Source: Microbacteriaceae bacterium (GTDB taxonomy: Bacteria; Actinomycetota; Actinomycetes; Actinomycetales; Microbacteriaceae). From it: a DNA stretch of 64,000 nucleotides. Below are positions 1 to 64,000 of this stretch, piece after piece. Both the position numbers and the translations under genes were made by a program. The notes below the pieces were generated by a model that worked only from the letters and a program-made list of their open reading frames with translations, ran no database searches and was not told the DNA's origin. The stretch covers positions 620,001 to 684,000 of the forward strand of contig JAPSJW010000001.1 in the NCBI GenBank assembly GCA_031177985.1, written 5' to 3'. How positions within the stretch are numbered: position 1 is the stretch's first letter; every line of letters begins with the position of its first letter.

Positions 1-1
1 G

Positions 2-1228
2 CTCGCCTTCGAGCTGGCCCGCGCGGGCGACCTCGACACCGCACTCGCGCTCGCCGCCGAAGCGGGCGCTGCGAGCCCATCGCCGTTCGGGAACCCCGCT
101 CCGGTCGCCCACTACGCACGTGCGGCGTGGCTCGACGCGGCCGGTCGCGCGGACGAGGCGGCGCAGGCGCGAGCCGCGGCCCGGCAGGCCGACCGCACTT
201 ACGCGTTCCCACACGGCCTCGACGAGCACGATGTGCTGCGGACCGCGCTCGCCGCGGACCCGGAGGACCCCGTCGCCCGCGCCCTGCTGGGCGTCTGGCA
301 GCTCGACGCCGGCCTCATCGACGATGCGGCGGAACAGCTGACGGCGGCCGCGCGCGCATCCGCCGACCCGGTCGTGCTGCGCAACGCCGCCGTCGCGACC
401 GTGAACTCCGCCGGGTCTCTCGAGGAGGCCGAGCGGCTCTACGCGCGCGCGGTCGACCTGGCCGCAGTTCTCGGTCCCGCTGACGAGCGGCTGCTCTACG
501 AGCGCGACCAGCTCGCGCTGCTGCGCGGAGTGCCGGCGGAGGAGCGACTGCGGCTGCTCGAGGAGCGCGCGCCCGCGCTGCTGCGCGACGACCTCGCGAT
601 CGCCTACGTGGAGCTGCTCGTCGACGTCGGTCGCATCGACGAGGCGGTGCGGATCGTGAGCACGAGGCGGTTCCAGCCGTTCGAGGGTGGTGAGGGAAAG
701 GCGCTCGCCGCCTACGACCGGGCGACCCTGGCCGAGGCGAGACGGATGCTGACCCGCGACTCGGAGGCGGCGGCGCGCCGGCTTCGCGACGGCATCGTGC
801 CTCCCCGCACGATCGGCGAGGGCCGGTCGCCAGCGGCGCGGCAGTCCGAGCGGATGCTGCTGCTGGGCGATGCGCTGCTGGCCCTTGAACGCCGGGGTGA
901 GGCCCGCGCTGCGTGGGAGCAGGCGTGCGCGAGCACCGCCCCCCTCGCGGTGGCCCCGCGTCCGGCCGACGAGGGCGACTACTTCGCCGGGCTCGCCTCG
1001 GCGAGACTGGGGCGGGCAGCCGAGGCGGAGCAGACCTGGCGCGCGATGGAGCGCGAGGCGGATCGGCTGCTGAAGGAAGGATCGACCGTGGACTACTTCG
1101 CCACCTCGCTGCCGGAGCTGCTGCTCTTCAGCGTCGACACCGAGGCGATGCGCCGAACGCGCGCTGAGCGGCTGCGCGAGCTCGCCGCCGACGGACGGGC
1201 GCGCACATCGTCGGAGCGCGCGGCATGA
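2..1228 (+). CDS. DUF5107/TPR-type protein, C-terminal part (5' truncated)
   Basis: The reading frame is open from the first bases of the window, so the start lies outside. The visible 408 residues are alanine-, leucine- and glutamate-rich helical repeats of tetratricopeptide style. Near the end there are short motifs (RFQPFEGGEG, then PPRTIGEGR) that I associate with the C-terminal part of DUF5107 proteins, large helical-repeat proteins of carbohydrate loci. No catalytic motif is visible in this part. The stop overlaps the next start by 4 bases (ATGA at 1225), so it is translationally coupled to the cellulase-like gene. That supports a carbohydrate role, which is inference. Family call moderate, gene call strong. 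Confidence 0.7.
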   Translation, partial: LAFELARAGDLDTALALAAEAGAASPSPFGNPAPVAHYARAAWLDAAGRADEAAQARAAARQADRTYAFPHGLDEHDVLRTALAADPEDPVARALLGVWQLDAGLIDDAAEQLTAAARASADPVVLRNAAVATVNSAGSLEEAERLYARAVDLAAVLGPADERLLYERDQLALLRGVPAEERLRLLEERAPALLRDDLAIAYVELLVDVGRIDEAVRIVSTRRFQPFEGGEGKALAAYDRATLAEARRMLTRDSEAAARRLRDGIVPPRTIGEGRSPAARQSERMLLLGDALLALERRGEARAAWEQACASTAPLAVAPRPADEGDYFAGLASARLGRAAEAEQTWRAMEREADRLLKEGSTVDYFATSLPELLLFSVDTEAMRRTRAERLRELAADGRARTSSERAA

Positions 1229-2490
1229 GCGGACTCACGGGAGCCGTGCCGGCGCACCTGCCGCCGCGGCTGACGATCACCCTCTGGGACTTCTCCTGGT
1301 ACACGAGGGCGGGGGAGGGCGACGTGTTCGCCGACCTCGACGCCGCGTGCGCGCGCGCCGCAGCGCTCGGCTACAACACCATCCGCATCTGCGCCGCCCC
1401 CGTGCTGCTGTTCGGCGACCTGGGGCTCGACGACCTCGCGGCCGACCTGCCGATCGAGGGCATGGGCCCGTCGCCCGCCGGCGGCTACATCGGCGAGCGG
1501 ACGCGCTGGTACGACGTGCCCGGTGGCTACCGGCTCGACCTGCGCGCGCGCTTCTTCGCCCTGCTCGACGCTGCGGCGCGGCACGGACTGCACCTGATCC
1601 TCGCGAGCTGGGAGTACCAGCAGTCGCCCGCCTTCGCCGGTGACCCGCGCTGGTACGAGGCGCTCCACGGTGTTCCGCTCGAGCGCCGGTACGCGGTGCT
1701 CGCGGCCGCCTGCGAACGGATGGTCGAGGCCGTCACCGACGCCGGTCACCGCGACCGCATCGCCTTCGTCGAGCTGCACAACGAGGTCGACTTCTCGCTC
1801 GTGCCGCCGGTCGACGGGGCAGGGGAGGCGGAGCTCGCGCGCCTGCGCGCCGCCCACCCCGATGTGCTCTTCACCGCGAGCTACGGCAAGCCGCCGCACC
1901 TCGCGATGCACACGGTGTCGCCCGCGCTGCAGGTGGCGCAGTTCCACGTCTACTCCTACGGAGTGCTCGACGCGCTGCAGCAGCAGATCGACATCCGCTC
2001 CGAGGGCACGGCCGACTTCCCCAACCCGGCGCTTCGGGCGCTGCTACGGGATGACGCGCCGACGCTTGCGCAGTACGGGCGGGCGGCCGAGTGGAAGTAC
2101 CGCGCCACCGTCGTCACCGACCAGATGCTCTACGGCTACGACGCGCTCGACGCCGACAAGTGGGACGCCTGGCTCTACGAGCACTACGCGCTCTACGACG
2201 TCGCGATGCGCCGCGAGATCGAATCGCGGGTGATCGCCGTCGCCGAGTGGGCGCGCTGGCGAGGGGTGCCCGCCGTCGTCGGGGAGGGCTGGGTCGGCTA
2301 CACGCCGCTGCACGGCACGTTCGAGGAGGGTCCCGTGGGCCGCGCGCTGGCGGAGCACGGCATCCGCGCGGCGCTCGACGCGGGGGTGTGGGGCATGGTG
2401 CTCTGCTCGAACGCCGCACCGCACCATCCGATGTGGGCTGACGAGCGTTGGCAGCGGCGGATGAACGCGGAGATCCTGGCGGCTGGCTGA
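1225..2490 (+). CDS. Cellulase-like glycoside hydrolase (TIM-barrel, clan GH-A type)
   Basis: 421 residues with no signal peptide, so probably cytoplasmic. The chain begins with a barrel strand (LTITLWDFSW) and carries AFVELHNEVDFS near residue 185, a strand-4 acid/base-type Asn-Glu pair (read here as HNE). Near residue 350 it has PAVVGEGWVGYTP, where the Glu fits the strand-7 nucleophile of clan GH-A retaining glycosidases. This matches what is annotated as cellulase-like family protein in Microbacteriaceae. The substrate is not evident. It may trim oligosaccharides handled with the coupled DUF5107 protein. The ATG overlaps the upstream stop by 4 bases. Confidence 0.75.
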   Translation: MSGLTGAVPAHLPPRLTITLWDFSWYTRAGEGDVFADLDAACARAAALGYNTIRICAAPVLLFGDLGLDDLAADLPIEGMGPSPAGGYIGERTRWYDVPGGYRLDLRARFFALLDAAARHGLHLILASWEYQQSPAFAGDPRWYEALHGVPLERRYAVLAAACERMVEAVTDAGHRDRIAFVELHNEVDFSLVPPVDGAGEAELARLRAAHPDVLFTASYGKPPHLAMHTVSPALQVAQFHVYSYGVLDALQQQIDIRSEGTADFPNPALRALLRDDAPTLAQYGRAAEWKYRATVVTDQMLYGYDALDADKWDAWLYEHYALYDVAMRREIESRVIAVAEWARWRGVPAVVGEGWVGYTPLHGTFEEGPVGRALAEHGIRAALDAGVWGMVLCSNAAPHHPMWADERWQRRMNAEILAAG

Positions 2491-2618
2491 CCTCTCAGCT
2501 CCTCGCTGATCCTTCGGGGAGTTCTTAGACGCGCTTCACAGTCGCCGGTCAGGCTGAGATCACCGACGACCCGCACCCTCGCGAAGGCGTCGCAGCGACA
2601 GCCCCGGAGGATCCCGAA

Positions 2619-3743
2619 GTGACAGACACATCAGTCGAGAACGAGCCCGCCAAGGGCAAGAGGCGACGAGTCTCCCGCCGCGCGTTCCTCGGATACTCGG
2701 CAGCAGGCGTCGGCCTCGCCGTCGTGGGAGGCGGTGTCGCCTTCGCGGTCAACCAGCCCGAGCTGTCCCCGCGTCAGCAGGGACTGCCCAGCCTCCCCGA
2801 GTGGACGGCCGCGGACATTCCGTCGCTGCAGGGGCTCACGGCGATCGTCACGGGTGGCAACGGCTACCCCGAGGAGGATCGCAGCGGCCTGGGCTTCCAC
2901 GACGCGCTCGAACTCGCCCGGGCCGGGGCGGAGGTGACGATCGCGTCCAGCGACCGGGAGCGGGGCGAGGAGGCGGTCCGCCGCATCAGATCCGAGGTTC
3001 CCGGCGCCTCGATCCGCTTCGACACGCTCGATCTCGCCGACCTGGCCTCGGTGGCCGGTTTCGCAGAGCGGATGCGCGCCTCGCACACGCGTCTGGATCT
3101 CCTCATCAACAACGCCGGCGACATGGGGCGGCTGAACCGCGAGGTGAGCGCCGACGGCTACGAGCGGGTCTTCGCCACGAACGCGCTCGGTCACTTCGCT
3201 CTGACCGCCCAGCTGCTGCCGCTGCTCCGCGAAGCCGACGCGCCGCGCGTCGTCTGGCTCTCCAGCCTCCGCGCCGCCACCGGCGCGATCGACTTCGACG
3301 ACCTGCAGCAGGGCCGTGGCGATTACGACTACGGGCTGGCCTACAGCAACTCGAAGCTGGCCGTCCTCCTCGTCGCCTTCGAGATGCAGAGGCGCAGTGC
3401 GGCGGAGAGCTGGGGTATCTCGTCCATCGCGGCGCACCCCGGCGTCGCCCGCACCAACCTGGTGCCGGATGGTCCAGGCCCGGACAGCATGGAGGGCCGC
3501 AACCATCGCTTCATGCCCTTCCTGTACCAGCCCGCTTCCCAAGGAGCCCTGCCGACGCTGTACGCGGCGACATCCCCGCAGGCGGAGGCCGGGGCGTACT
3601 ACGGTCCTTCCGGCTTCCAGGGACTCAGCGGTGGGCCGGCCAGGGCCGGGATCCCGGTGCAGGCTGAGGACCAGGACGTCGCAGCCCGGCTGTGGACCAC
3701 GCTCGAGAGACTCGGTGGCGTGACCTTCGGGGAGGCGCTCTGA
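2619..3743 (+). CDS. Tat-exported SDR-family oxidoreductase
   Basis: 374 residues. The GTG start is set by GGAGG at 2606-2610. The N-terminus has a twin-arginine signal: S19-R20-R21-A22-F23-L24-G25 and then a hydrophobic stretch to about residue 44. The mature part is a short-chain dehydrogenase: NNAG at 164-167, a Ser pair at 215-216, and catalytic Y242-S-N-S-K246. The glycine-rich cofactor loop is unusual, with six to eight extra residues between TGG (78-80) and the later GLG (90-92). Family knowledge predicts NAD(P)-dependent oxidation or reduction; the substrate is unknown. The stop overlaps the tatA start, so the enzyme is encoded at the head of a Tat translocase operon and may be its dedicated cargo (inference). 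Confidence 0.88.
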   Translation: MTDTSVENEPAKGKRRRVSRRAFLGYSAAGVGLAVVGGGVAFAVNQPELSPRQQGLPSLPEWTAADIPSLQGLTAIVTGGNGYPEEDRSGLGFHDALELARAGAEVTIASSDRERGEEAVRRIRSEVPGASIRFDTLDLADLASVAGFAERMRASHTRLDLLINNAGDMGRLNREVSADGYERVFATNALGHFALTAQLLPLLREADAPRVVWLSSLRAATGAIDFDDLQQGRGDYDYGLAYSNSKLAVLLVAFEMQRRSAAESWGISSIAAHPGVARTNLVPDGPGPDSMEGRNHRFMPFLYQPASQGALPTLYAATSPQAEAGAYYGPSGFQGLSGGPARAGIPVQAEDQDVAARLWTTLERLGGVTFGEAL

Positions 3744-3982
3744 TGCTCGGGAACCTGAGCGGCTGGCACCTGGTCATCCTCCTCGTCATCGTCGTCATCC
3801 TCTTCGGTGCTCCTCGCCTGCCCGGTCTCGCTCGTAGCGTCGGGGAGTCCCTGCGCATCTTCCGCCGAGAGGTGAGGACGCTCGGCGACGAGAGCAGGGC
3901 CGATTCCGACGGCGCGGCCGCTGAGGCGGCACTCGTTCCCTCGGCGGACGCATCCCCTTCGGCGCGCGCCCGCACCGAGTGA
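3743..3982 (+). CDS. tatA: Sec-independent translocase protein TatA
   Basis: 79 residues. One N-terminal membrane helix (about residues 8-22), a short hinge (FGAPRLPGLARS), an amphipathic helix (GESLRIFRREV) and an acidic, alanine-rich tail give the TatA layout. TatA forms the variable pore or weakened membrane patch through which folded twin-arginine substrates pass. The ATG lies inside the upstream stop (TGATG at 3741-3745), with GGAGG at 3731. A longer frame upstream exists only as overlap with the SDR gene. tatC and tatB follow. Confidence 0.92.
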   Translation: MLGNLSGWHLVILLVIVVILFGAPRLPGLARSVGESLRIFRREVRTLGDESRADSDGAAAEAALVPSADASPSARARTE

Positions 3983-3993
3983 GGGGGAGTCGC

Positions 3994-4815
3994 GTGCTCC
4001 GGCGACCATCGACGCCTCGGAGTGACACCGGTGGGCGGATGACCCTGTCCGCCCACCTCGGCGAGCTGCGCAAGCGGCTTCTCGTGACCGCCGCGGCCCT
4101 GCTGCTCACCGCCGTCGTGGGGTTCATGCTCTCCGACCCCCTCATGGCGGCCCTGCGCGAGCCGATCGCCGCGGCGCCCTCGCGCGTCGACGGGATGTCG
4201 GGCCTGAACTTCACCTACGTCACGCAGGCATTCGACCTGCGGATGCAGATCGCGCTGACCTTCGCGGTCGTCGCCTCCAGCCCCGTCTGGCTCTACCAGC
4301 TCTGGGCGTTCGTCGTCCCGGCGCTCCTGCGCAGGGAGCGACGCTCAGCGCTCGTCTTCCTCGCCTCGGCGATCCCCCTCTTCCTCCTGGGGTGCGCGGC
4401 GGGTGCGTACGTGACGCCGCACGTGGTCGCCGTGATGCTGAGCTTCGTCGCGCCGCAGGACAGCGCCCTGCTCGACGCCCGGTATTTCTACGACTTCGTC
4501 CTGAGACTCACCCTCGCGACGGGCATAGCGTTCGTCCTGCCCGTGTTCCTCGTGGTGCTCAACTTCCTGGGCCTCATGACCGCTCGAACCATCCTGAAGA
4601 GCTGGCGCATCGCTGTGTTCCTGGTCTTCGTCTTCGCCGCGATCGCCACTCCCGCGGCCGACGTGCTGTCGATGTTCCTGCTGGCCGGGCCGATGATCGG
4701 CCTCTACTTCGCCGCGGTCGGCGTCGCCGCGCTGCACGACCGATCCGCCGCGCGCCGCGTGCGGCAGCTCGAGACGCCCGCTGCCGCGGAGTCGACGCCC
4801 CGGGTGACCTCATGA
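3994..4815 (+). CDS. tatC: Sec-independent translocase protein TatC
   Basis: About 273 residues with six predicted membrane helices. It keeps the HLGELRKRL motif at the N-terminal cytoplasmic face, which forms part of the twin-arginine recognition site, and a Glu in the first cytoplasmic loop (RRERR), both typical of TatC. I chose the GTG at 3994 because AGGGGGAG lies just upstream. A GTG at 3979 overlapping the tatA stop, or the ATG at 4039, are alternatives. TatC is the receptor for twin-arginine signal peptides. It sits between tatA and tatB in one operon behind an SDR gene with such a signal. Confidence 0.93.
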   Translation: MLRRPSTPRSDTGGRMTLSAHLGELRKRLLVTAAALLLTAVVGFMLSDPLMAALREPIAAAPSRVDGMSGLNFTYVTQAFDLRMQIALTFAVVASSPVWLYQLWAFVVPALLRRERRSALVFLASAIPLFLLGCAAGAYVTPHVVAVMLSFVAPQDSALLDARYFYDFVLRLTLATGIAFVLPVFLVVLNFLGLMTARTILKSWRIAVFLVFVFAAIATPAADVLSMFLLAGPMIGLYFAAVGVAALHDRSAARRVRQLETPAAAESTPRVTS

Positions 4816-4863
4816 CGCCCGCCCGGCGCCTCCGCGTCGCACAGCATGAAGGGAGCATTCGGC

Positions 4864-5199
4864 GTGCTCGGAATCAACTTCGATGAGATCGTCATCCTCG
4901 CGGTGATCGCGGTCGTCGTGCTCGGCCCCGACCGGCTGCCTCGGTACGCCCGGCAGCTGGCGGGCCTCGTGCGGCACGGCAGGACGCTGCTCGGTGCGGC
5001 GCAGGAACGGGCGCGCGACGAGCTCGGTCCCGAGTTCGGCGCGATCGACTGGAAGCGTCTGGACCCGCGGCAGTACGACCCGCGCCAGATCATCCGGCGC
5101 GCCCTGCTCGAGGAACCCGGATCTTCGACGCCGGGCGCCTCTGTGCGCCGGCCGGAGTCGGGCTCGCCCGCTCCGGCGAGCGACGCCGGCAGAGGATGA
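4864..5199 (+). CDS. tatB: TatB-like translocase protein
   Basis: 111 residues. The N-terminus reads as a membrane helix followed by VLGPDRLPRYARQL, the Gly-Pro hinge motif that marks TatB, then a charged helix with Arg/Glu and a Pro/Ser-rich tail. TatB pairs with TatC to bind substrate. The GTG at 4864 is preferred over an ATG at 4846 because AAGGGAG (4848-4854) gives proper spacing and the protein then begins MLGINFDEIV, as TatB proteins normally do. It could also serve as a second TatA-type subunit, but the LGPDRLP hinge favours TatB. Confidence 0.88.
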   Translation: MLGINFDEIVILAVIAVVVLGPDRLPRYARQLAGLVRHGRTLLGAAQERARDELGPEFGAIDWKRLDPRQYDPRQIIRRALLEEPGSSTPGASVRRPESGSPAPASDAGRG

Positions 5200-5248
5200 C
5201 CGCCGAGATCCTGGCAGCGCGCAGAGACGGATGAGGGAGGATCGCAGC

Positions 5249-5653
5249 ATGTCCTCGAGCATCCGCACCGCAGCCCGCATCCTGCTCGGCGCCGCCCTGG
5301 TGTTCGCCGGCACCGCGCACCTCACCTTCGCCCGTCGCGACTTCCAGGCGCAGGTGCCCGACTGGGCGGTGCCCGAGGCGCTGCCGTTCGACAAGGACGA
5401 CATCGTCGTCATGTCCGGAGTGGTGGAGATGGGGCTCGGTGCAGCCGTCATCGCGCTCCCGAAGGAGCAGAAGCGGATCGGCTGGATCCTGGCCGCCTTC
5501 TTCGTCGCGGTCTTCCCCGGCAACATCACGCAGTTCGTCGAGAAGCGCAGCGCCTTCGGCCTCGACACCGATCTGAAGCGGGCGATCCGGCTCCCGTTCC
5601 AGCCGTTGCTGGTCGCGTGGGCGCTGTGGTCGACGAGGGCTCTGCGCACCTGA
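5249..5653 (+). CDS. DoxX-like membrane protein
   Basis: 134 residues with about four hydrophobic segments. RILLGAALVFAGTAHL near the N-terminus and GMVE-like residues (MSGVVEMGLG) in the middle are typical of the DoxX/MauE superfamily of quinone-associated membrane proteins. The start at 5249 follows GGGAGGA at 5235-5241. It lies 49 bases downstream of tatB and may end the tat operon. Whether it acts with the exported SDR is unknown; a membrane redox partner would fit but is inference. Confidence 0.75.
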   Translation: MSSSIRTAARILLGAALVFAGTAHLTFARRDFQAQVPDWAVPEALPFDKDDIVVMSGVVEMGLGAAVIALPKEQKRIGWILAAFFVAVFPGNITQFVEKRSAFGLDTDLKRAIRLPFQPLLVAWALWSTRALRT

Positions 5654-5671
5654 CCGTGCCAGACTGGCCGG

Positions 5672-6568
5672 ATGGCGGAAACCTCCGAAGCCCGAGTCGG
5701 GGTCTACATCGACTTCGACAACATCGTGATCTCCCGCTACGACCAGCGCGCAGGGCGCGGCAGCTGGCAGCGTGACTCCGCTCGCAGTTTCGACCCCCGG
5801 GTCGCCCCCGAGTCGGAGATCGCTCGCAAGCTCGAGGATGCGACCGTCGACCTCGGCGCGATCCTCGACTTCGCGTCGTCGTTCGGTCCGATCGCCGTGA
5901 GCCGCGCATACGCCGACTGGTCCGTGCCGATCAACGCGAGCTACCGCACGCAGCTCATCTCCCGCGCGGTCGAGCTGGTGCAGCTGTTCTCCCTGACGGC
6001 CGGCATGAAGAACGGCGCCGACATCCGTCTCTCGGTCGATGTCGTCGAGGACCTCTTCCGGCTGCAGGACCTCACCCACGTCGTGATCGTCGCGGGCGAC
6101 TCCGACTACGTCGCGCTCGCACAGCGCTGCCGCACCCTGGGACGCTACGTCGTCGGCATCGGGGTCGCCGGCTCGACGAGCTCGGCGCTCGCCAACGCCT
6201 GCGACCGGTTCGCCGACTACGACGCCCTTCCCGGTGTCGCCGCGACCGCACGCCAGCGCGAGGCCGACGCGGAGGAAGCGGCCGCGCAGCCCGTGCAGCC
6301 CACCCGCAGGCGCCGGGCACGCTCCAAGACTCCCCAGGAGGTCGCGGGCGACCTGCTCGTGCGCGCGATCGAGCTGCTGCAGGACAAGAACGACGACGAG
6401 TGGCAGGGCAGCGGCGCGGTGAAGAACCAGATGCTGCGGATGGACCCTTCTTTCCAGGAGCGCAGCCTCGGCTTCAAGTCGTTCGGCGAGTTCGTGCAGT
6501 CGCTCGACGCGGTGGAGCTGGACGAGTCGCATCCGTCTCGTCGCCTGCGGGTGAAGCCGCGCGCCTAG
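5672..6568 (+). CDS. NYN-domain protein with C-terminal LOTUS/OST-HTH-like region
   Basis: 298 residues. The N-terminal 175 residues are a NYN (PIN-like) domain: VYIDFDNI at residues 11-18, NGADIRLSVDVVEDL in the middle, and VIVAGDSDYVAL later. These Asp residues form the metal site of this nuclease fold. A basic linker (TRRRRARSK) leads to a C-terminal domain of about 80 residues that resembles the OST-HTH/LOTUS RNA-binding fold. The family is thought to cleave or bind structured RNA; the target here is unknown. It stands alone, with an inverted repeat just downstream. Confidence 0.85.
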   Translation: MAETSEARVGVYIDFDNIVISRYDQRAGRGSWQRDSARSFDPRVAPESEIARKLEDATVDLGAILDFASSFGPIAVSRAYADWSVPINASYRTQLISRAVELVQLFSLTAGMKNGADIRLSVDVVEDLFRLQDLTHVVIVAGDSDYVALAQRCRTLGRYVVGIGVAGSTSSALANACDRFADYDALPGVAATARQREADAEEAAAQPVQPTRRRRARSKTPQEVAGDLLVRAIELLQDKNDDEWQGSGAVKNQMLRMDPSFQERSLGFKSFGEFVQSLDAVELDESHPSRRLRVKPRA

Positions 6569-6592
6569 TCGCCGTCGCTCGGAGTCAAGCTG

Positions 6593-6668
6593 CCGGTGAC
6601 ACGCCGCGCTCGGGACAGCACGCCGTGCCCGCCGCCCGCGTTCGGTCCCGCGCGCGGCGTGTCGCCGG
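6593..6668. repeat. 17-bp inverted repeat between two genes
   Basis: Arms at 6593-6609 and 6652-6668 are complementary at 16 of 17 positions and separated by 42 bases. The repeat fills much of the gap between the NYN gene and the winged-helix gene. There is no T-tract, so a simple intrinsic terminator is unlikely. It may be a transcript-stabilising hairpin or a regulatory site of the following gene. Confidence 0.6.
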
Positions 6669-6708
6669 GAGGTGCCGGGACGTCGGCGGTGCGCGGTAGA
6701 ACGGGAGC

Positions 6709-7908
6709 GTGACTCAGACTGCGCGCCGCATCGACGCCGAGGAGCGCAGGGCGCGACTCGGGCGGCGGCACCGGCTGGGGCCGCACCGTGCGGCCGATCT
6801 GCTGACCGCGACGCGGGACGTGGTGTGCTGGCACGCGACCGATCCGTCGACGGTGTACCTGTCGGCCTGGGCGCGCGTCGACGGCTTCGAGCGCGCGGAT
6901 CTCGAGCGGGAGCTCTACGAGACCCGTGCTCTGGTGAAGCGACTCGCGATGCGCCGCACTGTCTTCGTCTTCCCGCGCGAGACGCTCGCGGCCGCGCAGG
7001 CGGCGGTCGGCTCCCGGGTGGCGCGCACCGAACGGGCTCGGCTCGTCAAAGACGTCGAAGCCGCGGGACTCCACGACGACGGCGACGCGTGGTTCGACCG
7101 CGCTGCCGCGGCCGTGCGCGCCGTGCTGGCCGACGGCCGGGAGCTGCGCTCGACCGAGCTGCGCGACCTGCTGCCCGAACTGCAGGGCTCGATTCTGCAG
7201 GGTGAGGGCCGTTCGTGGGGAGGGCCGATCGCCAACGCTCCCCGGGTGCTGAACGCGATGGATGCCGCGGGCGAGATCGTGCGGGCGACGAATGCGGGCG
7301 GGTGGGCCGTCTCGCGACACCGCTGGGCCGCGACCGCCGCGTGGCTGGGGGAGCAGGTGCCCGCCCTCGCCGAGGAGGAGGGCACCCGCCTGCTCGTGGA
7401 GCAGTGGCTGCGGCGCTTCGGCCCCGGCACCGAGAACGACCTCAAGTGGTGGCCCGGCGGAACGCTCACCGCAGTGCGCAGGGCGCTCGCCGACCTCGAC
7501 GCTGTGCCCGTCGACCTCGACGGCCGGGTCGGCTGGGTGCTGCCCGACGACCTCGACCCGGTGGAGCCGACCGAGCCGTGGGCGGCACTGCTGCCACCGC
7601 TCGACCCGACCACGATGGGCTGGACCGACCGTGAGTGGTACCTCGGCGACTACAAGGCGATGCTCTTCGACAGCGCGGGCAACGGCGGCGCTTCGGCCTG
7701 GGTCGACGGACGCATCGTGGGCGGATGGCGGCAGCGCGACTCGGGCGAGGTGGAGCTGCAGCTGCTCGAGGATGTCGGCGCCGAGCGCCGCGCCCTGCTC
7801 GAGGCCGAGGCCGAGCGCCTCAGCGCCTGGTTCGACGGGGTGCGGGTGCTGCCGCGCTTCCCGTCGCCGCTGTCGAAGCTCGTCGCCGAAGGGAAGGTCG
7901 ATGTCTGA
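6709..7908 (+). CDS. Winged-helix DNA-binding protein (YcaQ/AlkZ superfamily, PF06224-like)
   Basis: 399 residues with a GTG start and GGGAG-like bases close upstream. The layout (an N-terminal helical region with WARV, a middle PRVLNAMDAAGE stretch, and a C-terminal VDGRIVGGWR...GEVELQLLEDVG beta region) matches winged-helix proteins of the family that includes the DNA glycosylases AlkZ and YcaQ. I do not see a clear QxQ or QxD catalytic motif, so glycosylase activity is not supported directly. It overlaps the next gene by 8 bases. Confidence 0.75.
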   Translation: MTQTARRIDAEERRARLGRRHRLGPHRAADLLTATRDVVCWHATDPSTVYLSAWARVDGFERADLERELYETRALVKRLAMRRTVFVFPRETLAAAQAAVGSRVARTERARLVKDVEAAGLHDDGDAWFDRAAAAVRAVLADGRELRSTELRDLLPELQGSILQGEGRSWGGPIANAPRVLNAMDAAGEIVRATNAGGWAVSRHRWAATAAWLGEQVPALAEEEGTRLLVEQWLRRFGPGTENDLKWWPGGTLTAVRRALADLDAVPVDLDGRVGWVLPDDLDPVEPTEPWAALLPPLDPTTMGWTDREWYLGDYKAMLFDSAGNGGASAWVDGRIVGGWRQRDSGEVELQLLEDVGAERRALLEAEAERLSAWFDGVRVLPRFPSPLSKLVAEGKVDV

Positions 7909-8281
7909 GCCGCATCCGCTCGCGGTCGATCCGCAGCATCCGCTCGTGGAGAGGGTGCGCGGCATCTGCCTCGCCTACCCGGAAGCGGTGGAGGTGGGGT
8001 CGTGGGGGCGGCCGACCTTCCGGGCGGGCAAGAAGATCTTCGCGAGCCTCGCCGAGACGATGGACCGGCCGTTCTCGATCGTCATCAAGCCCGACCCGGC
8101 CGAGCTGCCGGCGTATCGGCAGGACCCGCTGTTCCGAGTGCCGCCCTACTGGGGTGCGGCCGGCTGGATCTCCACGGACATCGACGGCGACGCAGACTGG
8201 CAGCTGATCGCCGAGCTCATCGACACCAGCTATCGGCAGGTGGCGCTGAAGAGGCAGCTGCGGATGCTCGACGAGCGCTGA
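7901..8281 (+). CDS. MmcQ/YjbR family protein
   Basis: 126 residues. AYPEAVEVGSWGRPTFRAGKKIFASL near residues 24-49, then VPPYWGAAGWISTDI, then a terminal helix pair, is the standard pattern of the small CyaY-like MmcQ/YjbR fold, thought to bind DNA. No biochemical role is established for most members. The ATG overlaps the winged-helix gene by 8 bases, so the two are probably co-transcribed. Confidence 0.82.
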   Translation: MSEPHPLAVDPQHPLVERVRGICLAYPEAVEVGSWGRPTFRAGKKIFASLAETMDRPFSIVIKPDPAELPAYRQDPLFRVPPYWGAAGWISTDIDGDADWQLIAELIDTSYRQVALKRQLRMLDER

Positions 8282-8340
8282 CCCGGCCGCCCCGCGCACC
8301 TCGGCGGGACTGGTATAGTCGTCTGGTTGCTTTGCGACGC

Positions 8341-8413
8341 GCGCCCGTAGCTCAACGGATAGAGCATCTGACTACGGATCAGAAGGTTGGGGGTTCGAAT
8401 CCCTCCGGGCGCA
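8341..8413 (+). tRNA. tRNA-Arg (anticodon ACG)
   Basis: A 73-base cloverleaf: the acceptor arm GCGCCCG pairs with CGGGCGC, the D-arm region is GTAGCTCAACGGATAGAGC, the anticodon stem TCTGA/TCAGA encloses loop CTACGGA, and the T-arm carries GGTTCGAATCC. The loop places ACG at the anticodon, so it reads CGN arginine codons after A-to-I editing of the wobble base. CCA is not encoded. An intrinsic terminator follows directly. Its 3' end is repeated downstream at 8547-8571. Confidence 0.96.
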
Positions 8414-8421
8414 CAGAACGC

Positions 8422-8451
8422 AGAAGGGCCGTCCGAGAGGGCGGCCCTTCT
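8422..8451 (+). terminator. Intrinsic terminator after tRNA-Arg
   Basis: A perfect 10-bp stem (8422-8431 with 8442-8451; AGAAGGGCCG/CGGCCCTTCT) with a 10-base loop, followed by TCGTTGTG. It begins 9 bases after the tRNA gene. Confidence 0.8.
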
Positions 8452-8546
8452 TCGTTGTGTCCGTCCTGAGGATTGAGAAGCCTCTCGTAGGGTGGGCCCC
8501 CGCTGAGCAGTCCGCGGCGACGCGCAGCGGCGTCGGGGCGGCTCAG

Positions 8547-8571
8547 TAGGGGATCGAATCCCTCCGGGCGC
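8547..8571 (+). repeat. Direct repeat of the tRNA-Arg 3' end (att-like)
   Basis: These 25 bases match 24 of 25 bases of the T-arm and acceptor end of the tRNA gene (8390-8414); only the first T of TTCGAA is changed to A. Duplication of a tRNA 3' end is the usual trace left by a tyrosine-recombinase element. Only 132 bases separate the two copies and no integrase lies between them, so this is probably a residual attachment site or the edge of a decayed or lost island. A small HTH regulator follows 41 bases downstream. Confidence 0.7.
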
Positions 8572-8612
8572 ACGGTTGAAGGGCCCCGTCCGACCGCCAG
8601 TACTGTAGCGGC

Positions 8613-8945
8613 ATGGCAAGCGACTGGTGGCAGTACGTCGAACGCGTGAGCCAGGGCTCACAGCAGCGGGACATCTCCCTCCGCACCGGGATCGACAAGT
8701 CTCACGTCTCGCAATGGAAGACACGCGATGCCACTCCCAGTGCGCACCTGGTCATCAAGTTCGCCCGAGCGTATGGTCACAACGTCCTTGAAGCACTCGT
8801 CGCGGCTGGCTACATCACGGAGGCGGAAGCCGCACTCCGTAAGGTCCACGTTGGTCTGCATGAACACTCCCTGGAGGACCTGCTGAAAGAGGCCCTCCAC
8901 CGAGTTCAGCCCCTCACGGAGCCCAACGTCAGCGACGCCGACTAG
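8613..8945 (+). CDS. Small helix-turn-helix regulator, possible mobile-element remnant
   Basis: 110 residues. Residues 15-65 look like an XRE-type helix-turn-helix: QQRDISLRTGID, then KSHVSQWKTRD as the recognition helix, then a helix ending FARAYG. The C-terminal half is helical and of unknown role. Its base use (AT-richer wobble positions such as tca, cgt, aag) is unlike its neighbours, and it lies beside the duplicated tRNA end, so it may be cargo or a repressor of an integrated element. No strong ribosome-binding site is visible. Confidence 0.7.
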   Translation: MASDWWQYVERVSQGSQQRDISLRTGIDKSHVSQWKTRDATPSAHLVIKFARAYGHNVLEALVAAGYITEAEAALRKVHVGLHEHSLEDLLKEALHRVQPLTEPNVSDAD

Positions 8946-8950
8946 GTCGC

Positions 8951-8980
8951 GCCCTGCCGCGCTGCGCCCTGCCGCGCTGC
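8951..8980. repeat. Two tandem copies of a 15-base unit
   Basis: GCCCTGCCGCGCTGC occurs twice head to tail (8951-8965 and 8966-8980) just after the HTH gene. It is too short to interpret and probably arose by slippage. Confidence 0.6.
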
Positions 8981-9236
8981 GCGCTTGGGTACGGTACAGC
9001 GGCCCGCCGTGCTGATCGAGGCCGTAGCGATCGCCTGGACACCGGGCGCGGTCAATCGGACCTGGGACGTTCCCGGCGGCATGAGAACGCCCCGCCGGCC
9101 CGTTGGCATCCGGCGGGGCGTTTCGTCTCAGCGGCTCTGTCCCTCTGCGTTCCTTCCTTCCAGCGTGCGCGTCCGTGACGAACTAGGGCCAGGGGGTTCC
9201 CGTGCGCGACGCGCGCTCGTATCATTCGGCGCCTTC
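8981..9236. other. Gene-poor gap between HTH gene and nagB
   Basis: No convincing gene is seen here on either strand. It holds one strong terminator hairpin (9086-9122). The bases before it may be remnant sequence of the element suspected at the tRNA, but I recognise no gene fragment. The stretch after it (9123-9236) shows nothing further. Confidence 0.5.
9086..9122. terminator. Strong bidirectional terminator-like hairpin
   Basis: A perfect 13-bp stem, AACGCCCCGCCGG (9086-9098) with its complement (9110-9122), and an 11-base loop. T-rich bases follow on the plus strand (TTTCGTCT) and A-bearing bases precede it. It can serve the HTH transcript on the plus strand and nagB on the minus strand. 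Confidence 0.75.
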
Positions 9237-10016
9237 CTACAGCCCCTGCCACTCCGGCTTGTTGCGCCACACGTCTCGGTAGTACTCCGCGTAGTGCAGG
9301 CGCGACGCGGCCGCCTCGTCGACGACGACCGTGACGTGCGGGTGCAGCTGGATCGCGGAGCCGGGCAGCGAAGCCGTGACCGGTCCCTCGACGGCGCCTG
9401 CCACCGCATCCGCCTTGCCCTCGCCGAACGCGAGGAGCACCAGGTGTCTCGCTCGCAGGATCGTGCCGAGACCCTGAGTGATGCAGTGCACTGGCACCTC
9501 GTCGACGGAGGCGAAGAACCGGGCGTTGTCGGCGCGGGTCTGCCCGGTGAGGGTCTTCACCCGGGTGCGGGAGGCGAACGACGACCCCGGCTCGTTGAAC
9601 CCGATGTGCCCGTCCGTGCCGATGCCGAGCAGCTGCAGGTCGATCCCGCCGGCAGCCTCGATCGCGTCCTCGTACTGGTCACCTGCGTGCTGGATGCCCT
9701 CCAGGCGGCCGTCGGGAGTGCGGATGAGCGCCGGCACGAGCCCGAGCGGCTCGACCACCTCGCGGGTGATGACCGACCGGTACGACTGCGGATGCGCCGG
9801 GTCGATGCCCACGTACTCGTCGAGCGCGAAACCACGCACGCGAGAGACGTCGACGCCGTGCAGGCGGGATCGCAGCGCCTCGTACACCGGCAGGGGCGTC
9901 GACCCCGTCGCGAGACCGAGCACGGCGTGGGGGCGGTCGCGGATGAGGCGCACGATCTCGTCGGCGACGAGCGCCCCGGCGCTCGGGGCGTCGGGCAGGA
10001 TGACGACTTCGGCCAC
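9237..10016 (-). CDS. nagB: Glucosamine-6-phosphate deaminase
   Basis: 259 residues. It converts glucosamine 6-phosphate to fructose 6-phosphate plus ammonia, feeding amino sugars into glycolysis. Motifs are complete: phosphate-binding ATGSTP at 36-41, LDEY with D66, and GTDGHIGFNEPGSSF with D135, H137 and E142. These correspond to the catalytic residues of E. coli NagB with a constant 6-residue offset. The GTG start at 10016 follows AAGGAG. A GntR-type regulator is divergent 64 bases away and a SIS/PTS pair lies beyond it, which suggests a small amino-sugar locus. Confidence 0.95.
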   Translation of the reverse strand: MAEVVILPDAPSAGALVADEIVRLIRDRPHAVLGLATGSTPLPVYEALRSRLHGVDVSRVRGFALDEYVGIDPAHPQSYRSVITREVVEPLGLVPALIRTPDGRLEGIQHAGDQYEDAIEAAGGIDLQLLGIGTDGHIGFNEPGSSFASRTRVKTLTGQTRADNARFFASVDEVPVHCITQGLGTILRARHLVLLAFGEGKADAVAGAVEGPVTASLPGSAIQLHPHVTVVVDEAAASRLHYAEYYRDVWRNKPEWQGL

Positions 10017-10034
10017 GGGAGCTCCTTCTTCAGG

Positions 10035-10049
10035 CGAACCGACGGTTCG
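10035..10049. promoter_or_regulatory. Candidate operator between nagB and gntR
   Basis: A perfect inverted repeat, CGAACC-GAC-GGTTCG, in the 64-base divergent gap. Its position fits control of both genes, possibly autoregulation by the GntR protein. It does not match the DasR-type consensus found upstream of the PTS gene. Confidence 0.45.
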
Positions 10050-10080
10050 GTGCAGCGGACGGAAATGACAAGATCGACGG

Positions 10081-10827
10081 GTGACCGAGCCGAAGTACCG
10101 CGACCTCGCCGAGGCCCTGCGTCGGCGCATCGCACAGGCGCCGGTGGGCACGCCGACGCCCAGCGAACGCGAGCTGGCCGAGGAATCGGGAGTCTCGCGG
10201 ATGACGGCGCGACGGGCCATCGACGAACTGGTGCGCGCGGGACTCCTCACCCGTGAGGTGGGACGCGGCACCTTCGTCGCCCACCCCGCGGTCGGCATGC
10301 CGCTGCAGCTGACGAGCTTCACCGACGACATGCTCGCCCGGGGTCACGTGCCCTCCAGCGAGGTGCTCGAGGCGCGGCTCGTGCCGGCGGATGAGCAGAT
10401 CGCCTCCGTCTTCCAGCGCGACCCCGGCGACCCCGTCTTCCTGCTGTCGCGGGTGCGACTGGCCGACGGGGTGCCGATGGCGATCGAGCGCAGCCACCTG
10501 CGTGCGGACCTGCTGCCCGGCATAGAGAGCCACGACTTCGCTCGCGAGTCGCTCTACCGCGTGCTGCTCGACGAGTACGGCGTGCGGTTCGACGGGGGAG
10601 AGCAGGTCATCCGCGCCGCGATCGCGAGACCGGATGACGCCAAGACGCTCAAGATCCCGCCGCAGTCGGCCGTGCTCGAGTTCGTGCGCACCTCGTCGTC
10701 GGATGCGGGGGTGATGGAGTGGACGACCTCCATCTACCCGGGCACCCGCTTCGAGCTCTCGGCTCAGATCGCACCGGTCACAGCTCAGGGATCTGCTCCT
10801 CGAAGCGCGCTACGAGTTCGCGGTTGA
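10081..10827 (+). CDS. GntR-family (HutC subfamily) transcriptional regulator
   Basis: 248 residues with a GTG start. Residues 3-65 form a GntR winged helix (PSERELAEESGVSRMTARRAIDEL), and residues 80-240 form a UTRA effector domain (FTDDMLARG, then VPMAIERSHL, then MEWTTSIYPGTRFEL). The HutC subfamily includes DasR/NagR regulators that sense phosphorylated amino sugars. Its place next to nagB fits that role. The last 17 codons overlap the convergent SIS gene by 50 bases, so its 3' end may be slightly extended relative to homologues. Confidence 0.9.
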   Translation: MTEPKYRDLAEALRRRIAQAPVGTPTPSERELAEESGVSRMTARRAIDELVRAGLLTREVGRGTFVAHPAVGMPLQLTSFTDDMLARGHVPSSEVLEARLVPADEQIASVFQRDPGDPVFLLSRVRLADGVPMAIERSHLRADLLPGIESHDFARESLYRVLLDEYGVRFDGGEQVIRAAIARPDDAKTLKIPPQSAVLEFVRTSSSDAGVMEWTTSIYPGTRFELSAQIAPVTAQGSAPRSALRVRG

Positions 10828-11473
10828 ACTCGTCGTTGCCGGGCATGTTGGCGCTCCGCCACCGGGGGGCATCCGACGCGATCTCGTAGACCTGCCGCAG
10901 GATCAGCGTCCACACGGTCGTGGTCGCGAGGCTCGACACCGGGGCGGTGACCGGAGCGTCCACCGGCCAGGTCGCGTCGCCGGGTGGCACGGCGGTGTCG
11001 ATCACGATGTCGGCGACGTCGACGAGCCGCCGGTCCGCGCGTCGGGGTGCCGCCTCGCCCGCGGCGAGCGAGGTCACGGCCACCACCGTGGCGCCGCGCG
11101 CCGCGGCGTGCGACGCGATCTCGACGGGGTACGGGTTCGTGCCGGAGTTCGAGAAGATCACGACCGTGTCGTCCGAGGTGATCCCGGCCTCGCCGGCGAC
11201 CTGCTCGCCGAGCCCCACCCGGCGTTCGGCCGCGGTCGCGGTGCGTGCTCCCGTGAATGGGAGCACTTCGGGATGCCAGAGCGGCCGCACGAAGGCGAGG
11301 CCGCCGGCACGGAAGAAGGTCTCGAGCACGGCCGCAAGGGAGTGGCCGGCGCCGGCGGGGCGCACCAGGCCGCCCGCCTCCGCGGTGCGGGCGATGGCCT
11401 GGGCGGCCTCGGCGATGGTCGCCTCGTTCCGCCGGCCGACCTCGGTCACGAACGCGCCGAGATCCTCCATCAC
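10778..11473 (-). CDS. SIS-domain sugar isomerase-like protein
   Basis: 231 residues. A single sugar-isomerase (SIS) domain is recognised by PAGAGHSLAAVLETFFRAGG near residue 38 and VVIFSNSGTNPYPVEIA near residue 104, the Ser/Thr-rich phosphosugar-binding loops. Such stand-alone proteins isomerise or bind phosphosugars. The GTG start overlaps the PTS stop by 4 bases, so it is coupled to that transporter and probably handles the sugar phosphate it imports. The exact substrate cannot be read from sequence. Confidence 0.88.
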   Translation of the reverse strand: MMEDLGAFVTEVGRRNEATIAEAAQAIARTAEAGGLVRPAGAGHSLAAVLETFFRAGGLAFVRPLWHPEVLPFTGARTATAAERRVGLGEQVAGEAGITSDDTVVIFSNSGTNPYPVEIASHAAARGATVVAVTSLAAGEAAPRRADRRLVDVADIVIDTAVPPGDATWPVDAPVTAPVSSLATTTVWTLILRQVYEIASDAPRWRSANMPGNDEFNRELVARFEEQIPEL

Positions 11474-13281
11474 AGCCAGCCCTTCTCGCCGAGCGCACGC
11501 TCCAGCCGCTCGCGCACGTGCTTCACGTCGACGAAGCTCGTGATCTCGACCTGGACGGGCGCGATGTCGCCGAGCTCGGACAGGTACGAGGGCTGCCCGA
11601 TGAGCAGGTCGGGACGCTGCCCGCGCGCCGAGCCGACGTCGCTGTGCTCGAGCGTGGCTGGGATGCCCAGCTCCTGCAGTGCGCGCTGGGTCGTGGTGCG
11701 CAGGATGAGGCTCGAGCCCATGCCGGCGCCGCAGACGGCGAGCACGGAGATCGTCTCGGGCCGCTTCGTGGTGGTCGTCCCCGACGCCGTGGCGGTAGCC
11801 GTGCGGGCGGGCTGCGCGGTCTCCCGCTCGGCCGCGGCGACCGAATCCGCGCGGGCGGGAGCATCGACGGCGGCGGTGTCATCCGCATCCGGCGCGCGGT
11901 CGGGGCGCCGACCGAGGAGGAGCAGGATCGCGACGGTCGCGGCGACGACCACCGCGGCGAGCAGCCAGAGGCCCGCGGCGCCGAGCGGGGTGAGGAGCCC
12001 GCCGAGGCCGCGCAGCAGCCAGCCCACGACGAACCAGTCGGAGTCGGCGAGCGTCGCGAGCTCGGGCGCGGTGTTGTTCCAGACGCCCCACCCGATCCAC
12101 TGTCCGAAGGCGAGCACGACGCCGTTGAGCACGCCGCCGAACAGCGCTCCGCGCCAGCCCGCGACGGCGTTGCCGAAGACGCCGCCCGCGGCTCCGCCGA
12201 AGAACAGCATGATCATCGGCGGCACCAGCACGAACCAGCCGGTGGCCGCGAAGAGTCCCATGAGCAGCAGGAAGGTGATCGTCGAGGCCACGAAGCCGAG
12301 CATCACGGCGGTCGGGGCACGGGTGAAGGTCACTGGGAGGTCCAGTGCGGGCTTCGCACCGGGAAGCACCCGCTCGGAGAGGCCCTTGAACGCGGGCACG
12401 ATCTCCGCGAGGAACATGCGCACACCGAAGAGCAGGATGGCGATGCCTGCCGCGAAGCGCAGCGCCTGCAACAGAGCCCAAACCCAGGGCAGCACGGTGG
12501 CGTCGCCCATCTGCTCGGCGACCACCTCCGCGTCGGCGAAGAGGATCGCGACGAGCATGATGATGCCGATGACGAACGCCGTCGAGACGTTGATGTCCTT
12601 GAAGAACGAGAGGGCGCGAGGCAGCTTGAGGTGCTCGGAGTCGTGCTTCTGCGGGTCGCCCAAGCGCAGGGCCTTGGCGCCGTAGCCGGCGGCGATCGCG
12701 ATCGTCGAGTCGGTGTGGGCGAGGCCGACCTCCTCGTTGCCCATGACCTTGCGCATGAGCGGCGCCGTCCACAGCGGCTGCAGCACCCAGTAGCAGGCGA
12801 TGAGCAGCGAGCCGACTCCGGCGAGCACCCAGCGGTCGACGTCGCCGAACGCCTCGACGAGGCTCGCGGCGATGACGACGCTCATCCAGTACATGAGATG
12901 ACCGGTGAGGTAGACGAACCGCGCGGCCTTGAACAGCCGCACGAATACGAGGTGGAGCACGAAGCCGCCGGCGATGATGAGCGGCACGACAGACCCCTGG
13001 CCGGCGGTGAAGTCGGCGAGGGTGGATTCCGCGGCGGGGGGCTCGAGCCCCATGGCGCTCGCGACGATCGTCTGGAAGCTGACGAGGCCGCCCACGAAGA
13101 TCTCGACGCCGATGTTGAGGATCACGACGCCGATGGTCGCCCTCAGGCCGCCGGCGACGACCTCCTCGAAGGGCTTGCGCTGCAGCGCGAGTCCCACGAT
13201 CGCGATGATGCCGATCAGCACGGCCACCTGGCTGAACAGGTTGTTCGTGATGACTTCGACGATGTCCTCGAACACTGACAT
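11470..13281 (-). CDS. PTS ascorbate/galactitol-type transporter, fused EIIC-EIIB
   Basis: 603 residues. Residues 1-450 are a polytopic UlaA-type EIIC with about eleven membrane helices, including the opening VITNNLFSQVAVLIGIIA and the NAGHxD-like region. After an Ala/Thr-rich linker comes EIIB with P-loop VCGAGMGSSL, where Cys517 should carry the phosphate. It imports a sugar or sugar acid while phosphorylating it. No EIIA, EI or HPr is in the window, so they must come from elsewhere. ATG at 13281 follows GGAGGA. Coupled to the SIS gene. A DasR-like site lies 42 bases upstream. Confidence 0.9.
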   Translation of the reverse strand: MSVFEDIVEVITNNLFSQVAVLIGIIAIVGLALQRKPFEEVVAGGLRATIGVVILNIGVEIFVGGLVSFQTIVASAMGLEPPAAESTLADFTAGQGSVVPLIIAGGFVLHLVFVRLFKAARFVYLTGHLMYWMSVVIAASLVEAFGDVDRWVLAGVGSLLIACYWVLQPLWTAPLMRKVMGNEEVGLAHTDSTIAIAAGYGAKALRLGDPQKHDSEHLKLPRALSFFKDINVSTAFVIGIIMLVAILFADAEVVAEQMGDATVLPWVWALLQALRFAAGIAILLFGVRMFLAEIVPAFKGLSERVLPGAKPALDLPVTFTRAPTAVMLGFVASTITFLLLMGLFAATGWFVLVPPMIMLFFGGAAGGVFGNAVAGWRGALFGGVLNGVVLAFGQWIGWGVWNNTAPELATLADSDWFVVGWLLRGLGGLLTPLGAAGLWLLAAVVVAATVAILLLLGRRPDRAPDADDTAAVDAPARADSVAAAERETAQPARTATATASGTTTTKRPETISVLAVCGAGMGSSLILRTTTQRALQELGIPATLEHSDVGSARGQRPDLLIGQPSYLSELGDIAPVQVEITSFVDVKHVRERLERALGEKGWL

Positions 13282-13322
13282 GGCGTTCCTCCGTTGGTGC
13301 GTCCGGTGTCGGCGATTCCGGC

Positions 13323-13338
13323 AATGGTATAGCCCAAT
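13323..13338. promoter_or_regulatory. DasR-like operator upstream of the PTS gene
   Basis: AATGGTATAGCCCAAT resembles the 16-base dre motif bound by DasR/NagR-type GntR regulators (A-A/C-TGGTCTAGACCA-x-T, from memory) at about 14 positions. It is 42 bases upstream of the PTS start, where a repressor site is expected. The candidate binder is the GntR/HutC protein at 10081-10827. Confidence 0.5.
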
Positions 13339-13392
13339 TGTGGTCGCGTCACCCCCTTTACTCCGGCGATGTTTCCGGTGTTGCAATCGTGC

Positions 13393-13422
13393 GGTTGCAT
13401 CTACTGCAGGCGATATGCAACC
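13393..13422. promoter_or_regulatory. Inverted repeat upstream of the MFS/SRPBCC/ArsR operon
   Basis: GGTTGCAT (13393-13400) and ATGCAACC (13415-13422) are perfect complements, 14 bases apart, ending 27 bases before the MFS start. It is a plausible operator for the ArsR-family regulator encoded at the end of this operon. Confidence 0.5.
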
Positions 13423-13449
13423 ATGGCATTGCACATCGAAGGAGACTCA

Positions 13450-14640
13450 GTGAACCGGACCACCGCGATCCTCGCGACGCTCTTCTGCGGAGCGTTCATC
13501 ATGGGCTGCGCCGAGATGCTCGTCATCGGCATGATCGACCTGATCGCGATCGACCTGGCGGTCACGGTTCCCGCGGCGGGCGCCCTCGTGACGGCGAACG
13601 CCCTGGGCCTGGCGATCGGCGGACCCGTACTGACCTTCGTCACCGGCCGCTTCGATCGGCGCCATGTGCTGCTCGGCGCCACCGGCGCATTCGTGCTCGG
13701 CAACCTCCTCCCGGCTCTCGGCGCCGACTACCCCGCCTTCCTCGTCGCGCGGGTGCTGATCGGCGCGGTGCAGGGACTCTTCATCGCCGCGGCGATCGCG
13801 ACCGCGACGTCGATCGTGCCTCCGGCTAAGGCCGGGCGCGCGATATCGGTCGTGATCTCCGGCTTCGCGACCGCGAGCGCGCTCGGCCTGCCGCTCGGCA
13901 CGCTGCTTGGACAGGCCGTCGGCTGGCGCGCGTCCTTCGCCCTCGTGGTCGCGGTGGCCGCGGCGGTGCTCCTGGCCGCCTGGATGCTGCTGCCCTCGGT
14001 GCCGACGGTGACCGACGCCGGATCGCTCGGGCAGCTGCGAGCGGCCCTCGCGCCTCGCGTGCTCGCTCTCCTCGCGCTCTGCGCTCTCCTCTTCACCGCC
14101 ATGCTGTCGGCCGTGACCTACCTCGTGCCGTTCTTCACCGGCGTCGCGGGCGCCCCCGCCGCGTGGGTGGGCGCCGTCCTGCTCGGCTACGGCGTCGCCA
14201 CGACGGCGGGCTCGGCGATCGGGGGGCGGTTCGCCGACCACGACGCGGCCCGCACCCTCGTCGTCGGATCCATCGGCGTCACCGTGTCTCTCCTCGTGCT
14301 GTATCTGCTCGGATCCTCCGCGGTCGTCGCGACCCTCGCGGTGCTCGGCATCGGCGTGTTCGGCATGGGCATGGCGCCGTCGCTGCAGCACAGGGTCGCG
14401 AGCCTCGCAGGGCCCGGTGCCGCGCTCGCCGCGTCGCTGCCCGCATCGGCCGTGAACCTCGGCATCGCCGCCGGCTCCCTCCTCGGCGGGATGGCGATCA
14501 TCGGCTCCGGCGTGGCCGCCGTACCCCTCGTCGGTGCTGCGGTCGCGGTGCTGGCGATCGCCGTCGCCTGGGCGACCGCACGACTTCAGCTGCCCGCAGG
14601 GCAGCCTGCCCACCCCATCCCCGCTGGAAAGGAAGCATGA
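13450..14640 (+). CDS. MFS transporter, DHA1-like
   Basis: 396 residues with twelve predicted membrane helices and no large soluble domain. The opening ATLFCGAFIMGCAEMLVIGM and the loop GRFDRRHVLLG between helices 2 and 3 fit the AraJ/DHA1 drug-efflux type. The substrate is unknown. The GTG at 13450 is chosen because GAAGGAGA lies at about 13438-13445. It heads a three-gene operon with 4-base overlaps (SRPBCC protein, then ArsR regulator), probably induced by derepression through the palindrome upstream. Confidence 0.88.
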   Translation: MNRTTAILATLFCGAFIMGCAEMLVIGMIDLIAIDLAVTVPAAGALVTANALGLAIGGPVLTFVTGRFDRRHVLLGATGAFVLGNLLPALGADYPAFLVARVLIGAVQGLFIAAAIATATSIVPPAKAGRAISVVISGFATASALGLPLGTLLGQAVGWRASFALVVAVAAAVLLAAWMLLPSVPTVTDAGSLGQLRAALAPRVLALLALCALLFTAMLSAVTYLVPFFTGVAGAPAAWVGAVLLGYGVATTAGSAIGGRFADHDAARTLVVGSIGVTVSLLVLYLLGSSAVVATLAVLGIGVFGMGMAPSLQHRVASLAGPGAALAASLPASAVNLGIAAGSLLGGMAIIGSGVAAVPLVGAAVAVLAIAVAWATARLQLPAGQPAHPIPAGKEA

Positions 14641-15122
14641 TCATGAGCATGACCACCAACCCGTCCTCGACCGTCGACGAGGAGTCCTTCACCGTCCGTC
14701 GCACCATCCGGATCGAGGCTCCCCTGGAGAAGGTGTGGCAGGCCGTCACGCAGCCCGAGCACATCTCCCGCTGGTTCGGGCGCACCGAGCTGACCGGCGC
14801 AGGCGTGGGCGCTGCAGGGACGATCACCTTCGAGGGCTACGGCGCGGTGCCGCTGCGCGTCGAGGCGATCGACGAGCCGAACTCGGTCAGCTACCGCTGG
14901 GGCAACGACGACGCGAGCGGCGCCCCGCCCGAACAGCTCGACGAGGAGCGCGCGACCGTCTTCACCTTCACGCTCGAGCCGCTCGACGACGGCACCCAGC
15001 TCACGGTCGTGGAAACCGGCTTCGAGCGCACCTCGGCACCGCTCGACAACCTGCGCGACCACGGTCGCGGCTGGGTCGAGGAGCTCGACAAGCTCGTCGC
15101 CCTGCTCGAGGGCGCATCGTGA
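14637..15122 (+). CDS. SRPBCC/AHSA1-domain protein
   Basis: 161 residues. RRTIRIEAPLEKVWQAVTQPEHISRWFG near the N-terminus and a closing WVEELDKLVALLEG helix are the signature of AHSA1-type START-like proteins, which bind hydrophobic ligands in a deep cavity. ATG at 14637 overlaps the MFS stop (ATGA) and follows GGAAAGGA. In many actinobacteria such a protein is paired with an ArsR regulator, as here. The ligand is unknown. Confidence 0.88.
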   Translation: MIMSMTTNPSSTVDEESFTVRRTIRIEAPLEKVWQAVTQPEHISRWFGRTELTGAGVGAAGTITFEGYGAVPLRVEAIDEPNSVSYRWGNDDASGAPPEQLDEERATVFTFTLEPLDDGTQLTVVETGFERTSAPLDNLRDHGRGWVEELDKLVALLEGAS

Positions 15123-15436
15123 CGACCGCGACCCTGGTGCCCGTGTTCGCCGCGCTCGGGGATGAGACGAGGTGGAGCATCCTCGCAGCGCTCGGCGAAG
15201 GCGACGCCTCCGCATCCGCTCTCGCCGCCCGCATGCCGGTGACCCGCCAGGCCATCGCGAAGCACCTGGCCGTGCTGCAGGAGGTCGGCCTCGTGGAGCC
15301 GGTGCGGGTCGGCCGGGAGGTGCGGTTCCGCGTGCTCGGCTCTCAGCTCTCCGAGACCGCGAGGCGACTCGACGAGATCGGTGCCGAGTGGGAGCGTCGT
15401 CTGGCCGCGATCAAGCAGATCGCCGAGTCGCTCTAG
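15119..15436 (+). CDS. ArsR-family transcriptional regulator
   Basis: 105 residues forming a winged helix: FAALGDETRWSILAAL, then a recognition helix in VTRQAIAKHLAVLQEVGLV, then a wing with VRVGREVRFRV. No metal-binding Cys pair is visible, so it is of the type that pairs with AHSA1 proteins rather than a metal sensor. The GTG start overlaps the SRPBCC stop by 4 bases. It probably represses its own operon. Confidence 0.9.
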   Translation: MTTATLVPVFAALGDETRWSILAALGEGDASASALAARMPVTRQAIAKHLAVLQEVGLVEPVRVGREVRFRVLGSQLSETARRLDEIGAEWERRLAAIKQIAESL

Positions 15437-15861
15437 GCGCCGGCGGCGGTGACCCGGTCCGTGATCTCGAGGAGCGGGTCGCCGTCGATGAAGACCCGGC
15501 CGCCGGGAGCGAGGGCAGCCGCGATGCGGGCGAGGGCCTCGGCTTCGAGCTGCGGATGCCGTCCGTCCCGGGCGCCGACCCGCAGGGCGAAGACGACATC
15601 GAACTCGTCCTCGGTCTCGAACTCCTCGATCGGTGCGCACTCGAAACTCAGGCGCCCGGTGTCGGGCTCGGGACCCGAGCCGGCCATCGCCTGCGCGATC
15701 GCCTTCGCCGAGCGGTCGAGCGCGTGCACCCGCCCGCGGGGCACCCGGCGCACGACCTCGCGCGCTGCCGCCCCCGGGCCGCAGCCGAGTTCGAGCACGC
15801 GCGAGGCATCCGTCAGCGGCAGGGCGTCGACCGCGGCCTGCAGCCTCGGCGACAGGGTCAC
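15433..15861 (-). CDS. Small class I SAM-dependent methyltransferase
   Basis: 142 residues. Motif I is VLELGCGPGAAAREV at residues 22-36, motif II lies at LDRSAKAI, and later FDVVFALRVG and ALAPGGRVFIDGD complete a compact Rossmann methyltransferase. The C-terminal part is short, so substrate binding must be minimal or shared. The GTG start overlaps the upstream stop by 4 bases, coupling it to the hypothetical protein at 15858-16202. The stop overlaps the convergent ArsR gene. Confidence 0.83.
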   Translation of the reverse strand: MTLSPRLQAAVDALPLTDASRVLELGCGPGAAAREVVRRVPRGRVHALDRSAKAIAQAMAGSGPEPDTGRLSFECAPIEEFETEDEFDVVFALRVGARDGRHPQLEAEALARIAAALAPGGRVFIDGDPLLEITDRVTAAGA

Positions 15862-16202
15862 CGCACCTCCTCGGGGAGGTCGAGGTCGATGAACTCCTCG
15901 ACCTTCGTGTCGTCCGAGATGGTGGCGGGCTCCAGCTGCTGCCGTCGCTCGGTAAGGTCGCGCACGATCGCCTCCTCGTCGGGGAAGTCGATGCCCGACT
16001 CGGACGTCTCCTCGCTCACGAGCTGGCTCGCCGGTCCGAGCACGAACTCGGCGTCGTGCACGGTGCCGGTCTGCAGGTCAGCCACCGGGATGGTGACTCT
16101 CGCCGCGCCCTGAGGGGCGAGTGCCGCCGCGTAGGCGAAGAGAGCATCCGCGATGGCAGGCGAGGTGAGGAAGGTCTCTCCTGCATAGATGATGCGACGC
16201 AT
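15858..16202 (-). CDS. Conserved-looking hypothetical protein
   Basis: 114 residues starting MRRIIYAGETFLTSPAIADALFAYA. The first half resembles an alpha/beta segment that could bind a small ligand (PQGAARVTIPVADLQTG, then AEFVLGPASQLVS); the C-terminal half is very acidic. No signal peptide and no membrane helix. I do not recognise the family. It is translated just ahead of a small methyltransferase with a 4-base overlap, so the two probably work together. Confidence 0.65.
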   Translation of the reverse strand: MRRIIYAGETFLTSPAIADALFAYAAALAPQGAARVTIPVADLQTGTVHDAEFVLGPASQLVSEETSESGIDFPDEEAIVRDLTERRQQLEPATISDDTKVEEFIDLDLPEEVR

Positions 16203-16264
16203 GGACTCATCCTGGTTCCCGCGATCGGCTGGAACCAGAACCTTGCAGGCATCCCCGATAACGG

Positions 16265-17215
16265 CTAGCCGACCGCCGCGGCGTAGCGCGCGCCGAGCGT
16301 CTGCACGGCACGCACGAGCTCCGGCGGCTCGGTGACGTGGAACGGCAGCCCGAGCATTCCTATGTACGCGGCGATCGTCTCGACGGTGTCGGCGCCGGTG
16401 ACGAGCACGCAGGCGGCATCGTCGATCGGCTCGACGATGCCCACTGCGGGATTGATGCGGGCGAGCACCTCCTGCGCCGGCGCCCGCACCGTGATGCAGG
16501 CGTGCACCGCCCATCCGCTCGAGGCGACCTCGCGCACGACGAAATCGGTGTACTCCTCCTCGGGCAGCGGTCGCGGCGTGAACGGACGCCGCGTCGGCAT
16601 CCGCAGCTCGATCCAGTCCACCCGCAGGGTCAGCCAGCGATCCGCTTCGGGGTCGCGGGCGACCAGGTACCAGCGACGCTGCCAGCTGACGAGCCGATAG
16701 GGCTCGACCCGTGTGGGCTCGCCGCGGTAGTCGAGGCGCAGCCATTCGGTGCGACGGATGGCCTCGGCGATGTCGCCGAGCACGCTCGGTTCGACCTCGG
16801 GGTCGTCCGCGTTCGTCGACGTGTTCTCGGGACCGTGCTCGGTGCTCGCCAGGATCGCCTCGACTCTGCTGCGAGCGACCGCGGGCAGCACGCGGTCGAG
16901 CTTGCCGATCGCGCGTCGGCCCGCCTCCTCGACGCCCTGCACACCGGTCGACGCGCGCAACCCGACGGCCACCGCGACCGCCTCCTCCTCGTCGAGCAGC
17001 AGGGGAGGGAGCACGCCGCCCGCGCCCAGCGAGTAGGCCCCGGCCGCGCCGCGAGTCGCTTCGACCGGATAGCCGAGCTCCCGGAGCCGGTCGATGTCGT
17101 TGCGGATGGTGCGCCCGCTGACCTCGAGGCGGGTCGCGAGCTCGCTTCCCGACCACGACGGCCGGGACTGGAGCAGACCGAGAAGGGCGAGCAGGCGAGC
17201 CGAGGTCTCCAGCAT
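16265..17215 (-). CDS. YafY/PafB-type WYL-domain transcriptional regulator (copy 1)
   Basis: 316 residues. The N-terminal HTH_11 winged helix (LLALLGLLQSRPSWSGSELA, then GRTIRNDIDRLRELGYPVEA) is followed by a WYL domain (about 135-210; WLRLDYRGEP, then RRWYLVARDPEADRW) and a WCX extension. Such regulators bind ligands or single-stranded nucleic acid. It is divergent from an epoxide hydrolase gene with a 58-base gap containing TTCCTA half-sites. A second copy of this gene pair lies at 62.0-64.0 kb. Confidence 0.92.
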   Translation of the reverse strand: MLETSARLLALLGLLQSRPSWSGSELATRLEVSGRTIRNDIDRLRELGYPVEATRGAAGAYSLGAGGVLPPLLLDEEEAVAVAVGLRASTGVQGVEEAGRRAIGKLDRVLPAVARSRVEAILASTEHGPENTSTNADDPEVEPSVLGDIAEAIRRTEWLRLDYRGEPTRVEPYRLVSWQRRWYLVARDPEADRWLTLRVDWIELRMPTRRPFTPRPLPEEEYTDFVVREVASSGWAVHACITVRAPAQEVLARINPAVGIVEPIDDAACVLVTGADTVETIAAYIGMLGLPFHVTEPPELVRAVQTLGARYAAAVG

Positions 17216-17233
17216 GCGAGGAGTCTCGCACAG

Positions 17234-17263
17234 TAGGAATCGGGTCTTCCTAATTCGTTCCTA
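17234..17263. promoter_or_regulatory. Candidate WYL-regulator operator
   Basis: TAGGAA (17234-17239) pairs with TTCCTA (17247-17252) across a 7-base spacer, and a second TTCCTA lies at 17258-17263. All are in the 58-base divergent promoter between the WYL regulator and the epoxide hydrolase gene, 11 to 40 bases before the hydrolase start. Confidence 0.5.
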
Positions 17264-17273
17264 TCGTGCAGGC

Positions 17274-18422
17274 ATGACGAACACCGCAGCCGCCAAAGGC
17301 ATGGATCTCCGCCCCTTCACCGTCGCGTTCCCGCAGGACGAGCTCGACGACCTCCGCGAGCGCCTCGAGCGCACTCGTCTGCCGCAGCCGGCGCCGCAGG
17401 AGGACGACTGGCACTACGGAACACCGAACAGCTGGCTCACCGAGGCGCTCGAGACGTGGAAGCGCTTCGACTGGCGGAAGGTCGAGCAGCGGCTCAACGA
17501 GCACCCGAACTTCCTGACCGAGATCGACGGGCAGACCGTGCACGTCATCCACGCGCGCTCGCCGCACGCCGAGGCTACGCCGCTGCTGCTCGTGCACAGC
17601 TACCCCGGCAACGTGCTCGACTTCGCCGACCTGATCGCACCGCTGCTCGACCCGGTCGCGCACGGCGGCCGCGCGGAGGACGCGTTCCACCTCGTCATCC
17701 CCTCCCTCCCGGGGTTCGGCTTCAGCACGCCTGTCGTCGACCGCGGGTGGACGATCGCCCGGGTGGCGCGGGCCTTCGACACCCTCATGCGCGGGCTCGG
17801 CTACGAGAGCTACGGGATGCACGGCAGCGACGTCGGTGCGCTCGTCGGGCGCGAGCTCGGCATCCAGGAGCCGGCCGGATTCCTCGGGTCGCACGTGCTG
17901 CAGGCCTTCTCGTTCCCCTCCGGCGACCCGGCCGAGTTCGAGAAGCTGGAGCCCCAGGACTACGCGGCGCTCGAGCACATGCAGTGGTTCCAGTCGGTCG
18001 GCGGCTACAACGCCATCAACGCCTCCCGTCCGCAGACGGTCGCCGTGGGGCTCTCGGACTCGCCGATCGGCCAGCTCGCCTGGAACGAGCTGTTCGTCAA
18101 CTTCGGCAACGGCACGAGCCTCGTCCCGCTCGAGTCGATCCTCGCCTCGGTCACCCTCGAGTGGCTCACGAACACGTCGGCGAGCGCGGGGCGGTACCAC
18201 TTCGAGGAGGGCCGCATCGAGCGCGAGCCGGTCGTCAATCCCGGGCGGATGGGCGTCGCGATCTTCGAGGACGACTTCAGGTCGATCCGCACCTTCGCCG
18301 ATCGCGACAACACGAACATCGTGCACTGGACCCGGCACGAGAAGGGCGGCCACTACGCCGCCATGGAGGTTCCCGGGGTGCTCGCGGAGGACATCCGCGA
18401 GTTCTTCCGCCCCGTGCGGTAA
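17274..18422 (+). CDS. Epoxide hydrolase family protein, EHN type (copy 1)
   Basis: 382 residues. An N-terminal epoxide-hydrolase cap (PFTVAFPQDELDDLRERLERTRLP) precedes an alpha/beta-hydrolase core: HSYPGN (oxyanion region), PSLPGFGFS, nucleophile elbow GMHGSDVGAL with Asp, and HEKGGHYAAMEVP carrying the catalytic His. Family members open epoxides to diols or detoxify related compounds. The oxyanion motif HSYPGN departs from HGWPGS, which the second copy at 63.0 kb has. Divergent from a WYL regulator that probably controls it. Confidence 0.9.
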   Translation: MTNTAAAKGMDLRPFTVAFPQDELDDLRERLERTRLPQPAPQEDDWHYGTPNSWLTEALETWKRFDWRKVEQRLNEHPNFLTEIDGQTVHVIHARSPHAEATPLLLVHSYPGNVLDFADLIAPLLDPVAHGGRAEDAFHLVIPSLPGFGFSTPVVDRGWTIARVARAFDTLMRGLGYESYGMHGSDVGALVGRELGIQEPAGFLGSHVLQAFSFPSGDPAEFEKLEPQDYAALEHMQWFQSVGGYNAINASRPQTVAVGLSDSPIGQLAWNELFVNFGNGTSLVPLESILASVTLEWLTNTSASAGRYHFEEGRIEREPVVNPGRMGVAIFEDDFRSIRTFADRDNTNIVHWTRHEKGGHYAAMEVPGVLAEDIREFFRPVR

Positions 18423-18433
18423 TGCCCCGGCGG

Positions 18434-18464
18434 AGCGGCGCACGTCGGGCCGGCGTGCGCCGCT
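18434..18464. terminator. Hairpin between convergent genes
   Basis: A perfect 11-bp stem, AGCGGCGCACG (18434-18444) with CGTGCGCCGCT (18454-18464), and a 9-base loop. It sits exactly between the stops of the epoxide hydrolase and TfoX genes. No T-tract is present, but the position suggests a shared terminator. Confidence 0.65.
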
Positions 18465-18800
18465 TCAGCGTCGGAGGGCCGCCACGTGGTGCATCGCGGC
18501 GACGGCGAACCGCTCCCAGTCGTCGGCCCTGTCGACCGGCAGCGACACCCAGTCCCTGAAGCGCCGCCCCTGCCCGGGGCTGAAGATCTCCGCCCCCGGC
18601 AGCGCGAGTGCCTCGGCGTGAGCGGGGTTCTGCTCCCCGAGGCGCAGGCCGAGCATGCCGGCGTCCAGGCAGGCGAACATGCGGCCGTCGAGGGTCAGCA
18701 TGGGGCGGCCCATCATGCGGGAGCGTGCGGCGCCCTGCTCCGCGAGCGCCTCGGCGAGGGCGTCGAACTCTCGTGCAGCGGGGGGCGGGGCATCGGTCAT
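18465..18800 (-). CDS. TfoX/Sxy N-terminal domain protein
   Basis: 111 residues. SRMMGRPMLTLDGRMFACLDAGMLGLRL and a closing WVSLP...WERFAVAAMHHV helix match the TfoX N-terminal domain as it occurs alone in actinobacteria. The competence role known for proteobacterial Sxy cannot be assumed here. ATG at 18800. Confidence 0.85.
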   Translation of the reverse strand: MTDAPPPAAREFDALAEALAEQGAARSRMMGRPMLTLDGRMFACLDAGMLGLRLGEQNPAHAEALALPGAEIFSPGQGRRFRDWVSLPVDRADDWERFAVAAMHHVAALRR

Positions 18801-18841
18801 GTCCGCAATCTACCCCCGGTTCGCGTCCGTGCCGCCGGGAT

Positions 18842-19387
18842 CTACCCCACGGCGCGCTTCCCCTCGGCGGCGAGCTCGACCGTGCGACGGATGCGGCGCT
18901 CGCGCGTCTCCGGCCGCTTCGCCTTCGCGATCCACTCGAGCGTCAGCCGCTGCACCGAGGGTGGGAAACCGGCGAACGCCACGGCCGCGCCGGGAGTCTC
19001 CTCGAGCATCCGTCGCACCTCCTCCTCGCCGTGCGGGTGCACCTCCCAGGTGCCGCGCTCGTGAGAGAGGTCGACGAGCGCCTGGCCGGCCGGCGTCATG
19101 AGGCCGGCCTCGGTCATCCGTCGAACGCGCTCCCGGTTGCTCGCGCTCCACGTGCTCCGGGGCGAGCGCGGGCTGAACCGCAGCTGCGAGCTGGTCGCGT
19201 CGTGCTTGCGATGCAGTCCGTCGATCCAGCCGAAGCAGAGCGCCTGCTCGATCGCCTCCGCATAGCCGACGCCCTGACGCCTCGTCGCCTTGTGGGGGAT
19301 GACCAGCCAGGCCTCGCGCTCGGTCCCCGCGTTCGCGGCCAGCCAGCCGCGCCACTCCTCGACGGAGACCGGCTCGACGAGGTTCAT
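18842..19387 (-). CDS. YdeI/OmpD-associated family protein
   Basis: 181 residues. REAWLVIPHKATRRQGVGYAEAIEQALCFGWIDG near the N-terminus and FSPRSPRSTWSASNRERVRRMTEAGLM in the middle are the hallmarks of the bacteriocin-protection YdeI/OmpD-associated family; a C-terminal helical tail follows. The function in Gram-positives is unknown. The ATG overlaps the VOC gene stop (ATGA), so the two are co-translated. Confidence 0.87.
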   Translation of the reverse strand: MNLVEPVSVEEWRGWLAANAGTEREAWLVIPHKATRRQGVGYAEAIEQALCFGWIDGLHRKHDATSSQLRFSPRSPRSTWSASNRERVRRMTEAGLMTPAGQALVDLSHERGTWEVHPHGEEEVRRMLEETPGAAVAFAGFPPSVQRLTLEWIAKAKRPETRERRIRRTVELAAEGKRAVG

Positions 19388-19803
19388 CGGTCGCCCTTCA
19401 GGGACTCGAGGGTGGTGAGGTAGTGCTCGTTGTACATGACGCCGAGCAGGTTGCCGAAGGGATCGAGCACGGTCGCGGTGATGAACCCCGGTCCCTGCTC
19501 GGTCGGCTGCTGATGCGGCGTCGCGCCGAGCTCGACGAGTCGGGCGAAGGCGGCGTGAACGTCGTCGACCGCCCAGTACGCGACCCCGCCGCCGGGGGTG
19601 TCGCCCCATCCTTCCGCGGCGTACCGGCGATCGAGGAAGCCGAGCTCGTGCTGGTAGTCGCCGATCCGGTACTCCAGGTAGGCGAGCTGCCCGGCGAACT
19701 CCTTGCGGAAGTACGGCTCGATGCCGAGCATCTCGTCGTACCAGCGCTGGGCGGCGCCGAGGTCGTCGGCGTGGAAGGTGACGGTGGTGAGTCCTCGCAG
19801 CAT
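19384..19803 (-). CDS. VOC-family (glyoxalase-fold) protein
   Basis: 139 residues from the ATG at 19803, which has GAGGAAC upstream; a longer frame to 19854 lacks such support. The fold is two beta-alpha-beta-beta-beta units, with FHADDLGAAQRWYDEMLGIEP early and VLDPFGNLLGVMYNEHY late, where the last Glu/His are candidate metal ligands. Likely a small dioxygenase, resistance or isomerase enzyme; substrate unknown. Coupled to the YdeI-like gene. Confidence 0.85.
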   Translation of the reverse strand: MLRGLTTVTFHADDLGAAQRWYDEMLGIEPYFRKEFAGQLAYLEYRIGDYQHELGFLDRRYAAEGWGDTPGGGVAYWAVDDVHAAFARLVELGATPHQQPTEQGPGFITATVLDPFGNLLGVMYNEHYLTTLESLKGDR

Positions 19804-19991
19804 GTTCCTGTTCCTCTCGTCGTGTCGGGTGATGAAGAACAGCTTGCGCTCCATAAGTGCGCATGGAATGACTACTTTTGAGCATCGGCGGATCGCGCCG
19901 GTCGATTTCCGTTGACCCGGCCCGAGCCCAGCAGTACGGTGAGCGCGACTTCGCGACGGGGCGGGGTCATCCGCCTCGGGAGGGCCGATCC

Positions 19992-21389
19992 TTGATCGAT
20001 GAACTGAGCGAACTGCGAGCCACCGTGCGCGGGCCGGTGCTGAGCCCCGCGGACAGCGGGTACGACGACGAGGTCTTCGCCTTCAACGTGGCGGTGCAGC
20101 ACCGACCGGACGCCGTGGTCGGCGCCCTCGATGCCGACGACGTCGCGGCAGCGGTGGGATGGGCGGCCGAGCGTGCGATCCCCATCGCGGTGCAGGCCAC
20201 CGGGCACGGCGCCACCCAGGCCATCACCGGCGGGCTGCTCATCAGCACCCGGCGGCTGCAGGATGTCGAAGTCGATCCGGAAGCGCGCACCGCGCGCGTC
20301 GGCGCAGGGGTCAAATGGGCGACTCTGCTGGCCCAGACCGTGCCGCTGGGACTCGTGGGGCTGAACGGCTCGAGCACCGACGTCGGCATCGTCGGGTACA
20401 CGCTCGGGGGCGGCCTGCCGATCTTCGGGGACACCTACGGCTTCTCCGCCGACCACGTCCGCAGCTTCGAGGTGGTCACCGCCGACGGTGTCGCCCGGTT
20501 CGTGGATGCCGAATCCGACCCGCTGCTCTTCGACATGCTGCGCGGCGGCAAGGGCAACCTCGCCATCGTGACAGCGATGACGATCGAGCTCATCCCGCTC
20601 GAGGAGTTCTACGGCGGTGGGATCTTCTACCCGGGAGAGGACGTCGAGGAGGTCCTGAGCGCCTTCCGGTCGTGGGCGCCGGCACTGCCCCCAAGGGCGG
20701 AGACGTCGATCGCACTCCAGCGCCTGCCCGACATGCCGGAGGTGCCGGAGATGCTCCGCAACCGGTTCACCGTGCACGTCCGGTTCGCCTTCGCCGGACC
20801 GGCGGAGCGCGGCGATGAGCTGCTCGCCCCGATGCGCGCCGTGTCCGCGCCGCTGCTCGACAACGCGGCGGCGCGCAGCTACCTCGAGGTCGATATGGTG
20901 CACCTCGACCCCACCGATCCGATCCCGTACGAGGAGGGCGGCACGCTGCTGCGCGAGCTCGACGACGACGTGCAGCGGGTGCTCCTCGAGCATGCCGGCC
21001 CGGACGCCCGTACCCCGCTGCTCATGGTCGAGCTCCGTCCCATGGGCGGGGAGCTCGCCCGGCCGAGGGGTCGCGACGCGATCTCGGGCCGGGACGCCGG
21101 GTGTTCCGTGCTGCTCATCGGCGTGCTCGCGCCGCCCATCGCCGAGGCGGTTCCGGTGGCGATCAAGCAGCTCCTCTCCGCGCTCGAGCCCTACTCGACG
21201 GGGCACACGATGGTGAACTTCCATGGGCGGCCGGGCGACGCGACCGACCGGGCGCGAGCGTGGTCGGCCGAGACCTACGGCGAGTTGGCCGCGACGAAGC
21301 GGCGGTATGACCCGGACAATCTGCTGCGTTTCGGACACGCCATCCTGCTGCCGAGCGAGGAGGAGACCGCGGCCGCTCCGTCAGCCTGA
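19992..21389 (+). CDS. FAD-binding oxidoreductase (berberine-bridge/BBE type)
   Basis: About 465 residues from a TTG with GGGAGGG at 19978-19984. The N-terminal FAD domain (RPDAVVGALDADDVAAAVGWA, then QATGHGATQAI with the flavin-linking His position, then GAGVKWATLLAQ, then VGYTLGGGLPIFGDTYG) is of the PCMH/GlcD type. The C-terminus has a BBE-like RRYDPDNLLRF motif. No signal peptide is evident from this start. It oxidises an unknown alcohol or sugar with oxygen as acceptor. A longer frame from TTG 19878 is open but lacks a ribosome-binding site. Confidence 0.88.
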   Translation: MIDELSELRATVRGPVLSPADSGYDDEVFAFNVAVQHRPDAVVGALDADDVAAAVGWAAERAIPIAVQATGHGATQAITGGLLISTRRLQDVEVDPEARTARVGAGVKWATLLAQTVPLGLVGLNGSSTDVGIVGYTLGGGLPIFGDTYGFSADHVRSFEVVTADGVARFVDAESDPLLFDMLRGGKGNLAIVTAMTIELIPLEEFYGGGIFYPGEDVEEVLSAFRSWAPALPPRAETSIALQRLPDMPEVPEMLRNRFTVHVRFAFAGPAERGDELLAPMRAVSAPLLDNAAARSYLEVDMVHLDPTDPIPYEEGGTLLRELDDDVQRVLLEHAGPDARTPLLMVELRPMGGELARPRGRDAISGRDAGCSVLLIGVLAPPIAEAVPVAIKQLLSALEPYSTGHTMVNFHGRPGDATDRARAWSAETYGELAATKRRYDPDNLLRFGHAILLPSEEETAAAPSA

Positions 21390-21408
21390 GCGGCGAGGGG
21401 CTCCCGCG

Positions 21409-22002
21409 CTACAGCCGCAACCCGTTCTGCCGCCCGAGCTCGGCGAGATCCACCGCGAGCAGTCGCAGCCGGGTCGACCGTTCCAGGTCGTAGTCGGGGT
21501 CGGGGAGTCCGGCCGCGGCGTGCCGTCGGATCGACACCCCCACCTCGGCGAGGGCGCTCTCGCGTGCCGCGGCGACGAGCCCCGCGGCGTACTCGTCGTC
21601 GTCGGCCAGCTCCCGCAGGCGCTCCACGAGCCGCACGAGGATGCGCTCGCGCTTCTCGAGCAGGTGCACGTCTCGGGACCGGTAGTCGGCGTGGTGCTCG
21701 GCCTTGCCCGGACGGCCCTCGGCCTTCTCGCGGGTGGCCTCGAGCTGGGCGAGGTCGCGCTCTTTCTCGTCGGCGACATGCTGCAGCTCCTGGCGCACCG
21801 CATCCGTGTACCAGGCCTCGTCGTAGTCGGCCTGCTCGCGCAGCACGCGCAGCACCATCAGATTCTTCGCCGCGAGCCGCACGCCGGCAGCGGCGATCAG
21901 CAGACCCTCGTCGACGAGCTCCTCGTCGCTCGGCTCGGGGAAGGACTCGGGCGGCTCGTAGCGCCCGAGGTCGATGCTGCGCCTTCGGCGCTTGCGCCAC
22001 AT
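21409..22002 (-). CDS. Hypothetical charged helical protein
   Basis: 197 residues that I do not recognise. A basic start (MWRKRRRRSIDLGRYEPP) is followed by a helical stretch and a long charged region (residues 75-150) of probable coiled coil, rich in Glu, Arg and Ala; no membrane segment or catalytic motif. GGAGGGTGA precedes the ATG at 22002. It stands alone between an oxidoreductase gene and an HxlR regulator. Confidence 0.7.
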   Translation of the reverse strand: MWRKRRRRSIDLGRYEPPESFPEPSDEELVDEGLLIAAAGVRLAAKNLMVLRVLREQADYDEAWYTDAVRQELQHVADEKERDLAQLEATREKAEGRPGKAEHHADYRSRDVHLLEKRERILVRLVERLRELADDDEYAAGLVAAARESALAEVGVSIRRHAAAGLPDPDYDLERSTRLRLLAVDLAELGRQNGLRL

Positions 22003-22076
22003 GCGACTGTCACCCTCCGCGACCCGGTGCCGCGGGCCGCTCCTCCATCGTATGAGCGACGACGGATGCTGTGGGG

Positions 22077-22514
22077 TCAGACCGAGGAAGGCACCGGCGC
22101 CTGGGCGGCGTCGTAGCGCTCGCGCGAGTCGTTGATGTCGCGCTGGTGCTGCTCGGTCCAGTCGACGAGCTGCCCGATGGGTGCGCTGAGCGAGCGGCCC
22201 AGGTCGGTGAGCGCGTAGTCGACCCTGGGAGGCACGGTCGGGTAGACCGTGCGCGAGACGAGGCCGTCGCGCTCGAGATTGCGCAGCGTGACCGTGAGCA
22301 TCCGCTGGCTGACGCCGTCGATCATCCGCAGCAGCTCGTTGAAGCGGAGCGATCGCTCGGCGAGCAGTGCGACGACGAGCAGTGACCACTTGTCGGCGAT
22401 GCGGTCGAGGATCACCCGGACCGCGCAGTCCTCCCGCGGATCCCACTGGTGCGCGTCGGCCCAGGGGTCGGTTACTTCGAGAGAACCGGGTGACTCCGAA
22501 GTGCGTTCTTCCAT
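22077..22514 (-). CDS. HxlR-family transcriptional regulator
   Basis: 145 residues. DCAVRVILDRIADKWSLLVVALL, then RFNELLRMIDGVSQRMLTVTLRNLERDGLV, and YALTDLGRSL are the HxlR winged-helix signature, with a Cys at the usual redox position (DC in the first motif). Divergent from an MFS permease 61 bases away; a repeated sequence in and before its coding region is a likely binding site. It probably represses the permease. Confidence 0.92.
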   Translation of the reverse strand: MEERTSESPGSLEVTDPWADAHQWDPREDCAVRVILDRIADKWSLLVVALLAERSLRFNELLRMIDGVSQRMLTVTLRNLERDGLVSRTVYPTVPPRVDYALTDLGRSLSAPIGQLVDWTEQHQRDINDSRERYDAAQAPVPSSV

Positions 22515-22549
22515 AGCTCTTCATGGTGACCGAACATGGGGTCGGTTAC
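22464..22549. promoter_or_regulatory. Repeated GGGGTCGGTTAC boxes at the HxlR/MFS promoter
   Basis: GGGGTCGGTTAC occurs at 22464-22475 (inside the 5' part of the HxlR gene) and again at 22538-22549. The second copy also pairs as ACCGA-N8-TCGGT (22529-22546). The spacing and place suggest an HxlR operator that covers both promoters. Confidence 0.5.
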
Positions 22550-22575
22550 AAGAGGGAACCGACGAAAGGAAAGCC

Positions 22576-23979
22576 ATGACGGTCCAGGAACTGGACTCGC
22601 CCGCCGCTGCCGACAGGATCCGCGGACGCTCGCTCATCGCACTCGCCGTGCTCTCGGGGGCGATGTTCCTCGAGGGCATCGACGTTGCGATGTTCAACGT
22701 GGCGCTGCCGCAGATCCGCGACGACGTCGGCATGTCGACCGGCGAGCTGCAGTGGATCATGACCTCGTACGTGCTCGGCTACGGCGGCTTCGTGCTGGTG
22801 GGTGGCCGTGCCGCCGACCTGTTCGGGCGTCGCCGGGTGTTCCTGGCTGCTCTGCTGGTGTTCGTCGCGTTCTCGGGACTGGGCGCGATCGCGAACGAGG
22901 GCTGGATGCTCATCGCGGCCCGAGCGATCACCGGCATCGCCGCCGCGTTCATGGCGCCGGCATCGCTGTCGCTCGTCTCGACGATGTTCACGGGCAGGGC
23001 CCGCGAGCAGGCGCTGATGGTGTTCGCCGGGGTGGGTGCAGGCGGGTTCTCGATCGGCCTCGTGCTCGGCGGGCTGCTCACACTCGCCGGATGGCGCTGG
23101 GTGTTCATCGCGCCGCTCGCACTGTCGATCGTGCTGCTGGCCTTCGCGCTGCCGCTGCTGCCTCGCGGCGCGGACGAGCGCCGTCCCGACCTGCGCGTCG
23201 ACTGGCTAGGCGCGGCATCAGTGACCGGGGCGCTCGTCGCGCTCGTGGTGGGCATCGAGCAGGCCGTGCACGCGCACCCGCTCGTCACGGGCGGCCTGCT
23301 CGCGGTGAGCGCCGCGCTCTTCGTGCTCTTCGTGCGCACCGAGCGGCGCGCCCCTCAGCCGCTGGTGCGACTGGGGCTCCTCCGCAACGCGCCGCTCGTC
23401 AGGGCGAACCTCGGGGCGGGCCTGCTGGCCGCGGGCTTCCTCGGGTTCCAGTTCGTCGTCGTGCTGTACCTGCAGGAGCTGCGGGGCTGGGGGGTTCTCG
23501 AGACCTCGCTCGCGATGCTCGTGCTCGGCATCGACGTGATCGTGGCCCCCGTGTACACCCCGAAGCTCATCACCCGGTTCGGTCACGTGCGCGTGGCGCT
23601 CGGCGGCCTCATCTTCGCCGCCCTCTCCTACGCGCTGTTCCTGCCGGTGACCGAGGACTGGACCTACGCCGCCATGTTCCCGAGCTTCCTGGCGCTGGGC
23701 CTCGCGTTCTCGTTCGCCTACGGCCCGTTGACGCTCGGCGCCACCGAGGGTGTCGCCGAGGACGAGCAGGGACTCGCGGGCGGCGTGCTCTACACGGTGT
23801 TCCAGTTCGGCGGCGCGATCGGGCTGTCGGCCGCGACCGCACTGCTGATCCTCGGCGAGCAGCTGGCCTGGGCGCCGCTCGAGCAGTACCGGTTGGCCGT
23901 GCTCGCGCCGCTCGCGTTCGCCGTGCTCGCGGTCGTCATCGCGGCGACCGGGGTGCGGCGGCAGGCGACCGTCAGCTGA
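22576..23979 (+). CDS. MFS transporter, DHA2-like (EmrB/QacA type)
   Basis: 467 residues with about fourteen hydrophobic segments. FLEGIDVAMFNVALPQIRDDVGMS at helix 1, the ELQWIMTSYVLGY helix-2 motif, and GRRRVFLAALL after GGRAADLFG are typical of DHA2 drug:H+ antiporters. The start follows AAAGGA. Regulated most likely by the divergent HxlR protein. The last 8 bases overlap the convergent GNAT gene. Confidence 0.92.
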   Translation: MTVQELDSPAAADRIRGRSLIALAVLSGAMFLEGIDVAMFNVALPQIRDDVGMSTGELQWIMTSYVLGYGGFVLVGGRAADLFGRRRVFLAALLVFVAFSGLGAIANEGWMLIAARAITGIAAAFMAPASLSLVSTMFTGRAREQALMVFAGVGAGGFSIGLVLGGLLTLAGWRWVFIAPLALSIVLLAFALPLLPRGADERRPDLRVDWLGAASVTGALVALVVGIEQAVHAHPLVTGGLLAVSAALFVLFVRTERRAPQPLVRLGLLRNAPLVRANLGAGLLAAGFLGFQFVVVLYLQELRGWGVLETSLAMLVLGIDVIVAPVYTPKLITRFGHVRVALGGLIFAALSYALFLPVTEDWTYAAMFPSFLALGLAFSFAYGPLTLGATEGVAEDEQGLAGGVLYTVFQFGGAIGLSAATALLILGEQLAWAPLEQYRLAVLAPLAFAVLAVVIAATGVRRQATVS

Positions 23980-24586
23980 TACCGGCGGCCGGCGTCGCGG
24001 GAGCGCCGGCCGCCTCCCACTCCGGGCGCAGGATCGACATGACCACAGCGTCGATGCGCTCGTCGTCGAGCTTGAACGCCTGCCGCCTCGTCCCCTCGTA
24101 GACGAAGCCGGCCTTCTCGTAGGCGCGTCTGGCCCTCGGGTTGAAGGCGAACACCTCGAGCTCGAGTCGGTGCAGCGTCGTAGCCGTGAAGGCGAGGCGT
24201 ACGGTGAGGCGGATCGCCTCGGTGCCGAGCCCTCGGCCCCGTCCCTCGGGGCCGATCAGGATGCGGAAGTTGGCCGACTCGTCCTCGGGCGACCAGTCGT
24301 TCACGACGCTCTCGCCGACGACCCGACCCGTCGACCGGTCCACGATCGCGAGGTCGATCCGGTCGCGCTGTTCGGCGCGGCTCGCGTACCACTCGCGGAT
24401 GCGCGCCTCGTCGGTGTCGTCCGCTTCGGCATCCGTTCGGCTGTGGGTGCTTCCGGTGAGCACCCGCAGCTCGGGATCGCGCAGGATGGCGAGCATCGCG
24501 TCGGCGTCGGCGGCCTCGAACGGCCGCAGCGTCACCGCCTCACCGACGAGCGTCGGCTGCGAGGCGAAGAGGATGGCGTCCGTCAC
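23972..24586 (-). CDS. GNAT-family N-acetyltransferase (RimJ/RimL-like)
   Basis: 204 residues. VTLRPFEAADADAMLAILRD at the start, FRILIGPEGRGRGLGTEAIRL (acetyl-CoA pyrophosphate loop) in the middle, and HRLELEVFAFNPRARRAYEKAGFVYEGTRR near the end make a complete RimJ/RimL-type acetyltransferase. It probably acetylates a protein N-terminus or a small amine; the target is unknown. Confidence 0.92.
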   Translation of the reverse strand: MTDAILFASQPTLVGEAVTLRPFEAADADAMLAILRDPELRVLTGSTHSRTDAEADDTDEARIREWYASRAEQRDRIDLAIVDRSTGRVVGESVVNDWSPEDESANFRILIGPEGRGRGLGTEAIRLTVRLAFTATTLHRLELEVFAFNPRARRAYEKAGFVYEGTRRQAFKLDDERIDAVVMSILRPEWEAAGAPATPAAGIS

Positions 24587-24612
24587 GCCCCGAGCCTAGG
24601 GCGACCGTTCCG

Positions 24613-25920
24613 TCAGGAGGTCGCCACGCGGCCGCCGCCGACGAGCCGGTCGATCGCCTCGAGCGGGATGTCGACCCAATCGGGCCGGTTGCGGCCCTCG
24701 TAGATGACCTCGTAGACGGCCTTGTCGAGCTCGAAGGCGTCGAGCAGGGTGCGGTGGGCGAGCGGGTCGCCGCCCGAGGCGCCGGCGTAGCCGATGAGGA
24801 AGTTGCCGCGGGCGCTCTCGGTCCACTCCTTCGCCCAGCGCTCGGACACCCCGCCGGATCCGGCGTGCTTGCCGTAGGCGCCGGCGTAGTCGAACGACCG
24901 CAGCATCCCCGCGACGTCACGCAGGGCGGGCTCTGGCAGCGAGCGCTCCGCGAGGGTGCGCAGCGGCTCCCCCTCGAAGTCGATGAACGTCCAGCGGTCG
25001 GCGCCGCGCAGCACCTGGCCGAGGTGCAGGTCGCCGTGGATGCGCTGCAGCGGGGGCCAGGCGGCGTCGCGCGCGGCGTCGTAGGCGGCCTCGATCGCGT
25101 CGCGATGCAGCGCGAGCCGCGGCACGACGTCGATCGCCTGGGCAAGACGCTGGTGCCAGACCGCGGCCATGCCGATCGTGTCGCCCATCGATGCCTCCCG
25201 AGCGGGCAGCTGCTCGGCGAGCACGCGGTGCATCACGGCGGTGGCGCGGCCGAGCTCTCGCGCGGGGTCGTCCCATCGCTGCCCGGCGGCGACCGCCTCG
25301 AGTGCGATGTCCCAACCGTCGCGGGCGCCCGAGATGAACTCCTGGATGATCGCGAGATGCCCCGTGTCACGGCGGCCCTTCGCGTCCTCCCACTCGGTGG
25401 CGACGGCGCCGATGAACTTCGGCACGAACGGCACGCCCGCCTCGCTGAGCACGCTCTGCAGCTCGACGTCGGGGTTCTGTCCGTGGTGGATGACGCGGAA
25501 GACCTTGATCATGAGCTGACTGCCGTCGTCTCGAGTCGCAACGATCGAGGTGTTCGACTGCTCGCCGCTCAGCACCTTGCTGGAGGTGACAGGGGCCCCC
25601 GTGCCCTCCGTCGCCGCGAGCAGCGACGGCGCGAACGCAGGGTCGTAGGCGGCGTCGAACAGGTAGGAGTCGTCATCCGCCTTGCCGATGTAGGTGGGGC
25701 CGGTGCCGCGCGGGATCGTCGTGCGCAGCACGACGGGCACCTGGTAGACCGGCCGCCTCGCGTCGTTCTCGTCGAGCAGCAGCAGCACCCGCAGCCGGGC
25801 GTCCGGGTCGGTGCTCGCGAGCTCGAGTTCCTGCTGCACCCGCAGCTGGGGAGCGCTTCCCTTGCCGGCGTACCACCGCTGCCGGCCGATCCAGTCGCTG
25901 ATGCTCTCCGTCGTACCCAT
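24613..25920 (-). CDS. mak: Maltokinase
   Basis: 435 residues. It phosphorylates maltose to maltose 1-phosphate in the GlgE alpha-glucan/trehalose pathway. An N-terminal cap (WIGRQRWYAGKG at 11-22, and PRGTGPTYIGKADDD) precedes an aminoglycoside-kinase-like core with IHGDLHLGQVL (catalytic Asp) and TFIDFEGEPLR (metal-binding Asp). In many actinobacteria it is fused to or next to treS and glgE; here neither is nearby, so its partners lie elsewhere. The window's GH65 phosphorylase could also consume maltose or trehalose. Confidence 0.9.
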   Translation of the reverse strand: MGTTESISDWIGRQRWYAGKGSAPQLRVQQELELASTDPDARLRVLLLLDENDARRPVYQVPVVLRTTIPRGTGPTYIGKADDDSYLFDAAYDPAFAPSLLAATEGTGAPVTSSKVLSGEQSNTSIVATRDDGSQLMIKVFRVIHHGQNPDVELQSVLSEAGVPFVPKFIGAVATEWEDAKGRRDTGHLAIIQEFISGARDGWDIALEAVAAGQRWDDPARELGRATAVMHRVLAEQLPAREASMGDTIGMAAVWHQRLAQAIDVVPRLALHRDAIEAAYDAARDAAWPPLQRIHGDLHLGQVLRGADRWTFIDFEGEPLRTLAERSLPEPALRDVAGMLRSFDYAGAYGKHAGSGGVSERWAKEWTESARGNFLIGYAGASGGDPLAHRTLLDAFELDKAVYEVIYEGRNRPDWVDIPLEAIDRLVGGGRVATS

Positions 25921-26091
25921 GCGGAAAGGTCTACCCCCCTTCCTGGGGGAACGACTGGAATCCCAGCGCCGGTTGCCGCGGTGCGGGAGTATGCGTTATT
26001 GCGTGTTTCGCGCGCGTGAACATCGGGTGGTCGACTTGCGAACCGATCGGTCTACCCCGACGATGAAGCAGGAACCGTGCAGGGAGGTGTC
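25921..26091. promoter_or_regulatory. Divergent promoter region of maltokinase and a small Cys/His protein
   Basis: 171 bases with relatively AT-rich bases around 25990-26015 (TATGCGTTATTGCGTGTTT). GGTCTACCCC occurs twice (near 25927 and 26050). Nothing else is recognised. Confidence 0.35.
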
Positions 26092-26208
26092 ATGTTCGTC
26101 GTGAGCTCGTGCTCGATTCACCACATGGTGATGGTCGAGCGGTCGAAGGTCGACGGACACGTCGTCGACCGCTCCTGGTGCCCCATCTGCGACGGCAAGG
26201 GCTCCTAG
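26092..26208 (+). CDS. 38-residue Cys/His-rich small protein
   Basis: A very short frame with a strong ribosome-binding site (AGGGAGGTG at 26081-26089) and an ATG at a fitting distance. The peptide has Cys7, His10, His11, His23 and a CPIC knuckle (Cys30, Cys33), spaced as in a small zinc-binding fold, and ends DGKGS. No membrane segment. The stop lies 4 bases from that of the convergent MFS gene. I know no function. The support is the start signal and the metal-ligand pattern. Confidence 0.6.
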   Translation: MFVVSSCSIHHMVMVERSKVDGHVVDRSWCPICDGKGS

Positions 26209-26211
26209 CCG

Positions 26212-27567
26212 TCACTCCCCGAGCGAGGTGCCTTTGAGCTCGGGCAGCGCGAACGCCGCGGCCGCAGCCACGAGGAACACCGCGCCGAAGACCACGAAGA
26301 GCAGGATCGGCCCGCCGAGGATCACCAGCGGCGGAGCCGACAGCGGCGCGAGGATCGACGCGATCCGGCCCACGCCGGCAGCCCAGCCGGATCCGGTGCC
26401 GCGCAGCGAGGTCGGGTACAGCTCGGGGGTCGCGGCGTAGAGGGCCCCCCACGCTCCGAGGTTGAAGAACGAGAGCAGCATCCCCGACGCGACGATCTGC
26501 ACGACGGAGCCGCTCACCGCACCGAAGCCGAAGACGGATGCCGCGGCGGCCGAGCCCAGCAGGAACGTCGCGAGGGTGGCCCGCCTGCCCCACCGCTCCA
26601 CCAGGAAGGCGGCGACCGCATACCCGGGAAGCTGGGCGAGGGTGATCAGCAGCGTGTACTCGAAGGAGCGCACGAGCGGGAAGCCCGCATTGACCAGCAG
26701 GGTCGGCAGCCAGATGAAGGCGCCGTAGTACGAGAAGTTCACGGTGAACCAGACGAGCCAGATCGCCACCGTGCGGCGACGGAGGCCAGGCGCGAACAGG
26801 TCCGCGAGCCGCCGCCCTGTGCTCTCCTGCACGGCCGGAGGTGCTTCGGGCACCTCGTCGGGGATCCGGGTGATGGCGGGAGAGGCCTCGAACTCCCGCA
26901 CGACCCGCTCGGCCTCCTCGTGGCGACCGCGAGCCACCAGGAACCGCACCGACTCGGGCAGACCCCAGCGCACGACTACCGCCCAGACCGCGGGCAGCGC
27001 CCCGACCAGGAGCGCCCAGCGCCATCCGTCGTCGCTCGCCGGTACCACGAGGTAGCCGAGCAGGGCGGCGCCGGTCCACCCGACCGCCCAGAACGCCTCG
27101 AGGATCACGACGACCCGTCCGCGCATGCGCGCAGGCGTCAGCTCGCTCACCAGGGTCGACGCGACCGGAAGTTCCGCCCCGAGCCCCAACCCGACCACGA
27201 AGCGCAGCGCGAGAAGGGCCCCCACCGACCAGGCGAGGGCTGAGGCGCCGGTCGCGAGACCGTAGACGAGGAGCGTGAGAGCGAAGACCTGTTTGCGGCC
27301 GATCCGGTCGGCGAGCAGTCCGCCGACAGCTGCTCCGATGGCCATGCCCGCGAAGCCGGCCGAGGCCACCCAGGCGAGCGCCTGATCCCCTGCACCCCAG
27401 GTGATCGAGAGCTGGGCGATGACGAACGAGATGATCCCGACGTCGAGCGCGTCGAGAGCCCATCCGATGCCGGAGCCGCCGAGCAGCTTCGCATGGGCTC
27501 TCGTGAACGGCAGCCGGTCGAGCCGGGCGGTCAGGCTGGGCGTGGTGCTGGTCGCGTGCTGCGTCAT
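26212..27567 (-). CDS. MFS transporter (sugar-porter/aromatic-acid type)
   Basis: 451 residues with twelve membrane helices and a central cytoplasmic loop (about 205-245). Motifs include GWALDALDVGIISFVIAQL in helix 1, GGLLADRIGRKQVFALTLL between helices 2 and 3, RFVVGLGLGAELPVASTLVSE, and PESVRFLVARGRHEEAERV, typical of the metabolite:H+ symporter group that contains aromatic-acid and niacin permeases. The substrate is unknown. It lies next to the cyanophycin operon on the same strand, with an 85-base gap. Confidence 0.9.
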   Translation of the reverse strand: MTQHATSTTPSLTARLDRLPFTRAHAKLLGGSGIGWALDALDVGIISFVIAQLSITWGAGDQALAWVASAGFAGMAIGAAVGGLLADRIGRKQVFALTLLVYGLATGASALAWSVGALLALRFVVGLGLGAELPVASTLVSELTPARMRGRVVVILEAFWAVGWTGAALLGYLVVPASDDGWRWALLVGALPAVWAVVVRWGLPESVRFLVARGRHEEAERVVREFEASPAITRIPDEVPEAPPAVQESTGRRLADLFAPGLRRRTVAIWLVWFTVNFSYYGAFIWLPTLLVNAGFPLVRSFEYTLLITLAQLPGYAVAAFLVERWGRRATLATFLLGSAAAASVFGFGAVSGSVVQIVASGMLLSFFNLGAWGALYAATPELYPTSLRGTGSGWAAGVGRIASILAPLSAPPLVILGGPILLFVVFGAVFLVAAAAAFALPELKGTSLGE

Positions 27568-27652
27568 GGCGGGTCCTCGTCGGGTCGGCGCAGAAGTCTC
27601 CGACGGTAGCGGATGCCGCGGCTCCCGGTCCTCCTGTTACGAGAAGTTCCGC

Positions 27653-28462
27653 TCAGCCCTCCGCCGGATGGGGAACCCCGTGCGGCCGCCGCGTCGCCAG
27701 GTCGAATCCGTCGCCAGACGAGAGCACGTGCAGCCTGACGTCGTAGATCGAGAGGGCACCTTCCTGGCTGCCTTCGGCGATGTTCGACTGGCTCACCGTC
27801 TCGCCGTCGACGACGTAGACCGCGCCGGAGCCGAGCACGCGGAAGTCCTCGCCCTCGACGACGATTGCGGTGTCCTCGTCGATGCCGATACCGAGCACCC
27901 GCGGGCTGTGCGCGACGGCGCCGAGGAGCCTCCCGATCCGCCCGCGCTCAGCGAAGTGCTGGTCGATGATCGCGTCGCGCAGCATGCCGAGCCCTGGCGC
28001 CATGTGCAGGTCGCCGATGCGGTACGACTCCGAGCTCGGCCCGCGCACGAGCATCGTGTCGCTCATGACGGATGCGCCCGCCGAGGTGCCGGCGATCACC
28101 CCGCCCTGGGCGCGGATCTCGCGGATGCGCTCTTCGATCGGGGTGTCGCCGAGCTGACTGCTGATGCGCAGCTGGTCGCCGCCGCTGAAGAAGACGCCGG
28201 CCGCGTCGTCGAGCAGGGCGAGCTTCTCAGGGTCGTGGGTCTCCGCCCGGTCCTCGAGGTAGAGCTCGACGAGCTCTCCGATGCCGAGGTCGTCGAAGGC
28301 GTCGCGGTAGCTCTCGTAGTACCCGTCCGGATTGTGCGAGGCGACCGTCGCGAGCACCAGCTTGCGCGGCCCGACGGCCTCGGCGACGGCTTTCAGGATG
28401 ACGCGGTCACCCTCGCGGTCCTCGTGTCCTCCGATGATGAACAGCGGTCCAGGCGTCGTCAT
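27653..28462 (-). CDS. cphB: Cyanophycinase
   Basis: 269 residues, no signal peptide, so intracellular. A peptidase S51 enzyme that cuts cyanophycin into beta-Asp-Arg dipeptides. Visible: FIIGGHEDREGD at 8-19, FFSGGDQLRI at 91-100, and nucleophile elbow GTSAGAS with Ser127; the HFAERGRIGRLL motif supplies the His. ATG overlaps the stop of the isoaspartyl peptidase gene (ATGA at 28459-28462). It is last in the order cphA, iaaA, cphB, so one transcript covers synthesis and both steps of breakdown. Confidence 0.94.
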   Translation of the reverse strand: MTTPGPLFIIGGHEDREGDRVILKAVAEAVGPRKLVLATVASHNPDGYYESYRDAFDDLGIGELVELYLEDRAETHDPEKLALLDDAAGVFFSGGDQLRISSQLGDTPIEERIREIRAQGGVIAGTSAGASVMSDTMLVRGPSSESYRIGDLHMAPGLGMLRDAIIDQHFAERGRIGRLLGAVAHSPRVLGIGIDEDTAIVVEGEDFRVLGSGAVYVVDGETVSQSNIAEGSQEGALSIYDVRLHVLSSGDGFDLATRRPHGVPHPAEG

Positions 28463-29352
28463 CCCACTCCCTGCGTCTCGTCCTCGGTGACGCGCAGGTA
28501 GGCGCGCACCGGTGTGCGGGCATCCGTGTAGGCGACCGCGAAGTCGGGACTGTTGTGTCCCCAACGCACCCGGCCGTGCGAGTCGAGGAGGATGATGCCG
28601 GCCTCGCCCTCGACCCGCTCGAGGCGCTCGAGCGCCGCTCCGATCGGATTGGAGCCGACGCCGGCATCCAACGAGGCCATGACGTGCGCGGCGAGGGCGA
28701 CCCGCGAGATGCTCTCGCCGTCACCCGACAGGGCGACCCCTCCTATGCCGTCCTCGGCATACAACCCGCAGCCCGGGAGGGGGCTGTCGCCGACCCGCCC
28801 AGGAAGGCTGCCCGGCAGTCCCCCGGTGGAGGTGCCTGCCGCGATCCGCCCCATGTCGTCCATCGCCACCGCGCCCACCGTGTCGAGAGCGTCGGTGGCG
28901 GTCTCGTCGCCGGTCGGATTCAGCTGCTCGGGGTCGACGAGCTCGGCGCCGTGGTCCTCGGCGAAGCGCTCGGCGCCCTCGGCTACCAGCAGGGTCTCCT
29001 TCTGCGTCAGCAGGGCCGCCGCGACCGAGATTGGATGCTTGAGTCTGCGGACGGCGCCCACGCCGCCGACATCGAGGGTCTCGCCGTTCATGATCGCCGC
29101 GTCGCACTCGACGTCCCCATCGCTGTTGCGCACCGATCCCCTGGCCGCATTGAAGGTCGGGTCCTCCTCGAGGGCGCGGATCGCCGCCTCGACGGCGTCG
29201 GTGGCGCAACCGCCTCGAGCGAGCACGGCCTGCCCGACCTCGGCGGCCGCCGCCACCCCCGCCCGGTGCCGCTCAGCCTGCTCCGGAGGGATCTCCTTGG
29301 CACCGCCGTGGACGACGATCGCCCAGTGCTGGCTGTTCACCCGATCAGGCAT
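28459..29352 (-). CDS. iaaA: Isoaspartyl dipeptidase / plant-type L-asparaginase
   Basis: 297 residues. An Ntn-hydrolase precursor that self-cleaves before Thr158 (DTVGAVAMD), the new N-terminal nucleophile. Other motifs: WAIVVHGGAKEIPPE at the start, GTSTGGLPGSLPGRVGDSPLPG after the nucleophile, and the small-subunit end. In this operon it should hydrolyse the beta-Asp-Arg dipeptides from cyanophycinase into aspartate and arginine. ATG at 29352 overlaps the cphA stop by 8 bases; its own stop overlaps cphB by 4. Confidence 0.93.
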   Translation of the reverse strand: MPDRVNSQHWAIVVHGGAKEIPPEQAERHRAGVAAAAEVGQAVLARGGCATDAVEAAIRALEEDPTFNAARGSVRNSDGDVECDAAIMNGETLDVGGVGAVRRLKHPISVAAALLTQKETLLVAEGAERFAEDHGAELVDPEQLNPTGDETATDALDTVGAVAMDDMGRIAAGTSTGGLPGSLPGRVGDSPLPGCGLYAEDGIGGVALSGDGESISRVALAAHVMASLDAGVGSNPIGAALERLERVEGEAGIILLDSHGRVRWGHNSPDFAVAYTDARTPVRAYLRVTEDETQGVG

Positions 29353-32026
29353 GGAGCGCCCCCTGCTTCTTCGCGCGGTCCTCGACGAAGGAGCCCCTGA
29401 ACTCCTGGATCCGCCGCCACACGCCGTCCACGTCGGTCGGCATCACGACGACCAGGTCGCGAGGGCCCGCGGAGCGCAGCGCGGCATCGACCGCCTCACC
29501 CTCGTCGACGATGCGACGCACGCTCGACGGATCCATGCCGGCGTCGACAGCGCCCTCCGACAGCAGGGCGACCACTCCGCCGGCCTGCCTGCCACGGCCG
29601 TCCGGACGCTCGCGGAAGATCAGCTCGTCGAAGAGCCCGGCAGCGATCTGTCCCATCTCCCGGATGTCCTCGTCGCGGCGGTCGCCAGGGATGCTCACGA
29701 CGCCGATCGTGCGCTCGTGCCGCCCGCGGAGCCGCTGGACGACCGTGCCGATCGCGCGGAGCGCGGCCGGGTTGTGCGCGTAGTCGAGGATCGTCGTGAA
29801 GCCAGGGGAGCGCGTGAGGTTCAACCGCCCGGGATTCTGCTCGAACGTCGACTCGAAGTCGCTGAGCGCATCCGTGATCGTGGGGACTCCCACCCGCTGC
29901 ACGTAGGCCGCAGTCGCCGCCGCGAGCGCGTTCATGATGTTGAAGCGCGCCACTCCGCCGAGGGTCGCCGGGATGTCGACGGCGTCGATGAGCCGGATGC
30001 GCTCGTCGCCGTCGAACAGCACCAGCGCGTCGTCCTCGAGCGCCGCGACGAGACCGCCGGCCCGGAGGTTCTCCTCGAGCAGCGGCGGCCACTCCGACCG
30101 GGGCCGCAGTGTGAGGAAGGCGAGCCGACCGCGGGCGCGCCGCGCCATCCGCAGCGTCAGCGGATCGTCGGCGTTGAGGATGCTCGTGCCGCGGCGGCGG
30201 ACGTGCTGCACCACGACCTGCTTGACGCGAGCCAGCTCCTCGAGCGTCTCGACACCCTTGAGCCCGAGGTGGTCGGCGCTGATGTTGAGCACGATCCCGA
30301 CATCGGCCGCGGGGAAGGCGAGGCCTTCGCGCAGGATCCCCCCGCGGGCGGTCTCGAGCACGGCTGCATCGACCGTGGGATCCGCGAGCACGAGGCGCGC
30401 GCTCCTCGGCCCGCTCGCGTCGGCCGCCTTCACCAGGTTGTCGTCGACGTAGATGCCGCTCGTCGTCGTCATGCCCACCGTGAGTCCGGCCCTGGCGAGG
30501 ATGTGGCCGAGCATGCGCACGGTCGTGGACTTGCCGTTGGTCCCGGTCACCGCCGTGACGGGGATGAGGCTCCGGCTGCCCGGCGGGTAGAGCAGGTCGA
30601 CGACCGGCCCCGCGACGTCGCGCGGCTGCCCCTCTGAGGGCTGCACGTGCATGCGGAACCCGGGTGCGGCGTTCACCTCGATGATGCCGCCGCCCGTCGT
30701 GCTCAGCGGTTCGGAGAGGTCGGGGGAGACGATGTCGAGCCCGGCGATGTCGAGCCCGATCACCTTCGCGGCGCGCTCGGCCAGGATGCGGTTGTCGGGG
30801 TGCAGCTGGTCGGTGCGGTCGGCCGCCTCGCCGCCCGTGGAGAGGTTCGCGGTGTCGCGCAGCAGCACCGGATGTCCGGCACCGGGCACGTCGACGAGCT
30901 CGAGTCCTTGCTTGGCGAGGAGATCGCGCACGTGGTCGTCGATCACGACCCGGGTGAGCACCTTCTCGTGCCCTGCGCCGCGACGCGGGTCGGCGTTCAG
31001 CCGGTCGACGAGCTGCTGCACGGTGCTGACTCCATCGCCGACGACCTGGGCGGGCATCCGCTCGGCCACGGCGACGACCCGGCCGCCGATGACGAGCACC
31101 CGGTAGTCGCGGCCGCGGAACTGCTCCTCGACCACGACCCTCCTGCTGTGCCGCGCCGCCTCCTCGAATCCGCGGCGCACCGCCTCGTCGCCGATCAGGT
31201 CGAGCGTGACCCCACGGCCGTGGTTGCCGTCCAGCGGCTTCGTGACCACGGGCCCGCGGATGCGCGCGGCCGCCGTCACGGCCTCGTCGGCGGTGCGCAC
31301 GACCGTGCCCCTGGGCACGGGGATGCCGGCGCTCGCGAGCAGCGACTTGGCCAGATCCTTGTTGCCGGCGTTCAGCACGCCGAGGTGCGAGGTCTCGCTC
31401 GTGATGCTCGCTCGCACGAGCTTCTGGCGCGAGCCCCAGCCGAGGCGCAGCAGGCTCTGCTCGTCGAGACGCTCGACCGGGATGCCGCGGCGCCGCGCGG
31501 CGTCGGCGATGGACTGCGTCGTCGGTCCGAGCGCGGCGCGCTGCACGAGCCGCGCGAGATCCTCGTCGCCGTCGCGCGTCAGGAGGTCCAGCCCCTCGAC
31601 CTGCGCGAACTCCTGCGGCAGAAGCGAGGCGACGAGATCGAGCGCCTGGCGCCCGGCCAGCAGACCGGCAGCCTCGACCGTGTAGGCGTAGAGCACGTTG
31701 TAGACGCCGGGCGAGCCCTTCACCGACCGGGTCTTGCCGCGGGTCACGGGGGAGCCTGCGGAGGTCTGCAGCTCGAGGGCCACGTGCTCGACGACGTGAC
31801 CGATCCAGGTGCCCTCGCGCAGGCGCTCGACGAGACCTCCCGGTCGACCTCGGCTGCACCCGTGCAGCTCGAGCCCCGGCAGCCGCTCGAGCAGCGCATC
31901 CGCGAATCCCGGAAGGGTGCTCGTCGGCCGCTCGTCGAGCGCTCCGAGATCCAGCGCGAAGCGGATCATCGGCGTCGCACTGTAGAGGTGCGGTCCGCGG
32001 TACACGGACCGATCGAGCACACGCAT
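29345..32026 (-). CDS. cphA: Cyanophycin synthetase
   Basis: 893 residues from the ATG at 32026, preferred over one 6 bases upstream because AAGGA is then correctly spaced. It polymerises aspartate and arginine into cyanophycin using ATP. Layout: N-terminal domain (1-160), ATP-grasp domain (about 220-470; LNAGNKDLAKSLL, KPLDGNHGRGVT, GGIIEVNAAPG) and a Mur-ligase-like domain with P-loop GTNGKST at 495-501. All motifs of the Arg- and Asp-adding sites seem intact. It starts a three-gene degradation/synthesis operon. Length is normal for the family. Confidence 0.95.
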   Translation of the reverse strand: MRVLDRSVYRGPHLYSATPMIRFALDLGALDERPTSTLPGFADALLERLPGLELHGCSRGRPGGLVERLREGTWIGHVVEHVALELQTSAGSPVTRGKTRSVKGSPGVYNVLYAYTVEAAGLLAGRQALDLVASLLPQEFAQVEGLDLLTRDGDEDLARLVQRAALGPTTQSIADAARRRGIPVERLDEQSLLRLGWGSRQKLVRASITSETSHLGVLNAGNKDLAKSLLASAGIPVPRGTVVRTADEAVTAAARIRGPVVTKPLDGNHGRGVTLDLIGDEAVRRGFEEAARHSRRVVVEEQFRGRDYRVLVIGGRVVAVAERMPAQVVGDGVSTVQQLVDRLNADPRRGAGHEKVLTRVVIDDHVRDLLAKQGLELVDVPGAGHPVLLRDTANLSTGGEAADRTDQLHPDNRILAERAAKVIGLDIAGLDIVSPDLSEPLSTTGGGIIEVNAAPGFRMHVQPSEGQPRDVAGPVVDLLYPPGSRSLIPVTAVTGTNGKSTTVRMLGHILARAGLTVGMTTTSGIYVDDNLVKAADASGPRSARLVLADPTVDAAVLETARGGILREGLAFPAADVGIVLNISADHLGLKGVETLEELARVKQVVVQHVRRRGTSILNADDPLTLRMARRARGRLAFLTLRPRSEWPPLLEENLRAGGLVAALEDDALVLFDGDERIRLIDAVDIPATLGGVARFNIMNALAAATAAYVQRVGVPTITDALSDFESTFEQNPGRLNLTRSPGFTTILDYAHNPAALRAIGTVVQRLRGRHERTIGVVSIPGDRRDEDIREMGQIAAGLFDELIFRERPDGRGRQAGGVVALLSEGAVDAGMDPSSVRRIVDEGEAVDAALRSAGPRDLVVVMPTDVDGVWRRIQEFRGSFVEDRAKKQGALHA

Positions 32027-32167
32027 CGGCATCCTTCCGGTCGACGTCGACTCTGCCCTCACGGTAGGTGTGTCGAGAAAACGGCGGACAGGGCTTGCCA
32101 GCGGATGCGCGGGGACGTAATGCGGCTCGAGCGGCGCGCGTCTGTCTGCCGCCATTACCCTGTCGGC

Positions 32168-32695
32168 ATGACCCCCGACACCGTGGGACTGCTCACCGCC
32201 CTCGCCGACGCGGAGCGGATCGCCGTGCTCGGCTGGTTCGCCGCGCGGAGCGAGGGGAGCTCGCTCACGGATGCGGCGAACGGCACCGGGCTGCCGATCA
32301 AGCGCCTGCAGAAGGTGGTCGCGCCGCTGCTCGGGGCGGGCCTGGTCGTCCGCTCGGAGGACGGCTTCCGATTCGATCCCGAGCCGCTGCGCCGGGCGTC
32401 GACGGCCGCCCTCGGCGAGCTGCCGATGGGTCGGGCGCTCGCCGAGCATCCGCGTCTCAACTCGGTCGTGCACAACGGGATGGCGACGCGGCTCCCGGTG
32501 CAGTCGGAGCTCAAGACCGAGCTCGCGCGAGTCCTGGCGTCGCTGCTGCCCGCGTTCGACCGGGCGACCGAGCCGGAGCTGAACGGATGGCTCGCGGCGC
32601 TCACCACCGACGTGCCGCTCATGCGGCGCCTGCTCGTCGACGAGGGCCTGCTCGACCGTTCGCCCGACGGCGCCGAGTACCGGCGGCCAGGGTGA
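32168..32695 (+). CDS. DUF2087-domain protein with N-terminal winged helix
   Basis: 175 residues. Residues 1-75 look like an ArsR-type HTH (LLTALADAERIAVLGWFAA, then GLPIKRLQKVVAPLLGAGLVV). The C-terminal 75 residues match DUF2087 (LLPAFDRATEPELNGWLAALTTDVPLMRRLLVDEGLLDRSPDGAEYRR). Probably a transcriptional regulator. The stop overlaps the GTG of the next gene. Confidence 0.82.
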   Translation: MTPDTVGLLTALADAERIAVLGWFAARSEGSSLTDAANGTGLPIKRLQKVVAPLLGAGLVVRSEDGFRFDPEPLRRASTAALGELPMGRALAEHPRLNSVVHNGMATRLPVQSELKTELARVLASLLPAFDRATEPELNGWLAALTTDVPLMRRLLVDEGLLDRSPDGAEYRRPG

Positions 32696-33162
32696 GTTAT
32701 CAGCTGACGGACGCGCGATCCGTAGCGTTCGCGGAAGCCGTGCTGCGGCAGGAGTCGGAGCGGCTGGCGGCGGCGGGTGTCCCGGGTGAGCTGCTGCTCA
32801 CCGGTGGCAGCAGCCTCGAAGGGCTCCTGACGAAGGGCGACATCGACCTGCACCTGCGGGTGACGGCTGAGCAGTTCGCTGAAGCGGTGGAGCGGCTCTC
32901 GGAGGTCCACGACGTCGTGCACCCCGAGATCTGGACGAGGCAGTTCGCGACCTTCGAGCGGCCGGGGCAGCCGCCCGTCGGCATCGCGGTGACCGTGATC
33001 GACTCTGAGCACGACCGTCGCTTCGTACGCACCTGGCAGCGGATGCGGTCCGACCCCGCCGCGAGGGAGACCTACAACGGGCTCAAGCGCGCCGGAGGGG
33101 ACGTCGAGGAGCGCAAGTCGCGCTTCTTCACGTCGATCAGCGAGGAGGACGCCCGCGAGTAG
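32692..33162 (+). CDS. GrpB/nucleotidyltransferase-like protein
   Basis: 156 residues starting at GTG 32692, which overlaps the previous stop (GTGA). LLLTGGSSLEGLLTKGDIDLHLRV near residue 37 is a nucleotidyltransferase-fold motif (GGSS...DID) and EIWTRQFATFERPG follows, the pattern of GrpB-like proteins. No clear activity is known for the group. Co-transcribed with the DUF2087 regulator and possibly with psuG 12 bases downstream. Confidence 0.72.
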   Translation: MSYQLTDARSVAFAEAVLRQESERLAAAGVPGELLLTGGSSLEGLLTKGDIDLHLRVTAEQFAEAVERLSEVHDVVHPEIWTRQFATFERPGQPPVGIAVTVIDSEHDRRFVRTWQRMRSDPAARETYNGLKRAGGDVEERKSRFFTSISEEDARE

Positions 33163-33174
33163 GCTGAGCCGGGT

Positions 33175-34089
33175 ATGAGCACACCATTCCTCGTGTCCGA
33201 CGAGGTCGCGTCGGCGCTCGCCGACCGCCGGCCCGTCGTGGCGCTCGAGTCCACGATCATCTCCCACGGCCTTCCGCGTCCGCGCAATCTGGATGCCGCT
33301 CGCGAGTTCGAGAGCATCCTGCGCGAGCAGAACGTCACCCCCGCCACGATCGCGGTGCTCGACGGCGTTCCGCGCATCGGGCTCGACGACGAGGGCGTGC
33401 GGCGCATCGCTGAGGAGGACCTCGCCAAGGCGAGTGTGCGCGACCTGCCCGTGCTGGCCGGTCGCGACGGCTCGGGCGCGACCACGGTCGCGGCGACAGC
33501 GCACCTCGCGGCGCTTGCCGGCATCCGTGTCTTCGCCACCGGCGGGCTCGGCGGTGTGCACCGCGGAGCCCAGGACACCTTCGACGAGTCGGCCGACCTC
33601 TCGACCCTCGCCGTCACCAACATCACCGTCGTGAGCGCCGGCGTGAAGAGCGTGCTCGACATCGGGGCGACCCTCGAGCGTCTCGAGACCCTCAGCATCC
33701 CCGTCGTCGGCTTCGGCACGACGACCTTCCCGAGCTTCTGGCTGCGCGAGTCGAGCTTCACGCTCGACTGGGCGGTCGAGACGCCTGCCGCCGTCGCCTC
33801 GATCATGAAGGCGCAGGACGAGCTCGGGCACGGCCAGGGCATCGTCGTCGCCAATCCGATCCCCGCCGACCAGCAGTGGGACCCGGCCGAGCACGACCGC
33901 GTGCTCGCCCAGGCGTTCGCTGCCGCCGAGGCCGAGGGGGTGCGCGGCAAGGCCGTCACGCCGTTCCTGCTCGGCTACATCGTGGAGGCATCGGGCGGAC
34001 GCAGCCTCGAGGTGAACCTCGACCTCGCGCGCAACAACGTGCGCGTCGCGGGGCTGATCGCCACGGAGTGGGCGCGGCTGAGTGCCTAG
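33175..34089 (+). CDS. psuG: Pseudouridine-5'-phosphate glycosidase
   Basis: 304 residues. It cleaves the C-C glycosidic bond of pseudouridine 5'-phosphate to uracil and ribose 5-phosphate. The family motifs are dense: VVALESTIISHGLPRPRN at 22-39, GATTVAATAHLA, FATGGLGGVHRGA near 120, VVSAGVKSVLDI, and KAVTPFLLGYI near the end. ATG with little leader. The last 8 bases overlap the kinase gene, giving the psuG-psuK pair that together converts pseudouridine to uracil. Confidence 0.95.
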   Translation: MSTPFLVSDEVASALADRRPVVALESTIISHGLPRPRNLDAAREFESILREQNVTPATIAVLDGVPRIGLDDEGVRRIAEEDLAKASVRDLPVLAGRDGSGATTVAATAHLAALAGIRVFATGGLGGVHRGAQDTFDESADLSTLAVTNITVVSAGVKSVLDIGATLERLETLSIPVVGFGTTTFPSFWLRESSFTLDWAVETPAAVASIMKAQDELGHGQGIVVANPIPADQQWDPAEHDRVLAQAFAAAEAEGVRGKAVTPFLLGYIVEASGGRSLEVNLDLARNNVRVAGLIATEWARLSA

Positions 34090-34984
34090 ACGCGTCGATC
34101 CCGGTCGCGTCGTCGTCTTCGGCGACGTGATCGACGACGTCGTCGCCGTGCCCTCCGGCCCGATCCGGCCGGACACCGACACCCCCACCTCGATCCGCTA
34201 TCGCGCGGGCGGCTCGGCCGCCAACACCGCCGCCTGGCTCGGCTCTCTCGGTGCGACGGTCGACTTCGTCGGCCGCGTCGGCGCCGCCGACGTCAGCCGG
34301 CACGGCATGTCGCTGCAGGCCGCCGGGGTGCGTCCGCTGCTGTCGATGGACGCGCAGCTTCCGACCGGCACGATCGTCATCCTCGTCGAGGGCGAGCGTC
34401 GCACGATGCTCACCGAGCGGGGAGCGAACGCCGCGCTGAACCCGGACGACGTGACGGACGAGCTGCTGCAGGGCGCGGCCGCCCTGCACTTCACCGGCTA
34501 CAGCCTGTTCGGCAACCAGCGGGCGGATGCGGTGCGCAGCCTCATCGCGCGGGCGCGGGGGGCGGGCCTCGACGTCTCGGTCGACCCGGGTTCCGCAGGG
34601 TTCATCGAGGACTTCGGCGTCGCCGACTTCCTCGACACGATCGATGGCGCGACCATGGTGTTCCCCAACCTCGACGAGGGCAAGGTGCTCACCGGTCTCT
34701 CCGAGCCGGAGGACATCGTGCAGGCGCTCGCCCGGCGGTTCGAGGTCGTGGCGCTCACGCTCGGCACCGACGGAGTGTGGGTCGGACGCTCCGACGGCAG
34801 CAAGCCCGGCCACGTGGGTGCCGTCACGGTGCGGGTCGCCGACCCGACCGGAGCGGGCGACGCGTTCTCGGCCGGGTTCCTCTACTCCTGGCTGCAGTCG
34901 CGCAACGCGACGACCGCGGCGAAGGCCGGGGTGCGAGTCGCGGCTCGGTCGGTGACCGTCATCGGCGGGCGGCCGCCCGTTTGA
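34082..34984 (+). CDS. psuK: PfkB-family kinase, probable pseudouridine kinase
   Basis: 300 residues from a GTG that overlaps psuG. PfkB-family signatures are AGGSAANTAAWLGSLGATVDFVGRVG near residue 42 and DPTGAGDAFSAGFLYSW near 260, with the catalytic Asp in GAGD. Its coupling to psuG makes pseudouridine the likely substrate; alone, the sequence would also allow a ribokinase- or 2-keto-sugar-kinase-like role. No nucleoside transporter gene is nearby. The end overlaps the convergent photolyase gene by 26 bases. Confidence 0.88.
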   Translation: MPRRVDPGRVVVFGDVIDDVVAVPSGPIRPDTDTPTSIRYRAGGSAANTAAWLGSLGATVDFVGRVGAADVSRHGMSLQAAGVRPLLSMDAQLPTGTIVILVEGERRTMLTERGANAALNPDDVTDELLQGAAALHFTGYSLFGNQRADAVRSLIARARGAGLDVSVDPGSAGFIEDFGVADFLDTIDGATMVFPNLDEGKVLTGLSEPEDIVQALARRFEVVALTLGTDGVWVGRSDGSKPGHVGAVTVRVADPTGAGDAFSAGFLYSWLQSRNATTAAKAGVRVAARSVTVIGGRPPV

Positions 34985-36320
34985 CGACCTCGTAGGCGTC
35001 GAGCGCCTCCTTGCGCGAGGCTTTCAGGTCGACGATCGGCGCGGGATACTCGGCGGTGTCGAGCTCGGGCACCCAGCGGCCGATGTACTCGCGGTGCGGG
35101 TCGAACTTCTCCGCCTGCAGCACGGGATTGAAGACGCGGAAATACGGCGCAGGGTCGGCACCGGAGCCCGCGACCCACTGCCAGTTGGTGGCGTTGTTGG
35201 CCTCGTCGGCATCCACGAGCGTGTCCCAGAACCACTGCTCGCCGAGCCGCCAGTCGAGCAGCAGATTCTTGACCAGGAAGCTGGCCGTCACCATCCGCAC
35301 CCGGTTGTGCATGTAGCCGGTGTGCCAGAGCTGCCGCATGCCGGCGTCGACCAGCGGGATGCCAGTGCGGCCCTGCTGCCAGGCCCGCAGCACCTCCTCC
35401 CGCGGCTCGTTCCAGGGGAACGCGTCGAACTCGGGCCGGTAGTTGCGCTCGGCGATGTCGGTGTTCGTGTAGAGGATGGAGTGGTTGAACTCGCGCCAGC
35501 CGAGCTCGCTGAGGAACTTCGGCACGTTGCGTCGAGCCGCCGGTGACACATCGCCGGCGTGCACCCGGTGCCAGATCTGGAACGGGCTCATCTCGCCGAA
35601 GCTCAGGTGCGGACTGAGCCCGCTCGTGACGTCCTTCGAGGGGGAGTCGCGGTGGTCGTAGTCGGGCAGCACGTCGGCCACGAAGCGCTCGAGCCTGTCG
35701 TGCGCGGCGTGCTCGCCCGGCACCCAGGTCTCGCGCAGCCCGCCCGCCCAGTCGGGGCGGGTCGGCAGCAGGTCCCAGTCGCCGAGGTCGTCGCTGGCGA
35801 CCGGATGCGCGTCGAGCGCCGTCGGGGTCGGCAGCGGCTCGCGCGGGGCGGGCAGCTGCTCGACGGCGCGCCAGAACGGGCTGAACACCCGGTACGGGGA
35901 GCCGTCCGCGCTCGTCACCGTCCAGGGCTCCACGAGCAGGTTGCCTTGGAAGCTGTCGACCGTGATGCCGCGCTCGCGGAACGCGGACTTCAGCCGGGCG
36001 TCGATCTCGCGCGATGCTCCGTAGCGCCGGTTCCAGTAGACGGCCGAAGCATCCGTCTCGTCGACGAGCTTCGGCAGCTCTCGCTCCGCCGGACCGCGGC
36101 GCAGGGTGAGCGCTCCGCCGAGGGAGCGTGCCTCCGCGGCGAGTGCCTCGAGGCTGTGGTGCAGCCACCATCGGCTCGCCCCGCCGATCGGGCGCACGCC
36201 GGGGCTCTCGTCGTCGAGCAGGTAGAGCAGCACGATCGGCTCGCCCCGTTCGACCGCGGCGGCGAGCGCGGGGTTGTCGGCGAGGCGCAGGTCGGTGCGC
36301 AGCCAGACGATGGAGGTCAT
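34959..36320 (-). CDS. phr: Deoxyribodipyrimidine photolyase
   Basis: 453 residues. It repairs UV-induced cyclobutane pyrimidine dimers with blue light. The N-terminal Rossmann domain (VWLRTDLRLADNPALAAA) should bind the antenna pigment. The C-terminal FAD domain has TSGLSPHLSFGEMSP, LGWREFNHSIL, the signature RQLWHTGYMHNRVRMVTASFLVKN, and ATNWQWVAGSGADPAPYFRVFNP. Complete. The ATG overlaps the stop of the MarR gene (TGATG at 36318-36322), so the MarR protein probably regulates or is co-expressed with it. Confidence 0.95.
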   Translation of the reverse strand: MTSIVWLRTDLRLADNPALAAAVERGEPIVLLYLLDDESPGVRPIGGASRWWLHHSLEALAAEARSLGGALTLRRGPAERELPKLVDETDASAVYWNRRYGASREIDARLKSAFRERGITVDSFQGNLLVEPWTVTSADGSPYRVFSPFWRAVEQLPAPREPLPTPTALDAHPVASDDLGDWDLLPTRPDWAGGLRETWVPGEHAAHDRLERFVADVLPDYDHRDSPSKDVTSGLSPHLSFGEMSPFQIWHRVHAGDVSPAARRNVPKFLSELGWREFNHSILYTNTDIAERNYRPEFDAFPWNEPREEVLRAWQQGRTGIPLVDAGMRQLWHTGYMHNRVRMVTASFLVKNLLLDWRLGEQWFWDTLVDADEANNATNWQWVAGSGADPAPYFRVFNPVLQAEKFDPHREYIGRWVPELDTAEYPAPIVDLKASRKEALDAYEVVKRAAARR

Positions 36321-36766
36321 CAGCGATGTTTCGCAGCGGAGGCGCGCAGCTTGTCGCAGAGCCGAGCGAGCTCCTGCAGCTCCTCGGGGTCGAGCCCGGA
36401 GCCGACGACCGAGCGGATCGATCCGACGTGCTTCAGGGCGACCGCGCGGAACCGCTCGTAGCCCTCCTCCGTCAGGCGCACGATGGTTCCGCGGCCGTCG
36501 AGCGGATCGGGCTGCTTGCGCACGAGCCCGCGGGCGGCGAGCCGATCGAGGAGTCTGCTGACGCTCGGCTGGGTCAGCAGAAGCTGCTTGTTGAGATCGC
36601 GGATGCGGGCGCTTCGGTCGGGCTGACGCGACAGGTTGAACAGCACGTCGTACTCGTTGAAGGAGATGTCGCCGACCGGGAAGTCCGTGCCGAGGATGCG
36701 CAGCACCGAGACCTGCGCGCGGAACAGCGCCTCCCAGGCGTCGACGGCCAGCGACGTGTCGCTCAT
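36320..36766 (-). CDS. MarR-family transcriptional regulator
   Basis: 148 residues from the ATG at 36766 (GAGGAC just before it). ISFNEYDVLFNLSRQPDRSARIRDLNKQLLLTQPSVSRLLDRLAARGLV, then DPLDGRGTIVRLTEEGYERF is a standard MarR winged helix with dimerisation helices at both ends. It overlaps photolyase by 1 base. Effector unknown. Confidence 0.92.
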   Translation of the reverse strand: MSDTSLAVDAWEALFRAQVSVLRILGTDFPVGDISFNEYDVLFNLSRQPDRSARIRDLNKQLLLTQPSVSRLLDRLAARGLVRKQPDPLDGRGTIVRLTEEGYERFRAVALKHVGSIRSVVGSGLDPEELQELARLCDKLRASAAKHR

Positions 36767-36806
36767 GTCCTCAACTCTATGCAGGAGCACCGACCCCGCG
36801 GTGCGG

Positions 36807-38792
36807 CTACTGCACCTCGACGGTGATGGTGTAGCGCGACCCGAGGCGGTCGCCCTCGGAGTAGACGATCCCGAGCGTGTGGGTGCCCGGAGCGAGCGGC
36901 GGTGTCACCCGCGCGAGCGGATCGTCGGCGAAGGTGTGCACGTTGCCCGTCGTCATACCGTCGATGTAGACCATCGCGGTGCGGCCCGGAATGCCGTCGA
37001 TGTGCACCGTCACGACGCCGTCTTCGGCGATGTCCTCGACGGTGAGGGTGGGGCGCTCGAACTTCATTGGCAGGGTCGGCGTGCTGGCGGCAGAGACGTT
37101 GCCGGCGCGATCGGTCTGCACCGCGGTGGCCACGGTGCCGTCGCGCTCGGGGTCGGGCAGCGGGATCGACCATGCCCCGGCGTCGGATGCGGTGGTCGTG
37201 CCGAGCAGGACGCCCGCGCCGTCGAACAGCTCCACCGTCGCTCCCGGCTCGGCCGTGCCCGTGATGTCGGGTAGGAGGACGAGGTCGCCCGGAGGAAGCG
37301 GCGCGACCGTCGGCGCCGGCGCGACGGTGTCGATGTGGATCGTCCGGGAGGCGACAGCAGAGACGTTGCCCGCGGCATCCGTCTGCGTCGCGTCGAGCGA
37401 GTGCGCACCGTCGGGCAGCGCAGCCGAGGGGGTGATCGACCAGGTGCCGTCGGAACCGGCCACCGCGGAGCCGCCTGCCAGCTGCACGGTCGCGCCGGGC
37501 TCGCCGGTGCCGGTGAAGGTCGGCGTCGCGTCGTTCGTGAGAGCGCCCTCGACCGGGCTGAGCACGACGGGCGCGAGCGGCGCCACGACATCGACCGGGA
37601 TCGCCGGGACCGGGGGAACCGGGCCGGGCTCGCCGGGCGGCGGCGGCGGTGCCGGTGCTGGGACCGGTGCTGGGACCGGTGCTGGTGGTGCCTGGCGTGA
37701 TGGTGCCCGCGGGTCCTCGGGCTCCACCTGCGGCGGCCCCTCCGCTGCGGGTGTCTCGTCGGGCTCCTCGGGCTCGGCGGGGTCTTCGGACGCATCGGGC
37801 GCCGGGGCGGGGGCCGCCGGATCATCCGCCGACGCGATCGGTGCGGTCGTGGGCGGCGCGAAGGCGCCACCCAGCGCAAGGGCTCCCGCCGAGGCGGCGG
37901 CCAGCCCCACGACGGTCGCGGCGGTGATGCCGGCGGTGCGCCATCCGTTGCGGCCAGCCGACACGAGGTGCTGGAGGTCGCCGGATGCGGCCGTGGCGGC
38001 TGCCGGGCGGTCGATCGCCGACAGCCAGGCCGAGCCGGCGGACCCGCCGAGCACGAGCGGGATGAGGAACGCCCCCAGCCGGCCGCTGAGGTCGTCGATC
38101 TCCTCCACCAGGATCGAGCACCGGGTGCAGCCCTCGAGGTGCGCGTCGAAGCGGGCGCGCGCCCGAGGCGTGAGTCCGCCGCGGGTGTACTCGCCCATCC
38201 GCTCTGTGGTCCAGCGGCACTCGGGCGGCACACGCGTCTCGCTCACGTGAGCCTGCAGCCAGGCCTTCCGGAGTCCCTCGCGGGCGCGGTAGGCGAGCGC
38301 GGCGGTGCTGTTCGCGCTCAAGCCCATCAGGGACGCCGCCTCGGCCGGCTCCATCCCCTCGATCTCGGTGTACCAGAGCACCGTCTGCCAACGTTCCGGC
38401 AGTGTGCGGAACGCCCGCACGGTGATCGTCTTCTCGAGCAGGTCCGTCTCGCCCTGGGCGCGCGGATCCTCGAGGTCGGCATCCTCGTCGAGTTCGACGG
38501 TGCGTTGGGTGCGGTTCCATCGCAGCGCGACGTTGTGGATGGTGCGGTAGAGGTACGGGCGGAACGCGCCGGTCGGCCCGCCTCCCCGTTTCACGGCGGA
38601 CAGGATCAGGAGATAGGCCTCGGCGACGATGTCGTCGGCGTCGGCGATCGAGTGGAACTGACGTGCGGCCGTCAGGCCCGCGCGCGAGTGGCGGGCCCAG
38701 AGTTCGGCGAAGGCCTCGGTGTCGCCCGACCGGGCGCGATCGACGAGCTGCTCGTCCCCGTCGATGGGAACCTCGCCGTCGTTCTCGCTCAC
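36807..38792 (-). CDS. ECF sigma factor fused to zinc-finger anti-sigma, membrane segment and Ig-like repeats
   Basis: 661 residues from the GTG at 38792 (GAGG 5 bases upstream). Domains in order: sigma region 2 (12-95; ADDIVAEAYLLILSAV), sigma region 4 (118-178; LPERWQTVLWYTEIEGMEPAEAASLMGLSANSTAALAYRAREGLRKA), a ZAS-type zinc finger H218-x3-C222-x2-C225, hydrophobic stretches near 241-260 and 286-309, a Pro/Ala/Glu linker (312-400) and two Ig-like repeats ending AGNVSA plus a third beta-rich unit (580-661). The sigma and its inhibitor are in one chain tethered to the membrane with a surface sensor. Release probably needs proteolysis (inference). Confidence 0.88.
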   Translation of the reverse strand: MSENDGEVPIDGDEQLVDRARSGDTEAFAELWARHSRAGLTAARQFHSIADADDIVAEAYLLILSAVKRGGGPTGAFRPYLYRTIHNVALRWNRTQRTVELDEDADLEDPRAQGETDLLEKTITVRAFRTLPERWQTVLWYTEIEGMEPAEAASLMGLSANSTAALAYRAREGLRKAWLQAHVSETRVPPECRWTTERMGEYTRGGLTPRARARFDAHLEGCTRCSILVEEIDDLSGRLGAFLIPLVLGGSAGSAWLSAIDRPAAATAASGDLQHLVSAGRNGWRTAGITAATVVGLAAASAGALALGGAFAPPTTAPIASADDPAAPAPAPDASEDPAEPEEPDETPAAEGPPQVEPEDPRAPSRQAPPAPVPAPVPAPAPPPPPGEPGPVPPVPAIPVDVVAPLAPVVLSPVEGALTNDATPTFTGTGEPGATVQLAGGSAVAGSDGTWSITPSAALPDGAHSLDATQTDAAGNVSAVASRTIHIDTVAPAPTVAPLPPGDLVLLPDITGTAEPGATVELFDGAGVLLGTTTASDAGAWSIPLPDPERDGTVATAVQTDRAGNVSAASTPTLPMKFERPTLTVEDIAEDGVVTVHIDGIPGRTAMVYIDGMTTGNVHTFADDPLARVTPPLAPGTHTLGIVYSEGDRLGSRYTITVEVQ

Positions 38793-38841
38793 CACAACCT
38801 CATTCGTGCCTGTGTCAGGGTAGACGCCTGATGAGCGGCTG

Positions 38842-38880
38842 TCATGACGCCGAAACGAACTTCTGCGACTCGCGTCATGA
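38842..38880. promoter_or_regulatory. Inverted repeat upstream of the sigma-fusion gene
   Basis: TCATGACGC (38842-38850) and GCGTCATGA (38872-38880) are perfect complements with a 21-base spacer. They lie 50 to 90 bases upstream of the sigma-fusion start and may be its operator or promoter region. CGTC occurs within the arms, as in many ECF -10 elements, but no matching -35 AAC is convincing. Confidence 0.4.
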
Positions 38881-39091
38881 TCCGCGGCTCGCGTGCGTGT
38901 ACTCCAGGACGAACCCGACGTCCGGCTGGCGGCCGACCCGACGGTCGTCGCCGTGCGCCGCGTGATACCCGCTCGCGGCGTCGCGTTCGCGAGGACCCCC
39001 TCGTGACGCCCTTGGGCGGGGAGTCCGGAGCTTTCAGGTGGCTGCCGGGCTCCCCTTGCCCGTGCCCTCAGGACCGGCGCGTTAACAGATT

Positions 39092-39126
39092 GAGGGCCGG
39101 CCGCTGAGGCTGAGCGGCCGGCCCTC
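39092..39126. terminator. GC-rich hairpin, terminator-like
   Basis: Perfect 14-bp stem (39092-39105 with 39113-39126; core GGGCCGGCCGC) and a 7-base loop. Bases after it on the plus strand are pyrimidine-rich (CTCCCTTG). No supported plus-strand gene precedes it, so it may be a relic or isolate the sigma-fusion promoter. Confidence 0.6.
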
Positions 39127-39193
39127 TCCCTTGCACCAAGAGTGTCCTGCAATCACATTCCGCGGAACCTGCCACAGCAAACAGCTTCCGCAC

Positions 39194-39249
39194 CAGAAAT
39201 ATATAACGGGGAGGTAACGGCGTCTAGTTACCTGTTCGTTATATTTCTG
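39194..39249. repeat. AT-rich 56-base inverted repeat
   Basis: Left arm 39194-39218 and right arm 39227-39249 pair as CAGAAATAT, AACG and AGGTAAC blocks, interrupted by one 2-base bulge and one 3-base mismatch, around an 8-base loop (GGCGTCTA). About 20 bp are paired. It is far AT-richer than its surroundings and lies 49 bases before the GNAT start. It could be a dyad operator, an element end or a structured leader. Confidence 0.7.
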
Positions 39250-39297
39250 CGAGTTCGCTTGGAGGCCCTAGGGGCGAATGAGCACACCATAGAGCCC

Positions 39298-39855
39298 ATG
39301 GATCTGCCGCCCCCGTTGACGATCGTTCGAGCCTCCGAGTCGCGGTGGGAAGACGTCCGGGGTCTGTTCGGGCGCGCGGGTGCGGAGAACGGCTGCTGGT
39401 GCCAGTACTGGCTGCTCGGGCCGGACTACCACCGACGTGACCGCACGAGCAACGCCGCCGACCTCAGATCTCAGGTCAGTGCCGGCCAAGGGGGAATGCT
39501 GGCTCTTCGAGGCGACGCTCCCGTGGGTTGGGCGCGGCTGACGAACCGCTCCGCGCTTACCTACCTCACCGGGCGGTTCCGCAGCTACGACTTCACGGAC
39601 GACGACCCGCTCTCGCTGGCGTGTTTCTTCGTCCGCAGAAGCGCTCGGGGGGAAGGCGTCATGACTGCGTTGATCGAAGGCGCCAAGCGGGAGGGAGTGC
39701 GACGCGGTCAACCGATCGAGGCGTATCCGATCGACACCGCCATGCCGTCGGCGACGAAGAACCGTTTCCCAGGGGTGCTCTCGGCGTTCCTCGCGTCCGG
39801 CTTCTCAGAGGTCGGCCGCCTGTCGGACGATCGAGCGGTCGTGCGCTCGCACTGA
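39298..39855 (+). CDS. GNAT-family N-acetyltransferase
   Basis: 185 residues from ATG 39298. VRASESRWEDVRGLFGRAGAENGCWCQYWLLGPDY is the opening typical of a GNAT group found in actinobacteria; CFFVRRSARGEGVMTALIEGA is the acetyl-CoA loop and IEAYPIDTAMPSATKNRFPGVLSAFLASGFSEVGR closes the fold. Substrate unknown. The ribosome-binding site is weak. An upstream-extended frame through the AT-rich hairpin is open but not supported. The broken gene at 57.1 kb belongs to a related group. Confidence 0.85.
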   Translation: MDLPPPLTIVRASESRWEDVRGLFGRAGAENGCWCQYWLLGPDYHRRDRTSNAADLRSQVSAGQGGMLALRGDAPVGWARLTNRSALTYLTGRFRSYDFTDDDPLSLACFFVRRSARGEGVMTALIEGAKREGVRRGQPIEAYPIDTAMPSATKNRFPGVLSAFLASGFSEVGRLSDDRAVVRSH

Positions 39856-39944
39856 GGGCACATTGCCCGGGCGCTCCTGGAGAGAGTGGTTCATCGCGTG
39901 TGACCGCGATCCGGTCGAGGCGACTTCGAGACGGGACAGGCCGA

Positions 39945-40451
39945 TCACAGCGCGAAGTCGAGCGCCTCCAGCGCACCGCGTGCCTCCCGGACGCTGACGC
40001 CCGCTCCCACGGCCAGAAGCGACGCTCGCCAGGCCGCCGCGAGCACCCTGCCCAAAGCCTGCGAGCCGCCCGCCCCCGTCGTGAGCGCCGCGACCAGGGC
40101 ATCCTCCTCCGACCCGGCCGGCGGCTCCGCGAGCAGGCGATGGAAGTCCTGGCCCAAGGCGAAGTCGAAGCCGACGAGCAGCGCGGCTTTCACCCCTTCC
40201 GACCGCGCAGCCGTCGCCGCGATCGCGCCCTCCATGCGGTCCAGCAGTCGACGTTCCACGTCGCGGCGCACGAACTCGTAGAGGCCCAGCTTGCTGCCGA
40301 AGTGGTGGTACAGCGCCCCGGTCGTCACAGCGGCCTCCTGAGCGAGCTGGCCGACCGTCACCTCCTCGAACGGCTGGGCGCCGAACGCGCGCACGGCGGC
40401 GAGCACGAGTCGCCCCTTGGGCGACGTCGAGACCGGAATCCACTCGCGCAT
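39945..40451 (-). CDS. TetR-family transcriptional regulator
   Basis: 168 residues. VLAAVRAFGAQPFEEVTVGQLAQEAAVTTGALYHHFGSKLGLYEFV is a standard TetR DNA-binding domain; the C-terminal ligand domain is shorter than usual. Divergent from a small VOC gene with a 58-base gap that contains GTTACG twice, possible half-sites. It probably regulates that gene. Confidence 0.9.
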   Translation of the reverse strand: MREWIPVSTSPKGRLVLAAVRAFGAQPFEEVTVGQLAQEAAVTTGALYHHFGSKLGLYEFVRRDVERRLLDRMEGAIAATAARSEGVKAALLVGFDFALGQDFHRLLAEPPAGSEEDALVAALTTGAGGSQALGRVLAAAWRASLLAVGAGVSVREARGALEALDFAL

Positions 40452-40509
40452 GAGAACATAATGCCGTTACGCTGTGCCCAAGTGCAGTTACGACACGGAA
40501 GGCACTCTC

Positions 40510-40854
40510 ATGAAGCTCGAGTTCATCTTCGCTCCGACCTCCGATCTGCAGGCGTCGCTCGCGCTGTACCGCGAGGTGTTCGGATCGCAGGAGGTGTGGC
40601 GGGAGGGCGACACGACCGCCGCTCTCACCCTGCCCGGCACCGACGTGCAGCTCATGCTCGACTCGAACGACCCCACGGCTCCGAGTGGGCCGGTCTTCGT
40701 CGTCGACGACGTGAAGGCGTTCGACGCCACGCGGCCCGCGGCGTTGCAGGTCGTCGAGGAGGTGGCGGAGATCCCCGGCGGATTCCAGGCCACCTACCGC
40801 GATCCCGGCGGCCAGACGATCTACGTCCTGGACCAGTCGACCGACGCGGGGTAG
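40510..40854 (+). CDS. Small VOC-family (glyoxalase/bleomycin-resistance-like) protein
   Basis: 114 residues. LEFIFAPTSDLQASLALYREVFGSQEVWREGD and YRDPGGQTIYVLDQ give one glyoxalase-fold monomer that would dimerise. Metal ligands are not clear. ATG at 40510 with GGAAGG upstream. Divergent from the TetR gene, which suggests inducible expression; substrate unknown. Confidence 0.82.
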   Translation: MKLEFIFAPTSDLQASLALYREVFGSQEVWREGDTTAALTLPGTDVQLMLDSNDPTAPSGPVFVVDDVKAFDATRPAALQVVEEVAEIPGGFQATYRDPGGQTIYVLDQSTDAG

Positions 40855-40858
40855 GGGT

Positions 40859-41272
40859 TCAGCGGTGCGCCAGGGCGGTCACGATCGCCGCGACGACCCC
40901 TTTCCAGTGCTCGCGCTGCCGCTCGCGCTCGGCCGCATCCGCCAGTCGCTCCTGATGCACGCCGAGCCGCGAGCGTGCGGCGCCTGACGCGCTGACGACC
41001 AGTTGCAGCGTCGTGTCGTGGTCCCAATCGGGTGGCTGCCAGGTGAGGCGCAGCCGATCGCGGTCGCGCAGGCTGCGGGTCTGCCCGCGCACCCCCGCAT
41101 CCGTCTCGTAGTGGTCCCCGGGCTCCGGCAGCACGGCGACCCCCTCGCCGAGCCAGAGACGGATGCCCGCCTCCGAGATCAGAAAATCCCAGACCTCGTC
41201 CGCTGGCCGGTCGATCGTCCTCGAGACCCCGATCTGCCAGCCGGCGTCGCGAGTGAGGCCGACCGGACTCAT
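40859..41272 (-). CDS. SRPBCC-domain protein
   Basis: 137 residues. GVSRTIDRPADEVWDFLISEAGIRLWLGEGV and LRLTWQPPDWDHDTTLQLVVSAS, closing with a helix EHWKGVVAAIVTALAH, match the AHSA1/START-like fold with a hydrophobic cavity. The ATG overlaps the RidA-like stop by 4 bases, so it is the second gene of that pair. Ligand unknown. Confidence 0.85.
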   Translation of the reverse strand: MSPVGLTRDAGWQIGVSRTIDRPADEVWDFLISEAGIRLWLGEGVAVLPEPGDHYETDAGVRGQTRSLRDRDRLRLTWQPPDWDHDTTLQLVVSASGAARSRLGVHQERLADAAERERQREHWKGVVAAIVTALAHR

Positions 41273-41667
41273 CGCACGACCGCCGCGACGGCGCTCACCT
41301 CGAGGAGCGCACCGGGCACCGCGAGCGACGCCACCCGTGCCGCGGTGATGAGCGGGGCGTGACCGGCGAGCGCCTTCGCCGCGACCGGATAGGAGGCGGC
41401 GAGGTCGGCGTCCTCGGTCAGCAGCAGCGTCACGCTGACAAGGTCGGGAATTCCCGCACCCGCCGCCGCGAGCGCGGTGACGAGGTTCTGCATCGTCTTC
41501 TCGGTCTGCGCGGCGACGTCCCCGGCGCCGACCACGGCGCCGTCCGCCGTCACGGCGTTCTGGCCGCCGATGAGGATGGTCGTCGCTCCGGGCGGGATGA
41601 CGGCGACGTGATGGAAGGCGGGGGACTGGACGAGCCCCTCGGGACGGAGCAGTTCGAAAGCGGTCAT
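41269..41667 (-). CDS. RidA-family protein
   Basis: 132 residues. IGGQNAVTADGAVVGAGDVAAQTEKTMQNLVTALAAAGAGIPDLVSVTLLL and ITAARVASLAVPGALLEVSAVAAV are the RidA/YjgF signature. The Arg that binds the carboxylate of enamine/imine intermediates is kept (AARVAS), so imine deaminase activity is possible. Start at 41667 chosen by family length; a longer frame exists but is unlikely. Coupled to the SRPBCC gene. Confidence 0.9.
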   Translation of the reverse strand: MTAFELLRPEGLVQSPAFHHVAVIPPGATTILIGGQNAVTADGAVVGAGDVAAQTEKTMQNLVTALAAAGAGIPDLVSVTLLLTEDADLAASYPVAAKALAGHAPLITAARVASLAVPGALLEVSAVAAVVR

Positions 41668-41727
41668 GATCCCAGCATCCGCCCTCACCCGGACAGTTCT
41701 CGACCGGGTTTCCGGCACAATCGAGGA

Positions 41728-42669
41728 GTGGCCGCAACCGATCGCCGTCTCGAGGTGCTCGCGCTGCTGCAGGCGCACCCGGGGATCGCCGCGCCAGCAC
41801 TCGCCGCGCGGCTCGGGGTCACCGAGCGCACAGCTCGCCGCGACGTCGCCCGGCTGAGGGAGCTCGGCTATCGCATCGACGCGGAGGCGGGACGCACGGG
41901 CGGCTACCGGCTCGCAGCCGGAGGGACGATGCCGCCTCTTCTGCTCGACGCCGACGAGGTCGCCGCCGTGGCGCTGGGATTGCGCACGGCGGTCGCTGTG
42001 GAGGGTCTCGACGCCGCAGCCGTGACCGCTCTCGCGAAGCTCGCGCAGCTCGTGCCGGCGCAGTGGCGCAGCCGCCTCGATGCTCTCGCCGAGGTGCAGG
42101 CCCCTCGCGGACCGGCCTCACGGGTGGCCGAACTCGACGTGCTGGTGGCGCTCGCGCTGGCCTGCCGCTGGGGCGAGGCGGTGCGCATCCGCCATCGCGC
42201 TCGCGGCTCGGTCAGCGCGAGGGCGGTCGACCTGCAGCCGCTGCGGGTGCTCGTGCTGCGTCGCCGCTGGTACCTCGTCGGCTGCCCCCGGGGCTCGAGC
42301 CGATGGCACACCTACGCGCTCGATCGCATCGAGCGGGTGCAGCCGCTCGCCACCCGCTTCCCGACCCCCGAGCCACCGGCGGACGCCGCAGTGTTCGTGT
42401 CCGACGCGCTCGCGCAGGGGCCGTGGCGTCACCGGGTGCGGGTGCGCGTGCACACCTCGGCGGATGCCGTGCGCGACGTCGTCGACGCGAGCGTCGCGAC
42501 GGTCGTGCCCGTCGACGACGACACCTGCGAGCTGCACTTCGGCGCGGACGATCTGCACTGGGCCGCCCGCTGGCTCGTCTATCTGGACTTCGACATCGAC
42601 GTGCTCGAGCCACCCGAGCTGCTGCAGCGGATGCGCGCGCTGGGGCAGTGGATCACTGAACGGTACTGA
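41728..42669 (+). CDS. WYL-domain transcriptional regulator (third in the window)
   Basis: 313 residues from a GTG. HTH_11 domain (RLEVLALLQAHPGIAAPALAARLGVTERTARRDVARLRELGYRID), then WYL domain (EAVRIRHRARGSVSARAVDLQPLRVLVLRRRWYLVGCPRGSSRWHTYALDRIERV) and a C-terminal WCX part. Unlike the two others it is not next to an epoxide hydrolase. It is divergent from the RidA/SRPBCC pair with a 60-base gap, so these are its likely targets. Confidence 0.9.
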   Translation: MAATDRRLEVLALLQAHPGIAAPALAARLGVTERTARRDVARLRELGYRIDAEAGRTGGYRLAAGGTMPPLLLDADEVAAVALGLRTAVAVEGLDAAAVTALAKLAQLVPAQWRSRLDALAEVQAPRGPASRVAELDVLVALALACRWGEAVRIRHRARGSVSARAVDLQPLRVLVLRRRWYLVGCPRGSSRWHTYALDRIERVQPLATRFPTPEPPADAAVFVSDALAQGPWRHRVRVRVHTSADAVRDVVDASVATVVPVDDDTCELHFGADDLHWAARWLVYLDFDIDVLEPPELLQRMRALGQWITERY

Positions 42670-42735
42670 GTGATCGGAGGCGATCCGGAGCTGTCAGGCG
42701 ACACTGGGAGACGACCATGAGGAACGATAAGCGCA

Positions 42736-43026
42736 GTGATCCATGTCGTGCTGGTGCGGTGGCGGGAGCCGCTCGACGAGGCGACGGAGTCGGAGCTGAG
42801 AGAACGAGCGGATGCGACGGCGGCCATTCCGGGCGTGCTCGCCGTCGCGCACGGCGCGAGCGTCAGCCCCGAAGGGCTCGAGCACGGCTACGAGTGGGGC
42901 CTCGTCATCGACTTCGCATCGGACGCCGTGCGCGATGACTACCTGCCGCATCCGCTGCACCGCCCGCTCGCCGAGCTCCTGCAGAGGCTCGCCGACGACC
43001 TGGTGGTCTTCGACCTCTCTCGTTAG
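42736..43026 (+). CDS. Dabb-family (stress-responsive alpha/beta barrel) protein
   Basis: 96 residues with a GTG start. IHVVLVRWREPLDEATESELRERADATAAIPGV, YEWGLVIDFASDAVRDDYLPHPLHRPLAELL and a final VVFDL strand are the Dabb signature, a ferredoxin-like dimer. Some homologues are cyclases or stress proteins; function here unknown. Confidence 0.87.
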   Translation: MIHVVLVRWREPLDEATESELRERADATAAIPGVLAVAHGASVSPEGLEHGYEWGLVIDFASDAVRDDYLPHPLHRPLAELLQRLADDLVVFDLSR

Positions 43027-43092
43027 CCTCCCGCGCACACGACCGTGCCCGGCGAGGCCGAAGCCGTCGCCGGGCACGAGTGGGTCACAGGG

Positions 43093-44010
<918 letters not shown>

Positions 44011-44027
44011 AGCGCAAGGGGAAGATG

Positions 44028-44606
44028 ATGATCGACGAGCAGACGGCCCGTGAACAGGTCGTGACAGCGGCCGACCGGCTCTTCTACACGCGCGGCATCC
44101 AGGCGGTCGGTATGGATGCCGTCCGCGCCGAGGCGGGGGTCTCGCTCAAGCGGATCTACGGACTGTTCCCCTCTAAAGACGATCTGGTGATAGCCGTTCT
44201 GCACCGCAGGACAGAGCAGTGGAACACCGGCATCGCTACGAGCGCGGAGGGTGCGAAGACGCCGGAGGAAAAGCTGCTGGCGGTGTTCGACTTCCTCAGC
44301 GGATGGTTCCGACAGGACGACTTCAGAGGGTGCGCGTTCATCAACTCCTATGGAGAGCTCGGCGCCTCATCCGCTGCCGTCGCGCAGGTCGCGCGCCAGC
44401 AGAAGGCCGACTTCCAGCGCTACGTCGCGTCCCTCGTCGAAGAGCTCGGCGCTCCGTCGTCTCTCGCGCCGCAGCTCGCGCTGCTCGCGGAGGGGGCGCA
44501 GACGACTGCCGCGATCTCGGGGGATGCGTCGGCAGCCGCTCACGCGCGCTCGGCCGCGCAGATACTGATCGCCGCCGCTCTCGGGAGGGTGCCCGCCGCT
44601 GCGTAG
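44028..44606 (+). CDS. TetR-family transcriptional regulator
   Basis: 192 residues. VTAADRLFYTRGIQAVGMDAVRAEAGVSLKRIYGLFPSKDDLVIAVL is the DNA-binding domain; the C-terminal domain contains CAFINSYGELG, typical of a TetR group next to hydrolases and transporters. ATG at 44028 has AAGGGGAA suitably placed; an ATG one codon earlier is too close. It probably controls the divergent hydrolase and itself. Confidence 0.93.
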   Translation: MIDEQTAREQVVTAADRLFYTRGIQAVGMDAVRAEAGVSLKRIYGLFPSKDDLVIAVLHRRTEQWNTGIATSAEGAKTPEEKLLAVFDFLSGWFRQDDFRGCAFINSYGELGASSAAVAQVARQQKADFQRYVASLVEELGAPSSLAPQLALLAEGAQTTAAISGDASAAAHARSAAQILIAAALGRVPAAA

Positions 44607-44609
44607 GGG

Positions 44610-45581
44610 CTAGGGAACCGGCACGACTCCGGTGGTGCGGGGAACAGCCGCTTCCCCGCGCCTGGCGACCTCGTCGCGCTCGCCCCGGTGCACCAGCCCG
44701 ACCCCCACGAGGATCAGCGCTCCGCCGAGGATCTGCAGTGCCGTCAGCGCCTCGCCGAGCAGCAGCCATGACACGACGGCGGCGGCGATGACCTCGCCGA
44801 GGCCCACGAACGAGGCGAGCCTGGAGCCGAGTCGGCGGGCGGCGGCGACGCCGGTCGCGTAGGCGAAGGCGGTCGAGATCAGGACGACGACGGCGAGCGG
44901 CACGAACCAGGGGACTTCGGTTCCGAACAGCGGCACCGCTCCGAAGTGCCCCTCGAGTGGCAGCAGCCCCGTGGCCCCGACGAGCAGGAGGGCGAGCCCG
45001 CCGACGAACAGGCCGACGGCGGTCAGCGCGATGGGGTGCACCCCGGGCACGGGGTGCGCCGAGATGACGAAGTAGATCGCGCATCCGACCGTCGAGAGCA
45101 GCGCGAACACCACACCGAGGGTGTCGAGCCCGCCGCCCACCCCGCTCGGTCCGAGCACGGCCACAAGTCCTGCGACGCTCACCGCAGCGCCGACGAGGAT
45201 CACGGCTCGGGGCGCGCGCCGGGTGCTGACCCAGGCAACGAAGATAAGCAGCACCGGTGCGAGGTGCTCGATCATGATCGCGATGCCGACCGGCAGGCGC
45301 TGCACGGCGGCGAAGTAGGCGAGCTGCACGCCAGCGACCGCGAACAGCCCGAAGCCGAGCACGGGGCGCCAGGCCCGCAGCAGGTCGCCGTAGCGACCGT
45401 GCAGGGTGACGAGGGCAGGCACCGCGAGCACGAGGGCGGCACACAGCGCTCGGGCGGCGACGGCGGCGATCGGAGACCACCCCGCCTCCAGCAGCGGCTT
45501 GACGAAGGCACCGCTCGTGCCGAACGCGGCCGCCGACGCGACGGCGAGCAGCAGGCCGCGGCCGGCGGGGATGTGCTTCAT
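44610..45581 (-). CDS. EamA-family (DMT) transporter
   Basis: 323 residues with ten membrane helices in two EamA repeats (LLLAVASAAAFGTSGAFVKPLLEAG at the start of repeat one; GVVFALLSTVGCAIYFVIS at the start of repeat two; GEVIAAAVVSWLLLGEALTALQILGGALIL near the end). Exporter of metabolites or amino acids; substrate unknown. Divergent from the CGNR zinc-finger gene, its probable regulator. Confidence 0.92.
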   Translation of the reverse strand: MKHIPAGRGLLLAVASAAAFGTSGAFVKPLLEAGWSPIAAVAARALCAALVLAVPALVTLHGRYGDLLRAWRPVLGFGLFAVAGVQLAYFAAVQRLPVGIAIMIEHLAPVLLIFVAWVSTRRAPRAVILVGAAVSVAGLVAVLGPSGVGGGLDTLGVVFALLSTVGCAIYFVISAHPVPGVHPIALTAVGLFVGGLALLLVGATGLLPLEGHFGAVPLFGTEVPWFVPLAVVVLISTAFAYATGVAAARRLGSRLASFVGLGEVIAAAVVSWLLLGEALTALQILGGALILVGVGLVHRGERDEVARRGEAAVPRTTGVVPVP

Positions 45582-45595
45582 GACGGCGCCTTCGT

Positions 45596-45625
45596 GTCAG
45601 GGGTAAACTCGGTTACGGTACTGAC
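45596..45625. promoter_or_regulatory. Dyad in the EamA/CGNR promoter
   Basis: GTCAG (45596-45600) and CTGAC (45621-45625) flank GTAA/TTAC (45603-45606 and 45613-45616), giving nested symmetry in the 72-base divergent gap. It could be the binding site of the CGNR protein. Confidence 0.4.
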
Positions 45626-45653
45626 GCTATCGAGTGCTGCCGACAGGAGTCAA

Positions 45654-46211
45654 ATGCTGTTCACTCATGACACCGTGGACGCGCTCGTCTTCCTCGCCGC
45701 CCTCGTCAACACGGCTCCCAGCCGGTCGCACTCGGACGAGGACGAGCTCACCACGACGCAGCAGCTGCGCGACCTGCTCGACCGGTACGGCTACGCCGGT
45801 CGGCGTGACGGCACGGAGCGGGAGCTGCAGGATGTACTCGCGCTCCGCGAGCCGATCCGGCAGCTCTGGACGATGCCGAGCGAGCAGGCCGTCGTGGTCG
45901 TCAACCGCATGCTCGCCGAGGAGGGTGCTGTGCCCCAGCTCGTGCGGCACGACGGGCTCGACTGGCACATCCACGCTGTCGGCTTCGACGCCCCGCTCGC
46001 CACGCGCATCAAGGTGGAGGGCGCGATGTCGTTCGTCGACGTCATCCGCACCGAGCACCGGGACCGCCTGCGGGTGTGCTCGGCGGACGACTGCGACGCC
46101 GTGCTCATCGACCAGTCGCGCAACGGATCCAAGCGCTTCTGCGACGTCGGCAACTGCGCCAATCGCATGCACGTGAACGCCTACCGGGCGCGTAAGGCCG
46201 CGCAGGCGTAG
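45654..46211 (+). CDS. CGNR zinc-finger domain protein (ABATE N-terminal type)
   Basis: 185 residues. The N-terminal part (VDALVFLAALVNTAPS, RDLLDRYGY, LREPIRQLW) is an ABATE-like regulatory domain. The C-terminal zinc finger is RVCSADDCDAVLIDQSRNGSKRFCDVGNCANRMHVNAYRARK, with four Cys as C-x4-C and C-x4-C, and CANR in place of the usual CGNR. Probably a DNA-binding regulator of the divergent EamA transporter. CAGGAG precedes the ATG. Confidence 0.9.
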   Translation: MLFTHDTVDALVFLAALVNTAPSRSHSDEDELTTTQQLRDLLDRYGYAGRRDGTERELQDVLALREPIRQLWTMPSEQAVVVVNRMLAEEGAVPQLVRHDGLDWHIHAVGFDAPLATRIKVEGAMSFVDVIRTEHRDRLRVCSADDCDAVLIDQSRNGSKRFCDVGNCANRMHVNAYRARKAAQA

Positions 46212-46214
46212 CGA

Positions 46215-47561
46215 CTACCAGCCCTCGGGACCGGAGGAGCCGGCGGGGTACTCCTCGAGCGGCACCCGGTTCTCCTTCCACGCCGTGAGCACCGGCTCGA
46301 CGATGCGCCAGCACTCCTCCGCGATGTCGCCGCGCACCGACAGCACGGGGTCGTCGGTGAGGATGCCGCGCAGCACCTCGCCGTAGGGCTGCAGCGGCGA
46401 GGGAGCCTGCTGCACCTCCAGCACCGCCTGCTCCAGGTGGAACGGGTCGCCCCCGCCGTTCATGGTGAGCTCGAGCCGCACCTCGCCCGACTTGAAGCCG
46501 AGAGTGATCGAGTCGGACTGCGGAACGCCCTGCAGCCCGGGCAGCGCATCGGCCGCGTGGAAGATCGCATGCGCCTCCTTCCGCACCGCGCCGAGCGCCT
46601 TCCCCGAGCGGAGCACGAACGGCACGCCGCGCCAGCGGTCGGTGTCGACCTCGAGCGTGACCTGCGCGAGCGTCTCGGTGTTCAACGCGGGGTCGACGCC
46701 CTTCTCGTCGGCGTACGACGGCATCCGTCGGTCGCCGACCGTGCCCGCGCTGTAGCGGGCCCTCCTGCTCGAGGCGACCGGGTCATCCGCTCGCACCCTC
46801 GTCCTGCGCAGCACCTCGGCGATCGCGTCGCGCAGGGCGACCTCGTCGACGCGGTCGATCGGCTCCATCGCGACCAGAGCGAGCACTTCGAGCAGGTGGC
46901 TCTGGATCATGTCGATGAGCGCCCCCGCACGGTCGTAGTAACCGCCGCGGCCCTCGAGCCCGAGCGTCTCGTCGTAGAGGATCTCCACCCGCTGGATCGC
47001 TCCGCTGTGCCAGCTCGGCTCGATCAGCCGATTGGCGAAGCGCAGGCCCAGCAGGTTCAGCACGGTGGACATGCCGAGGAAGTGGTCGATGCGGTAGATC
47101 TGCCGCTCGGGCACGACGCGGCCGAGCAGCTCGTTGAGCTTGCGCGCCGTCTCGCGGTCGGAGCCGAACGGCTTCTCGAGGGCCAGCCGGATGCCGTCGG
47201 GATAGCGCACATGCTCCAGCAGCGCGCACACCCGTGCGGTGACCGCGGGCGGCAGTGCGAAGTAGAGCACCGGCACCCCGGAGCACGAATCCAGCAGCTC
47301 CTGCAGCTGCTGCCCCTCGGTCACGTCGGTCACCGAGTACCTGCTGGTGGAGAGGATGCGGTCGCGTCGGTCGGCGGGCACATCGGCCAGCGCCGTGCTC
47401 ACCAGCTCCCGCCACTCCTCGTCGCTGCGGGGAGTCAGACCCGTGCCGACGAGCTCCAGGTCGTGGTCCTCGAGGGCCAGCAGCGTGCCGAGTCCCGGCA
47501 GCAGGAGCCGCTTCGTCAGGTCGCCGTCGGCACCGAGCACGAGCAGGGTGGTGGTGGGCAC
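46215..47561 (-). CDS. Atypical glucose-6-phosphate dehydrogenase-like protein
   Basis: 448 residues, somewhat shorter than canonical Zwf (about 500). Family motifs are visible but altered: GADGDLTKRLLLP for GATGDLAKRKLYP, EKPFGSD kept, and the substrate signature reads RIDHFLGM (157-164) instead of RIDHYLGK, so the conserved Lys that binds the phosphate is Met164 and Tyr is Phe. IQSHLLEVLALVAMEP keeps the catalytic-His region. It stands alone, not in an opcA/pgl/tal cluster. Either a divergent G6PDH or an enzyme for another sugar phosphate. Confidence 0.82.
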   Translation of the reverse strand: MPTTTLLVLGADGDLTKRLLLPGLGTLLALEDHDLELVGTGLTPRSDEEWRELVSTALADVPADRRDRILSTSRYSVTDVTEGQQLQELLDSCSGVPVLYFALPPAVTARVCALLEHVRYPDGIRLALEKPFGSDRETARKLNELLGRVVPERQIYRIDHFLGMSTVLNLLGLRFANRLIEPSWHSGAIQRVEILYDETLGLEGRGGYYDRAGALIDMIQSHLLEVLALVAMEPIDRVDEVALRDAIAEVLRRTRVRADDPVASSRRARYSAGTVGDRRMPSYADEKGVDPALNTETLAQVTLEVDTDRWRGVPFVLRSGKALGAVRKEAHAIFHAADALPGLQGVPQSDSITLGFKSGEVRLELTMNGGGDPFHLEQAVLEVQQAPSPLQPYGEVLRGILTDDPVLSVRGDIAEECWRIVEPVLTAWKENRVPLEEYPAGSSGPEGW

Positions 47562-47659
47562 GAGACCTCCAGGAGTCGGCGTCCCTCCGACGCTAGGGCG
47601 CCGTCGGCGACGGATGCGCGGGGCTTGACACTCCTGCCCCGGTGCCTAGCCTCGTGTGC

Positions 47660-48022
47660 ATGGCGGCGTCGACCTGGGAGCAGCTCACGGCGAGTCTGGA
47701 CGAGGAGGACCTCGCGAAGCTGAGCGCGTTCCGCGAGTTCTGTCGCGGCATCCCCGATGTGGAGGAGCGCATCTCGACGAGTCAGATCGCGTTCGCGCGT
47801 TCCCGCACCTTCGCCTCCGCCTACATCAAGAGCCATTACCTCGAACTCGGCATCGAGCTGCTGAGGAAGGTCGACGACCCAGCCCCGCGCGCCGCCTTCC
47901 CGACGACCAGGACGGTGTGGATGCACCGCTACAGCCTGCGGCAGCTCGACCGGTTCGACGACCGCATCCGGGCGCTCATCGAGGAGGCGGCCGAGACGGT
48001 GGGTCCGGGCGCGCGGCGCTGA
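47660..48022 (+). CDS. DUF5655-like small protein
   Basis: 120 residues. The pattern ISTSQIAFARSRTFASAYIKSHYLELGIEL, then TVWMHRYSLRQLDRFDDRIRALIEEA resembles DUF5655, a small domain related to DUF1801-type proteins of unknown function. ATG 47660 preferred; a GTG 18 bases earlier is possible and neither has a good ribosome-binding site. Confidence 0.72.
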   Translation: MAASTWEQLTASLDEEDLAKLSAFREFCRGIPDVEERISTSQIAFARSRTFASAYIKSHYLELGIELLRKVDDPAPRAAFPTTRTVWMHRYSLRQLDRFDDRIRALIEEAAETVGPGARR

Positions 48023-48065
48023 GTCGTCTCTTCCGCGCGTCGGTGGGCCCGCCTAACGTGAAGGA

Positions 48066-48890
48066 ATGGCGAAGGGGACACCGGAGATTCCGCACACCTA
48101 TCCGCAGGGCGTTCCGTCCTGGGTTGACGTCGAGCAGCCCGATCCATCGGCGGCCCGCGAGTTCTACGGCGCCCTGCTCGGCTGGACATTCGAGGAGGCT
48201 GGCCCGGGCTACTGGATCGCGGCACTCGACGGACTCGACTGCGCTGGGCTCGCGGCAGGCGACGCGCCCGCACGCTGGAGCACCTACATCGCCGTCGACG
48301 AGCTCGAGGCGGTGGTGGAGGCCATCGAGCGTGCGGGCGGCGAAGTGCTGCTGCCCGCGCAGCAGGCCGGCGACGCCGGACGAATGGCGGTCGCGCGTGA
48401 TCCGGAGGGTGCGGAGTTCCGGCTGTGGCAGGCGCAGAAGCGGCCGGGGTCCCAGATCAACAATCTGGCGGGCTCGTGGAACTTCAGCGACCTGCACACC
48501 CCAGACCGGGCATCCGCTTTTCCGTTCTATCGGTCGGTCTTCGGGTGGGAGGAGGACGACATGGGTCCGGGTGCCGACTTCATCGTGCGGGTCCCGGGCT
48601 ACGGCGACCACCTTCAGGCGACGGTGGATCCCGACATCCGAGTGCGTCAGGCCGGCGCCCCGTCGGGCTTCGCGGACGCGGTCGCCGGCTTCGCCGAGAC
48701 GGATGCGGGCGAGGCGCCGCACTGGCACGTCACCTTCTCGGTGCTCGATCGCGACGCCGCAATCGAGTCGGTCGAGCACGTGGGTGGCACCGTCGTGCGC
48801 AGCTGGGATGAGCCGTGGGGGCTCAAAGCGCTCGTGCGCGACCCGCAGGGCGCTGAGTTCACCCTCAGCCAGTTCCGCGCTCCGGGCTGA
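48066..48890 (+). CDS. Two-domain VOC-family protein
   Basis: 274 residues built of two glyoxalase-fold halves. Half one: GVPSWVDVEQPDPSAAREFYGALLGWTFEE, ending RDPEGAEFRLWQ. Half two: SWNFSDLHTPDRASAFPFYRSVFGWEE, ending RDPQGAEFTLSQF. The repeated D-P-x-G-A-E-F motif ends each half. Internal duplication of this kind is common in actinobacterial VOC proteins; substrate unknown. Confidence 0.9.
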   Translation: MAKGTPEIPHTYPQGVPSWVDVEQPDPSAAREFYGALLGWTFEEAGPGYWIAALDGLDCAGLAAGDAPARWSTYIAVDELEAVVEAIERAGGEVLLPAQQAGDAGRMAVARDPEGAEFRLWQAQKRPGSQINNLAGSWNFSDLHTPDRASAFPFYRSVFGWEEDDMGPGADFIVRVPGYGDHLQATVDPDIRVRQAGAPSGFADAVAGFAETDAGEAPHWHVTFSVLDRDAAIESVEHVGGTVVRSWDEPWGLKALVRDPQGAEFTLSQFRAPG

Positions 48891-48934
48891 GCATTCGTCT
48901 CACCTGCTCGTTCATGTCAGACGTATAGAGTGCG

Positions 48935-49153
48935 GTGGTGACATCGGATATCGACGACGACGCCATCATCGAGCAGGTCACCCAGCTCGTGCGGTCGAGA
49001 TACCCCGATGTGCCGCAGAGCGAGGTCGATCGGATCGTGCGTGAAGAGTTCTCCGTGCTGTCCGGCCGCCCGGTGCGCGACTTCCTGATCGTGCTCACCG
49101 AGCGCGCCGCCAAGCAGCGCCTCAAGAAGATGGGCAAAGAGCCCCGCCGCTGA
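48935..49153 (+). CDS. Small three-helix-bundle dimerisation-domain protein
   Basis: 72 residues beginning with GTG (48935, or the adjacent GTG at 48938). EQVTQLVRSRYPDVPQSEVDRIVREEFSVLSGRPVRDFLIVLTERAAKQRLK matches the small helical domain called three-helix bundle dimerisation domain in actinobacteria, including the typical RDF-V/I-LTER-A motif. Function unknown. No clear ribosome-binding site. Confidence 0.72.
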   Translation: MVTSDIDDDAIIEQVTQLVRSRYPDVPQSEVDRIVREEFSVLSGRPVRDFLIVLTERAAKQRLKKMGKEPRR

Positions 49154-49167
49154 GCCAAGCAGACAGC

Positions 49168-49211
49168 AGCAGGGGCGGCGGGCCACGGAATCCGAGCCTG
49201 CCGCCCCCGCT
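49168..49211. terminator. Hairpin between convergent genes
   Basis: Arms 49168-49182 and 49197-49211 pair at 13 of 15 positions (core GGGGCGGC/GCCGCCCC), loop 14 bases. It lies between the stops of the helix-bundle gene and the rhamnogalacturonan lyase gene. No T-tract. Confidence 0.6.
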
Positions 49212-49222
49212 GGTCAGCCCAG

Positions 49223-51478
49223 TCAGTCCTGGGTGTCGTGCACCCTCGGCTTGCCGTTGCCCGGTCGCACCGTGATCTCCGCGGTGACGGTCGTCTCAAG
49301 ACCGGCGTGGTTCACGGCGGTCGCCCGAAGCTCGTAGGTTCCCTTCAGGCCCTCGATCGGCAGCTCGTACCGGCCGTCCGTTCCGGTCACCTCCTCGCCG
49401 TTGAACGTCACGACGAAGGAGCGGATGTCCGACTCCGCGTCCTCAGCCGCGATCTCGACGACCAGGCCGTGCTTCGCGCCGACCTTGATGTCTTCGAGCT
49501 CCGTCACGATCGGAGCCGTCTCATCGAGCGCCGGGGCGTTGATGTAGGCGATCCGCGGCGCCGGCGGCTCCTCCATGCCCGCACCCAGGAAGAAGCTCGT
49601 GTGCGGCGGCTGGTTGTAGGCCGTGTTCTGCCACGCGACACCCAGTCGGTACACGGGGTCGTGCATCAGCGTGCGGATGCGGTGCTCCGTGACATCCGTC
49701 GTCGTGAAGAGCTGCAGCGAGGTGTGGTCGGCGCTGCGGTAGATCAGCTCCTCGCGCCAGTCGCCGAGCAGGTCGGCCTGCAGAGCGGGATTGCCCTTGG
49801 TGCCGTTGCCGGTGAGGGTGCCCTCGAGCGTGAGCAGCCGGTCCTCCGTGTTCGTCTCCCAGTTCCACTTGGAGATGGTCGGCGTCGCGCCGGTGGCCAT
49901 CTCGGTCGGGTCGGTGTAGTCGTGGTCGGTCACCTCCCGCAGCAGGTCGCCGTCCCACCAGGTGACGAAGTTCGCCGCGGGGATGCTCGTGCTGATCTGC
50001 GTGCCGTCAGCCGCGTTGAGCGTGCCCACCTTCGAGTTGTACTTGTAGGTGCCGCCGATCGACCACGCCTCGTTGCCCTCGTGGGTCGGGTCGATGTCGC
50101 CCGCAGTGCCGCGGCCGGTGTCGCGCGTGCCCGGCGTCGACCACAGGATCTCGCCGGTGGCGGCGTCGCGCATCGTGGACGAGCGCTGGCCGCTGCTCGA
50201 CATGCTCTCGTGCACGGCGAACACCTCGAGACCCTCACGCGAAGGGATGTGGTCGGTCACGTGCATGGCGTCGCCGTGGCCGAGCCGCGTGTTGTAGAGC
50301 GGCGTGCCGTCGTCGTCGATCGTCATCGAGCCGAACACGATCTCGTCGGCGCCGTCGGAATCGACGTCGGCGATCGAGAGGTTGTGGTTGCCCTGACCGG
50401 AGTACTGACTGCCGAAAGCGGTCGAGTCGAACAGCCACCGCTGCTCGATCTCACCGTCGACGAAGTCGAAGGCCGCGATGTAGGTCTTCGTGTAGTACCC
50501 GCGGCTGAAGATCATGCTGGGGTGCACGCCGTCGAGGTAGGCGGTTCCGGCGAGGAAGCGGTCCATCCGGTTGCCGTAGCTGTCGCCCCAGGATGAGAGA
50601 GTGCCGCGCGCCGGCACGTAGTCGATGCTGTCGAGGGCCGCACCCGTCGCCCCGTCGAACACGGTGAGGTATTCGGGACCGGTCAGCACGTAGCCGCTGG
50701 TGTTCCGGTGGTCGGCTGCGGGGTCGCCGATGACGGTGCCCACGCCGTCGACGGTGGCGTCCGCCGTCTTCATGGCGACTTCGGCGCGGCCGTCGCCGTC
50801 GTAGTCGTACACCTGGAACTGCGTGTAGTGCGCACCGGCACGGATGTTGCGGCCGAGGTCGATGCGCCAGAGCTGCGTGCCGTCGAGCTCGTACGCGTCG
50901 AGGTAGACGTTGCCGGTGTAGCCGGCGCGCGAGTTGTCCTTCGCGTTCGTCGGGTTCCACTTGAGCACGATCTCGTAGTCGCCGTCACCGTCGAGGTCCC
51001 CGACGGAGGCGTCGTTGGCCTCGTACGTGTACGCCTCCCCGGTCGGCGTCGTGCCGCCTGCCGGACGCTGGATGGGGATGTCGAGCGACTGGTCGCTCCA
51101 CGGGGTGAACTCGTCGGTGACGGTCACCTCCCGCTCGCCGATCAGTGCCGTCACCCGGTAGACCGAGTCCGCGCTCCCGTCGGCGTCGAGGAGGTTGGTG
51201 CTGCCCGTGATCGGTGCGTCGGTGATGCGCGCGCCGTCGCGGTAGACGTGGAAGCCGATCGATTCGTCGTCGAGGCCCAGCATGCGCCAGCCGAGGTACA
51301 CCCCGCCGTCGGTGAGTACCGCGACCGGAGCCCGGTCGAGGTACTCCATCTGACGGATCGGCGCGGACTCCGCCGCCCCCGCAGCCGGGGCAGAGACGAG
51401 CAGCGCGCCCGCCATCGCAGCCGCGGCAGCCGCTCCGATTGCTCTCCGTGTCGATCGTGGATCGAGGAATGAACTCAA
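49223..51478 (-). CDS. Secreted rhamnogalacturonan lyase (PL11 type)
   Basis: 751 residues from a TTG at 51478; AAGGGAG directly abuts an ATG at 51484, so the TTG six bases on has the right spacing. A signal peptide (basic STRR, then about 25 hydrophobic residues ending APAAGAAE) may be Tat-type (TRRAIG). The enzyme cleaves the rhamnogalacturonan I backbone of pectin by beta-elimination. The body is an eight-bladed propeller with repeated calcium motifs of the DxDxDG kind (GDLDGDGDYE, YDYDGDGRAE, DVDSDGADE), and a C-terminal Ig-like domain follows. No other pectin gene is nearby. Confidence 0.92.
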   Translation of the reverse strand: MSSFLDPRSTRRAIGAAAAAAMAGALLVSAPAAGAAESAPIRQMEYLDRAPVAVLTDGGVYLGWRMLGLDDESIGFHVYRDGARITDAPITGSTNLLDADGSADSVYRVTALIGEREVTVTDEFTPWSDQSLDIPIQRPAGGTTPTGEAYTYEANDASVGDLDGDGDYEIVLKWNPTNAKDNSRAGYTGNVYLDAYELDGTQLWRIDLGRNIRAGAHYTQFQVYDYDGDGRAEVAMKTADATVDGVGTVIGDPAADHRNTSGYVLTGPEYLTVFDGATGAALDSIDYVPARGTLSSWGDSYGNRMDRFLAGTAYLDGVHPSMIFSRGYYTKTYIAAFDFVDGEIEQRWLFDSTAFGSQYSGQGNHNLSIADVDSDGADEIVFGSMTIDDDGTPLYNTRLGHGDAMHVTDHIPSREGLEVFAVHESMSSSGQRSSTMRDAATGEILWSTPGTRDTGRGTAGDIDPTHEGNEAWSIGGTYKYNSKVGTLNAADGTQISTSIPAANFVTWWDGDLLREVTDHDYTDPTEMATGATPTISKWNWETNTEDRLLTLEGTLTGNGTKGNPALQADLLGDWREELIYRSADHTSLQLFTTTDVTEHRIRTLMHDPVYRLGVAWQNTAYNQPPHTSFFLGAGMEEPPAPRIAYINAPALDETAPIVTELEDIKVGAKHGLVVEIAAEDAESDIRSFVVTFNGEEVTGTDGRYELPIEGLKGTYELRATAVNHAGLETTVTAEITVRPGNGKPRVHDTQD

Positions 51479-51536
51479 GACCATCTCCCTTGATGTCGTA
51501 GCTCCGGCGAGCGAACCCCCGCCGCCGGTGACCTGC

Positions 51537-51550
51537 GGAAATCGCTTTCC
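51537..51550. promoter_or_regulatory. LacI-family operator upstream of the lyase gene
   Basis: GGAAATCGCTTTCC is palindromic and has the AAnCGnTT core of LacI/GalR-type operators. It lies about 60 bases upstream of the lyase start, so the gene is probably repressed by a LacI-family protein encoded outside the window. Confidence 0.7.
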
Positions 51551-51639
51551 CGCGGTTCCTACATCGTGCGTCTACCCCCGTCCGGGTGTCAAGAGTGCCT
51601 GGGCATATGGCCGCTCCCGGCCGTGGTTCTCGCGCGGAG

Positions 51640-52371
51640 TCAGCTCCCCATCGAGTCCAGGAACTCGAGCACCCCGAGCTTGCCCGCCGAATCGCGCAGC
51701 AGCAGGAAGCCGACGATGCCGAGGATCCAGGCGGTGTTCTCCGGGCCGGTGCGCTCGAGCCATGCCGCGAGGCGCTGCAGCGGCGGCTCCACGAGTCGGC
51801 GCGCGACGAGCCGCAGCGTCAGCAGCAGGAGCGCGGGCAGGATCATCAGCACGCAGTAGCCGGCGAGCACCACCAGGCGGCTCGCGGCATCCGTCGGTGA
51901 GGTGCTCAGCATGCCGATCGCGGCGAGGTAGGGCACCATCGTCGCGAGCTCGATGAGGCCGGCCGCGAGTGCGATCGTCATGACCGCCGTCGGACGCGCG
52001 CCGGTCATGGCGCGGTCGCGCCAGCGGGCGAGGCGGCCAGGAGGAGCCTCGGAGCCGTCCTCGGGCTCCTTCTTCTTCGTCGGCATGGCGATCGCCGTGA
52101 TGAGCAGAATGGCGCCCAGCACGAGCTGCACCGTCCACGCGGCGGGGGTGTCGAGCATCCCCTGGTAGTTCGCCAGGACGCCGGTCGCGCCGAGCGTGAG
52201 GGCTACCCCCACCAGGAAGTAGAAGCCGCCGATGGTGGCGAGGTAGATCAGCATCCGCCCGGCTCGCAGCTTCGGCGCGATGAGGAAGAACACCGGGATG
52301 AGCAGAGTGCCGACGCTGAGTCCGTCGACGAGGGCCAGCACGGCGAGGGTGAGCAGCAGTTCGAGAGTCAC
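51640..52371 (-). CDS. GAP/Sap-family membrane protein
   Basis: 243 residues with six to seven membrane helices: LLLTLAVLALVDGLSVGTLLIPVFFLI at the start, GRMLIYLATIGGFYFLVGVALTLGA, a cytoplasmic loop (KKKEPEDGSEAPPGRLARWRDR) and a second three-helix half. This is the layout of the GAP (Sap, SfLAP) family, whose mycobacterial member helps export glycopeptidolipids. Substrate here unknown. GTG start at 52371. Confidence 0.85.
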   Translation of the reverse strand: MTLELLLTLAVLALVDGLSVGTLLIPVFFLIAPKLRAGRMLIYLATIGGFYFLVGVALTLGATGVLANYQGMLDTPAAWTVQLVLGAILLITAIAMPTKKKEPEDGSEAPPGRLARWRDRAMTGARPTAVMTIALAAGLIELATMVPYLAAIGMLSTSPTDAASRLVVLAGYCVLMILPALLLLTLRLVARRLVEPPLQRLAAWLERTGPENTAWILGIVGFLLLRDSAGKLGVLEFLDSMGS

Positions 52372-52479
52372 GCATTCAGCCTCGCCGCGCGGCGCCCTGC
52401 GGTCGTCGGCGGAAGGGAGCGCTTCGGCCTACTTCCTTCGGACGACCCATCGGAGTCCCCTTCGTGCTGGGATGGCTGC

Positions 52480-53658
52480 ATGGAGGATCGGCTGGCGCAG
52501 GCGGTGGCGTTCGCGCGCGGCCACATCGGGCCCGTCTCCGCGGCGAGCATCCTGCTGCTGAGCGTGCTCATGCTCGCGCTCGACATCACGGGGTTCTGGG
52601 GCCTCGCAGTCCATCCGCTGGGCCCCTCGCCCTGGTGGGGGCTGTTGACGATCGTGCCGGGCTGCCTTCTCGTCGCGGTGCGCCCGCGCTGGCCTTTCGC
52701 GACGCTCGTGCTCGGAGCGGTGCTGTTCGTCGTCGACCTCGTGAGCTTCGGCACCGTCGGCCAGCTCTTCATCATCAACGACCTCATCTACAACGCGACC
52801 TCTAGGCTCAGCCCGCGTGGCCGGCGGCGCATGATCGCGCTGCTCATCGCCCTGACGGCCGTGACCCTGACGATCGTCGGCAGCGCGACCGGCGACGCGC
52901 GCTCCGTCGTGCTCGCGGGCCTCGTCGCGTTCGCCCTGCTCGGCACGCCGATCTGGTGGGCGACCAACGTGCGGCAGGCGCAGGAGCTCGCCGAGCTGCA
53001 CGAGCAGCGAGCGGATGACGCCGCGAGGCTCGCTGCGCTGCGCGAGCACGAGGCGGTCCGTGAGGAGCGGGAGCGGATGGCCCGCGACCTGCACGACGTC
53101 ATCGCGGGCCACCTGTCGGCCGTGGCCCTGCGGTCCGAGGCGGCGCTCGCCCGCGAGCCGCACGAGGAGAAGGACCGGGCGGCGCTCGCCGCGGTGCGCG
53201 AGGCGAGCGTGCGGAGCCTCGACGAGATGCGGTCGATGATCCTGCTGCTCCGCTCCGGTGCCGAACCGGTGGCCGCCGCGCCTCGTCTGGAGGGCGTCGC
53301 CGACCTGCTGACTCAGGCGACCGCATCCGGTCTGCAGGTGACCTGGGACGCGGAACCGCTGCCCGCCCTGCCGGCCGCCGTCGACCAGGCGGCCGCGCGG
53401 ATCGTGCAGGAGTCGCTCGTGAACGCCGCGAAGCACGCCGCCGGAGGCGAGGTCGACGTGCGGCTGCGATCACGCGGCGGAGAGCTCGCGATCGAGGTCG
53501 CGTCGCGCGGCGGCAGGGCGACGGATGCGGGCGGAGCGGGACTGGGCCTGCTCACGATGCGCGAGCGGGCTGAGGCCCTCGGCGGGCGGTTCTCCGCCGG
53601 GCCTGACGACCACGGCTGGACGGTGCGAGCAGACCTGCCCGCCGTGGTGCGCGCGTGA
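52480..53658 (+). CDS. Sensor histidine kinase (HisKA_3/NarL-type)
   Basis: 392 residues. Four to five membrane helices (20-160) with short outer loops, then a coiled coil (165-195), dimerisation region with phosphate-accepting H205 in ERERMARDLHDVIAGHLSAV, and a HATPase_c domain (ARIVQESLVNAAKHAAG, then GAGLGLLTMRERAEALGGRFSAG). The small sensory part suggests it detects a membrane or envelope signal. The next gene, its response regulator, overlaps by 4 bases. Confidence 0.94.
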   Translation: MEDRLAQAVAFARGHIGPVSAASILLLSVLMLALDITGFWGLAVHPLGPSPWWGLLTIVPGCLLVAVRPRWPFATLVLGAVLFVVDLVSFGTVGQLFIINDLIYNATSRLSPRGRRRMIALLIALTAVTLTIVGSATGDARSVVLAGLVAFALLGTPIWWATNVRQAQELAELHEQRADDAARLAALREHEAVREERERMARDLHDVIAGHLSAVALRSEAALAREPHEEKDRAALAAVREASVRSLDEMRSMILLLRSGAEPVAAAPRLEGVADLLTQATASGLQVTWDAEPLPALPAAVDQAAARIVQESLVNAAKHAAGGEVDVRLRSRGGELAIEVASRGGRATDAGGAGLGLLTMRERAEALGGRFSAGPDDHGWTVRADLPAVVRA

Positions 53659-54293
53659 TCCGGGTGGTGCTGGCCGACGACCACGAGGCGGTGCGCACGG
53701 GCATCCGGCTGATCCTCGAGGACGCCGGCATCGCGGTCGTGGGCGAGGCGGGCGACGGCGCAGCGGCCGTGCGGCTCGCTCGGGAGCTTCGTCCCGACGT
53801 CGTGCTGATGGACATCCGGATGCCGGGTATCGACGGCATCGAGGCGACCCGCCGCATCGTGGCCGAGGAGGCGGCCGACGTCCTCGTGCTCACAAGCTTC
53901 GACATCGACGAGTACGTCTTCGGCGCGATCCGTGCCGGGGCCGTCGGCTTCCTGCTGAAGTCGACCGGGGCGATCGCGCTGCGGGAGGCGGTGCAGAAGG
54001 TGGCGGCGGGCGACGGAGTGCTCGCGCCTGAGGTCACCCGACGGATGCTGGAGGCCTTCGTCGGCGAGGCGCGCGCTCCGATCGCCCCGCATCCGCTGGT
54101 CGAGGGCCTCACCGCTCGCGAGCGCGAGGTGCTCGCGCTGCTGGGCCGGGGGCTGTCGAACGCCGAGATCGCGGCCGAGCTCGTGGTCTCGCCGACCACG
54201 GCGAAGACCCATGTCTCCCGCACCCTGGGCAAGCTCGCGGTGACCAGCAGGATGCAGGCCGCGGTCATCGCGCGCGAGGCAGGGCTGGCCTAG
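53655..54293 (+). CDS. LuxR/NarL-type response regulator
   Basis: 212 residues from a GTG overlapping the kinase stop. Receiver domain with D53 as phosphate acceptor (VLMDIRMPGIDG), Thr and Lys of the switch (VLVLTSFD, FLLKST), then an HTH LuxR domain (LTAREREVLALLGRGLSNAEIAAELVVSPTTAKTHVSRTLGKLAV). Partner of the preceding kinase. Its stop overlaps the convergent AarF/UbiB gene by 4 bases. Confidence 0.95.
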   Translation: MIRVVLADDHEAVRTGIRLILEDAGIAVVGEAGDGAAAVRLARELRPDVVLMDIRMPGIDGIEATRRIVAEEAADVLVLTSFDIDEYVFGAIRAGAVGFLLKSTGAIALREAVQKVAAGDGVLAPEVTRRMLEAFVGEARAPIAPHPLVEGLTAREREVLALLGRGLSNAEIAAELVVSPTTAKTHVSRTLGKLAVTSRMQAAVIAREAGLA

Positions 54294-56014
54294 GGCGACG
54301 GACCCCTCCGGGCGAGGAGGCCGGCGAAGAGCGCGTAGAGCAGGGGGAGCGCCGACGCGATCATCATCACGGTGCCCGCGACCCCGTCCTCCCGGCGCAG
54401 CAGGATGCCGCCGACGAGGAGGGCGGCGAAGAGGATCGCCGCGAGAATGCGTCGTCCCATCCGCTCGAGGCCGGCGAGGCGGCGCTCGATCCGGGGGCTC
54501 TGCACGGCCACCTCGCCGCGTTCGATGCGCGTCGCCAGCGCGTCCAGTCGGCCCGGCAGGCGGGCGGCGGTGCTGGCGAACGAGACGGCGCGCTGCGTGA
54601 GGTCCTGCACGAGGTTGCCGCTCTCGGCGCCGATCAGGCGTGCCGAGTACGGCTCCACCGCATCCCAGATGTTGAAGGCAGGATTCAGGGAGCTGCACAT
54701 CCCCGAGGTGAGCGACAGGGAGCGCAGGATCAGCAGGAAGTTCTCCGGCAGCTGGAACGGCAGCGAGCGCACGAGGTCGCCGAACTCGTTGGCGAAGGCC
54801 CGGTACTCCCGCGGGTCAACCTGCTGCAGCTCGGCGAAGCCCATGCCGCCGAAGCGGGCGAAGACCGCCGTGAGGGCGCGCTCCAGCTCGAGCGTGTCCG
54901 CTGTGGGGAGCAGAACGCCGACCTCCCGGATGCCCTCGACCATGCCGGCACCGTCCCTCGACGCCGCAGCGATCAGCAGCCGGCGCAGGCCCCGCCGCAG
55001 CGAGTCGGGAACCTCGCCCATCATCCCGAAGTCGATGAACGTGAAGGCCCAGGGGCGACCCCCGTGCTCGCCGGGCGCCGCAGGCGTGATGAAGATGTTG
55101 CCGGGGTGCGGATCGGCGTGGAAGTAGTCGTGCACGAAGAGCTGGTCGAACATCACGGAAGCGAACTCCGACGCCACGTCGACCGGGTCGATTCCTGCCG
55201 CGCGGAGGGCTGCCGTGTCGTTGATCTTGATCGCCGAGACGTCCTGCAGGGTCAGCACCCGTCGGGTCGTTCGCTCCCAGACCAGCTCGGGCACCCGCAC
55301 CCTCGGGTCGGTCGAGAAGACGTCGGCGAAGCGCTCGGCGTTCGCGGCCTCGTGCAGGTAGTCGATCTCGTTCAGGCTGATGCCCGCGAACTCCTCCATG
55401 ATCGCCGGCGCGTCCACCCGATCGGAGACGAGTCGCACGCGGCTGAGCAGCCCCGCCACCCGGCGGAGCGCCCGCAGGTCGACGTCGACGATCCGGTCGA
55501 TCTCCGGCCGCTGGATCTTCACGACGACGTCGCGGAGGCCCGTCTGAGCTGCGTCGTCGTCGGAGAGACGAGCTCGGTAGGCCTGCCCGAGGGAGGCGGA
55601 TGCCACGGGTGACGGGTCGATGGAGGAGAACGCGCGCTCGAGCGTGACGCCGAGCTCCGCCTCCGCCAGCGCTCGGATGGCCGGGAAGGGCACGGGCGGA
55701 ACCTCGTCCTGCAGGCCTTCGAGCTCGCGGGTGACCTCCGGCGGCAGCACGTCGAGCCGCGACGACATGAACTGGCCCACCTTGATCATGAGGCCGCCGA
55801 GGTCGACGGCGAGCAGGTGGAACCGGCGGGCGAAGCGCTGGAGGCGCCGCGGCCTCGTGCGCTCGGCGACTCCGGCCAGCCCGAACCGCGGCAGCACCAG
55901 CTCGTACCACCAGGTCTGCACCAGGTAGCGCGACGCGAACCGCATGATCCTGCGGTAGCGCGCCCGCATCCTGGGGTCGTCCACGCGCTCGGCTGAAAGG
56001 CGGGCTCCTGGCAC
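54290..56014 (-). CDS. ABC1/AarF/UbiB-family protein kinase-like ATPase
   Basis: 574 residues. The family marker KxGQ (LMIKVGQFMSSRLDVLPPEV) is at about residue 78, then ASLGQAYRARL, VVVKIQRPEID, NEIDYLHEAANAERFADVF, the HADPHPGNIF catalytic loop and FIDFGMMGEV. Two membrane helices end the protein. UbiB-type proteins assist lipid or quinone biosynthesis through ATPase activity. It follows a PadR regulator on the same strand with a 4-base gap, so they form an operon. GTG start with GAGGG at a normal distance. Confidence 0.93.
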   Translation of the reverse strand: MPGARLSAERVDDPRMRARYRRIMRFASRYLVQTWWYELVLPRFGLAGVAERTRPRRLQRFARRFHLLAVDLGGLMIKVGQFMSSRLDVLPPEVTRELEGLQDEVPPVPFPAIRALAEAELGVTLERAFSSIDPSPVASASLGQAYRARLSDDDAAQTGLRDVVVKIQRPEIDRIVDVDLRALRRVAGLLSRVRLVSDRVDAPAIMEEFAGISLNEIDYLHEAANAERFADVFSTDPRVRVPELVWERTTRRVLTLQDVSAIKINDTAALRAAGIDPVDVASEFASVMFDQLFVHDYFHADPHPGNIFITPAAPGEHGGRPWAFTFIDFGMMGEVPDSLRRGLRRLLIAAASRDGAGMVEGIREVGVLLPTADTLELERALTAVFARFGGMGFAELQQVDPREYRAFANEFGDLVRSLPFQLPENFLLILRSLSLTSGMCSSLNPAFNIWDAVEPYSARLIGAESGNLVQDLTQRAVSFASTAARLPGRLDALATRIERGEVAVQSPRIERRLAGLERMGRRILAAILFAALLVGGILLRREDGVAGTVMMIASALPLLYALFAGLLARRGPSP

Positions 56015-56018
56015 GCGG

Positions 56019-56588
56019 TCAGCCCTCGGCGAGGATGGCGTAGAGCTTGCGCCGCGCCTCGTCGAGCACGGCGACCGCCTTGTCGACCTGCTCCGGCGTT
56101 CCGGTTCGGCCGACCTGCGCCGCCGCCTGCGCGAGATCGACGCCGGCCTTGGGCAGTCCGCCGACGCGCGGGCGCGACCGCGCGCCCTGCGCCTCCCAGG
56201 GGGCTCCCCGATCGGCGGCCTCGGCTGCGACCGCTCGGCCCTCCTCGGTGAGGGCGTAGGTCTTGCGACCCTGCAGCTCGGTGGCGGTGATCAGGCCCTC
56301 GTCGGCGAGCAGCTGGAGCGTCGGGTAGACCGAGCCGGGGCTCGGCTTCCAGGCCCCGCCGCTGCGCTCCTCGATCTCCTGGATGATCTGGTAGCCGTGT
56401 GCCGGCTTCTCGGCGAGCACCGCGAGCACGGCCGCGCGCACGTCGCCGCGGCCCATGCGGGTGCCGGCCTTCTGCTCGAACTGGCCGCGGATCTGTTCCA
56501 TCGCCTCCCAGACGGCGCTGGCCGGCCAGCCATCGGCTCCGCCCCGTCGGCGTCCGCCGAACGTGGAGCCGGCGTAGGACTCGTTCAT
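56019..56588 (-). CDS. PadR-family transcriptional regulator
   Basis: 189 residues from the ATG at 56588 (GGGAG upstream). RGDVRAAVLAVLAEKPAHGYQIIQEIEERSGGAWKPSPGSVYPTLQLLADEGLI, then YALTEEGRAVAAE is the PadR winged helix. A long Gly/Arg-rich start precedes it. Palindromic sites lie 46 to 67 bases upstream. It probably represses its own operon with the UbiB-type gene. Confidence 0.93.
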   Translation of the reverse strand: MNESYAGSTFGGRRRGGADGWPASAVWEAMEQIRGQFEQKAGTRMGRGDVRAAVLAVLAEKPAHGYQIIQEIEERSGGAWKPSPGSVYPTLQLLADEGLITATELQGRKTYALTEEGRAVAAEAADRGAPWEAQGARSRPRVGGLPKAGVDLAQAAAQVGRTGTPEQVDKAVAVLDEARRKLYAILAEG

Positions 56589-56633
56589 GGTGATCTCCCG
56601 GTCGCCGTGAGCCGGTCGGCTCTTCTCAGCGAT

Positions 56634-56666
56634 ACTCAACGATATATCGCTGAGTACGATTCGTAC
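56634..56666. promoter_or_regulatory. Palindromes at the PadR promoter
   Basis: A 22-base near-palindrome (56634-56655) centred on CGATATATCG with arms ACTCAA and CTGAGT, one mismatched pair; an extra half-site CTCAGCGAT lies at 56625-56633. Next to it GTACGA-T-TCGTAC (56654-56666) is a separate perfect dyad. The first looks like the PadR autoregulatory operator; both also lie upstream of the divergent PIN gene. Confidence 0.6.
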
Positions 56667-56712
56667 AGGGATCGGACGGGCTGTCGTCGTCCGCCCTGGG
56701 TAGCGTGCCGGC

Positions 56713-57117
56713 ATGACGCGCTTCGCCATCGACGCCGGTGTCGCCCTGCGGCTCGCCGCCGAGCCGCAGTCCCTCTCGTCCGGTCATCAGCTCGTCGCCC
56801 CGAATGCCCTCCGATCGGAGGCGCTGTCGATCCTGTACCGGGAGGTGCGAGAGGGCCGCCGCGATCGAACGGACGCCAAGCGTCTGCTCGACGGTGTGAC
56901 GGGCCTCAAGATCCGCCTGCTGGGCGACCGGGTCTCCCGTGCAGTCGCCTGGACGGTCGCCGAGGAGCTCGGCTGGGATGACACCCGCGTCGCCGAATAC
57001 CTGTCGGTTGCGAGACTGCAGGCGGATGCCTTCGTGACCTTCGACCCCGCGCTCGCCGCGGTCGCGGCCCGCGCGGTGCCGGTGGCCGAATTCGAGGCGC
57101 TGGGGCGGCCCTGTTGA
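56713..57117 (+). CDS. PIN-domain protein, VapC-like, without visible antitoxin
   Basis: 134 residues. A first Asp in RFAIDAGVALRLA, a Glu in PNALRSEALSILYRE, and acidic residues in DTRVAEYLSVARLQADAFVTFDPAL place the four metal ligands of a PIN nuclease. VapC-type toxins usually follow a small antitoxin gene; none is seen upstream, where PadR operators fill the gap. It may be a solitary PIN protein. TTGA at its stop overlaps the start of the broken GNAT gene. Confidence 0.82.
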   Translation: MTRFAIDAGVALRLAAEPQSLSSGHQLVAPNALRSEALSILYREVREGRRDRTDAKRLLDGVTGLKIRLLGDRVSRAVAWTVAEELGWDDTRVAEYLSVARLQADAFVTFDPALAAVAARAVPVAEFEALGRPC

Positions 57118-57585
57118 ACGTCGAGATCCTGCCCGCGGTGGGACGGTTCGACGACTTCGCCACCGTGGTCGGGCCCGCGAAGCCGGGGGCTCCGGCCTGC
57201 TGGTGCATGAGCAACCGCGACGGGCGGAAGAACACGGAGGAGCGCGAGGCGCACATGCGCGACGAGTTTGATGACCTCCCGCACCATCCCGTTCGCCGAC
57301 GACCGCGACCCGTGGTCGGTCGTCTGCTTCGTCATCCGCCCGCCCTTTCGGCGGCAGGGGCTCATGCACACCCTGCTCGACGGCGCGGTCGAGCACGCCC
57401 GGCAGCACGGCGCCGAGGTCGTCGAGGGCTACCCCGCCGAATCGGGTCCGGACCGGATGAACTCGACATTCGCGTTCACCGGCACTACGGCGCTCTTCGA
57501 GGCCGCCGGGTGCGAGCGGGTGATGCCCACCACGGCGCACAGCGACAAGCGGGTGCGCTGGCTCATGCGCCGCGAGCTGTCCTAG
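57114..57585 (+). pseudogene. Broken GNAT acetyltransferase gene (internal deletion with frameshift)
   Basis: The first frame (from TTG 57114) reads VEILPAVGRFDDFATVVGP, then CWCMSNRDGRKNTEEREAHMRDE, the known N-terminus of a GNAT group. At about 57266 the matching sequence continues in another frame: TSRTIPFADDRDPWSVVCFVIRPPFRRQGLMHTLLDGAVEHA and RVRWLMRREL to a stop at 57585. Compared with relatives (from memory) roughly 30 residues between the halves are missing. The deletion is not a multiple of three, so no full protein is made. Start coupling to the PIN gene remains. Confidence 0.78.
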
Positions 57586-57589
57586 CGGC

Positions 57590-58090
57590 TCACGCGAACA
57601 AACCGGCCGCAGCGATCAGCGCGCCGGCGCCGACGACGAGGCCCGTCACGATCGAGACGACGTTGCGGGTGAGCACGAGCGTCGTGGCAAGGGTGGAGCC
57701 GAAGACCAGGCAGGCGACGACGAGGGCTCCCGTCGAGAAGCTCAGCATGTTGTCCCGGGAGAGGAGCACGGCGAGCGAGGCGCCGGTGGCGAGTGTCGCC
57801 ATCAACGCCGTTGCCGCTCCCCGGATCCGCGCGAGTGCGCTCTTCGTGATCATCCGGTCGATCGCGCCGTTGACCGTCACCAGGAGCGCCAGGGCGATCC
57901 CGCCGGCGAGGAGCGGCGCCAGCGGTCCGCCGATCAGAAGGGCCATGGACCCTCCGACGCAGAGCGCGAGGACGGTGCCGTCGATCACGGCGAGCGTCAG
58001 TCCGACGGTGATGAGGTCGGCGAGCCTGCTCGGGCGCCGCGCCTCGACGTCCTCAGTCGCGGGAGGGTCTTCCACGTACTCGTCCGGCAC
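57590..58090 (-). CDS. Hypothetical membrane protein
   Basis: 166 residues. An acidic N-terminal tail (about 25 residues) precedes four to five hydrophobic segments (LADLITVGLTLAVIDGTVLALCVG, PLLAGGIALALLVTVNGAI, ATALMATLATGASLAVLL, GALVVACLVFGSTLATTLVL, IVTGLVVGAGALIAAAGLFA). I do not recognise the family. No known motif. It lies between the broken GNAT gene and the GH65 operon. Confidence 0.72.
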   Translation of the reverse strand: MPDEYVEDPPATEDVEARRPSRLADLITVGLTLAVIDGTVLALCVGGSMALLIGGPLAPLLAGGIALALLVTVNGAIDRMITKSALARIRGAATALMATLATGASLAVLLSRDNMLSFSTGALVVACLVFGSTLATTLVLTRNVVSIVTGLVVGAGALIAAAGLFA

Positions 58091-58144
58091 ATGCCGAGGA
58101 TGGCACAGCTACAGGGGGAGGGCCACCGCGCAGGCGGTCGTGCT

Positions 58145-60649
58145 CTAGCTCGCGGTCAGGTCGGTCTGCTGCCGGTCGGTCGACACCGTCGGGATGGACG
58201 CCGTCATGACCGAGCCGTCCGCCCTCCGCGAGCCGAGGATGTCGCTGGTGGTGGGGCGACCGTAGAGGATCGGTCCCTGGTCCTCGAGCGGCACGACGAC
58301 GGGGGCGCCGCTCCGGGTCACGTAGCGCTCGCCGCGCACCGTGAACTCGACCGACTCACCGGCCTCGATCGTGAACTCGACGCGGTCGCGCTTCAGGTCC
58401 ACACGCATCCGGCTGCCGCGGTAGGTGACCCGGAACTCCAGCGAACGCCATGCTCCCGGGAGCCGCGGGTCGAACGAGAGAGCACCGCCGTGGTCGCGCA
58501 TGCCGCCGAAGCCCATGGCGAGGGCGCTCCAGACGCCGCCGGTGGAGGCGACATGGATGCCGTCGGCCGTGTTGCCGTGCAGGTCGCCGAGGTCGACGTA
58601 GAGCGCCGACAGGAAGTAGTGCACCGCGAGCTCGGCGTAGCCGACCTCGGCGGCGATGATCGACTGCACGACGGCCGAGAGGCTCGAGTCGCCCGTCGTC
58701 AGGGCGTCGTAGTACTCGAAGTTGCGCCGCTTCTCGTCGAGCGTGAAGTCCTCTCCCTGCAGGAACGTGGCGAGCACCACATCCGCCTGCTTGAGCACCT
58801 GGAACCGGTAGATCACCAGCGGGTGGTAGTGCATGAGCAGCGGGCGCTTGAGGTCGGGCGTCTTCTCGAGGTCCCACAGCTCCTTCTCGAGGAACTGCGC
58901 GTCCTGGGGGTGGATGCCGAGCCGCTCGTCGAAGGGGATGTGCATCGCGTCGGCGGCGAGCGCCCACTCCCGCAGCTCGACCTCGTCCAGGTCCAGGCGC
59001 CGCGTCATCCGTCGGTAGCCGTCCGGGTCCTCGTTCATCAGCCGCACGCAGGCGTCGACCGCGTGCCGGAGGTTCGCCCGCGCCATGACGTTCGTGTACA
59101 GGTTGTCGTTGACGACCGTCGTGTACTCGTCCGGGCCGGTGACGCCCTGGATGTGGAACTCGGGCTCGTCGCCGCTGCGCCAGAACCCGAGGTCGGCCCA
59201 GAGCCTGGCCGTCTCCACGAGCACGTCGATGCCGTCGCGCCAGAGGAAGTCCTCGTCGCCGGTCGCGCGAACGTACTGCACCAGCGCATGCGCGATGTCG
59301 GCGTCGATGTGGTACTGCGCGGTGCCGGCGGCGTAGTAGGCGCTCGACTCCTGCCCGTTGATCGTGCGCCACGGGAACAGCGCGCCGCGCTGGTTGAGCT
59401 CGGCCGCACGCACCCGCGCCGACTCCAGCATGCCGACCCTGAACCGCAGGGCATTCCGCCCCACCACAGGGGTGTTGTAGCTGAGGAAGGGCAGCACGTA
59501 GATCTCCGAGTCCCAGAAGTAGTGGCCGCTGTAGCCGCTGCCTGAGACGCCCTTCGCCGGGATGCCCTGGCCGTCGGTGCGCGCGGTGGCCTGCGCCAGC
59601 TGGAAGAGGTTCCAGCGGATGGCCTGCTGCACGCCCGGCTCGGCGTCGACCTTCACGTCGACGCACTCCCACCACCGGTCGAACCATTCGCGCTGCCGGG
59701 AGAAGATCGCCTCGACCCTCTCCTCGCGCGCTCGATCGAGGGTGCGGTCGCAGCGATCGGCGAGCTCGCGCACCGAGACGTCCTTCGACGTGTGGTACGA
59801 CACGTACTTCACGAGCCGAACGGGCACACCGCTGCGCGCACGGATGCGGAACACCTGCTTCGCGAGGTCGTCGTCGAGCTGCCCCCGCTCGTCCCACTCG
59901 TTGTCGGTCTCGATGCGGTGCTCCATCGCGGTCGCGATCGACATCTCCGAGTTCGTCGTGCGATAGCCGAGCAGGAAGCGCGAGCCGTCGCGACGCTTGA
60001 GCTTCGGCTGGAGCACCCGGTCTTCGAGCGTCTCGGCCTTGCGGGGGTCGAAGGACTCGCCGCCGAGGCTCTGGCCGTTGCGGAACTCGTCGACCCCGTC
60101 CTGCCGGTTGAGCACCTGGCTGGAGATGAGCAGCGACGCGTCGTCGTCGCACACGGTGACCTCGAAGACCAGCACTGCGAGGTGCCGATCGGTCATCGAC
60201 ACCATGCGCTTCGTGCGCAGCTCGATGCGCTTGCCCGAGGGGGTGCGCCAGTCGAGCTCGCGCACGAGCACGCCGTCGCGGAAGTCGAGTCGGCGCGTGT
60301 GCCGCAGCACGTCGGCCTGCGAGAGCACGAGGGGCTCGTCGTCCACGTAGAGCCGGATCATCTTCGCGTCGGGCGCGTTGACGATCGTCTGTCCTACCCG
60401 GGCGAACCCGAAGGCCTCCTCGGGGTGGTGGATCGGCCAGGTCTCATGGAAGCCGTTGAGGTAGGTGCCGTAGGTCTCGCCGTCACGGCCCTCCTCGAAG
60501 TTGCCGCGCAGCCCGAGGTAACCGTTGCCGACCGTGAAGAGGGTCTCGGTGCGGCCGGTGAGCTCGGCGTCGAAGCCCTCCTCGACGAGCGCCCACTCGT
60601 CGTCGGGGAAGACGTCCCGGTCGAGCGGGTCGTCGGTGATGGGGTTCAC
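58145..60649 (-). CDS. Glycoside hydrolase family 65 phosphorylase (maltose/trehalose/kojibiose type)
   Basis: 834 residues. GH65 enzymes phosphorolyse alpha-glucosides to beta-glucose 1-phosphate. The N-terminal domain (to about 280) is followed by the helical barrel with YSGHYFWDSEIYVLPFL near 375-389, AYYAAGTAQYHIDADIAHAL, and GVTGPDEYTTVVNDN with catalytic E508. A small beta domain ends the chain. The substrate disaccharide cannot be fixed from sequence. GTG start overlaps the stop of the beta-phosphoglucomutase gene (GTGA), so that enzyme isomerises its product to glucose 6-phosphate. Confidence 0.94.
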   Translation of the reverse strand: MNPITDDPLDRDVFPDDEWALVEEGFDAELTGRTETLFTVGNGYLGLRGNFEEGRDGETYGTYLNGFHETWPIHHPEEAFGFARVGQTIVNAPDAKMIRLYVDDEPLVLSQADVLRHTRRLDFRDGVLVRELDWRTPSGKRIELRTKRMVSMTDRHLAVLVFEVTVCDDDASLLISSQVLNRQDGVDEFRNGQSLGGESFDPRKAETLEDRVLQPKLKRRDGSRFLLGYRTTNSEMSIATAMEHRIETDNEWDERGQLDDDLAKQVFRIRARSGVPVRLVKYVSYHTSKDVSVRELADRCDRTLDRAREERVEAIFSRQREWFDRWWECVDVKVDAEPGVQQAIRWNLFQLAQATARTDGQGIPAKGVSGSGYSGHYFWDSEIYVLPFLSYNTPVVGRNALRFRVGMLESARVRAAELNQRGALFPWRTINGQESSAYYAAGTAQYHIDADIAHALVQYVRATGDEDFLWRDGIDVLVETARLWADLGFWRSGDEPEFHIQGVTGPDEYTTVVNDNLYTNVMARANLRHAVDACVRLMNEDPDGYRRMTRRLDLDEVELREWALAADAMHIPFDERLGIHPQDAQFLEKELWDLEKTPDLKRPLLMHYHPLVIYRFQVLKQADVVLATFLQGEDFTLDEKRRNFEYYDALTTGDSSLSAVVQSIIAAEVGYAELAVHYFLSALYVDLGDLHGNTADGIHVASTGGVWSALAMGFGGMRDHGGALSFDPRLPGAWRSLEFRVTYRGSRMRVDLKRDRVEFTIEAGESVEFTVRGERYVTRSGAPVVVPLEDQGPILYGRPTTSDILGSRRADGSVMTASIPTVSTDRQQTDLTAS

Positions 60650-61401
60650 TGTCCTCCTCGGGACGCGATGATGGGACGCAGGCCGGCCACGAGCTCATCG
60701 AGGTCGTCGACGACGATATCGGCGCCGCGCTCCAGCAGGGCTTCGCGACCCGCGCCGCGGTTCACGCCGACCACGAGACCGAAGCCGCCCGCGCGGCCGG
60801 CCTCCACGCCCGAGGTGGCGTCCTCGAAGACGACGCACCGCTCGATCGGCAGGCCGAGCTGGCGTGCCGCGTAGACGAAGGTGTCCGGCGCGGGCTTGCC
60901 TGGCAGCCCCTCGGCGGCGGCGACGATGCCGTCCACGACGACCTCGAAGCGGTCGGCGACGCCCGCTGCGTGGATGACCGGCGCCGCATTCCGTGAGCTG
61001 GAGACGAGGGCGGTGCGGTAGCCGCCCGCGATCGCGGCGTCGAGGAACCGCACGGAGCCCGGGTACGCCTCCATGCCGTTCTCGACGAGCTCCGCCGTGA
61101 ACGCCTCGTTCTTGCTGTTGCCGAGACCCATCACCGTCTGCGCCGTCGGCGGATCGGCGAGCTCACCCTGCGGGAGGTCGATCCCTCGGGAGGCGAGCAC
61201 CGCGCGCACGCCGTCGAAGCGCGGACGCCCGTCGACGTGCTCGTAGTAGTCGTCATCCGTGTAGTCCTGCGGCAGGCCGCGGGCGAGGAAAAAGGTGTTG
61301 AACAGGCGCGACCAGGCGCGCATGTGCACCTTGGCGGTCGGCGTCACGACGCCGTCGAGGTCGAAGAGCAGGCCCGGCGTGGAGGAGAGGTCGGGGGTCA
61401 T
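60646..61401 (-). CDS. pgmB: Beta-phosphoglucomutase-like HAD hydrolase
   Basis: 251 residues. HAD motif I is GLLFDLDGVVTPTA (Asp nucleophile and Asp acid/base), motif II ALVSSSRNA, then GKPAPDTFVYAARQLG with the Lys, and VVFEDATSGVEAGRAGG. The cap-domain insertion is of the beta-PGM type. Coupled by 4 bases to the GH65 gene, so it should convert beta-glucose 1-phosphate to glucose 6-phosphate. AAGGA precedes the ATG at 61401. It is the first gene of the two-gene operon. Confidence 0.93.
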   Translation of the reverse strand: MTPDLSSTPGLLFDLDGVVTPTAKVHMRAWSRLFNTFFLARGLPQDYTDDDYYEHVDGRPRFDGVRAVLASRGIDLPQGELADPPTAQTVMGLGNSKNEAFTAELVENGMEAYPGSVRFLDAAIAGGYRTALVSSSRNAAPVIHAAGVADRFEVVVDGIVAAAEGLPGKPAPDTFVYAARQLGLPIERCVVFEDATSGVEAGRAGGFGLVVGVNRGAGREALLERGADIVVDDLDELVAGLRPIIASRGGQ

Positions 61402-61426
61402 GGGAAGGTCCTTCCGATGAACAAGA

Positions 61427-61449
61427 AACGACCGGGGTCGCCGGTCGTT
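61427..61449. promoter_or_regulatory. Palindrome upstream of the pgmB-GH65 operon
   Basis: AACGACCGG-GGTCG-CCGGTCGTT: a perfect 9-bp inverted repeat 26 to 48 bases upstream of the pgmB start. Likely an operator, or a leader hairpin, of the disaccharide phosphorylase operon. Confidence 0.5.
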
Positions 61450-61553
61450 GCACTTCAGAGAGTACTCGCGGCTGCCTGTGCGCCGTCGGCGTGTGGACGC
61501 GGCGGTCGATGCCTGACATGCTGTGCGGCGACGGATGCGAGGGGGACTCGACG

Positions 61554-61994
61554 ATGAGACGGATGTCGGCGTCGGTGGCCGGGGCGGCGCTCGTGCTCGG
61601 CGCAGCGGGGTGCTCCGCCGGCGATCCCGATCCCGCGCCGACGGCAGCGCCCGTGAGTATTCCGGCAGAGGACACCTGCGGCGCGTTCGGCGACGTGCTG
61701 ACGATCCTCAACAACGCTGACGTGGCCTGGCGCGAGGGCCGCTTCGCCGACTCGGAGATGAGCGGCGCGAGGATCCTCGCCGCGCGAGTCCAGGCGCGCA
61801 TCGTCGCAGAGCCCGGCAGCGAGATCGCGGACGCCCTCGCGCGGATGCAGGAGGCAGTGCAGCCCGCCGACTCGGGGTTCTCTCTCCGAGGCGACTTCAC
61901 CTCGGCCGAGTGGCGCGAGGCGCAGGACGACTTCTTCCTGGCGTGCGACGCCGAGGGGTTCCCACCCGCGACGCAGGCCTGGACGGGCGGCTGA
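61554..61994 (+). CDS. Small predicted lipoprotein
   Basis: 146 residues. MRRMSASVAGAALVLGAAGCSAG is a lipoprotein signal with Cys at residue 20; the -3 residue is Ala rather than Leu, which actinobacteria tolerate. The mature part begins with an Asp/Pro/Ala linker and then a helical domain with two Cys (DTCGAFG, FFLACDAEG) that could form a disulphide. No family recognised. GAGGGGGA precedes the ATG. Confidence 0.75.
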   Translation: MRRMSASVAGAALVLGAAGCSAGDPDPAPTAAPVSIPAEDTCGAFGDVLTILNNADVAWREGRFADSEMSGARILAARVQARIVAEPGSEIADALARMQEAVQPADSGFSLRGDFTSAEWREAQDDFFLACDAEGFPPATQAWTGG

Positions 61995-62015
61995 CGGGCG
62001 GCTGACGCCGAAGGT

Positions 62016-62972
62016 CTAGTTCCCCGCCGCCGCACTGAAGGTCCCGGCGAGGCGACGGAACGCCTCCCGCACCTCGTCGCCCTCGACGACCTCGATCTCG
62101 AAGCCGCTGAGGCCGAGGTAGAGGGCGATCTCCTCGGCTCTGGTGCCGCCGGTGGAGAGCATCGATGTGCCGTCGCCGAGGTCGACGACGTCCGCGACCG
62201 CCGGGCCGAACGAGCGTCGCACCGCGTCGGCCTCGGCGCGCACACGGAGTCTTGCGCGCAGCGGGTAGGGGGCGGTGCTGATGCTGTGGCTGGTGAAGCG
62301 GCGCAGCTCGTCGTCAGGGATGCGGTGCGGTGTGAAGGTCGTAGGCAGCGTGCGCACGGAGTCGACGCGGTCGAGTCGGTAGTGCCGCCATCCGCCCTGG
62401 TCGGCGTCGCGGGCCACGAGGTACCAGTGCTCAGGGGTGTGCACGATGCGGTGCGGCTGAACCGTGCGTTCCACCTCGCGGCCGTCGTGCCTGCGATACC
62501 TGAGAAGCACCATCCGGCTGCCCGAGATCGCCCGGGCGAGCGTGGTCATCGTGCCGACGGCGACCTCCTCGGTCGGTGCGGCAAGGAGCACGATCGAGCG
62601 CTCGACGTCGGAGATCTGCTCGCGAGTGCCCGACGACAGCGACTGCTCGAGCTTCGCCAGGGCGCGCGCTGCGGCATCCTCGATTCCGGTGATGACGGAC
62701 CCCGCCGCGACACGCAGGCCGACCGCGATCGCGGCAGCCTCGTCCTCGGTGAGCGTCAGAGGCGGCAGTGCCGCCCCCGGCCCCAGCCGGTACCCGCCGC
62801 CCACCCCGCGGGTCGCCTCGATGCCGTATCCGAGTTCGCGCAGGTCGTCGATGTCGCGGCGCAGGGTGCGGTCGCTCACCTCCAGGCGCCGACGCAGCTC
62901 GCTCCCGCTCCACTCGCGTCGGGACTGCAGCAGGCCGAGCAGCGCCATCGTGCGCCCCGTGGTTCTCGACAT
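62016..62972 (-). CDS. WYL-domain transcriptional regulator (copy 2)
   Basis: 318 residues, clearly paralogous to the regulator at 16.3 kb (same start LLGLLQSR-x-WSGSELxxRLEVSxRT and same ELGYxxEATRG). HTH_11 domain, WYL domain (MVLLRYRRHDGREVERTVQPHRIVHTPEHWYLVARDADQGGWRHYRLDRVDSV) and WCX extension. Divergent from an epoxide hydrolase with a 61-base gap, as copy 1 is, so the two loci are duplicated modules. Confidence 0.93.
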   Translation of the reverse strand: MSRTTGRTMALLGLLQSRREWSGSELRRRLEVSDRTLRRDIDDLRELGYGIEATRGVGGGYRLGPGAALPPLTLTEDEAAAIAVGLRVAAGSVITGIEDAAARALAKLEQSLSSGTREQISDVERSIVLLAAPTEEVAVGTMTTLARAISGSRMVLLRYRRHDGREVERTVQPHRIVHTPEHWYLVARDADQGGWRHYRLDRVDSVRTLPTTFTPHRIPDDELRRFTSHSISTAPYPLRARLRVRAEADAVRRSFGPAVADVVDLGDGTSMLSTGGTRAEEIALYLGLSGFEIEVVEGDEVREAFRRLAGTFSAAAGN

Positions 62973-63033
62973 GGCTCCACGATCCCATCAATTGCGGCCG
63001 TATGACGGCCGGAACGCACGGGAGGCTCGAAGC

Positions 63034-64000
63034 ATGACCGAATCCCAGCTCACCCCGTTCGTGATCGACATCCCCGAGTCGCTTCTCGAGGATCTCCGCA
63101 GCCGGCTGCAGTCAGCGCGGCTACCGCACCCCCTCCCCGGCGACGACTGGTCGACCGGTGTGCCGATCGGAGTCCTCAGCGACCTCGCGCAGCGGTGGGC
63201 CGCCCATGACTGGCGAGCGACCGAGCAGCGGCTCAACCGGGTGCCGCAGTTCACGACGACCATCGACGGGCAGACCATCCACTTCCTGCACGTGAAGTCG
63301 GATACCGCCGGCGCGCAGCCCCTTCTGCTGCTGCACGGCTGGCCCGGGTCGTTCCTCGAGTTCGAGCGGCTCATCGGTCCGCTCACCGACCCGGTCGCCC
63401 ACGGCGGTCGGGCGGAGGATGCGTTCGACGTCGTCATCCCCTCCCTGCCCGGGTTCGGCTTCTCGACGCCGCTCGAGGCGCCGGGATGGACGACGACGCG
63501 GATCGCCGACGCCTTCCTGCAGCTCATGAGCCGGGTCGGCTACGAGCGCTTCCTCGTGCAGGGCGGCGACGTCGGTGCCGCGATCGCCCCCGAACTGGGC
63601 CGGGTCGATCCCGACCGCGTGGTCGGCGTCCACGTGAACGGCACCCTGGGCGACTTCGTGGCCGAGGTCGACGAGGGAACCGCCGGCGCACTCTCATCGC
63701 TCGAGCACGACCGGCTCCGGCGAGTGGGCGAGTTCATGCAGCGCGAGTTCGGGTACATCGCCATCCAGTCGACCCGCCCCGGCTTGATCGGCGCGATGCT
63801 CGCCGACAGCCCGGTGGCGCAGCTGGCCTGGATGCTCGACAAGCTGCATGCCTGGAGCCACCCCGTGCAAGCACCGGCCACCGAGGTGCTCGGTGAGGAG
63901 TTCGTCTTCGCCAACGCGTCCCTGTACTGGTTCACGGCGTCGGCCGGTTCCGCGGCGTACGTCGGCTACGCCCAGAAGCAGGGATGGGGTGCGCCCTCGA
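63034..64000 (+). CDS. Epoxide hydrolase family protein, EHN type (copy 2, 3' truncated by window)
   Basis: The ATG at 63034 follows GGGAGG; the frame is open to the window end (322 codons seen, about 60 missing). EHN cap (PFVIDIPESLLEDLRSRLQSARLPHPLPGDDW), oxyanion motif HGWPGS, PSLPGFGFSTP and nucleophile elbow VQGGDVGAAIAPELG with Asp are all classical; the catalytic His lies beyond the edge. Paralogue of the protein at 17.3 kb, which has HSYPGN instead. Divergent from the WYL regulator. Confidence 0.9.
   Translation, partial: MTESQLTPFVIDIPESLLEDLRSRLQSARLPHPLPGDDWSTGVPIGVLSDLAQRWAAHDWRATEQRLNRVPQFTTTIDGQTIHFLHVKSDTAGAQPLLLLHGWPGSFLEFERLIGPLTDPVAHGGRAEDAFDVVIPSLPGFGFSTPLEAPGWTTTRIADAFLQLMSRVGYERFLVQGGDVGAAIAPELGRVDPDRVVGVHVNGTLGDFVAEVDEGTAGALSSLEHDRLRRVGEFMQREFGYIAIQSTRPGLIGAMLADSPVAQLAWMLDKLHAWSHPVQAPATEVLGEEFVFANASLYWFTASAGSAAYVGYAQKQGWGAPS

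Follow-up and report, generated by a model that had tools for sequence, protein, structure and literature searches.

The locus described here raises the question why a sigma factor, a zinc-finger anti-sigma domain, a membrane anchor and Ig-like repeats should be encoded in one chain, what such a chain could sense and which genes it could control. It lies in a stretch of 64,000 nucleotides (the window, i.e. the whole stretch of DNA analysed) from the genome of a Microbacteriaceae bacterium (G000). We favour, with a probability of roughly 0.6, the reading that the protein is a tethered and self-inhibited sigma factor, which would be released by proteolysis upon an outside trigger and would activate its own gene together with genes for surface proteins. 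The gene and the parts of its product are located as follows.

36807..38792, minus strand: gene for the sigma, anti-sigma, membrane and Ig-arm protein (661 aa, GTG start)
38259..38759, minus strand: ECF sigma domains 2 and 4, residues 12-178 (Pfam, TIGR02937, fold matches)
38118..38219, minus strand: zinc-finger anti-sigma domain zf-HC2, residues 192-225, with H218, C222 and C225 (Pfam, invariant residues)
38013..38078, minus strand: first hydrophobic segment, residues 239-260, proposed as anti-sigma helix 4 and not as a membrane span (inferred from a broken helix in the AF2 model and from PMC7406223)
37872..37943, minus strand: predicted single transmembrane helix, residues 284-307 (KD peak, AF2 helix 284-302, acidic residues C-terminal to it in the family)
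37587..37871, minus strand: Pro/Ala/acidic linker, residues 308-402 (composition; mostly low pLDDT)
37326..37583, minus strand: Ig repeat 1, residues 404-489, with DxAGN and DxVAP motifs (Big_13/Big_6, SiiE and Bap-C folds)
37068..37325, minus strand: Ig repeat 2, residues 490-575 (Big_6/Big_13, fold matches)
36810..37067, minus strand: distal cap domain, residues 576-661, proposed sensor (cap profile, Ig/FnIII-like fold)

The reading frame is unbroken from the GTG at 38792 to the stop at 36807 and encodes 661 residues. It is also open further 5' to a TTG at 39152, which would give 781 aa; our gene caller, a script of our own, misses or over-extends genes and often sets start codons too far upstream. 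The GTG is preferred because the family alignment starts near it and because a palindrome lies between the two codons:

39092..39126, no strand: strong GC-rich palindrome upstream of the sigma-fusion gene, probable boundary (sequence)

This palindrome is absent from the terminators listed by a sigma-70/terminator scan of 38600-39300, which gave one terminator-like site (plus strand, 39212-39233) and, roughly 400 bp upstream on the minus strand, one promoter-like site (39226-39198), neither of them near the start codon. The neighbouring genes presumably encode a MarR-type regulator, a photolyase and an acetyltransferase. Rfam, at gathering scores, detected a single tRNA in the window and nothing else.

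The preliminary description had itself asked whether the gene is normally two genes, and had proposed a survey of related genomes. Matches at E ≤ 1e-3, many of them partial, were found in 39 of 59 genomes including that of the window. A scan of named genomes was followed for the best 80 of 249 confirmed loci, which include Microbacteriaceae, Arthrobacter and relatives, Demequina, Isoptericola, Nocardioides and others; seven of these best 80 (L131, L139, L140, L141, L142, L145 and L148) are short sigma factors without a membrane segment. Complete fusions with a zinc-finger motif and a length of 350 residues or more, 103 in all, were kept; open-ended or short homologues were left out. A 63-row alignment holds the window protein and 62 of the 65 named fusions from the best 80 of the 249 loci (without L092, L127 and L129), and a 40-row alignment holds the other 38 fusions, the window protein and one fragment of the frame-broken L136. 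Among the 63 rows, whose members were chosen for length and zinc-finger motif, Pfam recognised Sigma70_r2 and zf-HC2 in 62 each and Sigma70_r4_2 in 55. The arms of this set, drawn from the best 80 of 249 loci, carry Big_6 in six and Big_13 in three of the 63 rows; other arms contain DUF11, CARDB and, once, pilin domains, and most match no Pfam family. For the nearer relatives of the 40-row alignment, the window protein included, the counts are 36 (Sigma70_r2), 31 (zf-HC2), 10 (Big_13) and 9 (Big_6). These few and differing matches indicate that the arm is variable across the family. The closest relative of the window protein among those compared is L047, with 73% identity in the sigma and anti-sigma part and 41% in the arm.

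A joining of two genes by an assembly or sequencing error has left no sign in the window, and the nearest hint of one is the Pseudolysinimonas relative L136, whose gene is split into frames. It is contradicted by the identical layout, in a single frame, of many independent relatives and named genomes. Since the layout recurs in other Actinobacteria, we conclude that the window gene is no such join, and we regard the probability of an error as negligible.

Domain searches bear out the sigma regions 2 and 4 that had been proposed for residues 12-178. Sigma70_r2 (43-97), Sigma70_r4_2 (126-172) and zf-HC2 (192-225) score above the curated Pfam cut-offs, and sigma70-ECF (TIGR02937) is above its cut-off in NCBIfam. 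No region 3 family is listed for the protein by Pfam or NCBIfam, leaving regions 2 and 4 only, as in ECF sigma factors. The sigma part matches AlgU, sigma-E and CnrH in a PDB sequence search, and its fold matches in VIA-align include sigma-E, SigW and CnrH (1or7, Z 12.6, rmsd 15.4, 150 aligned; 5wuq, Z 12.2, rmsd 3.2, 90 aligned). The H218-x3-C222-x2-C225 motif, likewise noted before, lies in the zf-HC2 match; its three residues are invariant in the 63-row alignment and in a 17-row alignment used for the AF2 model, and conserved to at least 90% in the 40-row alignment. The upstream C192 is at least 90% conserved in the 17-row and 63-row alignments, and the model places anti-sigma helices at 190-237. 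With the H-x3-C-x2-C motif, the upstream cysteine and the helical bundle, this is a class I zinc-binding anti-sigma domain. The invariance of the motif would also suit a protein in which the zinc finger itself is the sensor, by thiol oxidation or zinc loss, and in which the arm is merely a wall anchor; cytoplasmic anti-sigma factors of class I often sense redox, according to the available sections of PMC7406223. The same sections suggest a possible structural role of the zinc motif in membrane-bound members, and the arm is long and structured and has a cap family of its own, which makes a sensing zinc finger improbable here.

In the AF2 model (mean pLDDT 74.2, pTM 0.36) the sigma part is helical, the helices at 239-247 and 251-260 are broken, a single long helix spans 284-302 and strands cover 409-660; the confidence of the model is low over most of 261-400, and at this pTM the predicted placement of the domains relative to each other is not settled. 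The hydrophobic segments and the membrane helix expected between residues 240 and 310 were found as two Kyte-Doolittle-type (KD) peaks, at 242-260 (KD 1.61) and 289-307 (KD 1.88), of which we read the second, overlapped by the long helix, as a membrane span. With both segments spanning the membrane, the arm would be cytoplasmic and the protein would be no surface sensor, a point that the preliminary description had missed. Both segments do pass a KD of 1.6, and of 107 family members with a second segment, 94 also have the first (at KD 1.5). The first peak, however, is broken in the model, carries P245 (invariant in 17 rows and at least 90% conserved in the 63) and comes straight after the anti-sigma helices, in the place of anti-sigma helix 4, which in class I domains binds sigma2 (available sections of PMC7406223). 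Moreover, the arm domains belong to exported types, and the arm of one relative (L133, see below) ends in an LPXTG anchor, which requires an outside arm, so that two spans are very unlikely. From sequence and model we infer one membrane span with the arm outside. The flank charges are weakly informative on orientation: around the second peak of 107 members, acidic residues average 2.7 after and 0.3 before, and basic residues differ little (0.52 after versus 0.94 before). The membrane segment is followed by the linker of about 90 residues described earlier as rich in Pro, Ala and Glu; in the 91 residues 312-402, Pro occurs 34 times, Ala 19 times and Glu 9 times.

Where 'two or three Ig-like units' had been suggested, the AF2 model and fold matches give three beta-sandwiches across 404-661. 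Two are Big_6/Big_13 repeats above the Pfam cut-offs, with best stretches at 417-489 and 510-573, and the third (about 576-661) has no Pfam match above cut-off. The NCBIfam Ca2+-stabilised adhesin repeat NF033510 reaches 77.4 bits at a cut-off of 50, and the arm matches SiiE (2yn3) in the PDB sequence search. VIA-align aligns it with Bap-C (7dm0; Z 11.7, rmsd 6.6, 159 aligned) and SiiE (2yn3; Z 10.0, rmsd 6.8, 161 aligned), and also with many Ig/fibronectin-like chains. By family match and fold the Ig repeats are of the Ca_tandemer/SiiE type; their DxAGN and DxVAP motifs have a putative Ca2+ role. A profile of the cap, i.e. the last 86 residues, grown on its own matches and thus no independent test, matched 40 of 10,389 ORFs at E ≤ 1e-3. 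Of these, 37 are sigma fusions (26 distinct genes when duplicate loci are counted once), two are parts of one frame-broken Pseudolysinimonas sigma gene and one is an Ig repeat in a 985-aa protein. The cap therefore looks dedicated to such sigma fusions, and being almost confined to them it is a natural candidate for the sensor.

It may be asked whether the arm binds a polysaccharide or another outside ligand, as proposed for ECF52, in which case the link to surface genes described below would be incidental. The available sections of PMC5826349 describe a carbohydrate-binding arm in the same position of SCO4117, and those of PMC10766802 describe glycosyl hydrolase and carbohydrate-binding arms in some ECF52/53 proteins. 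For the window protein we consider this rather unlikely, as Pfam finds no carbohydrate-binding family above cut-off in it (Glucodextran_B is sub-threshold) and several targets suggested by the promoter element are anchored surface proteins.

This element emerged from the search for a target promoter upstream of 38792 that had been recommended for this gene:

38822..38849, minus strand: CGTCAT-N18-GTCT dyad, beginning 57 nt ahead of the start codon, candidate ECF promoter for autoregulation (upstream alignment, pattern counts)

An alignment of the upstream regions of relatives yields CGTCAT-N17-GTCT; the spacer of the window element is 18 bases long, that of the other strict upstream sites 17, and the window element does not have the GTCTC end. 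The element is enriched before the fusion genes: the strict form (GTCAT, 15-20, GTCT) occurs in 15 of 107 upstream regions against a background of 0.7%, and the form in either orientation within 300 bp upstream in 36 of 107 genes versus 96 of 6420 random stretches, both counts being post hoc, with a pattern fitted on these genes and with related genes. In 20 relatives (Microbacterium-type sites) the element points away from the sigma gene. A less circular check with CGTMATR-N16-GTCTCWT in the 59 genomes gave 16 sites versus one for the reversed pattern, nine of them at sigma fusions, one of these beyond a frame-broken fusion. Three of the seven non-sigma sites, in three genera (G031, G009 and G035), precede homologous exported proteins with LAYTG/LATTG anchors, which share 37-52% identity (in G009 the copy falls into two frames); their genes are divergent to genes that we take to be secE-nusG-like. 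The other four are not at surface genes: two lie inside genes and two before non-surface genes, presumably one bldC-like and one hydrolase-like. In L049, which has a cap-bearing sigma factor, the element stands before an LPVTG-anchored protein with an adhesive domain.

Within G000 a relaxed pattern gave 28 sites versus seven for its reversal. Twelve of the 28 were inspected: the window site, two at the paralogous sigma gene and nine in eight regions, of which seven lie inside called genes, one is intergenic and faces no gene, and one, with a 17-base spacer, is intergenic and lies 118 bp before the gene of a 178-aa secreted LASTG protein. The element was found at none of the 12 G003 fusions in the 107-gene set, and no comparably strong dyad was found upstream of 13 giant surface proteins of G003 (see below) or of eight Arthrobacter-group fusions. 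Rfam, at gathering scores, returned only three ZTP and one FMN riboswitch for seven relatives, so that no known RNA was detected downstream of the sdhB-linked sigma gene.

Surface-protein genes are also enriched beside the fusions of relatives. In G003, a giant protein (700 aa or longer, with a membrane anchor at its C-terminus) is encoded next to 16 of the 20 fusions, compared with 2 of 239 control genes (p 6e-20; the controls, 200 aa or longer, came from 20 regions set at even spacing and were not drawn at random), and in 13 of the 16 the giant is encoded directly upstream on the same strand. Four of seven fusions in G019 adjoin such a giant. Outside G003 this adjacency is a minority: with a looser 400-aa criterion it was counted in 8/81 versus 15/669 of the named set from the best 80 of 249 loci (p 0.002; among the 81 are some gene fragments and sigma factors that lack a tether), and 3/23 versus 6/173 of the remaining relatives adjoin a surface protein (p 0.07). 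Six giants that were scanned contain Big_6 (12 stretches), DUF11 (8), SdrD_B, Big_9 and similar domains. L130 and L132 adjoin DUF11-type giants and have no sortase beside them. Among the inspected neighbours of the window gene there is no adjacent surface-protein gene. Its two closest orthologues, L047 and the Pseudolysinimonas L136, lie by SdrD_B proteins of 824 and 515 aa, which are orthologous to each other (59% identity over 412 aa); the gene is on the opposite strand and one gene away in L047, and just upstream of the frame-broken sigma gene in L136.

Several fusions lie in or beside sortase pilus clusters. The gene order in Arthrobacter sp. B2a2-09 (L149) is tip, backbone pilin, sortase and sigma fusion, and in Arthrobacter alkaliphilus (L133) the sigma fusion is followed by tip, backbone and sortase. 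On an A. alpinus plasmid the fusion runs divergently from genes annotated as SpaA, SpaH and class C sortase; on a Paenarthrobacter OM7 plasmid it is likewise divergent to pilus/sortase genes, with one gene between. In L133 the arm is an entire backbone pilin, LPXTG included, which shares 79% identity over 450 aa with the backbone pilin encoded two genes away beside the sortase. This sigma-pilin chain was seen in a single genome, and no plasmid record covers 80% of it.

It may be speculated from these cases that the arm copies the plan of the surface proteins controlled by the sigma factor and reports their export, polymerisation or anchoring. In detail, free or blocked subunits or sortase sites could engage or pull the arm and release the sigma factor. 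The L133 arm and the pilus clusters are in line with this, as are the G003 fusion L154, which also ends in a membrane segment and RRRR, and the match of the window Ig repeats to Big domains of the G019 surface giants. A true copy, however, is carried by one fusion alone, and the arms of the two plasmid fusions do not match their own pilins; those of A. alpinus carry the window-type cap, which is hardly common to other proteins of the loci examined. A phmmer comparison of 40 arms (those longer than 340 residues among 44 fusions or fragments) with 226 same-locus proteins of at least 350 aa matched only the window and L047 arms, via their Big repeats, so the general rule that the arm equals a domain of its partner was dropped. 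In G000, Big_6 above cut-off is confined to the two sigma fusions; a 629-aa anchored protein carries a Big_13 repeat, without the promoter element. Arms of the sdhB-linked type gave one weak match (7.6e-6, L073 alone) to the secE-linked targets. The sortase search in G000 returned a single match, near genes that we take to be gyrase- and protein-kinase-like, and 18 kb inspected around it contain no pilus cluster. The sigma-pilin fusion makes the sensing of assembly a serious option for the family, and less so for the window protein, for which we hold it possible but doubtful. It is an equally tentative idea that actinobacterial one-chain sigma factors wear a copy or mimic of the surface polymer they control as their sensor. 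If so, an arm plugged into the pilus or adhesin layer would couple the transcription of an appendage to its state of assembly, in one case with the arm offered to the pilus sortase, and a genome rich in such sigma/surface pairs could possess a set of adhesins, each with its own switch.

Returning to the favoured reading of a tethered, self-inhibited sigma factor, the ECF sigma part would be held off by the zinc-finger anti-sigma domain of its own chain, and one membrane helix would bear the proline-rich stalk and the three-domain arm (two Ca2+-type Ig repeats and the distal cap) on the outside. The cap or the arm would sense the state of the cell surface, and sensing would cause the chain to be cut in a regulated way, within the membrane helix or close to it, so that the anti-sigma hold is lost. 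G000 has a gene with a HEIGH motif that we take to be site-2-protease-like. The freed sigma factor could then recognise the CGTCAT-N18-GTCT element and transcribe its own gene, and would also transcribe at least one gene for an anchored surface protein at another place in the genome. The one-chain architecture, the tether and the fused anti-sigma domain of the preliminary description thus agree with the domain search, the model and the family survey. Its suggestion of cell-wall binding as a trigger gained no specific support; the evidence is rather in favour of surface-protein and pilus genes as targets and partners, within the limit that the window gene itself has no adjacent surface gene.

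The chain can be compared with several known systems. The adhesins SiiE and Bap share the Ca2+ Ig-repeat fold with the arm, SiiE also its sequence; to our knowledge they have no sigma or anti-sigma part. SigI and RsgI of Clostridium thermocellum are separate proteins, unlike the window chain. RsgI resembles it as a membrane anti-sigma factor that senses outside substrates, is cleaved by RseP and controls cellulosome genes, and the system differs by its sigma family and by polysaccharide sensing (available sections of PMC12203970). IutY (ECF243) is likewise a sigma factor fused to a membrane-bound anti-sigma part with reported proteolytic release; it serves iron-siderophore cell-surface signalling in Pseudomonas putida, and the sections of PMC8999054 available to us mention no Ig arm. 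ECF53 and ECF48, compared here by description and not by group model, have actinobacterial C-terminal extensions with a fused membrane-bound anti-sigma part whose cleavage is expected, again with no Ig arm mentioned in the accessible parts (PMC8999054, PMC10766802).

The nearest system is ECF52. As already acknowledged in the preliminary description, the sigma/anti-sigma/membrane plan is not unique but ECF52/ECF53-like, and a model leading from a surface signal to proteolysis has been proposed for these groups (available sections of PMC5826349 and PMC8999054). SCO4117 of Streptomyces coelicolor combines an ECF sigma factor, a fused zinc finger, a membrane segment, a proline-rich extension and an exported binding domain, with proteolytic release proposed (PMC5826349, in part). 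The window protein has the fused zinc finger, the predicted membrane helix and the proline-rich extension as well, and differs from ECF52 in carrying Ig repeats and a cap in place of a C-terminal carbohydrate-binding module. Its candidate promoter, CGTCAT-N17/18-GTCT, differs from the ECF52 signature CSGYN-17-SRHA, which the source itself calls theoretical, and the suggested targets are, unlike in the ECF52 account as far as available, surface-protein genes. According to the same partial account, SCO4117 is the one ECF52-type fused sigma factor characterised so far; for this type the trigger is not known and no promoter has been agreed upon. To this our analysis adds a testable promoter element, anchored surface proteins as candidate targets and the cap as a candidate sensor; the sigma-pilin fusion, in addition, allows one to ask directly whether a sensor senses the assembly of what it controls. 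In the open-licence PMC literature we found no description of Ig-armed or pilin-armed sigma factors or of sigma-adhesin operons, which is weak evidence of absence, and no earlier description of the surface-protein coupling or the sigma-pilin chain. Compared with the ECF52/53 plan, the differences found are the Ig arm, the cap almost confined to sigma fusions and the link to surface proteins.

In Arthrobacter alkaliphilus, a single chain comprises the sigma factor, the zinc finger, the membrane helix and a whole backbone pilin with LPXTG. The pilin part of this fusion is 79% identical over 450 amino acids to a pilin encoded two genes away, behind which lies a sortase gene.

L133:9965-12535, sigma-pilin fusion gene, Arthrobacter alkaliphilus

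A pilus operon together with a sigma fusion was also observed on plasmids (loci L185 and L186); the A. alpinus plasmid carrying this combination was typed as mobilizable and that of Paenarthrobacter OM7 as conjugative. In the assembly, the Pseudolysinimonas ortholog of the window gene (L136:9919-12026, L056) is split over several frames.

The candidate promoter dyad, CGTCAT-N17/18-GTCT, also occurred in other settings. In Microbacterium-type loci (L091-L101 and others) it is reversed, lying approximately 120-230 bp upstream of the sigma gene and facing away from it into a GC-rich, partly conserved stretch. A second forward copy (CGTCAT-N17-GTCT) was detected 13-78 bp 3' of the sigma gene in L069, L053, L054, L048, L070, L072, L102, L073 and L146, the first seven of which have sdhB adjoining the sigma locus. 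No obvious conserved gene follows this copy in these nine loci, and it perhaps gives rise to a small RNA. In genome G044, the dyad lies approximately 50 bp 5' of a bldC-like gene of the MerR type.

L198:1501-1530, dyad, G044

The window's own genome (G000) encodes a further surface protein, whose gene is separated from the sigma fusion gene of the window by about 290 kb and has no dyad in the 400 bp upstream of it. The window itself also contains a tRNA gene.

L182:4281-6170, G000 C7, anchored surface protein of 629 aa with a Big_13 repeat
Window 8341-8413, tRNA gene

In three sigma fusions of genome G003 (L042 and L044) no folded domain is visible in the arm, which is rich in proline and terminates in a short, acidic, Trp-containing peptide; the large C-terminally anchored surface proteins adjoin them nevertheless. 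Another G003 fusion carries an additional C-terminal membrane segment followed by RRRR, which resembles the ends of anchored surface proteins.

L154:9799-11430, sigma fusion with extra C-terminal membrane segment, G003
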